Positions 1-30,818 of a DNA stretch of 30,818 nt are shown here, one piece after another. Every line of letters begins with the position of its first letter. Within the stretch, counting starts at the first letter, position 1. Below the pieces are notes generated by a model. The model saw only the letters and a program-made list of their open reading frames with translations, had not been told where the DNA came from and did no database searches. The position numbers and the translations under genes are program-made. This DNA comes from a virus: positions 1 through 30,818 of IMG/VR virus record IMGVR_UViG_3300021371_000071; one strand, given 5' to 3'.

Positions 1-1716
1 GAGGGTTTTTTGTTAGCCCACAACGCAGTGTTTGACCTTGGCTGGCTCCAAGAGCATGGAATTTATATCCGTGGTCGTATTGGCTGCACCATGCTTGCCA
101 GTAAGCTTCACCACAATGGCACGCCCAATGTCAAACACGGGCTGGCCCATGTTGCCAAGCGTGTCCTAAAAATTGACCTTGATAAGGAACAGCAAAGGTC
201 TGATTGGAGCGTTCCAGTTTTAAGTCGAGACCAGTTGGTCTACGCCGCTAAAGACGTTGAGGTGCTCTTGCAACTTGACCATCCACTTACAGCAGCGTTA
301 CAAAATGCACGGCTTGTTGAAGCTTATACATTAGAGTGCAAAGCACTTCCCGCTATGGCCCAGATGTGGCGTACCGGGCTTCCTTGGAACCGTTCCAGTC
401 TTGAGCAGCTTTGCAATGATTACGAACACGACATTAATGCGCTCAGCAGAGATTTTTTACGCGAACTTGATGCTGCGCTTCCTGAGAAACACAAGTTACC
501 TAAAGAAGCACGAAACTCTCAAAGACTTTCAAAGCTTCGAGATCTTGTCACTCAAATGGGGCACGAAGACTCTGACTATGAAAAGTGGTACGCGGAAATC
601 GAACAGATTGAGACTGCGCCGCAAGCGTTTAACCTCAGGCCAAAAGCTACGGGTGATGCTCGTCGTGGGACCAAACTAGAAGCAGGTTTTAATTTAAATA
701 GCCCCAAACAATTGTTAGAAAAGTTCACAGCACTTTTAGGGACAGTGCCAAAGGACAGTAAAACGGGCAAACCTAGCGCTAGCAGAGCAGCGCTTCAGGA
801 TTACGCAGCGGATCACCATGTTATACAGACCTATTTGGCGTGGAAGAAAAGTGAAAAGCGCCGTCAAATGGCTGAAGGGATCCTTGAAAAAATGGACCCG
901 GATGGTTTTGTACGTGCCAGCTATTTGCAACTTGGCGCTGAGTCAGGTCGTATGTCCTGCATTAAGCCAAACAATCAGCAGATACCTCGCGATACAGAGT
1001 TTCGCCAGTGTGTTGAGGCTCCTGATGGTTGGCTACTTGTTGACGCGGATTTTGGTCAAATGGAACTTCGACTCGCTGCAGCAGTGGCGCAGGACGAAAA
1101 GATGACTAAAGCGTTCCAGGCCGGTGAAGACCTGCATACGGTTACCGCGCAAGCAATTGGTTGTACTCGGCAGATTGCGAAAAGCGCCAACTTTGGTTTG
1201 TTGTACGGGTCCGGCGCTAAGGGTTTGCGTAATTACGCTGCTGGTTCTGGTGTCACAATGACCGTTGAAGCTGCCGCAAAAATCCGTAATCAGTGGTTAG
1301 ACACTTATGCAGGCGTGAAGACATGGCAAAATCAAAATGCTGCCGACGCATCCCAAACAAAAAGCAATAAGTGGGCTGAAATTCGTATTCCAGAATCTGG
1401 AATGCGGCGTTTCTTGCCTGGTGAAATGAACCGGCTGACAGTTAGGTGTAATACTCCGATCCAAGGTGCTGGTGCTGCGATCCTTAAATGTGCTTTAGGG
1501 AACCTTTGGCCAAAGCTTTTAGAAGCTGGCGAACAGGAAGTAAAAATTGCGGGCTGTATCCACGATGAAATCCTCTTACTAGTTCGTGAAGATAAGGCCC
1601 AGCAGTGGGCAGCTCAGCTAAAACAGATAATGGAGAACGCCGAAGCTAAGTGGTTAGGAGACATTCCGCCTTTAGCTGAACCTTCTGTGGGTAAGCGTTG
1701 GTCCGAAATTCACTAG
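1..1716 (+). CDS. polA: DNA polymerase I (family A), 5' end outside window
   Basis: Replicative DNA polymerase of the Pol I family with a proofreading domain. The reading frame is open to base 1, so the true start and the ExoI motif lie upstream. Counting from the TTG at base 10, the 3'-5' exonuclease motif ExoII is AHNAVFD (Asp9) and ExoIII is YAAKD (Tyr78, Asp82). The polymerase domain has motif A DFGQMELR (Asp347, equivalent to E. coli Asp705), motif B with Arg387, Lys391 and Phe395 in RQIAKSANFGLLYG, and motif C HDE (catalytic Asp519). All catalytic residues seen are intact, so the enzyme should be active. The residue equivalent to E. coli Phe762 is Phe, not the Tyr of T7. There is no 5'-3' nuclease domain in the visible part. 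It lies at the left of the rightward module with sigma factor and ThyX, as expected for phage replication genes. Family assignment is certain; the full length is unknown. Confidence 0.97.
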   Translation, partial: EGFLLAHNAVFDLGWLQEHGIYIRGRIGCTMLASKLHHNGTPNVKHGLAHVAKRVLKIDLDKEQQRSDWSVPVLSRDQLVYAAKDVEVLLQLDHPLTAALQNARLVEAYTLECKALPAMAQMWRTGLPWNRSSLEQLCNDYEHDINALSRDFLRELDAALPEKHKLPKEARNSQRLSKLRDLVTQMGHEDSDYEKWYAEIEQIETAPQAFNLRPKATGDARRGTKLEAGFNLNSPKQLLEKFTALLGTVPKDSKTGKPSASRAALQDYAADHHVIQTYLAWKKSEKRRQMAEGILEKMDPDGFVRASYLQLGAESGRMSCIKPNNQQIPRDTEFRQCVEAPDGWLLVDADFGQMELRLAAAVAQDEKMTKAFQAGEDLHTVTAQAIGCTRQIAKSANFGLLYGSGAKGLRNYAAGSGVTMTVEAAAKIRNQWLDTYAGVKTWQNQNAADASQTKSNKWAEIRIPESGMRRFLPGEMNRLTVRCNTPIQGAGAAILKCALGNLWPKLLEAGEQEVKIAGCIHDEILLLVREDKAQQWAAQLKQIMENAEAKWLGDIPPLAEPSVGKRWSEIH

Positions 1717-1729
1717 CGATGAACAAAGC

Positions 1730-1918
1730 ATGGTCAGCATTTATCGGACTGCTAATGGGTGGTCCTTCCGTAGCCTTCGGGAAACACACGTTTACCGTAG
1801 TCTTGCGGAAGTGATGGATGCTGCCTATGCAACCTCAAACAGGGCGGCAGGTAGTAATGAATTTTTTGCGGTACGAAATAGCACGTGCCACGACTGCAGA
1901 TTTGCTCCGCGCAGCTAA
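1730..1918 (+). CDS. small hypothetical protein
   Basis: A 62-residue frame starting 13 bases after the polymerase stop. I do not recognise a family. The N-terminal half (residues 1-35) reads like a small beta-alpha domain with aromatic residues, followed by a short tail with a CHDC pair. The start has no convincing ribosome binding site. Its 3' end overlaps the next candidate gene by 62 bases in another frame. It is the best candidate to fill the space directly behind the polymerase, but short length and overlap keep confidence moderate. Confidence 0.5.
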   Translation: MVSIYRTANGWSFRSLRETHVYRSLAEVMDAAYATSNRAAGSNEFFAVRNSTCHDCRFAPRS

Positions 1919-2033
1919 TTTTCTCGAAGGCGCTAGGGAAGTAAGACGGGGTTGCCGCAAACAGCGTACAAAGGCTCGTAAAGATCAAAAGACTGGTTGG
2001 CGCAAACACGTTGACGACTCCTTTCTTTGGTAG
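1857..2033 (+). CDS. small basic hypothetical protein
   Basis: A 58-residue frame from an ATG at 1857, preceded by a purine-rich GGCAGGTAG that could act as ribosome binding site. The frame is open further up to a possible ATG at 1818, but the 1857 start is better placed. The protein has a predicted helix (residues 5-28) and then a strongly basic stretch rich in Arg and Lys (residues 27-50), which could bind nucleic acid or simply be disordered. No family recognised. It overlaps the upstream small gene by 62 bases; both could be real, since dense overlaps are common here. Confidence 0.45.
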   Translation: MNFLRYEIARATTADLLRAANFLEGAREVRRGCRKQRTKARKDQKTGWRKHVDDSFLW

Positions 2034-2037
2034 CACA

Positions 2038-2047
2038 GTGCTAGACT
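2038..2047 (+). promoter_or_regulatory. possible extended -10 promoter element
   Basis: The sequence GTGCTAGACT contains TGC followed by TAGACT, which fits an extended -10 box (TGn plus four of six matches to TATAAT). It ends 22 bases before the ATG at 2070. A near copy sits at a similar distance before the next gene (2350-2359). No good -35 hexamer at 16-18 bases is visible, so this is only a candidate. Confidence 0.3.
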
Positions 2048-2069
2048 GCTTTTAGTGGTATAGCACTTT

Positions 2070-2336
2070 ATGGCGATTCGGCACGGAAACAAAACATATA
2101 TGCAAATTCTTCTTGATCCGCATAGGGCACGTTTATTGTTCGATGTAGCTGAAAAAGCTACAATGCGCCCCACCGCCTGGATTCGCGACGTGATTTATAA
2201 AGCGTTGGAACGTGAATACCCTGCAGCAATCTATAACGAAGCAGTTGCTAAAGATGAAGCCACTTGGCGAGCCTCTGTGCGGAAACGTGTTGAAGGGCGT
2301 ATTAAGTCTCGTAAAGCTTCTGACAGTGACCAGTAA
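2070..2336 (+). CDS. ribbon-helix-helix-like small protein
   Basis: An 88-residue protein. Residues 9-48 follow the ribbon-helix-helix pattern: a short strand (TYMQILLD), a helix with regularly spaced hydrophobics (RARLLFDVAEKA), a turn, and a second helix starting with PTAWIRDVIYKALE. CopG/Arc-type proteins of this shape bind DNA as dimers and often act as repressors. The C-terminal 35 residues are charged and probably helical or disordered. It stands alone between two short gaps, each with a possible extended -10 element, so it may regulate neighbouring genes. The fold is inferred from pattern only; the regulatory role is an inference. Confidence 0.75.
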   Translation: MAIRHGNKTYMQILLDPHRARLLFDVAEKATMRPTAWIRDVIYKALEREYPAAIYNEAVAKDEATWRASVRKRVEGRIKSRKASDSDQ

Positions 2337-2349
2337 AATGCCCTCTACT

Positions 2350-2359
2350 GTGCTACTCT
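2350..2359 (+). promoter_or_regulatory. possible extended -10 promoter element
   Basis: GTGCTACTCT resembles the element at 2038-2047, and it too lies 24 bases before a start codon (2384). TGC precedes TACTCT, a weak -10 match. The shared sequence and shared distance to the ATG are the main reason to note it. There is no clear -35 box. Confidence 0.3.
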
Positions 2360-2383
2360 TGCTGAGTCTGAAACTTAAAACGC

Positions 2384-2596
2384 ATGACTCGCTACGCCCT
2401 TAAAACAACACACAAAGGTGAAGTTCTGTACCTTGCAGCTTTTTACGCAAACTTCCCTAAAAACAATGGCATTCATTTGACCTACAAAGCAGAAGACGCT
2501 TGTTCCTATGTAACTATTGAAAAAGCTTGTCAGGTGGCTCGCAGCCTTGAAGACAGCATGGGTTCAATTCCAAGCATTGTAGAAGTCTCTTACTGA
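2384..2596 (+). CDS. small hypothetical protein
   Basis: A 70-residue protein of unknown function. It begins with a strand-like segment (RYALKTT), has aromatic-rich middle residues, then a helix around residues 44-57 (TIEKACQVARSLED) and a C-terminal strand. No family recognised and no catalytic motif visible. The stop codon TGA shares its last base with the ATG of the sigma factor gene (TGATG), so the two are probably translationally coupled and co-transcribed. The coupling and clean codon structure make it a likely real gene. Confidence 0.7.
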   Translation: MTRYALKTTHKGEVLYLAAFYANFPKNNGIHLTYKAEDACSYVTIEKACQVARSLEDSMGSIPSIVEVSY

Positions 2597-3456
2597 TGGA
2601 TGGTTTTAGCCAGTACTTACAAGACATTGTCCGCTATCCGCTCTTAAGCAAAGAGCAGGAAATACTCCTGGCGCGGCAAGTACAAGTCTGGGTTGCGTCC
2701 GAAAACCCCACCCCCAAACAAATCAAAACAGGCGAACGCGCCTACCAAAAATTGATCAACTGCAACTTAAGACTTGTGGTTTCTATTGCAAAACGTTACA
2801 CATTACGTTCCAGGCGCACAGAAATGTTTGACATTGTACAGGAAGGCAACATAGGTCTTGCTCACGGCATTAAAAAGTTTGATCCAGAGCGTGGTTACGC
2901 GCTATCCACTTATGTTTATTGGTGGATCAGGCAATCTATTAGTCGGTATTTAAGCCACCATGATCGGATGATTCGCATTCCGTCCCATGCTGGAGAGATA
3001 CTGGCAAAGTTGCGGCAGTGGGCACCTGAATTTGAATTAGCGCATGGCAGACCTCCCACGCTAGAAGAAAGCGCGGAATACTGTGATACAAGCCCCAAGC
3101 GGTTGCGTGAATACCTGGAACGTAGTGAAGACTGTCTTAGTTTGGATAAACCTAGAACCGGGCTGGATTCTCAAGAACATTCACTGATCGAACTTATTAG
3201 TGATGGCGAGCACCCAATGGAAAAGCTTGACAGCCTTTTCTGCAGTGATACAGTAGATAGGTTGTTGATGTCTTTAGCCCCAGTGGATCGCACCATCATT
3301 GAACGTGTTTTTGCTTTTGATGGGGGTGAAGCTCAGACATACATAAAAATTGCAAAAGATATTGGTATGTCTAGAGAGCGTGTAAGGCAAAGGTGCCATA
3401 AGGCCCTACGGAAACTTCACGTACTCGCACAGTTGGGTACTTGCGGGCCTTTATAA
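2596..3456 (+). CDS. RNA polymerase sigma-70 family factor
   Basis: A 286-residue sigma factor that should redirect host RNA polymerase to phage promoters. Region 1.2 is at about residues 1-31 (YLQDI and LLSKEQEILLARQV). Region 2 spans about 46-122: NLRLVVSIAKRYT, then DIVQEGNIGL, KFDPERGYALSTY and YWWIRQSI, which covers core binding, -10 recognition and melting. Region 3 starts at IRIPSH (127-131). Region 4 is about 212-280, with the -35-binding helix-turn-helix near KIAKDIGMSRERVRQR. It lacks the acidic region 1.1 of primary sigmas. All DNA-contacting regions are present, unlike the shorter T4 gp55 type. The layout is that of cyanobacterial group 1/2 sigma factors. The start at 2596 overlaps the preceding stop; a second in-frame possibility is not needed. 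The 3' end overlaps the next gene by one base. Confidence 0.95.
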   Translation: MDGFSQYLQDIVRYPLLSKEQEILLARQVQVWVASENPTPKQIKTGERAYQKLINCNLRLVVSIAKRYTLRSRRTEMFDIVQEGNIGLAHGIKKFDPERGYALSTYVYWWIRQSISRYLSHHDRMIRIPSHAGEILAKLRQWAPEFELAHGRPPTLEESAEYCDTSPKRLREYLERSEDCLSLDKPRTGLDSQEHSLIELISDGEHPMEKLDSLFCSDTVDRLLMSLAPVDRTIIERVFAFDGGEAQTYIKIAKDIGMSRERVRQRCHKALRKLHVLAQLGTCGPL

Positions 3457-3680
3457 TGGAATGCCCTAAATGTGGTGCCTCCCATAGAGGTGCGGTAAAA
3501 GTCATTAGTACCCGTGTTTCGCACGACGTAGCGATGACACGGGTTAGAAAGTGTACAGTGTGCGCTGCACTTTTGTATTCAGTAGAAATTCCTGTAGAGG
3601 AAGGACATATCTACTGTAAAACGCACTACCACATTAGAAAAAGTGTGGTGCAACGTCTGATCTCTGCACTGTATTCATGA
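3456..3680 (+). CDS. NrdR-like zinc-ribbon protein
   Basis: A 74-residue protein from the ATG at 3456, which shares one base with the sigma factor stop (TAATG). An alternative ATG at 3441 would overlap more and is less likely. The first 45 residues match the zinc ribbon of NrdR, the repressor of ribonucleotide reductase genes: MECPKCG (Cys3, Cys6), then an S/TR pair where NrdR has DSR, then VRKCTVC (Cys33, Cys36). The ATP-cone domain that senses nucleotides in NrdR is absent; instead a short tail with Cys54, His57 and His59 follows. It overlaps the thyX gene by four bases. A DNA-binding or adaptor role linked to nucleotide metabolism is possible but unproven. Confidence 0.75.
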   Translation: MECPKCGASHRGAVKVISTRVSHDVAMTRVRKCTVCAALLYSVEIPVEEGHIYCKTHYHIRKSVVQRLISALYS

Positions 3681-4315
3681 GCAATGTTGAACTGGTCTGG
3701 GCAACTCCAGACGCTGAAAAACTAATCGTGCGCATGGCACGTGTTAGTAATCCCAGCAATGAAGACAACTGGGAAACTGGGCCAGGATTGCTTAAGTACC
3801 TTGTTAAGCACAAGCATTGGTCGCCTTTTGAAATGGCGAACATGTGCGTTCAAATTAGTACTGAAAGGGACATCGCAGCTCAAATTGTGCGGCATCGGTC
3901 CTTTTCGTTCCAGGAATTTTCTACTCGATACAGCAAAACACAACCGGCTGAAGTACCTTCTTTTAGGCGGCAAGATTTTAAAAATCGGCAGAACAGTATC
4001 AGTGACATACACCCGCAGTACCAAGAGGCTTACCAGGAAGGTGCTGGCCGCATCATTGCTGATGCCTTTTTGTTTTATAACACCTTATTGGAACGGGGCG
4101 TTGCCAAGGAGACGGCTAGACGTATTCTGCCCCTCTGCACTCCTACAAGCCTATACATGCAGGGAACACTGAGGTCATGGGTGCATTACATCCAGTTGCG
4201 GGCTAATAATGACACGCAATTAGAGCATCGACAGGTTGCTTTTAAATGTGCTGCCGTTTTTAAGCAATGTTTTCCGGTTGTGTACCAGGCCGTTTTTCCT
4301 ACACTGCACCTATGA
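3677..4315 (+). CDS. thyX: flavin-dependent thymidylate synthase ThyX
   Basis: A 212-residue enzyme that methylates dUMP to dTMP using FAD, NADPH and methylene-tetrahydrofolate, supplying thymidine for phage replication. The ThyX signature RHRx7S is present as RHRSFSFQEFS (Arg72, His73, Arg74, Ser82), followed by TRYS. The downstream segment LRANNDTQLEHRQVA (about residues 192-206) carries the conserved Arg region that contacts substrate. Length is normal for the family, with no truncation. Most ThyX proteins have Asn in the motif position where this one has Gln79. The ATG overlaps the preceding stop by four bases (ATGA), and the following gene repeats that arrangement, so these genes form one translationally coupled run. 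Confidence 0.96.
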   Translation: MSNVELVWATPDAEKLIVRMARVSNPSNEDNWETGPGLLKYLVKHKHWSPFEMANMCVQISTERDIAAQIVRHRSFSFQEFSTRYSKTQPAEVPSFRRQDFKNRQNSISDIHPQYQEAYQEGAGRIIADAFLFYNTLLERGVAKETARRILPLCTPTSLYMQGTLRSWVHYIQLRANNDTQLEHRQVAFKCAAVFKQCFPVVYQAVFPTLHL

Positions 4316-4548
4316 AAGTCATTTTTTTGAACTGGTTCGAGCGCATAGCTCTTCACATGTTGGTGCGTAGCCCTCGTATAGGTATGCTCGCAGTTAAAGA
4401 AATGCATGGGCCGTTGATCTTTATCGCTAATAGCCCTTTTGATGAAGTCCCCATAACTGACGGCCATCCAGTAGCAAATCAGTTAGAACGCATATACCGC
4501 AATTCATCTAACGGGCCTGAATATGGTCAGGACTCAAGGGCTAGATGA
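4312..4548 (+). CDS. small hypothetical protein
   Basis: A 78-residue protein starting at the ATG that overlaps the thyX stop (ATGA). The frame is open upstream to 4267, but the coupled start is far more likely. The N-terminus is hydrophobic and aromatic (KVIFLNWFERIALHMLV), which might form an amphipathic or membrane-associated helix; the rest is mixed and ends in a polar tail. I recognise no family. Position at the end of the coupled run suggests it is co-expressed with ThyX. Confidence 0.65.
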   Translation: MKVIFLNWFERIALHMLVRSPRIGMLAVKEMHGPLIFIANSPFDEVPITDGHPVANQLERIYRNSSNGPEYGQDSRAR

Positions 4549-4687
4549 ACTCTGGTTTGTAGTGTGTACTGCTGGCGGTGGCTTGTGTGTAGAAACGACT
4601 AACGAACAAAAAGCAAAAGTCATCGCAGACATACTTCACTGTTCCATCCATTCTGAAATCCGCGCTTCGCGGGCTTCGTTCCAGTAA
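4523..4687 (+). CDS. small hypothetical protein, last rightward gene
   Basis: A 54-residue frame that overlaps the end of the previous gene by 26 bases and the end of the convergent HNH gene by 52 bases. Residues 9-40 read like a compact strand-strand-helix unit (ELWFVVCT, then GLCVETTNEQKAKVIADIL), which is more protein-like than a random frame. No ribosome binding site is evident and no family is recognised. It would be the last gene of the rightward module. The start could also be a non-ATG codon nearby. Confidence 0.42.
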   Translation: MVRTQGLDELWFVVCTAGGGLCVETTNEQKAKVIADILHCSIHSEIRASRASFQ

Positions 4688-4950
4688 TCCCGTTCTTTAT
4701 ACCATGTCTGCCAGTCATGGCCTGACTTGTGGCTATTGCAAGAAAAACAGCATCCAACTAGATTTCGTCGCTCTGTTATGCCGCCTTTCCACTTTGGTAC
4801 GACGTGATCTAGTGTTGCATTCTTGCCTAGAGGTTCAGCGCAATAAGCGCAACAGTAATTCCATTGCTGCAAAATTTGATCGCGAAAGCGCACCTTGGCT
4901 TTTTTACGGGATACCAGCTCGGTCCCGTCGATCTGGTGGTCCACTACCAC
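4636..4950 (-). CDS. HNH endonuclease
   Basis: A 104-residue HNH nuclease with a GTG start at 4950; a second GTG six bases inside is also possible. The structural zinc site is formed by CAYC (Cys34, Cys37) and CFSC (Cys68, Cys71). The catalytic part has LDHVVP with Asp48-His49, NLV with Asn63, and SHKS with His74, so the beta-beta-alpha metal site is complete and it should cut DNA. Free-standing HNH proteins in phages either assist terminase during packaging or are homing endonucleases. Terminase is not nearby, and this gene sits at the junction of the two convergent modules, so a homing-type or accessory nuclease is as likely as a packaging role. Confidence 0.9.
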   Translation of the reverse strand: MVVDHQIDGTELVSRKKAKVRFRDQILQQWNYCCAYCAEPLGKNATLDHVVPKWKGGITERRNLVGCCFSCNSHKSGHDWQTWYKERDYWNEAREARISEWMEQ

Positions 4951-5015
4951 CGCTCAATAAACTGCAACAACAAATTTGACTTGCAGCTGTTTATATGGTA
5001 ACCGCTCCAACAGCT

Positions 5016-5642
5016 TTAGGGCGCTAGCCAGATAACTCCTTCTTCTGTACGGCGGCGGCGTAAACCTTCCTCAAAGTGTGAACCGGGGTTTCGGTAAAGA
5101 AGTAACGCACTAGGGACCTGGTCCCATTCCCGGTTCCTTAAAACACGGGTAATTGTTCGGAACGATGGCAGGCCATAAAAGTACGCTCCAAGGTTAAATG
5201 CAAAGCTGATTAACGCGGACTTTTGGTTGCCATTCATTTCCGCCCAAAAAGGCACGGTTTCTTCAAGTATGTCTGCTGTACGGTTTATCTCTAAAGTCAA
5301 CATGGTTTCAGCGCGTTGCTGGCTGATCGTTTCTCCCAGCTTTACACTTTTTCCGTCCGGGTAACGGGTATTTCCATAGCCAATTGTTGGCACGTTTGCC
5401 GGGCACATATATGAAGTTAAATGACAACCTTCAAACTTTTTAATTAGCTCTACTGCGGCACCAAAGCTTTTGTCATCCACTGCTGAACTCCATGTTCCGT
5501 ACCAGGGTTGATCCCGGTTTAACAAATCTGGTTGTGCTTTTAAAATTGCGTTTTCTAGCTCTACTAACGCGGCGCTTTGATGCGGCAGTTTTCGGTAATA
5601 CCGAAACAGGTCAGTCAGGTGAACTGGGGTTTTTGGGCTCAT
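5016..5642 (-). CDS. endolysin, GH24 lysozyme (muramidase)
   Basis: Peptidoglycan-cleaving enzyme that releases progeny. From the ATG at 5642 it has 208 residues; a TTG at 5672 would add ten. The GH24 active site is seen as KKFEG with catalytic Glu71, then Cys80 eight residues on in the place of T4 Asp20, and Thr86 in PTIGYGNT: the E-x8-(D/C)-x5-T pattern. The Cys variant is common in phage lysozymes. Residues 1-60 form an added N-terminal segment with YYRKLPHQSAALVELE, a helical motif I associate with cyanobacterial and cyanophage cell-wall proteins; it may bind the wall, but that is inferred. No signal peptide is visible, so release should depend on a holin. The 5' end overlaps the frameshifted extension of the upstream holin-like gene by 32 bases. 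Confidence 0.92.
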   Translation of the reverse strand: MSPKTPVHLTDLFRYYRKLPHQSAALVELENAILKAQPDLLNRDQPWYGTWSSAVDDKSFGAAVELIKKFEGCHLTSYMCPANVPTIGYGNTRYPDGKSVKLGETISQQRAETMLTLEINRTADILEETVPFWAEMNGNQKSALISFAFNLGAYFYGLPSFRTITRVLRNREWDQVPSALLLYRNPGSHFEEGLRRRRTEEGVIWLAP

Positions 5643-5996
5643 GCCATGGTGCGCGAAGGTGCAGGTCGTCAAGAAACTGTGGAGGTGGCACTGCGGCAGG
5701 TTGGGTTGCGTGCCAGTCCTTTTCAGCTTGGTCTAGTTTTTTGGGCAGCGTTGCGTAAAATTTACGCCGCTGGATAACCTTGTTGACCCTGCTCCATAGT
5801 GAGCGGGTGTTAAATAAAACGATCCAGCGCCCGTCAGGTGGGACTAGCCCTTTTTTCCGGGCCTGACGCTGCGGATTGCAGTGAACAAGAATTGGATGAT
5901 GCTGTTGTCCTTTAGCTTGCTCATGCCGATCAGTTCAGATGCGGCGGCGACGACAACCCAGAAAGCAGGGTGGCTAAGGATTTCCTCGAAGTTCAT
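5611..5996 (-). CDS. predicted -1 frameshift product of the holin-like gene (128 aa)
   Basis: If ribosomes slip back one base on A-AAA-AAG (5856-5850), residues 1-49 of the short protein join a 79-residue extension read from 5850 to a TGA at 5611. The extension begins GLVPPDGRW, has a basic amphipathic part (RVNKVIQRRKFYATLPKKLD), then a proline-rich tail (AAVPPPQF and PKNPSSPD). The -1 frame is open upstream to a TGA near 5930 but contains no ATG, GTG or TTG in that stretch, so an independent start is unlikely. The composition is protein-like, and the frame stops inside the endolysin start region. The fusion would place a soluble, basic and proline-rich domain behind the same membrane segment. 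Real expression is an inference; a sequencing indel is the main alternative. Confidence 0.6.
5824..5856 (-). promoter_or_regulatory. -1 ribosomal frameshift site AAAAAAG with possible hairpin
   Basis: On the minus strand the zero-frame codons GGA AAA AAG GGC TAG contain A-AAA-AAG, the most efficient known bacterial -1 heptamer (as in dnaX), with the stop two codons later. Downstream, CTAGTCCC (5847-5840) can pair with GGGCGCTGG (5832-5824) around a seven-base loop, with one bulge and two G-U pairs. An alternative helix pairs GTCAGG upstream with CCTGAC downstream and encloses the site. Neither fold has been computed. Confidence 0.55.
5844..5996 (-). CDS. small holin-like membrane protein, short form
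   Basis: A 50-residue protein starting at the ATG at 5996. Residues 9-26 (HPAFWVVVAAASELIGMS) are hydrophobic and residues 31-42 (NSIIQFLFTAI) form a second apolar stretch; the end is basic (RSVRPGKKG). Its type (short, one or two membrane segments, next to the endolysin) fits a holin or holin partner that permeabilises the inner membrane, and I associate close relatives with cyanophage late regions. No good ribosome binding site precedes it. It lies 23 bases after the upstream coiled-coil gene. Its last codons before the stop, AAA AAG, form part of a -1 slippery heptamer, see the long form. Function is inferred from size and location. Confidence 0.75.
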   Translation of the reverse strand: MNFEEILSHPAFWVVVAAASELIGMSKLKDNSIIQFLFTAIRSVRPGKKG

Positions 5997-6019
5997 GGGG
6001 TTCAAGACTTTGTTTAATA

Positions 6020-6271
6020 CTAGCCTTTTGGTCCTTTGTGCTCTAAAAGTGAGATGCGGTTGCTGTGCTCGTTGAGAGTGGTGTATATTTCTTTACGATC
6101 CACTTTCATGTCTTGGTGTAATTCTTCTAGTTTGCCCGCAATGCTTTCAACAGCAGCGGTTAAACGAATAACTGCTTCGCGGGATTCATCCGTGCGGCGT
6201 GTAAACCCTGATACACTTAGCCCAGCTATACCAAGGGACGCGCCTAGGATTGCGGCGTAAATTTCAATCAC
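6020..6271 (-). CDS. small membrane-anchored coiled-coil protein (lysis region)
   Basis: An 83-residue protein with a GTG start at 6271, preceded by TAGGA at a good distance. Residues 2-20 (IEIYAAILGASLGIAGLSV) form one transmembrane segment at the N-terminus. Residues 30-75 are a charged amphipathic helix with heptad-like spacing (AVESIAGKLEELHQDM, then TTLNEHSNRISLLEH), typical of a short coiled coil. This architecture, next to an endolysin, is seen in holin accessory or holin-like proteins. It could oligomerise in the inner membrane and time lysis. No specific family is recognised with confidence. Confidence 0.75.
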   Translation of the reverse strand: MIEIYAAILGASLGIAGLSVSGFTRRTDESREAVIRLTAAVESIAGKLEELHQDMKVDRKEIYTTLNEHSNRISLLEHKGPKG

Positions 6272-6285
6272 GAATCCTAGCTTGA

Positions 6286-6420
6286 TTACTTCAAGTCTAA
6301 TGGGTCTTGTCTTCCAGACAGGATCGCCACTGCGCGTTTGTAAAATAGGCAGTCGGTCTTGTCGGCTTTTTCTAAAGCTTCCTTGATACGCTTCCAGTTT
6401 TCAAACGTGTGACGATCCAA
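6286..6420 (-). CDS. small hypothetical protein (44 aa), TTG start
   Basis: A 44-residue protein read from a TTG at 6420; no ATG is available in frame, because a TAA lies six codons upstream of it. The TTG is preceded by GGGGGA at eight bases, which supports this start. The protein begins DRHTFENWKRIKEALEKA, then has DCLFYKRAVAILSG, a two-helix pattern with well-spaced hydrophobics. No family recognised. It ends 14 bases before the next gene and follows a tiny membrane reading frame by two bases, so it belongs to the lysis-side operon. Confidence 0.65.
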   Translation of the reverse strand: MDRHTFENWKRIKEALEKADKTDCLFYKRAVAILSGRQDPLDLK

Positions 6421-6422
6421 GC

Positions 6423-6506
6423 CTAATCCCCCAGGTGGTTAGCCGAAAGCAAACAGTAGGTGAGAAAAACCCCGCCTACCCAGCTGGCAGCAATCAGGAA
6501 GCCCAA
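6423..6506 (-). CDS. possible tiny membrane peptide (27 aa or longer)
   Basis: From a TTG at 6506 this frame encodes 27 residues, GFLIAASWVGGVFLTYCLLS making one strong transmembrane segment, then a short polar tail, ending two bases before the start of the next gene. The same frame continues upstream in protein-like fashion (TNKGRWCA) to a TGA, but without ATG, GTG or TTG, so the true start is unclear. It overlaps the end of the upstream gene. Could be a holin-type peptide; could also be a chance hydrophobic frame. Confidence 0.4.
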   Translation of the reverse strand: MGFLIAASWVGGVFLTYCLLSANHLGD

Positions 6507-6823
6507 GGCACACCACCGGCCTTTGTTGGTACGTGCTGTTCATTTAGTTGAGATTGAAGTGCTTCTTCAACTTGTTCTGCTGATGCCAGTCCTTCCACAT
6601 TATTAATCCGGTCCTTAACCCAGCTGATGACTAGCTCTTCAGTCAAATCGCTAAAAGGTATTAAAGTATCAGGGCGGTCAAACGCGACTGAACCGTACGC
6701 TCCACTGGTGTAGGTTCCGTCTGCGGCGGTAACCGTGTAATGAGCAGTGAAAACAAACCCGTCAGCTGTTTCGCGCTCCAGGTTATTAACGGCCCAATTA
6801 AACGTGGTTGAAGATTCAGCCAT
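6494..6823 (-). CDS. conserved hypothetical protein (cyanophage type)
   Basis: A 109-residue protein from the ATG at 6823; a longer frame to 6874 is open but would run into the terminator hairpin, so the inner start is chosen. It begins AESSTTFNWAVNNLERE and has an alternating strand pattern with aromatic residues (FVFTAHYTVTAAD) over residues 17-50, followed by a helix near LTEELVISWVKDRI and a low-complexity end. I associate this type with small proteins encoded near the tail fibres of cyanophages, but its function is unknown to me. It follows a terminator, so it may be transcribed by read-through or its own promoter, together with the lysis genes. Confidence 0.75.
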   Translation of the reverse strand: MAESSTTFNWAVNNLERETADGFVFTAHYTVTAADGTYTSGAYGSVAFDRPDTLIPFSDLTEELVISWVKDRINNVEGLASAEQVEEALQSQLNEQHVPTKAGGVPWAS

Positions 6824-6855
6824 TGGTAGAAGATAGCTCCATAGCAGTGTACTAG

Positions 6856-6879
6856 AAAAGCCCCGCGTTACCACGGGGC
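6856..6879 (-). terminator. rho-independent terminator (minus strand)
   Basis: Read on the minus strand, GCCCCG and CGGGGC form a six-base-pair GC-rich stem around an eight-base loop, followed by TTTTC. It lies between the 76-residue gene (ending at 6905) and the lysis-side gene starting at 6823, so it would end the long tail-fibre transcript. The short T-run suggests incomplete termination. Confidence 0.7.
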
Positions 6880-6904
6880 GAATAACAGAGCAGCTGTTAG
6901 CTGA

Positions 6905-7135
6905 TCAGGCTTGGCCTGCAGCAATTGCGTCTGTGAATGGCTGAAGATCTTCTGTAGTCCAATAGTCTTTTTCGACCATTAATTCAAGATGCTCAACGTT
7001 TCGCTTAACAGCGTCTTGCTCTTCGTCGTCAAGCGGTGGCGAGGCCATCAGCTCGTTGATCAAGTTAACGCTGTCCATAGCAGAAGAATAGCTTTGTGCA
7101 ATTTCTTCAGCAGTTAAAAGGTCTGGGGCGGACAT
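6905..7135 (-). CDS. small acidic hypothetical protein
   Basis: A 76-residue acidic protein from the ATG at 7135, preceded by GGAG at a good distance. It appears all-helical: AEEIAQSYSSAMDSVNLINELM, then DEEQDAVKRNVEHLELMVEKD and a final helix. No family or catalytic residues recognised. It follows the large S74 fibre gene directly and precedes a terminator, so it is the last gene of the fibre transcript. A role as fibre chaperone or accessory would fit the location, but nothing in the sequence proves it. Confidence 0.7.
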   Translation of the reverse strand: MSAPDLLTAEEIAQSYSSAMDSVNLINELMASPPLDDEEQDAVKRNVEHLELMVEKDYWTTEDLQPFTDAIAAGQA

Positions 7136-7163
7136 GGAAAGACTCCAAAAAGAAAGGTGATGT

Positions 7164-10100
7164 TCAAGCGCCCTTAAGGGCAGCTAGTTCAAATTTAAGC
7201 TCGTTGACCATAGTAGTCAACTCTTGAACCGCATTGACCAGTACAGGTACTAGGTGTTCGCCTTTGTACTTTAGGTTGTCAGCATCTTCGGTGTCAATAA
7301 TCACGGGGTTGTCGCCTTCAAGAGCAAGAATATCTTGCGCTTTAAAACCGTAACGCACATTACCATGCGGTGTTTCAGTGTCACGATCCACCTTGAATTG
7401 GTAAGCAGTTGGCTTGAGTTGATTGACGAAGTCCAGACCATAAGGTACTGGAGCAAAGTTCATCTTATCCCGTGCGTCAGATGTAACGGTCCAAGCAACT
7501 TGGACGTAAGCATTGGTGATTCCTGTATGACCTAAAATAAGGCGATTGCTTTCTGTTGTTGGATTAAATACCGGACTATAACTTCCAGCATCGTTAAAAA
7601 AGCCTATGCCGATATTAGAGTCACCAGTGGTGGCGTCACGGAGAGTTTGACGCCCGATGGCCACGTTGTAATTACCACTGGTGTTGTTATAGAGAGCTCG
7701 GTATCCGTTAGCTATGTTGTAACTACCACTGGTGCTGTAATAAAGGGCTTCCCGTCCGACAGCTGAGTTGTTAGTACCACTAACGTTGGAGTAAAGAGTA
7801 TTTCGTCCAATAACTGTGTTGTACCCACCAGTGGTGTTCTGACGCATAGCCCCTCGCCCAATGGCTACGTTGTTAGTTCCAGTGGTGTTAGATTCGAGAG
7901 CTTCCACCCCATAAGCTATGTTGTAAGAACCCGTGGTGTTGTAGCGCAGAGATTCTCTCCCGGTAGCTGTGTTATACACACCAGTGGTGTTGGAATAAAG
8001 AGATAGGTATCCAACAGCTATGTTGTTTTCACCAGTGGTGTTGCTATAAAGAGCTTCGCGCCCGACAGCTAGGTTTAGATTGCCACTAGTGTTGGAATAG
8101 AGAGCTTGGTATCCGCTAGCTAGGTTGTTATTACCGATGGTGTTGGAATAGAGAGCCCAGACTCCGTTAGCTACGTTTTGAATACCAGTGGTGTTGGCTC
8201 GGAGAGCTTGGTATCCGTTGGCTGTGTTGTTATTACCGCCAGTGTTGGAAAAGAGAGCTTCTCGTCCGGTAGCTGTGTTTTGAACACCAGTGGTGTTGGA
8301 ATAGAGAGCGTTAAGTCCGGTAGCTACGTTTTGAATACCAGTGGTGTTGGAAAAGAGAGCTCGGTATCCGTTAGCTGTGTTGTTATAACCAGTGGTGTTG
8401 GAATAGAGAGCATCTCTTCCGTTAGCTGTGTTGTTATAACCAGTAGTGTTGTTATAGAGAGCTTCTCGTCCGTTAGCTGTGTTGTCAATACCAGTGGTGT
8501 TGATATAGAGAGCTCGGTATCCGTTAGCTGTGTTGTAACTACCACTGGTGTTGGAATAGAGAGCTTGTATTCCGTTAGCTGTGTTGTAATTACCGTCGGT
8601 GTTTGAAAAAAGAGCTCGGTATCCGGTAGCTGTGTTTTCACCACCAGTGGTGTTGGAATAGAGAGCTTGGTATCCGCTGGCTACGTTGGAACCAGCAGTG
8701 GTGTTGGAATAGAGAGCTTGGTATCCGCTGGCTACGTTGGAACCACCAGTGGTGTTGGAATAGAGAGCTTGGAATCCGCTCGCTGTGTTGGAATTACCAG
8801 TAGTGTTATTGCGGAGAGCGTCTGTTGCGGTAGCTGTGTTGGAACCACCAGTGGTGTTGGAATAGAGAGCGGATCGTCCGTTAGCTGTGTTGTTATTACC
8901 AATGGTGTTGGAATAGAAAGCTTGGTATCCGTTAGCTGTGTTGTTAACACCAGTAGTGTTACTGCGGAGAGTGTCTGTTCCGGTAGCTGTGTTGTAATTA
9001 CCAGTGGTGTTGGAATATAGAGCGGCTCGTCCGGTAGCTACGTTGCTAGTACCAGTGGTGTTGAAATAGAGAGCTTCTTGTCCGGTAGCTACGTTGCTAT
9101 TACCAGTGATGTTGTAATAGAGAGCTTGCAATCCGTTAGCTGTGTTGTTAGTACCAGTAGTGTTACTGCGGAGAGCTCGGTATCCGATAGCTGTGTTGTT
9201 ACCAGCAGTGGTGTTGGAAAAGAGAGCTAGGTATCCGATAGCTGTGTTGTTATTACCAGTGGTGTTGGCATGCAGAGCTTGCAATCCGGTAGCTGTGTTG
9301 TTAGTACCAGTAGTGTTATTGCGGAGAGCTTGCAATCCGTTCGCTGTGTTGGCACCACCAGTGGTGTTGGAAAAGAGAGCTAGGTGTCCGGTAGCTGTGT
9401 TGTTAATACCAGTGGTGTTGGAATAGAGAGCTTGGAATCCGTTAGTTACGTTTTTATAACCAGTGGTGTTGGAATAGAGAGCGTTGTATCCGATAGCTGT
9501 GTTTTGAATACCAGTGGTGTTGAAATAGAGAGCTAGGTATCCGATAGCTGTGTTTTGATCACCAGTGGTGTTGGAATAGAGAGCTTGGTATCCGTTGGCT
9601 GTGTTGTTAATGCCAGTGGTGTTGGAATATAGAGCTCGGTATCCGTTAGCTACGTTGCTACTAGCAGTAGTGTTGTTATAGAGAGCTCGGTATCCGGTAG
9701 CTGTGTTTTGAATACCAGTGGTGTTGGAATAGAGAGCTTGGAATCCGGTAGCTAAGTTGTCATTACCGGTGGTGTTGGAATAGAGAGCATCTTTTCCGTT
9801 AGCTGTGTTGCTATTAGCAGTAGTGTTGTTATAGAGAGCATTTTTTCCGGTAGCTGTATTGTTAGTACCAGTGGTGTTGGAATATAGAGCTCCGTATCCG
9901 TTAGCTACGTTGCTATTACCAGTGGTGTTGGAATATAGAGCTTCGTATCCGTTAGCTACGTTGTTACTACCAGTAGTGTTGGCACGGAGAGCGTCTCCTC
10001 CGTTAGCTACGTTACTATCACCATCGGTGTTGAAATAAAGAGCTCGGTATCCGTTAGCTGTGTTGTACTCACCAGTGGTGTTGTTATTGAGAGCTAGGTA

Positions 10101-11807
10101 TCCGGTAGCTGCGTTGTTGTTTCCAGTGGTGTTGGAAATGAGAGCTTCGTACCCATAAGCTGTGTTGTTAAGACCTTCGGTGTTGTAACGCAGAGCTCGG
10201 TATCCAGTAGCTGTGTTGTAATTACCAATGGTGTTGGCTTCCAGAGCTAGCTGTCCAATAGCTGTGTTTTGAGCGCCAGTAGTGTTGGAATAGAGAGCCG
10301 CTCGTCCAATACCTGTGTTGCCAGTACCAGTAGTGGTGGAATATAGAGCTTCATACCCAATAGCTGTATTACTACCACCAGTGGTGTTGGAATATAGAGC
10401 GAAGTATCCGTTAGCTGTGTTATGCGTACCAGTGGTGTTGGAATAGAGAGCTGCGTATCCAGTAGCTACGTTGCTAGTACCAGTGGTGTTGGAATAGAGA
10501 GCTCGGTATCCGGTAGCTGTGCTGTTACTACCAGTGGTGTTGGAATAGAGAGCTTCTCGTCCGTTAGCTGTGTTGTTATCACCGTCGGTGTTGGAATATA
10601 GAGCTTGGTATCCGTCAGCTGTGTTGCCAATACCAGTGGTGTTGCCATTGAGAGCTTGTCGTCCGGTAGCTGTGTTGTTACTACCGCTGATGTTGGAAAA
10701 GAGAGCTCGGTATCCGTTAGCTACGTTGCTATTACCAGTGGTGTTGGCACTGAGAGCTTGTCGTCCGTTAGCTGTGTTGAAATCACCAGTGGTGTTGGAA
10801 AAGAGAGCTCGGTATCCGTAGGCTGTGTTGCTACTACCAGTGGTGTTGGAATAGAGAGCTTGATAACCAACCGCCGTATTTGTGGAAACGCTGCTGTTGC
10901 CAAGGCCAACAGTTAGCGTGTTGAGTAATACGTCTGCGGGAACATCCAATTTCGCCTGCGGACTACTCGTCCCGATGCCCACGTTGCCAGCGGAGTCGAT
11001 GCGCATGGCCTCGCTGCCATCGACCGTAAACTGCATGATTGTAAGTGGGACCGAAGTATTAGCAAAATCAGCCGCAATGTTGAAAATAGATACTGTTCCG
11101 CTTTCGTTGTATGTTAATGAACCGTATCCACCAGCGGTGTCAGAAATGCGTAGCTCTGTATTTGCGCTGCCTTTTATTTCTAAATTTGCCCCAGGACTAC
11201 TCGTCCCGATGCCGACGTCGCCATCTGCAGCAACAAACAACCTTCCTGTGCCTGCTGTAGACAAGGCGATCTGATTAACACCGGGCGAATAAAGTCCTGT
11301 ATCAGTGTCGCCCGTAAAAGTAATTGTTGGCGCAGCAGCCGAACCTAATGGGTGGTTAGCAGTGCTATCAAACGTTGCCGTACTTGTAACGTCAAGTGAT
11401 CCAGGGATGTCTACATTGCTGGTCCACTCAACGTCATTTCCTGCAGCGTTGGTATGCAAAAGCTGGTAAGCCGCTCCATCCTGCAACTTGCTGACAGGCA
11501 GTTCGTCTGCAACGACACCAATCCAAGCGCTACCGTTCCAAACCTTTAATTGTGCTGGAGTAAGACTCGTATCAAGCCACTGCTCACCCTTGGAATTTCC
11601 GGTGCTACCGCCAACGGCAGGGGTTGAATTTGGCGCTGTCGTTCCAACGTGGACTGGGCCTACTTTTACAATGCCCGTACCAGCGGAATCTTTGAAAAAT
11701 ACGCCGGGGCTTGCAATGTTGGTGTTAATAGCAACTTGGCCATCAGCCAGGCTTGTGGTAGGGCGCTTGCTGTCAACGTTGCTGCGGATGTGCTTGTATG
11801 TGGCCAT
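7164..11807 (-). CDS. tail fibre with 64 heptadecapeptide repeats and S74 chaperone domain
   Basis: A 1547-residue fibre starting at ATG 11807 behind GGGAG. Residues 1-130 include a cyanophage-type fibre start (ATYKHIRSN and EQWLDTSLTP...WNGSAW). Residues 130-305 hold two GNVGIGTSSP-like elements. Residues 310-1397 are 64 tandem 17-residue repeats, consensus NTATGYRALYSNTTGxN, resembling the beta-roll head repeats of trimeric adhesins. The last 105 residues are an S74 (endosialidase-type) intramolecular chaperone: SDARDK gives Ser1443 and Lys1448, the self-cleavage dyad, and a coiled-coil end follows (VNAVQELTTMVNEL). By family rule the chaperone helps the trimer fold and then is cut off before Ser1443. 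The fibre likely contacts the host surface. Confidence 0.93.
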   Translation of the reverse strand: MATYKHIRSNVDSKRPTTSLADGQVAINTNIASPGVFFKDSAGTGIVKVGPVHVGTTAPNSTPAVGGSTGNSKGEQWLDTSLTPAQLKVWNGSAWIGVVADELPVSKLQDGAAYQLLHTNAAGNDVEWTSNVDIPGSLDVTSTATFDSTANHPLGSAAAPTITFTGDTDTGLYSPGVNQIALSTAGTGRLFVAADGDVGIGTSSPGANLEIKGSANTELRISDTAGGYGSLTYNESGTVSIFNIAADFANTSVPLTIMQFTVDGSEAMRIDSAGNVGIGTSSPQAKLDVPADVLLNTLTVGLGNSSVSTNTAVGYQALYSNTTGSSNTAYGYRALFSNTTGDFNTANGRQALSANTTGNSNVANGYRALFSNISGSNNTATGRQALNGNTTGIGNTADGYQALYSNTDGDNNTANGREALYSNTTGSNSTATGYRALYSNTTGTSNVATGYAALYSNTTGTHNTANGYFALYSNTTGGSNTAIGYEALYSTTTGTGNTGIGRAALYSNTTGAQNTAIGQLALEANTIGNYNTATGYRALRYNTEGLNNTAYGYEALISNTTGNNNAATGYLALNNNTTGEYNTANGYRALYFNTDGDSNVANGGDALRANTTGSNNVANGYEALYSNTTGNSNVANGYGALYSNTTGTNNTATGKNALYNNTTANSNTANGKDALYSNTTGNDNLATGFQALYSNTTGIQNTATGYRALYNNTTASSNVANGYRALYSNTTGINNTANGYQALYSNTTGDQNTAIGYLALYFNTTGIQNTAIGYNALYSNTTGYKNVTNGFQALYSNTTGINNTATGHLALFSNTTGGANTANGLQALRNNTTGTNNTATGLQALHANTTGNNNTAIGYLALFSNTTAGNNTAIGYRALRSNTTGTNNTANGLQALYYNITGNSNVATGQEALYFNTTGTSNVATGRAALYSNTTGNYNTATGTDTLRSNTTGVNNTANGYQAFYSNTIGNNNTANGRSALYSNTTGGSNTATATDALRNNTTGNSNTASGFQALYSNTTGGSNVASGYQALYSNTTAGSNVASGYQALYSNTTGGENTATGYRALFSNTDGNYNTANGIQALYSNTSGSYNTANGYRALYINTTGIDNTANGREALYNNTTGYNNTANGRDALYSNTTGYNNTANGYRALFSNTTGIQNVATGLNALYSNTTGVQNTATGREALFSNTGGNNNTANGYQALRANTTGIQNVANGVWALYSNTIGNNNLASGYQALYSNTSGNLNLAVGREALYSNTTGENNIAVGYLSLYSNTTGVYNTATGRESLRYNTTGSYNIAYGVEALESNTTGTNNVAIGRGAMRQNTTGGYNTVIGRNTLYSNVSGTNNSAVGREALYYSTSGSYNIANGYRALYNNTSGNYNVAIGRQTLRDATTGDSNIGIGFFNDAGSYSPVFNPTTESNRLILGHTGITNAYVQVAWTVTSDARDKMNFAPVPYGLDFVNQLKPTAYQFKVDRDTETPHGNVRYGFKAQDILALEGDNPVIIDTEDADNLKYKGEHLVPVLVNAVQELTTMVNELKFELAALKGA
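7617..10880 (-). repeat. 64 tandem copies of a 51-bp coding repeat
   Basis: The span is exactly 3264 bases, or 64 units of 51 bp, each coding one 17-residue fibre repeat. The most constant residues are N1, G5, A8, L9, N12, T13 and G15. No unit is inserted, lost or frame-broken. Copies differ enough at the base level to show they are old, though neighbours such as units 43 and 44 are nearly identical. Confidence 0.95.
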
Positions 11808-11844
11808 GCCTTAACTCCCTGCCGGACGGCGTTACTAGACCATT

Positions 11845-12003
11845 CTAGTATTCGCCTTCATCAATCTCCACATCGTATTCAGCAATAATTTGAGTCAAAG
11901 TTTTGTACTGCACGTAGTAGTCGGCATTACTTACTTTGACCAGCAGTTCGCCAATCTTGCCGCCATGCGGGAGATTTTCACCGTTATAGGTAAAGTTTGC
12001 CAT
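11845..12003 (-). CDS. small hypothetical protein between the two fibres
   Basis: A 52-residue acidic protein. Its ATG at 12003 shares a base with the TAA stop of the upstream fibre (TAATG), so it is translationally coupled. It begins ANFTYNGENLPHGGKIGELL, then has an aromatic pattern ADYYVQYKTLTQIIAEYD and an acidic end. No family recognised. Its position between two fibre genes suggests a fibre assembly or attachment accessory role, which is inference only. Confidence 0.75.
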   Translation of the reverse strand: MANFTYNGENLPHGGKIGELLVKVSNADYYVQYKTLTQIIAEYDVEIDEGEY

Positions 12004-15000
12004 TAATAAGAGCCTTCATCAACGACTCCTACGGCCATTGCACCTGTGGTGTTATCGACAGTTACCTCAGTGCTTTCAAGAACAATTCCTTTAACTGCAA
12101 GTGTTGCGATTTGAGTCCGACCCCACAACGCATCGATGGCGGCTCCAGCATCTGAGACACCAGAAAACGGCGGTGTTAAACCTGTGCCGTCGTACGTAAC
12201 GCTACTTGCGTCAATAACGCTAATTCCCGCACCAACAAGGTTGACGTGTGTCCAAGTCGTTCCAGATCCCGGACTTAATATCCAATCGCCTACATCAAGC
12301 GCGATGGCAGGCGCTGGTGATGTACCCGTTCCAGCAGTGGTAACAAGCAGGTAAAGACCCGAACTTGCAGCCGTTGGTGCGGCTAATGCAGACCCAACAG
12401 TTAGGCCAGCTTCTGCGCCGTAGTTATTTAAACTTGCAACTGTGTTTGTATTGGCGTTATACGTTCCACCAAAGCGCAGGTTTGCTTGCGCCCCAAATTC
12501 ATTATTCAGTGGCAGGTAATAGCCTTCCGGTGGATCGACTTGACCAACCCATACATAAGCAGTTCGGTCTGTTGGGTTAACCCAAAGTTGACCTGCAAAC
12601 TCTGGCGTCGGTTGGGTACTGCTAATTTTTGCAATGCCGTAATCAGCAAGCTGTGATGCTGTAACGCTGTTTGCGGCAAGAAATCCTGACCCAAAAGTTC
12701 CGGTTGTAATCTTGGCGGCATCAAGACTTGGTATATCAGTTGCTTCAAGCAGGTGGGTTGCAGTTATGTGCCCTTGGGTATCAAAGTCCACCTTCACGGC
12801 AGTGCCTGCCAGCACATTGTTGGTGTGGTTGAACGCACCAGAGCCGTCAACGCTTAGGCCGGATCCAGGTCTTGCCGCGCCCTGAGTGGTGGCCGTAGCT
12901 GTCGGAATGTCCCCAGACGCAATGGCCCTGCCGCTAGTAACTAAACCATTAGTGTCATACTGAACAATATGGTTGTTAACGTTCTCTTCTACAATAGTGT
13001 TGTCAATAGTCAGAGTGTCGCCACTCATAACCAGACCGTTGCCGTTAATAATTACGCCACCCTTGGATAGGGTGGTTGGAGTCGGTAGATCCGCTCCATC
13101 AAGTGCGCGGTAACTGACGGCACCAGCGGCACCGGTAGGACCGGCTAAAAATTGAGCTGCCCCACTGGTGTTGTCCAGTGTCGTGATAATTGTTGCTTCA
13201 TCACCCACCGTTGTAACAACAATATCAACAATTCCAGAAGTACCGCCTACAACGCTGTTGATGCTTCCGGCTGCTTTGATCGAAGTCCACTCAGCGCCGG
13301 ACCAGGAATAAACCTTGTTGGTACTTGTTACAAGCGCAAGCTGCCCAGTAAAAGCGCCTGATGCCGGAAGGCTTGTAACAGAAGCAACAGTTGATTGATT
13401 AGCAAGCTTGGCAGCTGTTACTGCATCATCTGCTATCTGGCTTGTCGAAACTTGGTTGACAGTTGCAACAGACCCCAGACCCAGCGTGGTGCGTTGATCG
13501 GCAACTGTTGCGTCATCAAGCAGCGCTCGGCCTACTGGCGTACATGTAATTTCCTGTGTTACGCCGCTAGTACCGTCACGCCCCAGCAAAGAATCTGCTG
13601 ATACGTTTTGGATTTTTGCGAATGCAACTGCAGCGTCTGCAATTTGGGCTTCTAAGACCGCGTTTGGCGCAATTTTTGCACTTGTGACATTGTTGTCAGT
13701 AATTTTGCTAGTTGTTACCGCACCATCATTGATCTTGGTAGTTGTTACTGCGTTGTCAGCAATTTTTGTACCGGTTACCGCGTCAGCTGCTAGCTTTGAA
13801 TCTGTGACTGAAGTATCAGTTAATTTAGCGCCTGGGACAGACGCATCAGCAAGGTTTAGCTTTTCATAGCTAATTGTTGTGTCTGCAATTTTTGCATCAG
13901 TTACAGCAAGCTCCCCAATTTTTGTAGTGGTTACTGCTTGAGTTGCAAGCTTTTGTTCTGTAACAGCGCTATCAACAATTGAAGCGGTATTAACAGCATT
14001 GTCAGCAAGCTCGTCTGCCCCAACTGCATTAGCAGCAATTTGAGCAGCTGTGATGGCGTCTGCGCCAATTTTTGCAGCGGAGATTGCACCGTCAGCAATC
14101 TTGACAGTTGTTACTGCGTTGTCAGCAATTTTTTCGGTGGTTACCGCATCAGTCGCTAGCTCTGAATCTGTGACTGAAGTATTGGCTAGTTTGGCACCTG
14201 GAATAGATGCGTCAGCAAGGTTTAGCTTGGTGTCCGCAATTGTTGCGTTTGCAATTTTATCGTTTGTTACCTGCAGATTTCCAAGCTTTGCAGTTGTTAT
14301 TGATCCGTCTGCAATCTTTGCTGTTGTTACAGCGGCGTTAACAATGGCAGCAGTATCTACAGCGTCATCAGCTAGTTCAGACACTCCAACTGCATCAGCT
14401 GCAATAGCGTCTGCTGTAACTGAGTCAGTAGCGAGCTTCGCAGTCGTTACAGCATCATCAGCAATCTCTGTTGTGGTTACAGCAGAAGCAGCTAACTCTG
14501 AAGTACCTACTGCGCCTTCTGCAATTTCTGTTGCTGTAACTGAATCTCCTACTAGCTTTGCACCTGGAATAGATGCGTCAGCAAGGTTTAATTTTCCATA
14601 GCTAATTGTTGTGTTTGCAATTTTTGCATCAGTTACAGCGAGATCGTCAATTTTTGCAGTGGTTACTGCTTCAGCTCCAAGCTTTGCTGTCGTGACAGCG
14701 CTGTCGGCAATTGAAGCGGTATCAACAGCATTGTTAGCAAGCTCGTCTGCTCCAATTGCATCAGTAGCAATTTGAGCAGCTGTAATGGTATCTGTGGCAA
14801 TTTTTGCAGCTGAAATTGCGCCGTCAACAATCTTGACAGTTGTTACTGCGTCGTCAGCAATTTTTGCGGTGGTTACCGCATTAGTGGCTAGCTGTGAATC
14901 TGTGACTGAAGTATTGGTTAGTTTGGCACCTGGAACAGACGCATCGGCAAGGTTTAATTTTCCATAGCTAATTGTTGTGTTTGCAATTTTTGCATCAGTT

Positions 15001-15701
15001 ACAGCGAGATCGTCAATTTTTGCAGTTGTTACTGCTTCGGCTGCAATCTTTGCTGTTGTTACAGCGCCATCAACAATGGCAGCTGTGTCAACAGCATTGT
15101 CAGCAAGCTCAGATGCGCCAACAGCGTCAGCAGCAATTTGAGTAGCTGTAATGGTATCTGTGGCAATTTTTGCAGCTGAAACTGCACCGTCGATAATCTT
15201 GGCAGTTGTTACTGCGTCATCGGCAATAGCAGCTGTACCAAGCGCTGTAACCTTGGCTGTTGTTACCGCACCATCAGCCAGCTTTCCAGTTGTAATCTGC
15301 AGATCGCCGATGCCAGCGGTCGGCATGATGACCTGTTGATAGGCCGTCCCGTTGTAAAACTGGAGGTTGCCAGTAGTGGTGTTGAAGTAGCCGCGACCGC
15401 CAAAGTTGTCAACGGTTGGCGCGATACTGTCAGCGGCAGCGCTGCTGTTTGCCGCTAGCTTTGCTGCCGTAACTGCGTCATCAGCAAAAGCTATCGTTCC
15501 AAGCTTTGTTGTGCTGCTCTGATCCAGCTTGTCAAGATCGATGCTGCCTGCATCGATAAGATCCAAGCCCGCGTCTACAAGATCCTTGCTGGTTACTTTT
15601 TTGGTTTCGCTAGCGGAGATGTCCGCAATCGGCAAAACGTCTGTAGCGGAAACGCCAGCTTTTGACAGCGCATTTAACTCGGTTATTCGCTGGTCAGCCA
15701 C
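12003..15701 (-). CDS. tail fibre with decapeptide AVTTAKI-type repeats
   Basis: A 1232-residue structural protein with a GTG start at 15701. Residues 1-140 begin ADQRITELNALSKAGVSATD, a start common to phage fibre and collar proteins. Residues about 155-690 are degenerate ten-residue repeats of the type DDAVTTAKIA, where hydrophobic residues recur at fixed places. Such repeats build long thin trimeric shafts. These are organised in superrepeats of 122 residues. The C-terminal 500 residues hold other modules: a VYSWSGAEWTS element, a GVINGNGL-like strand region, LWVNPTDRTAYVWVGQ (a motif of cyanophage fibres), and an end with variable receptor-contact potential. It lies upstream of the S74 fibre and is co-transcribed with it. 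Confidence 0.88.
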   Translation of the reverse strand: MADQRITELNALSKAGVSATDVLPIADISASETKKVTSKDLVDAGLDLIDAGSIDLDKLDQSSTTKLGTIAFADDAVTAAKLAANSSAAADSIAPTVDNFGGRGYFNTTTGNLQFYNGTAYQQVIMPTAGIGDLQITTGKLADGAVTTAKVTALGTAAIADDAVTTAKIIDGAVSAAKIATDTITATQIAADAVGASELADNAVDTAAIVDGAVTTAKIAAEAVTTAKIDDLAVTDAKIANTTISYGKLNLADASVPGAKLTNTSVTDSQLATNAVTTAKIADDAVTTVKIVDGAISAAKIATDTITAAQIATDAIGADELANNAVDTASIADSAVTTAKLGAEAVTTAKIDDLAVTDAKIANTTISYGKLNLADASIPGAKLVGDSVTATEIAEGAVGTSELAASAVTTTEIADDAVTTAKLATDSVTADAIAADAVGVSELADDAVDTAAIVNAAVTTAKIADGSITTAKLGNLQVTNDKIANATIADTKLNLADASIPGAKLANTSVTDSELATDAVTTEKIADNAVTTVKIADGAISAAKIGADAITAAQIAANAVGADELADNAVNTASIVDSAVTEQKLATQAVTTTKIGELAVTDAKIADTTISYEKLNLADASVPGAKLTDTSVTDSKLAADAVTGTKIADNAVTTTKINDGAVTTSKITDNNVTSAKIAPNAVLEAQIADAAVAFAKIQNVSADSLLGRDGTSGVTQEITCTPVGRALLDDATVADQRTTLGLGSVATVNQVSTSQIADDAVTAAKLANQSTVASVTSLPASGAFTGQLALVTSTNKVYSWSGAEWTSIKAAGSINSVVGGTSGIVDIVVTTVGDEATIITTLDNTSGAAQFLAGPTGAAGAVSYRALDGADLPTPTTLSKGGVIINGNGLVMSGDTLTIDNTIVEENVNNHIVQYDTNGLVTSGRAIASGDIPTATATTQGAARPGSGLSVDGSGAFNHTNNVLAGTAVKVDFDTQGHITATHLLEATDIPSLDAAKITTGTFGSGFLAANSVTASQLADYGIAKISSTQPTPEFAGQLWVNPTDRTAYVWVGQVDPPEGYYLPLNNEFGAQANLRFGGTYNANTNTVASLNNYGAEAGLTVGSALAAPTAASSGLYLLVTTAGTGTSPAPAIALDVGDWILSPGSGTTWTHVNLVGAGISVIDASSVTYDGTGLTPPFSGVSDAGAAIDALWGRTQIATLAVKGIVLESTEVTVDNTTGAMAVGVVDEGSY
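13680..15260 (-). repeat. 366-bp superrepeats within the decapeptide fibre gene
   Basis: The landmark AAGGTTTA (plus strand) recurs at 13851, 14217, 14583 and 14949, giving a period of exactly 366 bases (122 codons). Each unit holds about twelve ten-residue repeats, one of them eleven long (around LADASVPGAKL). The units are well conserved, with the second and third slightly diverged in the middle. The array edges are approximate. Confidence 0.88.
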
Positions 15702-15733
15702 CGTTACACTCGCTACGGGAATATGCCTTTATT

Positions 15734-16609
15734 TTAGTCCTCTATCCCTTTAAGCAAGTAGTCAAGCGATTGTTCCAACTGGATGCGGTCATCGTCTTCT
15801 TGGAGAACGTAGCCACTAGGTTCGCCGACTAGTAGCCGAATATCGCCGTCAGTAACAAAATCAATTGTGCATTCAACTGCGTCTTGGGCAGTGACATTAA
15901 CTCCTGTTCTTGTGATAACAGCGTCAAACTCGTAATAAACTGAAGTCAAACTGCTGTCTAAAGTCTTATCTGTGATGTAAAGAGCTAGTTTAGCTTGGCT
16001 GCCGATGTCAACCCTTTGGATCAGTTGCAGCATCAAAAGAGAAGCTTCTTCAATGCCGGTCGTCTTGTAATCAAATAAGCAGTCGATAGTACCACTACCG
16101 CTAAGTAAACCGGCACTATACTGTTTACGAAATTTATCGTTAAGCCCCGTTATATCAATTGCTTCTCTGTCTGTGTTTAAAGTGTAGCTAGTTACGTTAC
16201 CGAGAACGTTATACCGAATATCAGCAATTGAGTAATCAATTGCAATGGGGCTTCCCGCAAAAGAGGCAACTGTAAGTTCTGCAGAACGATTATTATTAAT
16301 TGCGTCTTCATAAAAACGAAAAAAGCGCAAACCGCCTGCAGGGTTTACGTTGATGAACGCTGAAAGCTCATCTTCTACTGTATTACTGCCCCATGCGGAT
16401 GGCGCAAAGCACACCAAACCGCGTGAATCAGTTGTAGAAATAGCCAGTCGATCGCCAGTTAATAAATTCTCTATCGCAGACGCAAAACTTAGCCGGTTTA
16501 ATACGGTGTTTACATCGTCCAAGGAAATTGTATCCGTGGACGCGCCGTAATTGTCGCTTGGACCACGACGCAGCTTTACGTGCCCCGTTCCACCTAAAAA
16601 AACCGCCAC
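15734..16609 (-). CDS. tail protein with tail-tube-like domain and insertion
   Basis: A 291-residue protein with a GTG start at 16609, four bases after the preceding gene. The outer parts match the two other tail-tube-like proteins of this window: GTGHVKLRR at the start and, after a gap, VTSYTLNTDREAIDITGL...GLLSGSGTIDCLFDY (residues 139-181), with a strand-rich end. Residues about 24-136 look like an inserted domain that begins DTISLDD and has LTGDRLAI, in the same relative place as the insert of the main tail-tube protein. It sits at the tail-tip side of the operon, so it is probably a minor tail component. Family assignment is by pattern only. Confidence 0.7.
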   Translation of the reverse strand: MAVFLGGTGHVKLRRGPSDNYGASTDTISLDDVNTVLNRLSFASAIENLLTGDRLAISTTDSRGLVCFAPSAWGSNTVEDELSAFINVNPAGGLRFFRFYEDAINNNRSAELTVASFAGSPIAIDYSIADIRYNVLGNVTSYTLNTDREAIDITGLNDKFRKQYSAGLLSGSGTIDCLFDYKTTGIEEASLLMLQLIQRVDIGSQAKLALYITDKTLDSSLTSVYYEFDAVITRTGVNVTAQDAVECTIDFVTDGDIRLLVGEPSGYVLQEDDDRIQLEQSLDYLLKGIED

Positions 16610-16613
16610 GCTA

Positions 16614-17048
16614 TTAAGGGTTGATTACTTGGATAAAATCGCCGTCCATCGTAAATTGAATTGGAACGACACTTAGCTCTCCGGTGCTTACGCTGACCTG
16701 GGCGCCTGTTATGTATGCATCGAATACAATGTCGTCTTTACTACTGCCGCCAACATTTAGCTCTAATCGGACGCGATCGTTTGTATTGATTGCGCCTCCT
16801 TGCATGATCTTGCCCAGCAAGTCTGTGAATTGCCTAAATGTTGCGCTTTCCCCGCTTTCCAACCTGTAATACATCAGCGTAGCGCTGCCAGTCGCGCCCT
16901 TCACGCCTGGGGTAAAGCTGTTTACGGTGCTTTCGATCGTGTTTGTGCTAAGAAGCTCCAGTGTCGTGTCAAACGACCAGTCGCGGATTTTGGCAATTCT
17001 TTTACTAGCGTAAACTAAGCTACCACTGCGGCCCGTGTAGAAGCCCAT
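16614..17048 (-). CDS. tail-tube-like minor tail protein
   Basis: A 144-residue, strand-rich protein from ATG 17048. Residues 8-30 (SGSLVYASKRIAKIRDWSF) and 44-58 (SFTPGVKGATGSATL) match the main tail-tube protein at VGQVRDWSFE and SGFGDGTGSATV, so the two are paralogues, this one being the minimal form without insert. The last residues MDGDFIQVI form a closing strand. Tail-tube folds also occur in distal tail and terminator proteins, so it may cap or extend the tube near the tip. It lies between two other minor tail genes downstream of the J-like protein. Confidence 0.72.
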   Translation of the reverse strand: MGFYTGRSGSLVYASKRIAKIRDWSFDTTLELLSTNTIESTVNSFTPGVKGATGSATLMYYRLESGESATFRQFTDLLGKIMQGGAINTNDRVRLELNVGGSSKDDIVFDAYITGAQVSVSTGELSVVPIQFTMDGDFIQVINP

Positions 17049-17076
17049 CGTCCGTGCCTAAAAACATGTTCTTATT

Positions 17077-17457
17077 CTAAGCCACCGCCATCAGTATTAC
17101 CTGAACATTGCTTAAGCCGTTATACACCGACTGTACATTGGGTTCCGAATCGTAGCGCCAACGAGTCCCAGGCGGCGCGTTAATGCTGGAAGTAGCCCCG
17201 TTCCATCCTGCCCAAACATTACTTGCGGTAGGCAAAGAAAACTTTTGAAGGGTTCCGTTGCGTGCTGCGTAATCGTCTAAAAAAAGTTGCGCGTCAGAAT
17301 CTTTGATGTTTTGGTATGTAAGGCTTAGTTTTGCGTTCACACGGCGAGTGCCGTACAAAATGCGCACTTCAGCGCCTGACTGTGCGTTGAACCGTTTAAT
17401 CGGCCAATCGCCTGCATTAAATTCGCGGCTTGCTGGTTTTAGGTTGGGAAACGCCAT
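17077..17457 (-). CDS. minor tail protein
   Basis: A 126-residue protein whose ATG shares a base with the stop of the J-like gene (TAATG). It has a conserved look: FPNLKPASREFNAGDWPIKRF at the start, then a strand pair (AEVRILYGTRRVNAKLSLTYQ), a DAQLFLDDYAARNGTLQKFSLP segment that resembles small phage tail proteins defined only as unknown-function families, and a WAGWNG turn. I cannot name the family with certainty. Its place directly behind the tail-tip gene and before tail-tube-like proteins supports a tail-tip role. Confidence 0.7.
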   Translation of the reverse strand: MAFPNLKPASREFNAGDWPIKRFNAQSGAEVRILYGTRRVNAKLSLTYQNIKDSDAQLFLDDYAARNGTLQKFSLPTASNVWAGWNGATSSINAPPGTRWRYDSEPNVQSVYNGLSNVQVILMAVA

Positions 17458-20400
17458 TACTCCAGCACACGGAAATTGCTTTCGGTGAGCACGTCTTTTG
17501 CCACAATGCTAGCTCCGCTGGAATCGACGGGTACTTCTACAGCAGCAATGTTTACTAATCCGTCGTCGTCAAGAGTAAGCTGCTCGACTTGGTAAAGGCC
17601 CTGATTGCTTTGTGTGCTCAACAGAGTAAACAACGTTCCATACAGGCTGGAAGTTGTGACTCTGTTATTTGAAATTGTTACTTTTTGCTCTTTTACGTCG
17701 CTAGTTGCTGGGTAGTACACAAGCGCGTCATACGTGCCGTTACTGACGGTATTTACCGTGATTAGCTCCCCAGCGTCTGTAATTGCTCCGTTATTGGCGG
17801 CGCTGTAAGAAGTGGATGACGTGAGGACACGGATGTAAGAACCAGGCTGGATGGCCAACACATCAGGAACGGTCTTAAAACTTACGGTATGAGTAACTCT
17901 GCGTCTAATGCTTAGCAAGAAACGCGCTATTTTTAACGCCTGAGCTTCGTTAGTGCAGAAATTCGTTAAATCAAACGTTTGCTGTGTTAACGAGCCACGG
18001 TTTGAATTAGCTAAGTCCGCCCAATCCACAAGTGCTGATGCCTGTGTTGGTAGGTCGTTGCTAACAGTAACGCGCCAGGTAACGAGTGCTCGGAAGTTTA
18101 CCCGCTGTGATGCCTCGACGTATTGAACTTGCAAGCTGTCCTCAATAATGTTACCGGACGTAAAAATTTGCTCTGGGTTTATTGGGCTTGTAGAAATCTT
18201 GTAGTTGCTGTCATAAGGCAACGCGGGCATCAAGCCAAAACGACCATTTTTTATGGTGAAGTTACACAAGTGCAGTGAAGCGTTGTCGTAAATAAACGAA
18301 CGTATGCTTTCGCTGTCTTCAAGCACTCCATCATAAAAAAGGTAGTTGGCACGTTGATACCGTGCTGAAAGCTCTAAAGAGCTGGTGTCAATTAGTTCAG
18401 AGGGTACGATGTTGCCTAAACCTTGACCTTTGTCGGTTAATAAGTAGTAAATAAGATCCGCAAGCAAATTGCTTGGGCCGTAATTTTTTTGAATTAAACG
18501 ATAAACGTTAATTCCTCTATCCACCCAAGCGCGAAGCTGCCCTACGCCATTCAACTGGCCGTTTGATTTAATAGCAAGCCCCATTGTGGACATGCTGTAG
18601 TATTCAGCACTAGCACCGTTATCGGTGTTGTTAGCTAAGCTTTCATTTACATATACGATTTCATGCTCGGGGCCGCTTTCGTTTGACTTGCTAAGTTCAA
18701 GAAAATGACTTGTGTCAGCCACTCTTGAGTTGTATTCAAATATTCGTTCACCTGTAGTTACCGGGGGTTCTGTTGTTGTGTCTTCTTCAACACTATCGAT
18801 TCTAAATGTAATGTCAAAATAGTTATAACGTTGTCTTTTCAAATTGTCCGTGTAATTTGATATGGCATTGTTTAAAGTAATTCTGAGCGTAAATTGTTCC
18901 CCTACGCTCCAGTTGCCTGTAGATTCTTGTACAAAAACTCTTGGGTACTTAACCCAAGCCCATACACTACCGCCGTTTGCGTTTATGTATTGCTGGCTAA
19001 TTTGACCTTGGCCTCCGTAAACATCAGAAAACCCTTCCCAGCCAATCTTAATAGTTCTACCGCCATCCACGTATGTGGTGTATGCTGTCCTTCTTTGATA
19101 TATGTAATTTTTAGCTAAACCTAGTACTTGAGTCATCCAAGAATGGTCTTCTAAGTATACTAAATTAGGGCTTGCTGAGCTCGCAACTCTACGAATAGCT
19201 GTGGGTCGGTAAACAGTTGTAGTGTCGCCGCCTGTTGTAGTTGGGTCAACAATTAATTCAGGATTAATTTTAATTGTTTTTATTTTAGTGCGCCTGCCTG
19301 TGGTCGTAACTCGAAATATTCCATGGCTAGGTGTACCAAAATCTTCACCAATTAAACTCCCGCCAACTGCATCAAGTTCCGTGGTGTTATTTGTGTCAAT
19401 ACTTTGAATAGCAACGTCAGATCCCGTGCGCGGAACAAAACGGTACTCGTAGTACCCAGGTGTTTGTGGTTTAATTCGGATGTAATTGTACATATTAACG
19501 GGCGCGTTTCCTGTAATAGAAAAAAGTCTTCCAATCCGCTCCCAAGTTCCATTACGTCTGCCGTCAGCTTCGGCAACTTTGCGCACATAAATTGAAAAAC
19601 AAGAAGTGCGCTCAAAATATTTATCCATTTTGGGCGTCGTAAGTGAAATATTATCTTCGTCAAATTTGTTTAATTCGCTAGGTGATGGAAGAGCGTTAAA
19701 ATTACAAAGACCGCTTGCTTTGTTCCAAACTTGGCTGCGAATACCAAACTCAACGCATTCAGCGTCACGTCTTACAGGACGAATCGTTGAGAAGTTATAT
19801 CTGCATATATTGTAAAAACCAGCGCCGCAATGTTTAGTTTCATTGTACCCACTAACAGGCCCTTCGTAACCGCCTAGCACTTCGCGCACTGCGCGTTTGC
19901 CAGGTATCCCCATTGAACTCCTGGCATTTGAAGTTAGGACTGCTGTGCATTCAAAAACAATATACTGCGCCGCTGTCCCAGGTCTCCATGTTTGTGGGTC
20001 GCGGGATTTTACAACCCAAACTGAATCAAGAATAATCCATTTTGATCCAACAACTAGTAAGTCAGAGGCACGGCTACGCCAAGAATCGGCTGAATTTTCT
20101 AAGTCCTTTAAATTAACACTCGTACTTTTAAACCCGCCGTTGTTTGGGCCTCTATTTTCAAGTTCACTCCAATCCGCGCCGTATATTTCGTATTCAAGTA
20201 CGTCGCCAACTTTAACGTTTTGAACAATTGTTTTGTCATTAAAAATAGTGTTGTTATACCGTATAAAACCCATACGGCGAGAGTACGCACGCCCCACGCC
20301 GGGCATACCGCGTTCTGCGTTATTGTTGTGCAAAACGTCAGCTTCACTGCCCGCAATCTTGCGGCGCTTGGCTTGCATTTCACGCCGAGCATCCGCCTTC

Positions 20401-21341
20401 CTAGCACCGCCGTCGCCGCCTTCATGTAACGTTGAGTCGTAAGGAGACGAAATAATTTCCCAATTAAATCTAAAAGCCGTTCCGTTATGGATTGGAGTTG
20501 ACGTACCAAACACCGTGCTTGACTGCGGTGTGTACGTCATTGAAAATGCGTCGGATTCCATACCGGCAGCATCAGGAGCCTTGAAAACATTGCGCCCTGA
20601 TGTGCCTGAATCTAAACTGCCTTCAGTTCCTGCAATTAAATTTCCTGAACTTAACCTATTGTTTGCTGCTTTAGACGACCAGTAAAGCGCGTAGTCCTTA
20701 CCGCCAAGACTGTCCAAAGGCAGTGTTCCAATACGGACACCAGACACATTTGGTGCGTTTACACCGTATTGACCAGCAACATAAATACCTTCAAAAGCTT
20801 GGTATGTGCCGTATGAATACAAACGGCTCCACACCAAAGCAGGGGCCAAAATTAAACCGCCTGTGTAGGCGCTGTCTTCCCCGCGACTTCTGTTACCAAA
20901 CGGAATCGGAATTGGTTGGCCGTATTCAGCAAGTGCGCTGACATTATCAAAACTTGTGGTTTGGTTGAAACGTGTAGGCCCAATCTGGTCCGCAAGCTTC
21001 CGGCTTCCAATTTTTGTTTGCTCTGCCGTTTGGGCGGTTTGCGCTTTAGGTGCTAGCAGCACACTGACGGCAGTAGAAATTAAGCCGACGACGAGGCTTA
21101 CAACAATTGGCGTAATAACTGGGTCGTTAACAACATCCGGGACATGCTCATAGCCTGCCGGGCGTGTCCGTGCGACTAATTCTGCGTGGCGTATAAATTC
21201 GCGGTATTCCTCTTTACTGCAACCAAGCGCTTCAATTAACGCGATTTCATACGGTAACAGCGGCGGATTGTATGGACGTACACCGGTTTCCAGTCCACCG
21301 CTTGCAGAGTCTGATTGATGTATAGAATGCCGTTCTGCCAT
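17457..21341 (-). CDS. J-like tail tip / host-specificity protein
   Basis: A 1294-residue tail-tip protein from ATG 21341, preceded by GGGG. Residues 75-97 are strongly hydrophobic (VITPIVVSLVVGLISTAVSV), a feature of many J/I-type tail proteins. Residues about 940-1070 match the lambda gpJ tail-tip core: STMGLAIKSNGQLN, VYRLIQKNYGPSNLLADLIYYLLTD, GLGNIVPSELID, RANYLFYDGVLED and NGRFGLMPALPY. Residues 1090-1170 continue with QVQYVEAS and a RFLLSIRRRVTHTVSF pattern that resembles the next module of gpJ. The gene order, tape measure, two small tail genes, then this, is the lambda H-L-K-I-J order. It should form the tip hub at the end of the tube. The first 106 bases overlap the previous gene. 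Confidence 0.88.
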   Translation of the reverse strand: MAERHSIHQSDSASGGLETGVRPYNPPLLPYEIALIEALGCSKEEYREFIRHAELVARTRPAGYEHVPDVVNDPVITPIVVSLVVGLISTAVSVLLAPKAQTAQTAEQTKIGSRKLADQIGPTRFNQTTSFDNVSALAEYGQPIPIPFGNRSRGEDSAYTGGLILAPALVWSRLYSYGTYQAFEGIYVAGQYGVNAPNVSGVRIGTLPLDSLGGKDYALYWSSKAANNRLSSGNLIAGTEGSLDSGTSGRNVFKAPDAAGMESDAFSMTYTPQSSTVFGTSTPIHNGTAFRFNWEIISSPYDSTLHEGGDGGARKADARREMQAKRRKIAGSEADVLHNNNAERGMPGVGRAYSRRMGFIRYNNTIFNDKTIVQNVKVGDVLEYEIYGADWSELENRGPNNGGFKSTSVNLKDLENSADSWRSRASDLLVVGSKWIILDSVWVVKSRDPQTWRPGTAAQYIVFECTAVLTSNARSSMGIPGKRAVREVLGGYEGPVSGYNETKHCGAGFYNICRYNFSTIRPVRRDAECVEFGIRSQVWNKASGLCNFNALPSPSELNKFDEDNISLTTPKMDKYFERTSCFSIYVRKVAEADGRRNGTWERIGRLFSITGNAPVNMYNYIRIKPQTPGYYEYRFVPRTGSDVAIQSIDTNNTTELDAVGGSLIGEDFGTPSHGIFRVTTTGRRTKIKTIKINPELIVDPTTTGGDTTTVYRPTAIRRVASSASPNLVYLEDHSWMTQVLGLAKNYIYQRRTAYTTYVDGGRTIKIGWEGFSDVYGGQGQISQQYINANGGSVWAWVKYPRVFVQESTGNWSVGEQFTLRITLNNAISNYTDNLKRQRYNYFDITFRIDSVEEDTTTEPPVTTGERIFEYNSRVADTSHFLELSKSNESGPEHEIVYVNESLANNTDNGASAEYYSMSTMGLAIKSNGQLNGVGQLRAWVDRGINVYRLIQKNYGPSNLLADLIYYLLTDKGQGLGNIVPSELIDTSSLELSARYQRANYLFYDGVLEDSESIRSFIYDNASLHLCNFTIKNGRFGLMPALPYDSNYKISTSPINPEQIFTSGNIIEDSLQVQYVEASQRVNFRALVTWRVTVSNDLPTQASALVDWADLANSNRGSLTQQTFDLTNFCTNEAQALKIARFLLSIRRRVTHTVSFKTVPDVLAIQPGSYIRVLTSSTSYSAANNGAITDAGELITVNTVSNGTYDALVYYPATSDVKEQKVTISNNRVTTSSLYGTLFTLLSTQSNQGLYQVEQLTLDDDGLVNIAAVEVPVDSSGASIVAKDVLTESNFRVLE

Positions 21342-21580
21342 AAAACCCCAAAAGCCAGTGGATTGGCTATCAGCACAGTAATATCACCATCGTAGACCGG
21401 ATCAGCTATTCGGTCGCAGTATCTGACTATTTCTGCCATTACCTCGCGCGTCGTCATTCCATACCACTCAGGGTTGACTGGTGGTGGATTCATCTTCATT
21501 GACGTAAGCGCGTCAATCACAAGATGAATGCAGTCTTTTGTGCCGTAGTCGTACTTACGACCTATTAAATGCTCACACAC
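21236..21580 (-). CDS. NlpC/P60-like tail protein, catalytic His apparently missing
   Basis: A 114-residue protein with a GTG start at 21580 overlapping the preceding stop. It resembles the peptidase domain of lambda gpK: YDYGTKDCIHLV carries the nucleophile-like Cys17, WYGMTTREV follows, then GDITVL and AFGVLWQNGILYI. In active NlpC/P60 enzymes this last segment reads HVGIYLGNG; here the histidine place is Ala76. Either another residue takes over, or the protein is no longer a peptidase and acts only structurally. Its position between the L-like gene and J-like gene is that of gpK. The 3' end overlaps the J-like gene by 106 bases in a different frame, unusually long for this operon. Confidence 0.7.
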   Translation of the reverse strand: MCEHLIGRKYDYGTKDCIHLVIDALTSMKMNPPPVNPEWYGMTTREVMAEIVRYCDRIADPVYDGDITVLIANPLAFGVLWQNGILYINQTLQAVDWKPVYVHTIRRCYRMKSR

Positions 21581-22022
21581 GGACTTGCGATGTAAAGGGG
21601 ATGCTGCCGACCTGCCAGCGATGCAATCGACGCCCTGGAACGTTACTTTGAATCGCGTCTAAAACTGAGTTCAGGTTGACTTGAATTGTGGTTTCGTTCC
21701 AGCCCCCGTTAGAGCAACTACCATAATACGTGTAAAGGTTGCGCTGAACAGCCCCGGTTGATGGTGTCCACAAAACTGTGGTTACCTTGGCAACCCATAA
21801 TTCGTCAAATGCCTGTTTTACCCAGTTGCGGGTTATATCGGTGTTAGCAAACTGCAAGTTCGCATCAAGGTTGTCTCCCTGCAAAGTAGCGACCGCGCCA
21901 CCAAATCCAAAGGGTAAAAATCTGTACCCGTTAACGGCTCGGTTTAAAGCGTAGTTCTGGAAGCGGTAGGAAGTCCTGCCGCTAGGCCCAATATCTAATA
22001 AATGGCCGTAAGCAAATTCCAT
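21573..22022 (-). CDS. minor tail protein, position of lambda gpM/gpL
   Basis: A 149-residue protein whose ATG overlaps the stop of the tape measure gene (TGATG). It is strand-rich (YRFQNYALNRAVNGYRFLPFGF, then AKVTTVLWTP and WNETTIQVNLNSVLDAI). Small tail proteins in this position, between tape measure and the NlpC-like gene, attach the tip to the tube. The start EFAYGHLLDI is reminiscent of phage minor tail proteins of unknown-function families. No cysteine motif as in iron-sulphur gpL is present, so it is not gpL-like in that respect. Its role is inferred from gene order. Confidence 0.75.
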   Translation of the reverse strand: MEFAYGHLLDIGPSGRTSYRFQNYALNRAVNGYRFLPFGFGGAVATLQGDNLDANLQFANTDITRNWVKQAFDELWVAKVTTVLWTPSTGAVQRNLYTYYGSCSNGGWNETTIQVNLNSVLDAIQSNVPGRRLHRWQVGSIPFTSQVRV

Positions 22023-25000
22023 CAGAATCCAACACTCCTACGGGTACTAGCGCTGTTTTTTAAAGTGCGCATGGCGCGTTGCTCGCCTTGAACTGCACCT
22101 TGTTTTGCTGCTTGTGCCATGCCCTGCTGGAACTCACTGGCCGTAACGTAATCAACGTTATTAATGCGTTCCACGGAATAGCGTACGTCAATTACACCAG
22201 CTCTTGGGTTGCGTGCCATCGCGCTGCGAGTTGCAGCCGAACGATCCATTTCTGAACGCAGATTTTCGTTGGAAATAATGCGGCCTTGGCTGGACGGGAT
22301 CATCAGCTCTGGGCCGCGTTCGCCCACGATGTAAGGCTGGTTTGCGTTTACTGGGCCTCCGGTAGCGCGACCTGTAAGCGCTTTACCTATATTAAACGCA
22401 CCACCGCCACCGCCACCGCCACCGCCAATACCGCCACCTAAGGCTCCAAGTAGCGACATTATTGCCTTCTGGGCAAGCATTTGCGTGGCCATGTCGATAA
22501 AGGCTTTACCGATATTCGCGAACATGTCGCTGAATGCTTCTTGGACCGAACCAGTGCCCGTAATAATTGATTGGAAAGCAGACGACAATGCAGTAGCGGC
22601 TTCGTCTGCGATAAAGCCGTACTTCTCTAATGCTTGGTTCTGGCGCAATTCCGCCTGCTCTACTTGATCTAAAACCGGTAAAAGCTCTTCAAGTTTTCGT
22701 CTGCGCTTTTCTAAACCTTTTATGTTGTCCGCAATAGTTTCATTTGTGGGGTCTGCTTTTAGCTGGTTGTTTAAAATATTTACTTGAGTATCTATGTCTC
22801 TGTATGCGTCTTTTGTTCGACGAAGCTGTTCGATTCTAAGATTTAACATGTCTGAATCGTCGCCTCCAAATGGCGAAGCAATTCTGCGTTCCACGTCCGC
22901 AATATTGCGTTTAAAGCCCCGCTCAATATCGGCAGTTTCTTCTGCTTGCTGTAAGGCGTTAATTTCTTTTTGTACTCTAAGTTGCTCTTTTTGCTGTCGC
23001 ACTTGTTCTAGTTGAGTAAAGTATGTGCGTTCAATAGTGTCGTATTGCGTGTTATACGTGTTAAACAAATGTTCTGCTTCTTTTTGGGATTTTGCCTGTG
23101 AAGCTTGCTGCTGGTATTGAATATCTAATAGCCGAGTTTTGAGGCGAACTTCGTATTCAAGAGCCTTTTCGCTTTCCTCTAAAAACGCTTTTTCTCCTTT
23201 AAATACACGGGTACTTTCTAACCCAGCCCTGCTACCCGCAATTAAAGCTTGTATACTTCCTACTTTAGCCGAACTAATACCTCTGGTTCGTGCTTCTAAT
23301 TCACGCTGAACTCTTCTTGCTTGTGCAGCTGCCGCACGTTTTGCAGCTTGGTTTTCGCGTTCTAGCTGCTTTATTTGGTCTTCTTTAGCTTTAGTTATAG
23401 CGTTTTCTAGTTGTAACTTTGAACGAGTAGTTTTTAAATTTAATTCTTCAAATTTAAGCTGTGCTTGAGCAGATGTTATCTGCTTTTGATCCTCTTGGTT
23501 AATAATAACCTGTGCTTCTTCTGAGGCTTTTAAGAGTATTAAATCCTTTTCACTTTTTTGTACTCTTGCATCTAAAAGATTGCCTCTTGCTTGCTCAATA
23601 ATAAGCTCTTGTTCAGCAATTTGAAGGCCAATACGGCTACCTGATGCAGACTGTAGTTGAGCATCTGCAGCTTTTTGCACAGCTGCCTCTTTTTGTCGCA
23701 CAACATCAGCTATTTTTTGCTCAAGCTCAAATTCGCTAATCTTACGTCGTAAGAATTCGTCTTGAGCTCTCTTTATAGCTGGGTCATCTTTAAATTCATC
23801 AACCCCACGTTTTACAAGTCGTGTAGTTTCAACTCTCTGTGCAATTGCCCCTGTAATTTGGCTTAAAAACGGTGCAATAGATGCAGATAAATCTGTAAAA
23901 GCTTTACTAAGCTGATTTGACAAGTTAGTGTTTGCGTCTCCATACTCCTTTAAAGCCTGCACACCGTCTTGGCCCACAATTACAGCTAGCTGTTGAGACG
24001 CCAGCTGTAAAGCTTTTTCAGACCCAACAAAGGATTCCAACGATTTAATTAGCTTTCCATTCTCTGTACCAGCGAGTCCGGCGGCATCTGCTAAAGCACC
24101 AATGTCTGCAGTTAGCGGGTTTAAAGCTTTGCCAAGGTCTCCGGCTTTAGCAATTAAGGTATCAACTGCCGTTCCAACCGCAGTACCTACTAGCGACAGT
24201 CCAAAGCCAAATTGACCTCCTGCAAGTCCGCCTAACGCGCCGCCAGCAGCACCGCCTACTGCGGCACCGGCTCCTTGGCCAAAAAGTAGTGGGAACGCGC
24301 CGCCAATAATTGCGTTGCTTGCGGCGCCCTGTAATCTCTTGTTTCGAGCTGTGCGCTGTTTAGCGGCAGGACTGCCTGGGATGCCTACTGCTCCGCCAAT
24401 CGGGCTGGTCTGGCCCCGCAGAGTGCCCCTTTCTCTTAAACGTCGATCAAAATTTTCAAGTTGTTTTTTATTAAATTTTTCTGTTAAGGTATTTATTTCA
24501 TTTCTTTTGCTTTTTTCTACGTCAAGCCGTTTTAATAATCTATCAAACTCGGCGTTGTCCGCCTCTACACGCTGTCGTATTAGACTGTTTTCAAATTGTT
24601 TTTCAATATTAAACAGTTTGGTTTGAAATGCTTTTTGTGCTGCAAATTCTTTTTGGTTAGCTTGGCTTTTTAGTGCAGCCTCCCTTGCAAGCTGTTCTGC
24701 GCGTCCAGTGCGCTCTTGAGGAGAAATAGGCCCAATAGGACTTAGGTACTGGGTGGTACGTGCTGATCTAGCCGGTAAAGCAGAAGATAAAGCTGTACTA
24801 GAAGCTGCACCTGGCCCTATAGGGCCTGGGTACTGCGAACCGCCCCTAAAGGCACCGCGCAAATAGCCGCCTGACATTGTGGTGGCAGCGCCTCGCTGTG
24901 TGGGGGCAGCCGCTGCGGCGTTATACGCCTTTAATGCTGCTGTGGCTGCTGTACGATTTGCAATTTCTTGCTCAATAAGTTTGTTCTGTCTTTCTCTAGC

Positions 25001-25267
25001 TGCGTTGGCATTACCTAAGGCAGTAACGTAGTTGTTTACTGCTTTAGTTTCCTGTGGAGTGGCTGCCGCTACTTTACTTAAAGCTTTTTCAGCTAAAAAT
25101 AACTGCCGTGAGTAGTTTTGTATACTTTGAGCTAAACCACCGAAAGTAGTCGATTGTTTTTTATTAATTTCATCAATTTTAAAATTAGTTCCCTCAAGCC
25201 TCTTTTGAAGCTTGGTAAGTGCTTCTACGCCCTTTACGCCTATTTCAATTTCAGCTCTGTATGCCAC
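22022..25267 (-). CDS. tail tape measure protein
   Basis: A 1081-residue protein with a GTG start at 25267; an in-frame TAA five codons upstream rules out a longer form apart from a CTG. It is largely helical, with coiled coils at about 1-120 and 470-880. A glycine- and alanine-rich hydrophobic stretch around residues 310-375 (GAGAAVGGAAGGALGGLAGG) is typical of tape measures. The C-terminal 170 residues hold AFSDMFANIGKAFIDMATQML, a run of nine glycines, and TGGPVNANQPYIVGERGPEL, a hallmark of the family. By family rule the protein sets tail length, and at about 0.15 nm per residue predicts a tail near 160 nm. The chaperone pair just upstream supports the call. Confidence 0.95.
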   Translation of the reverse strand: MAYRAEIEIGVKGVEALTKLQKRLEGTNFKIDEINKKQSTTFGGLAQSIQNYSRQLFLAEKALSKVAAATPQETKAVNNYVTALGNANAARERQNKLIEQEIANRTAATAALKAYNAAAAAPTQRGAATTMSGGYLRGAFRGGSQYPGPIGPGAASSTALSSALPARSARTTQYLSPIGPISPQERTGRAEQLAREAALKSQANQKEFAAQKAFQTKLFNIEKQFENSLIRQRVEADNAEFDRLLKRLDVEKSKRNEINTLTEKFNKKQLENFDRRLRERGTLRGQTSPIGGAVGIPGSPAAKQRTARNKRLQGAASNAIIGGAFPLLFGQGAGAAVGGAAGGALGGLAGGQFGFGLSLVGTAVGTAVDTLIAKAGDLGKALNPLTADIGALADAAGLAGTENGKLIKSLESFVGSEKALQLASQQLAVIVGQDGVQALKEYGDANTNLSNQLSKAFTDLSASIAPFLSQITGAIAQRVETTRLVKRGVDEFKDDPAIKRAQDEFLRRKISEFELEQKIADVVRQKEAAVQKAADAQLQSASGSRIGLQIAEQELIIEQARGNLLDARVQKSEKDLILLKASEEAQVIINQEDQKQITSAQAQLKFEELNLKTTRSKLQLENAITKAKEDQIKQLERENQAAKRAAAAQARRVQRELEARTRGISSAKVGSIQALIAGSRAGLESTRVFKGEKAFLEESEKALEYEVRLKTRLLDIQYQQQASQAKSQKEAEHLFNTYNTQYDTIERTYFTQLEQVRQQKEQLRVQKEINALQQAEETADIERGFKRNIADVERRIASPFGGDDSDMLNLRIEQLRRTKDAYRDIDTQVNILNNQLKADPTNETIADNIKGLEKRRRKLEELLPVLDQVEQAELRQNQALEKYGFIADEAATALSSAFQSIITGTGSVQEAFSDMFANIGKAFIDMATQMLAQKAIMSLLGALGGGIGGGGGGGGGAFNIGKALTGRATGGPVNANQPYIVGERGPELMIPSSQGRIISNENLRSEMDRSAATRSAMARNPRAGVIDVRYSVERINNVDYVTASEFQQGMAQAAKQGAVQGEQRAMRTLKNSASTRRSVGF

Positions 25268-25312
25268 GACCCACAGCTGTTACGTCACTTCCCATTCTAG
25301 ACGCGAAAAAGC

Positions 25313-25845
25313 CTACCTCCTACGGCGGGCTTTTTCCATTTGTTTTTCTTGCTCTTCATTGATGATCTGGAAATAAGCGCTCCAACCCAGCAGTTCTTCC
25401 GGGGTCATCGTGGTGCGGACTTCAGTCAAGCTCATGCCAAGCTCTTTAGCAACGCCAAATTGCAGCATGAGCCAGTTGTCTTTGCGAAGTTCCGCAACTA
25501 GGATTTTGGGTCCATTGGCTCTTCGTCTTCGTCGCTAAGAATGGCCAGCATCAAAGACTGCAGATCGCTATCCTTGACTTCGTTTTTTAAAATATCAATT
25601 TCACCAGCAGAGAACAGCCTGGCGCCGTTTTGGTCTTGCGCTTTTGCAACCAGCAGCTGCAATGCAAATGCTCCAGCGTCGTCAGACTTAGCTTGCTTTT
25701 GGGCGCGTTCGCGCTCAGCCATAGTTAACGGGCTAATCCACATTTCAAATGTGGTGCCGTCAGACAGTTTGACCTTACGCTTACTCGGCTGAAGATTTGC
25801 TGCTTTACGCAGCCGGTCGATAGCGCGAGTAGATCCAGCGGGCAT
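25313..25845 (-). CDS. tail assembly chaperone, -1 frameshift form (gpG-T-like, 177 aa)
   Basis: After 114 zero-frame codons, a -1 slip at CCCAAAA (25510-25504) leads into a 63-residue extension ending in a TAG at 25313. The extension reads like the T domain of siphophage chaperones: NWLMLQFGVAKELGMSLTEV, then MTPEELLGWSAYFQI and a basic end ARRRR. There is no good independent start for it in place. By analogy with lambda gpGT, the long form is made in small amounts and its T part binds tail-tube protein. The slippery site, hairpin and domain content agree well, so I regard this as near certain. Confidence 0.9.
25482..25510 (-). promoter_or_regulatory. -1 frameshift signal CCCAAAA with downstream hairpin
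   Basis: The heptamer C-CCA-AAA (25510-25504) is in the phase required for a -1 slip, two codons before the zero-frame TAG. After six spacer bases a perfect stem TTGCG/CGCAA (25497-25493 and 25486-25482) closes a six-base loop. Site, spacing and hairpin fit a programmed frameshift signal. Confidence 0.88.
25498..25845 (-). CDS. tail assembly chaperone, short form (gpG-like)
   Basis: A 115-residue protein from ATG 25845 ending at a TAG at 25498. Residues 18-36 (PSKRKVKLSDGTTFEMWIS) form a strand pair, then PLTMAERERAQKQAK starts the helical body, and the end is acidic (SDEDEEPMD). This is the pattern of the G-like chaperones that coat the tape measure and recruit tail-tube protein. It sits directly in front of the tape measure gene and its end carries the slippery site CCCAAAA, as in lambda gpG. 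Family assignment is by architecture and location. Confidence 0.88.
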   Translation of the reverse strand: MPAGSTRAIDRLRKAANLQPSKRKVKLSDGTTFEMWISPLTMAERERAQKQAKSDDAGAFALQLLVAKAQDQNGARLFSAGEIDILKNEVKDSDLQSLMLAILSDEDEEPMDPKS

Positions 25846-25857
25846 GATTTGTGCTTG

Positions 25858-25885
25858 ACTATAAATTAACTATAGCGTAGCGCAA
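25858..25885 (-). promoter_or_regulatory. possible sigma-70 type promoter upstream of tail chaperones
   Basis: On the minus strand TTGCGC (25885-25880) and TATAGT (25863-25858) are 16 bases apart, just after the terminator of the tail-tube gene and just before the chaperone ATG at 25845. The leader would be only about six bases, and a second TATAGT lies further up (25874-25869), so the call is tentative. Confidence 0.35.
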
Positions 25886-25886
25886 T

Positions 25887-25909
25887 AAAAAACCCCGGCA
25901 AAACCGGGG
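25887..25909 (-). terminator. rho-independent terminator after tail-tube gene
   Basis: Minus strand: CCCCGG, five-base loop TTTTG, CCGGGG, then TTTTTT. A strong terminator placed between the tail-tube gene and the chaperone gene. It would keep the very abundant tail-tube transcript separate from tape measure and tip genes. Confidence 0.88.
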
Positions 25910-25936
25910 CTATGTGTTTACTTAAGTAGCACTTTA

Positions 25937-26707
25937 TCAGGTCTGGCTGAAGTCGAAGCTTGGGGTGCCGGATGGACGGAAGCTTACGCTTACAGATTGT
26001 GCGTCGTCAGGGGTGACGTTCATGCTGGCAGAAGTCAGCACTGCTTCAAACTGGATGGAACGGCTTTCGGTGTCGCTGACTGAACCGCCGCTGAACACTT
26101 GGTCGGTGTAAAGCTTGAAGGCCGCACCAGTTTGGTTGCGCTGAAGCACGTCTTCGATCATGCGGTTGCTGAGGGAAGCGTCTTCGTCGGTCATGTAGAC
26201 CGTTGCGCTGCCCGTACCATCGCCGAAACCGGAGATGTAGCTGCGGAATGGAACATACTGACCAGGGGTCTGGCCGATGGTGGTTACATCAATTTCAGCA
26301 CGGTTGATCTCGAAGCTCCAGTCACGCACCTGGCCTACTACTGCAAACGCGGCATAGGCAACTTGGAAAGCGTTAGGGCTAACAGCTGTGCCGTCGTCGG
26401 TAATGGTGATTGATGAGCCACCCAAGGTTGCAGAAACCTGCAGTGCTCCGCTATCAGCGGTGTAGCTAATAACGTAATAGGTGGTTGCAAGCGCAATTCC
26501 TGCAGGAAGTGTTCCTGCACCAGCTCCGTTAGTTTGAGTGTTGATCAAACTAAACTGCACGGGATCACCTACTTTCAAATTCAAGTAGGTTCCAACAGTA
26601 ATGGTGTCTGTGCCGACACTGACGTTAGACTCGGCAAAACTGCTGGTTGTGCCAGCGGGCTTATAGTACAGGGCACCTGAAGTGCCGGAAAGAACGGTGG
26701 TTGCCAT
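25937..26707 (-). CDS. major tail-tube protein with inserted beta-domain
   Basis: A 256-residue strand-rich protein from ATG 26707. The tube core is seen as GALYYKPAG (residues 11-19) and then VGQVRDWSFEINRAEIDVTT (124-143), SGFGDGTGSATVYM (159-172) and a C-terminal set of strands. Between them residues about 28-118 form an inserted module (DTITV...LKVGDPVQF, LPAGIALATTYYV, ITDDGTAVSP), a small beta-domain I recognise from other phage structural proteins. It would project from the tube surface as decoration. Gene order (before chaperones and tape measure), its own terminator and paralogues elsewhere support the tail-tube call. Confidence 0.85.
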   Translation of the reverse strand: MATTVLSGTSGALYYKPAGTTSSFAESNVSVGTDTITVGTYLNLKVGDPVQFSLINTQTNGAGAGTLPAGIALATTYYVISYTADSGALQVSATLGGSSITITDDGTAVSPNAFQVAYAAFAVVGQVRDWSFEINRAEIDVTTIGQTPGQYVPFRSYISGFGDGTGSATVYMTDEDASLSNRMIEDVLQRNQTGAAFKLYTDQVFSGGSVSDTESRSIQFEAVLTSASMNVTPDDAQSVSVSFRPSGTPSFDFSQT

Positions 26708-26771
26708 TGGGCGTACCAGGGATTAAGGGTCTCCGCGGGCACTGCCCGGCTACATACAGGTTAGCGAGGAT

Positions 26772-27203
26772 TTAAGTCAGCACAGTTGCTACATAGCCTG
26801 TGTCAATGCGGCCCATAAAATGTGGGGATTCTTCAGTAGCTGAAAATGTGGGGCCGTTTATTTCACCCATTTTTACAAAGACACCTGTAGTGGTTTTAGA
26901 TGTGTTATTAATTGTCTCTAATACGTTTACAGCAGTTGTTATTAGTTCTTGATTTCGGGCCGGACCACGCCCTTTTTCTGTAAACACCCGGATTACTAAC
27001 GCACCACGCGCATTATCCACGCTTGAGGTCAGCGTTGGCTCGTTGGTTAGGCCAAACGTGATGTTGACGCGGACGTACTCGGTGGTTGTATTCGGTGGTA
27101 CGGCAGTGATGTTGTCGAAGTAAACAGGAACTGCTGGTACAAGGCTGTTAAACGCCGTCAGTAACGGGTTCTCCATTGATGCCCGGATCGCTTGGTAGTT
27201 CAT
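26772..27203 (-). CDS. tail terminator protein
   Basis: A 143-residue protein whose ATG overlaps the preceding stop by four bases. It has an N-terminal helix (ASMENPLLTAFNSL), a proline-rich turn, then strands TEYVRVNITF, GALVIRVFTEKG and a helix AVNVLETI, which follows the pattern of gpU-like/DUF4128 tail-completion proteins that cap the tube at the neck. Gene order (just before the tail-tube gene) is also right. Family match is by pattern. Confidence 0.75.
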   Translation of the reverse strand: MNYQAIRASMENPLLTAFNSLVPAVPVYFDNITAVPPNTTTEYVRVNITFGLTNEPTLTSSVDNARGALVIRVFTEKGRGPARNQELITTAVNVLETINNTSKTTTGVFVKMGEINGPTFSATEESPHFMGRIDTGYVATVLT

Positions 27204-27754
27204 CGCGGAAATTTCCTAAAGGCTCGATCCATTGCCACTTTAATTGTTCTATCAATGCCCCCACCTTTTAAGTAGGTGTCGTACCAGTCCAGTGGGGCGG
27301 TGCTGGTGTTTCCCTTACCGGATTTATCTAAATTACCGCGAATGTTTGCGCTTCTTTTACCGTATTCAATTGCGTCTGGATTTAAGCTTTCTTGAAGCGG
27401 CTCTGGAAAAGCTTTTGGGCGAAAAAAGTTCCCTTGCTCGTAGTCAATGGCAACGCCTGCATGTCGCGCAACGTTGTAAATCGTGTACTTGACTTCAGGC
27501 TTTCTGTAGAGTTCCGCGCCGCTCAAAAAGGGACCAACAACAGGCTGTGGGGTTGTTTTTGCGCCTGAACCACCAGCTTTTGATCCTCCTGATGTCTCGA
27601 TGACCCAAGAGTTGGCAAACTCCCCTGACCAAACTGGACCGGCTTCTTGTAACTCTTTGACTGTTTGTTCCGCAGCCTCGCGAATATCCGTAGACAAAAT
27701 TCCGTTTACCCAACGGTCTATATCAACTAAAAACCGCTCGTAATCCTTAGCCAT
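27200..27754 (-). CDS. HK97 gp10-like neck/tail-completion protein
   Basis: A 184-residue protein. The ATG shares a base with the previous stop (TAATG) and the stop overlaps the next start. Residues 38-52 (AGPVWSGEFANSWVIE) match the pattern TPVxTGxLRxSW of HK97 gp10-like proteins, followed by a strand region with YTIYNVARHAGVAIDYEQG, and a C-terminal helix with DRTIKVAMDRAFRKFPR. An insertion of small and polar residues lies at 54-70. Such proteins help connect tail to head. The location between the head-closure and tail-terminator genes agrees. Confidence 0.75.
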   Translation of the reverse strand: MAKDYERFLVDIDRWVNGILSTDIREAAEQTVKELQEAGPVWSGEFANSWVIETSGGSKAGGSGAKTTPQPVVGPFLSGAELYRKPEVKYTIYNVARHAGVAIDYEQGNFFRPKAFPEPLQESLNPDAIEYGKRSANIRGNLDKSGKGNTSTAPLDWYDTYLKGGGIDRTIKVAMDRAFRKFPR

Positions 27755-28131
27755 TACTGCGGCCTCACGATCAGGGTGTGGTACACCGGCTTGTCACCAC
27801 GGTAGGTCAAAATGTCGATGATCTTGGCTTCGCGGGTTTGACCTGCCTGCGGATACTGCACACGGTCGGCTTCTGTTGGATAATAATCGCCAAGCTCTTC
27901 CGTACCAATCAAGATCTTTACGTCCGTGCTTTGGTACAAGCCTTCGGATTCGCGGGGCGTCAGGCGGCTGATAATGCCCTTTACCGTAACATTGGTGTCC
28001 GCTCCGGTTACAGCCCCTGTGGTGGGGTTGTAGGCGCGGGGTGTGGTGGTTTTGATGTACGTGATGTCCTGACCCCAATCATTAAAGATCTGGGCTGGAA
28101 TCGGTGAAAAGGTGTCGTCTATTTTTGACAT
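27754..28131 (-). CDS. head-closure / head-tail joining protein
   Basis: A 125-residue protein. The start chosen is ATG 28131, which follows GAGGATGAA, a good ribosome binding site; the longer frame up to 28218 would overlap the previous gene by 86 bases. It contains FNDWGQDITYIKTTTPRAYNP, a GAVTGADTNVTVKGIISRL strand pair, then STDVKILIGTEEL and a closing strand, the beta-barrel pattern of phage stopper/head-tail joining proteins. These bind below the connector and seal the head. Family match is from pattern and gene order. Confidence 0.75.
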   Translation of the reverse strand: MSKIDDTFSPIPAQIFNDWGQDITYIKTTTPRAYNPTTGAVTGADTNVTVKGIISRLTPRESEGLYQSTDVKILIGTEELGDYYPTEADRVQYPQAGQTREAKIIDILTYRGDKPVYHTLIVRPQ

Positions 28132-28132
28132 T

Positions 28133-28663
28133 TCATCCTCTAACAACGCGCACTTGATAACCCCCAGAACCGCCCAGGGTGAAGGCTCCAAGGTAAGACT
28201 GTAACCAGGGGTAGACATCGAAGATGTTGTTCACAGATCCAGTTGCCTGGCTATCTGTGTTGTACTTCACCTTTAGTTCGCCTAGCTCGACTTCTTCGTA
28301 TAAACCTTCGGTTCCGGTGTTACCGGTGACGGCATCAGTGTCATTTGCTAACGCACGCGCCAGCTCGTAGGTGGCGTATTTGATGTCAGATGGGATAGCA
28401 GAACATGTAAGTTCCACCCGGTCTACGTGGTAGTTATTGCGCGGCCAGCTTAAAGCTTGGTTGTTACTACAACGGTCGCCGTAAAAGTTAAGGCTGTCGA
28501 TCCAACGGGTTGCGCTAATGATGGCGCGGTTTTTTTGGTCGTCAGTTTTGTCGTCCCAGGTGGTGGAACTTGGGACGGTCTCGAAGTAAGCGTTTGCTCC
28601 TGCCAGCGTTACATAGCTGTTGGAGTTTTCGCCCTTCAATGTGGCATCAATTGTTGCGGCCAC
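28133..28663 (-). CDS. head-tail connector/adaptor (DnaT-like family)
   Basis: A 176-residue protein with a GTG start at 28663. It begins NSYVTLAGANAYFETVPSS, then WDDKTDDQKNRAIISATRWID and QALSWPR, the signature of the phage family annotated as 'DnaT-like ssDNA-binding'. Despite that name, its constant place after the major capsid gene and helical fold suggest it is the connector adaptor (HK97 gp6-like). The C-terminal part has GELKVKYN and a tyrosine-tryptophan segment for docking. It is the first gene after a strong terminator, so its expression is probably lower than capsid protein. Confidence 0.82.
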   Translation of the reverse strand: MAATIDATLKGENSNSYVTLAGANAYFETVPSSTTWDDKTDDQKNRAIISATRWIDSLNFYGDRCSNNQALSWPRNNYHVDRVELTCSAIPSDIKYATYELARALANDTDAVTGNTGTEGLYEEVELGELKVKYNTDSQATGSVNNIFDVYPWLQSYLGAFTLGGSGGYQVRVVRG

Positions 28664-28700
28664 AAGACTGCAGAAATACTTTCCCTGATTTTAGCCCAAT

Positions 28701-28722
28701 AAAAAACCCCGCCGAAGCGGGG
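28701..28722 (-). terminator. rho-independent terminator after major capsid gene
   Basis: Minus strand: CCCCGC, loop TTCG, GCGGGG, then TTTTTT. A tetraloop-closed stem of this type is a strong terminator. It separates capsid from connector genes, allowing high capsid levels and lower downstream levels by read-through. Confidence 0.9.
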
Positions 28723-28746
28723 CAGTAGCAGCTTGTGCTGGACGAA

Positions 28747-29829
28747 TCAGGCGATTGCGCTGGTGTCCAGTGGGCTGTTGACGATCAGCTCGACCATGGG
28801 GATCAGGTCGATGTCGTAGGTGGCTGCCCACTTGTTAGCAGTGGCCAGGTTGCCGTTGGTGGGGTTGTCACCAGCGTCAGTCCACTTGGTGCCCATCACG
28901 TGGTAGGCGGTGTGGTAGTCCACAGAAAGGACATCTTGCTTCGAGAGCACGTTGCGGTCTGCTTCAATGCGCAGATCCTGCTGGACGCCTTCAAGAACTG
29001 AACCACCCTTCATCAGGAAGCAGCGGAACTCTTTGACGTGGGTTGCCGTGCCAGGAATCACAGTGTTGACCTGTGGGTCCATAATCACGTTGCAGCCAGC
29101 GAATTCGCCGATGCTGCGTGCGCCAACGCCAACGCCACCACCACCCCAGGTCACGGCGCCAGAAGCGGCCAGTGCAGAGGTGCTGAAGGTAAGAAGGCCG
29201 ACCTGATACAGGTAGAAACCAACAGTTGGGTGAACAATCAAGGTGTCCAGCTCATCGCCACGCTCGCCAAGAGCAGCGCGGGCCTCAGCCAAATTGGCTG
29301 CGGTCAGGAAGTTGGCTTCGCCTTGTCCGCTGGTTGCACCAATTGCCTTGTCCAAAGAATGGGCAGACAATGCTGTGCCAAACAAACCGGCAAGCTGCGA
29401 GAACAGACGTGCGCTGTTCAGTTTGTTGATTGCATCGGCAAGCTGGTTGCGGATGTGAAGCATTGGGTCTTCGCCCGCTGCCAACATTGCAACGTCGTCC
29501 ACTGCATACGCGAAACCACGGTGGCAGATAGACGCGATCTGGGTGCCAGTTCCGATCTTCTGTGGCGTCAAGTAGCCAGCAGAGCTGCTGCCCCACGTAG
29601 CTGTGCCGTCCATAATCTCCTCTGTTGGAGATACAGGATTAAACTCGGGCACTTGGATGCGGGTGCCGCCTTCGCGGGCATCCAGCAAAGGATTACGAAC
29701 AACAGCGCCAGACTTGATAAACAAGCTGCGCTCTTTTACTGCCTCAGACACATAGGTGCTGAGATTATTCCTCTTGACGATGTCCGCGAGCAGGACACCG
29801 CCGGAATAATTCTGAAATGGTGCGGCCAT
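28747..29829 (-). CDS. major capsid protein
   Basis: A 360-residue protein from ATG 29829. It contains LLADIVKRNNLSTYVSEAVKE near the start, then VRNPLLDAREGGTRIQVPEF (an E-loop-like region), AYAVDDVAMLAAGEDPMLHI and LADAINKLNSARLFSQL, a central helix, GDELDTLIVHPTVGFYLYQ and a tail domain with VQQDLRIEADRNVLSKQD and HVMGTKWTD. This layout matches the HK97-fold coat proteins of the kind found in P22-like or gp13-like families, without a large protease or N-terminal delta domain. A scaffold gene lies directly upstream and a strong terminator follows, as expected for the most abundant phage protein. Confidence 0.88.
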   Translation of the reverse strand: MAAPFQNYSGGVLLADIVKRNNLSTYVSEAVKERSLFIKSGAVVRNPLLDAREGGTRIQVPEFNPVSPTEEIMDGTATWGSSSAGYLTPQKIGTGTQIASICHRGFAYAVDDVAMLAAGEDPMLHIRNQLADAINKLNSARLFSQLAGLFGTALSAHSLDKAIGATSGQGEANFLTAANLAEARAALGERGDELDTLIVHPTVGFYLYQVGLLTFSTSALAASGAVTWGGGGVGVGARSIGEFAGCNVIMDPQVNTVIPGTATHVKEFRCFLMKGGSVLEGVQQDLRIEADRNVLSKQDVLSVDYHTAYHVMGTKWTDAGDNPTNGNLATANKWAATYDIDLIPMVELIVNSPLDTSAIA

Positions 29830-29863
29830 CTTAGAAAACCAACGTTAAAAGTGTGTGCGGGGT

Positions 29864-29902
29864 CCAAGCCACGGACTTGGGGAGACAAGCCCCACCGGGG
29901 CT
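29864..29902 (-). other. two hairpins between scaffold and capsid genes
   Basis: Minus strand: AGCCCC/GGGGCT with a three-base loop (29902-29888) overlapping the scaffold stop, and CCAAG/CTTGG with a seven-base loop (29880-29864). Neither is followed by a T-run, so they are not classic terminators. They could stabilise or process the capsid mRNA; this is inference. Confidence 0.45.
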
Positions 29903-30626
29903 ACAAAGAAGCTTCCCTTTCCAGCACAGCTGCAAGTTCAGGCTCCTCTGCTTTTAGTTGCATTTGTCTCGTTATGTTAATACTACCGGCCTTGAATGGA
30001 TTGGGCATTCCAGGGGCAATAACAGAATTCGGTGTGGGCTTAGCTCCCATACCAGCAGCACTGCTGGGCTTGAAGTGGTGCTCAAAACCTGAACCGGGGT
30101 TCTTCAAGTTGCCTAAGTAGTTAGTAATATCCTGTTCGACACCTTTGTCCAAAATTACAACGTCGCCGTTGTCCTTTTTATGAAGGTTGTTTTGTACGAG
30201 TAGCAGCATCTGCTCGGCGTTAATGGCGCCCGCTTGGCTAATTGCAGACAACGCTTTTGTACGCATAGTTGCCTCTTCATTTGAGGTCCTCATGTCTGCT
30301 AACTGACGTTCCAGTTCGCCGATTCGTGCGTCTTTGTCTTGTGCGCTTTTGTTCGCTTCTTCCCAAAGATCCTTCCACTGGCCTTGGTCTTCCAGCGTTT
30401 TCTTGCGCTGGTCGTCCTGCTTTTTGTAGACATCGTCGAGCTTGCCTTTAATGCCTTGGAAACGTTCCTCGGCTTCAAGTGCCTGCTGTTTTAATGCAGC
30501 AAGTTGCGCTTCATATTCAGCTTTTACAGCAAGTGAAGGGTCTTGTTGCTGTGGAGCGGTGTCGGCTGCAGCCACGGGCTGGTCAGGACTCGCCACGGGC
30601 GTTTCCTGGATGACGTGCTCTTCCAT
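29901..30626 (-). CDS. capsid scaffolding protein
   Basis: A 241-residue protein from ATG 30626. Residues 1-30 are proline and glutamine rich and disordered. Residues 30-120 form a long charged coiled coil (AALKQQALEAEERFQGIKGKLD, then IGELERQLADMRTS). Residues 120-170 hold a helix-turn segment (ALSAISQAGAINAEQMLLLV), followed by a disordered tail and a C-terminal helix (KAEEPELAAVLERE). This architecture, and place directly before the capsid gene, identify a scaffold that guides capsid assembly and then leaves. No protease motif is present. Confidence 0.82.
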   Translation of the reverse strand: MEEHVIQETPVASPDQPVAAADTAPQQQDPSLAVKAEYEAQLAALKQQALEAEERFQGIKGKLDDVYKKQDDQRKKTLEDQGQWKDLWEEANKSAQDKDARIGELERQLADMRTSNEEATMRTKALSAISQAGAINAEQMLLLVQNNLHKKDNGDVVILDKGVEQDITNYLGNLKNPGSGFEHHFKPSSAAGMGAKPTPNSVIAPGMPNPFKAGSINITRQMQLKAEEPELAAVLEREASL

Positions 30627-30628
30627 AT

Positions 30629-30814
30629 TCAGAAGTCAAAAGTAGAGGTAGGGGTTTCTTCCGCAGGCTTTGAAGGCTTGCGCTTACGAACAGCTTTGCA
30701 TACTTCCGGTGCAGGTTCAGGCTGCTGTTCGCGCAGTTCGACGAGTTCCCATACTTGAGAACCATCGGGCTTGGTAACTTTTTCTAGTGACTTACCCATG
30801 TGGGCGTACTCCAT
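30629..30814 (-). CDS. small basic hypothetical protein
   Basis: A 61-residue protein ending two bases before the scaffold ATG. The ATG at 30814 lies four bases from the window edge, so a longer form starting outside cannot be excluded; ATG 30799 (second Met) is also possible. Residues 12-30 contain a KPDGSQVWELVEL strand pair, followed by a basic and proline-rich tail (VRKRKPSKPAEE). It sits between the expected portal gene and the scaffold gene. No family recognised. Confidence 0.6.
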   Translation of the reverse strand: MEYAHMGKSLEKVTKPDGSQVWELVELREQQPEPAPEVCKAVRKRKPSKPAEETPTSTFDF

Positions 30815-30818
30815 GTAC

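Follow-up and report, generated by a model that had tools for sequence, protein, structure and literature searches.

Ribosomal frameshifting in the -1 direction is itself a known process, especially in phage tail and capsid genes. The -1 frameshift of tail assembly chaperone genes, exemplified by lambda G/GT, was reportedly described by Xu, Hendrix and Duda in 2004. The cyanophage gene analyzed here shares the mechanism of lambda G/GT, but it encodes a membrane protein and adjoins an endolysin gene, whereas the lambda frameshift lies between a tail protein gene and the tape measure gene. Its slippery heptamer, A_AAA_AAG, is identical to that of E. coli dnaX, although the dnaX shift shortens the product and the shift considered here lengthens it. 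In E. coli, a single tRNA-Lys serves both codons of A_AAA_AAG, and the heptamer is very prone to shifting; with tRNA-Lys(UUU) alone, AAG is weakly read and slippery (PMC5009743). For the MS2 lysis gene, a frame change linked to expression has been proposed (Kastelein 1982; Berkhout 1987, both cited in PMC5009743).

The window is the whole stretch of viral DNA that was analyzed, 30,818 nucleotides long (IMG/VR record IMGVR_UViG_3300021371_000071), and the isolate closest to it by DNA is Synechococcus phage KBS-S-2A. The features of the locus, in the order in which they are read, are:

6271..6020, minus strand: upstream gene for an 83-aa protein (PHROG 26178, unknown function; weak hemolysin match, E 0.004)
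5996..5844, minus strand: small membrane protein gene, short form of 50 aa plus TAG (PHROG 22542, E 1e-26, unknown function); holin candidate
5856..5850, minus strand: slippery heptamer A_AAA_AAG, in phase (GGA AAA AAG GGC TAG), one codon 5' of the 0-frame stop
5850..5611, minus strand: -1 frame extension, 79 codons plus TGA (5613-5611), from direct reading of the translated strand
5849..5770, minus strand: 3' flank of the heptamer, the expected place of a stimulatory RNA structure, which is weak in the window (folding versus shuffles)
5642..5016, minus strand: endolysin, Phage_lysozyme PF00959 (Pfam E 6e-25; PHROG endolysin)

An initial annotation of this DNA had placed A-AAA-AAG in exact phase at the end of the 50-codon gene, followed by a -1 frame open for 79 codons from 5850 to 5611; the coordinates of the first were reproduced exactly, and the open frame was confirmed on the minus strand. 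The short form starts at the ATG at 5996, and the second product differs from it at the C-terminus. Direct reading gives a long form of 49 + 79 = 128 aa, in line with the proposed 50-aa and 128-aa products, for neither of which there are expression data. The -1 frame was also said to lack an upstream ATG, GTG or TTG, and none occurs in the translated -1 frame of the window as far back as its previous stop, which lies 91 nt 5' of the 0-frame stop. Likewise, the ORF list of the window contains no ORF of at least 45 aa with an ATG, GTG or TTG start that ends at 5611.

We interpret this arrangement, with very high confidence for a conclusion drawn from sequence, as a programmed -1 frameshift at A_AAA_AAG; slippage in cells and its rate are inferred, in the absence of expression data. 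Most ribosomes would finish the 50-codon gene and release a short membrane protein shaped as a helical hairpin. A fraction would slip back one base on A_AAA_AAG, with both tRNA-Lys molecules re-pairing in the -1 frame, and these ribosomes would bypass the stop one codon later to produce the 128-aa form, which carries the same membrane part followed by a helix and a Pro-rich tail. This added part would probably lie on the cytoplasmic side. In a Cyanobium draft genome that carries a divergent copy of the cassette (locus L350), the only cyanobacterial genome examined for this, tRNA-Lys(UUU) is the sole tRNA-Lys among 36 typed tRNAs, with the caveat that the draft may be incomplete. This copy is found at 3813-5211 of L350, a whole genome shotgun contig of Cyanobium sp. 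N5-Cardenillas, where its neighbors are a putative endolysin gene and further phage-like genes; it is possibly part of a prophage.

About 350 related loci were collected with scans that used the fused protein, the membrane part alone, a podovirus version, a freshwater extension profile and a divergent version as queries, and annotated phages were added; many of these loci are one contig fetched repeatedly. All plus-strand ORFs of the collected loci were then searched with one profile for each of the two parts, membrane and extension. Both parts are present in 323 loci. The extension overlaps the membrane gene in the -1 frame in every one of these, and in none is it in frame or in the +1 frame. 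Homologues with both parts in one frame, which the initial annotation had named as grounds for refuting the frameshift, are thus absent from this set (0 of 323). Conservation of the site had been proposed as a check, and an in-phase X_XXY_YYZ heptamer within the overlap is present in 178 of 182 distinct sequences (A_AAA_AAG in 155, C_CCA_AAG in 20 and G_GGA_AAG in 3), almost always ending one codon 5' of the stop. The G_GGA_AAG site of phage S-EIV1 is the heptamer of lambda G/GT. About half of the 20 C_CCA_AAG members also have an overlapping T_TTC_CCA. The 182 sequences are not independent, falling into 59 membrane-protein groups below 90% identity.

Among the 140 sequences with the site one codon before the stop, the codon preceding A_AAA_AAG ends in A across many amino acids (GCA, GGA, CCA, CGA, GTA, CAA, TCA, ACA, AGA and GAA were seen). 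That A belongs to the definition of the heptamer, so the weight of the argument lies on the rarity of exceptions. Of the 182, only four have no perfect heptamer that could serve for slippage. Two sites are degraded, to AAG AAG in L229 and to G_AAA_AAG in L237, and the L350 site is C_CCC_AAG. In the fourth, L109, A_AAA_AAG is intact but a TAG in the -1 frame forms the second codon after the site (about 2645-2660). No other distinct sequence has its second frame interrupted there, an outcome that had also been named as a possible refutation. Where its relative L120 has CGC, L109 has the synonymous CGT, and this difference creates the stop. As a separate observation, the extension frame of L117 runs from 2647 onward into the endolysin gene without a stop, and a frameshift there would give a fusion of membrane part, extension and endolysin.

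Loci with a single part are few, 21 with the membrane part alone and 6 with the extension alone. None of the 19 complete membrane-only loci has an in-phase heptamer, and those that encode Lys-Lys spell it AAG AAA or AAG AAG. Of the six extension-only loci, five run off the end of a contig close to the site, and three of these (L032, L209 and L317) are apparently the same sequence; the exception, L337, combines a divergent membrane gene with a G_GGG_AAG site. In the record of S-EIV1 (KJ410740; 1501-1904 of the collected locus L036), the membrane gene is unannotated and the extension is filed as a separate hypothetical protein, AHV82131.

The A-run in most members (6-7 A) would also suit a model in which transcriptional slippage generates mRNAs of altered length, some of which encode the long form. 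However, members with C_CCA_AAG or G_GGA_AAG have the same frame arrangement with runs of at most 3-4 identical bases at the site, and a run of 6 A is short for polymerase slippage. We regard this model as highly improbable.

Selection was measured by pairwise dN/dS according to Nei and Gojobori. For the extension its median over 1351 pairs is 0.23; the membrane part gives 0.25. Within a same-length set of 60 sequences, dN/dS is 0.16 in the -1 frame, whereas the two remaining frames, with values of 1.2 and 1.9, contain stops over the same bases in all 60. A pooled ratio of about 0.68 was set aside because most of its weight comes from saturated pairs that match in length but are not aligned; pairs 70-97% identical were used instead. 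With these pairs, pN/pS is 0.13 over the first ten codons past the site and exceeds 1 only in the last eight extension codons, where the endolysin start overlaps. Purifying selection in both frames, which the initial annotation had proposed to look for, is therefore found (dN/dS about 0.16-0.23 in the extension and 0.25 in the membrane part). The low pN/pS from the first codons onward indicates that the protein-coding role of the extension begins at the site itself, which argues against a start further downstream.

These data also dispose of the simplest alternative, a sequencing error or a once-single-frame gene that has since decayed. A homopolymer at the junction is just where a single-base error in the A-run might be suspected, and the initial annotation had held this out as the dull explanation. 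It is refuted by the recurrence of the same -1 relation in 323 loci without any in-frame version, by the purifying selection, and by the presence of the arrangement in isolates (KBS-S-2A, S-CBS1, S-CBS3, S-B28 and S-EIV1) and metagenomes alike; the chance that it is correct is negligible.

A more serious alternative is termination-reinitiation, in which the extension would be a separate protein begun at a non-AUG start, in the style of the MS2 lysis gene, by ribosomes that end at the overlapping stop. The annotators of S-CBS1 and S-CBS3 did give the extension its own CDS with an internal start, and the -1 codon that overlaps the stop is CTG in 118 of 182 sequences, creating a CTGA overlap. Against this, the overlapping codon is CTA in 39 (the window included), GTA in 13 and TTA in 6, and it is ATG in none of the 182 even though ATG is often one synonymous change away. 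Moreover, 142 of the 182 have no ATG, GTG or TTG between the site and 30 nt beyond the stop. Reinitiation also leaves unexplained both the conservation of three kinds of heptamer and their absence where the extension is absent. We consider it very unlikely. In sum, the frame relation (323 of 323), the heptamers (178 of 182) and the selection on both frames support programmed -1 frameshifting as originally proposed; together they exclude sequencing error and make both reinitiation and transcriptional slippage unlikely.

A different question is whether a real frameshift serves mainly for translational coupling. The endolysin gene begins with the ATG at 5642 and shares its first 32 nt with the last part of the extension, and shifted ribosomes might reach the extension stop within the endolysin start region and load the endolysin gene, the peptide being secondary. 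This model accords with the position of the first possible endolysin start, which comes before the extension ends, both in the window and in those relatives that have an endolysin homologue, and with the L117 extension frame, which enters the endolysin without a stop. However, purifying selection acts along most of the extension protein, and the extension is retained in podoviruses and S-EIV1, where no endolysin adjoins the gene. Coupling as the main purpose is therefore unlikely, though less so than the alternatives to frameshifting itself.

The initial annotation had also suggested that a bulged stem can form downstream of the site. In the window this is the one weak point: folding of the 80 nt that follow the heptamer is nothing out of the ordinary, since many shuffled sequences do as well (z about -0.9). 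The family as a whole does have excess structure, with a mean z of -1.5 for the 80-nt 3' flank of 56 diverse relatives versus shuffled sequence, and a mean near 0 for control windows 120-300 nt upstream. The signal is diffuse, extending from 0 to about +150 nt, and strong hairpins lie downstream in three relatives (L037, L113 and L258). A stimulatory structure probably exists in some members of the family, but for the window it is unproven.

The membrane protein is small and hydrophobic (45-50 aa, by hydropathy), with two helices predicted by AlphaFold2 at residues 10-25 and 32-44 (pLDDT 80) and an invariant Ser-Glu inside the hydrophobic stretch. The extension is predicted to form one long helix (18-48; pLDDT 75), followed by a Pro-rich tail that ends the long form in a conserved APW-type motif. 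Neither part matches a named family, and for the membrane part no holin family was hit in Pfam or NCBIfam, the only hit being PHROG 22542, of unknown function. Fold comparisons gave no match for the extension in the PDB (best E 3.7) or for the membrane part in BFVD (best E 4), and the extension profile found only a troponin-like coiled coil among PDB sequences (E 0.18).

Of 124 loci with an ORF downstream of the gene, 106 have an endolysin homologue there; of 156 relatives with an ORF upstream of it, 126 have a homologue of the 83-aa protein. The 83-aa protein has an N-terminal hydrophobic stretch (by hydropathy) and a probable coiled coil, and it likely belongs to the same cassette. No endolysin adjoins the gene in S-EIV1 or in the podoviruses with the extension (S-B28 and WH11-B); in these two podoviruses it sits between tail-fibre-region genes and the terminase small subunit (so called in WH11-B). 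This is the place of T7 gene 17.5, the T7 holin. More distant podoviruses (P60, S-CBP1, S-CBP3, S-CBP42 and S-SRP01) and S-CBS4 have a related membrane protein without the extension, and the membrane genes of the P60-type podoviruses and S-CBS4 lie near a lysozyme, glycoside hydrolase or muramidase gene.

Elsewhere on the minus strand of the window, 7164-11807 encodes a 1547-aa tail-fibre-like protein with a very long SNTTGxxNTAxGxxAL repeat array. A tail-chaperone identity for the frameshifted membrane gene was rejected, because the gene does not lie between the major tail protein and the tape measure; the chaperone pair is at 25845-25313. The chaperone gene (25845..25498, minus strand) ends GAC CCA AAA TCC TAG with an in-phase C_CCA_AAA at 25510-25504, and its -1 frame continues to about 25313, before the tape measure gene, making it a candidate for a G/GT-type frameshift.

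The adjoining endolysin and the T7-holin position of the podovirus copy make a holin-type product with a frameshifted long form the best reading. A lysis function is probable but not secure, and hole formation is inferred. The holin-like label of the initial annotation is accordingly plausible, in that the protein is small and membrane-bound, has an endolysin neighbor in most relatives and occupies the T7-holin position; lacking a named family, it remains unproven. Alternatively, the frameshift may be real and the gene not a holin, with both forms doing another membrane job late in infection. The missing holin family match and the invariant Ser-Glu in the hydrophobic stretch keep this possibility alive, but the endolysin and TM-coiled-coil neighbors, the T7-like position and the proximity of the extension-less membrane genes to lysozyme or muramidase genes lead us to think it the less probable reading.

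Taken as a whole, the data are best explained, we believe with good confidence, by a frameshifted membrane gene within the cassette that makes a short membrane protein, probably a holin, and a long partner. The short form would be the holin or pinholin of the cassette. The long form might be a partner made in fixed ratio that tunes hole formation, or might anchor one of its neighbors, the endolysin or the coiled-coil 83-aa protein, to the membrane; that it is a regulator rather than a killer is only a tentative suggestion, and the effector and regulator roles of the initial annotation are likewise conjecture. More speculative still is a lysis clock: in many picocyanobacterial phages, slippage, chiefly at two successive lysine codons that tRNA-Lys decodes, would fix how much holin is made relative to its extended partner. 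If such a clock exists, lysis timing could depend on how fast the host translates or on how much tRNA-Lys it supplies.

For a conclusion that rests on sequence alone, the frameshift could hardly be better supported, and the lysis role is likely. How phages lyse marine and freshwater Synechococcus and Cyanobium is poorly known, and the analysis names a candidate holin family whose long form has been missed or split in two in the phage records examined. It also adds a widespread class of frameshift outside tail and capsid genes, and the natural series of slippery sites (A_AAA_AAG, C_CCA_AAG and G_GGA_AAG) could be used for frameshifting tests in cyanobacteria. The author of the initial annotation knew of no frameshift in a lysis gene, and no report of a frameshifted holin or cyanophage lysis gene was found in the open-access literature, mostly represented by titles and the starts of abstracts. 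Papers that match holin or antiholin together with frameshift concern tail or capsid frameshifts, and frameshift reviews and prediction papers in this literature mention MS2 lysis and no frameshifted holin. Use in a lysis cassette thus appears to be new within the open-access literature, although a search so confined could have missed an earlier report.

Three described systems invite comparison with the gene as interpreted here. T7 gene 10A/10B likewise yields a short major form and a C-terminally extended minor form from one gene, but its product is structural (the capsid), whereas the cyanophage gene encodes a small membrane protein. MS2 relies on a start codon at which ribosomes that have shifted frame or terminated begin anew, while the cyanophage gene has no conserved start codon and would make a fusion product. 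The lambda S holin and antiholin (S105/S107) are two related membrane products made in a set ratio from one lysis gene, a likeness that serves as a working model. Lambda S achieves this with two starts and two N-termini; the cyanophage gene would do so with one start and a frameshift, the extra part being C-terminal.
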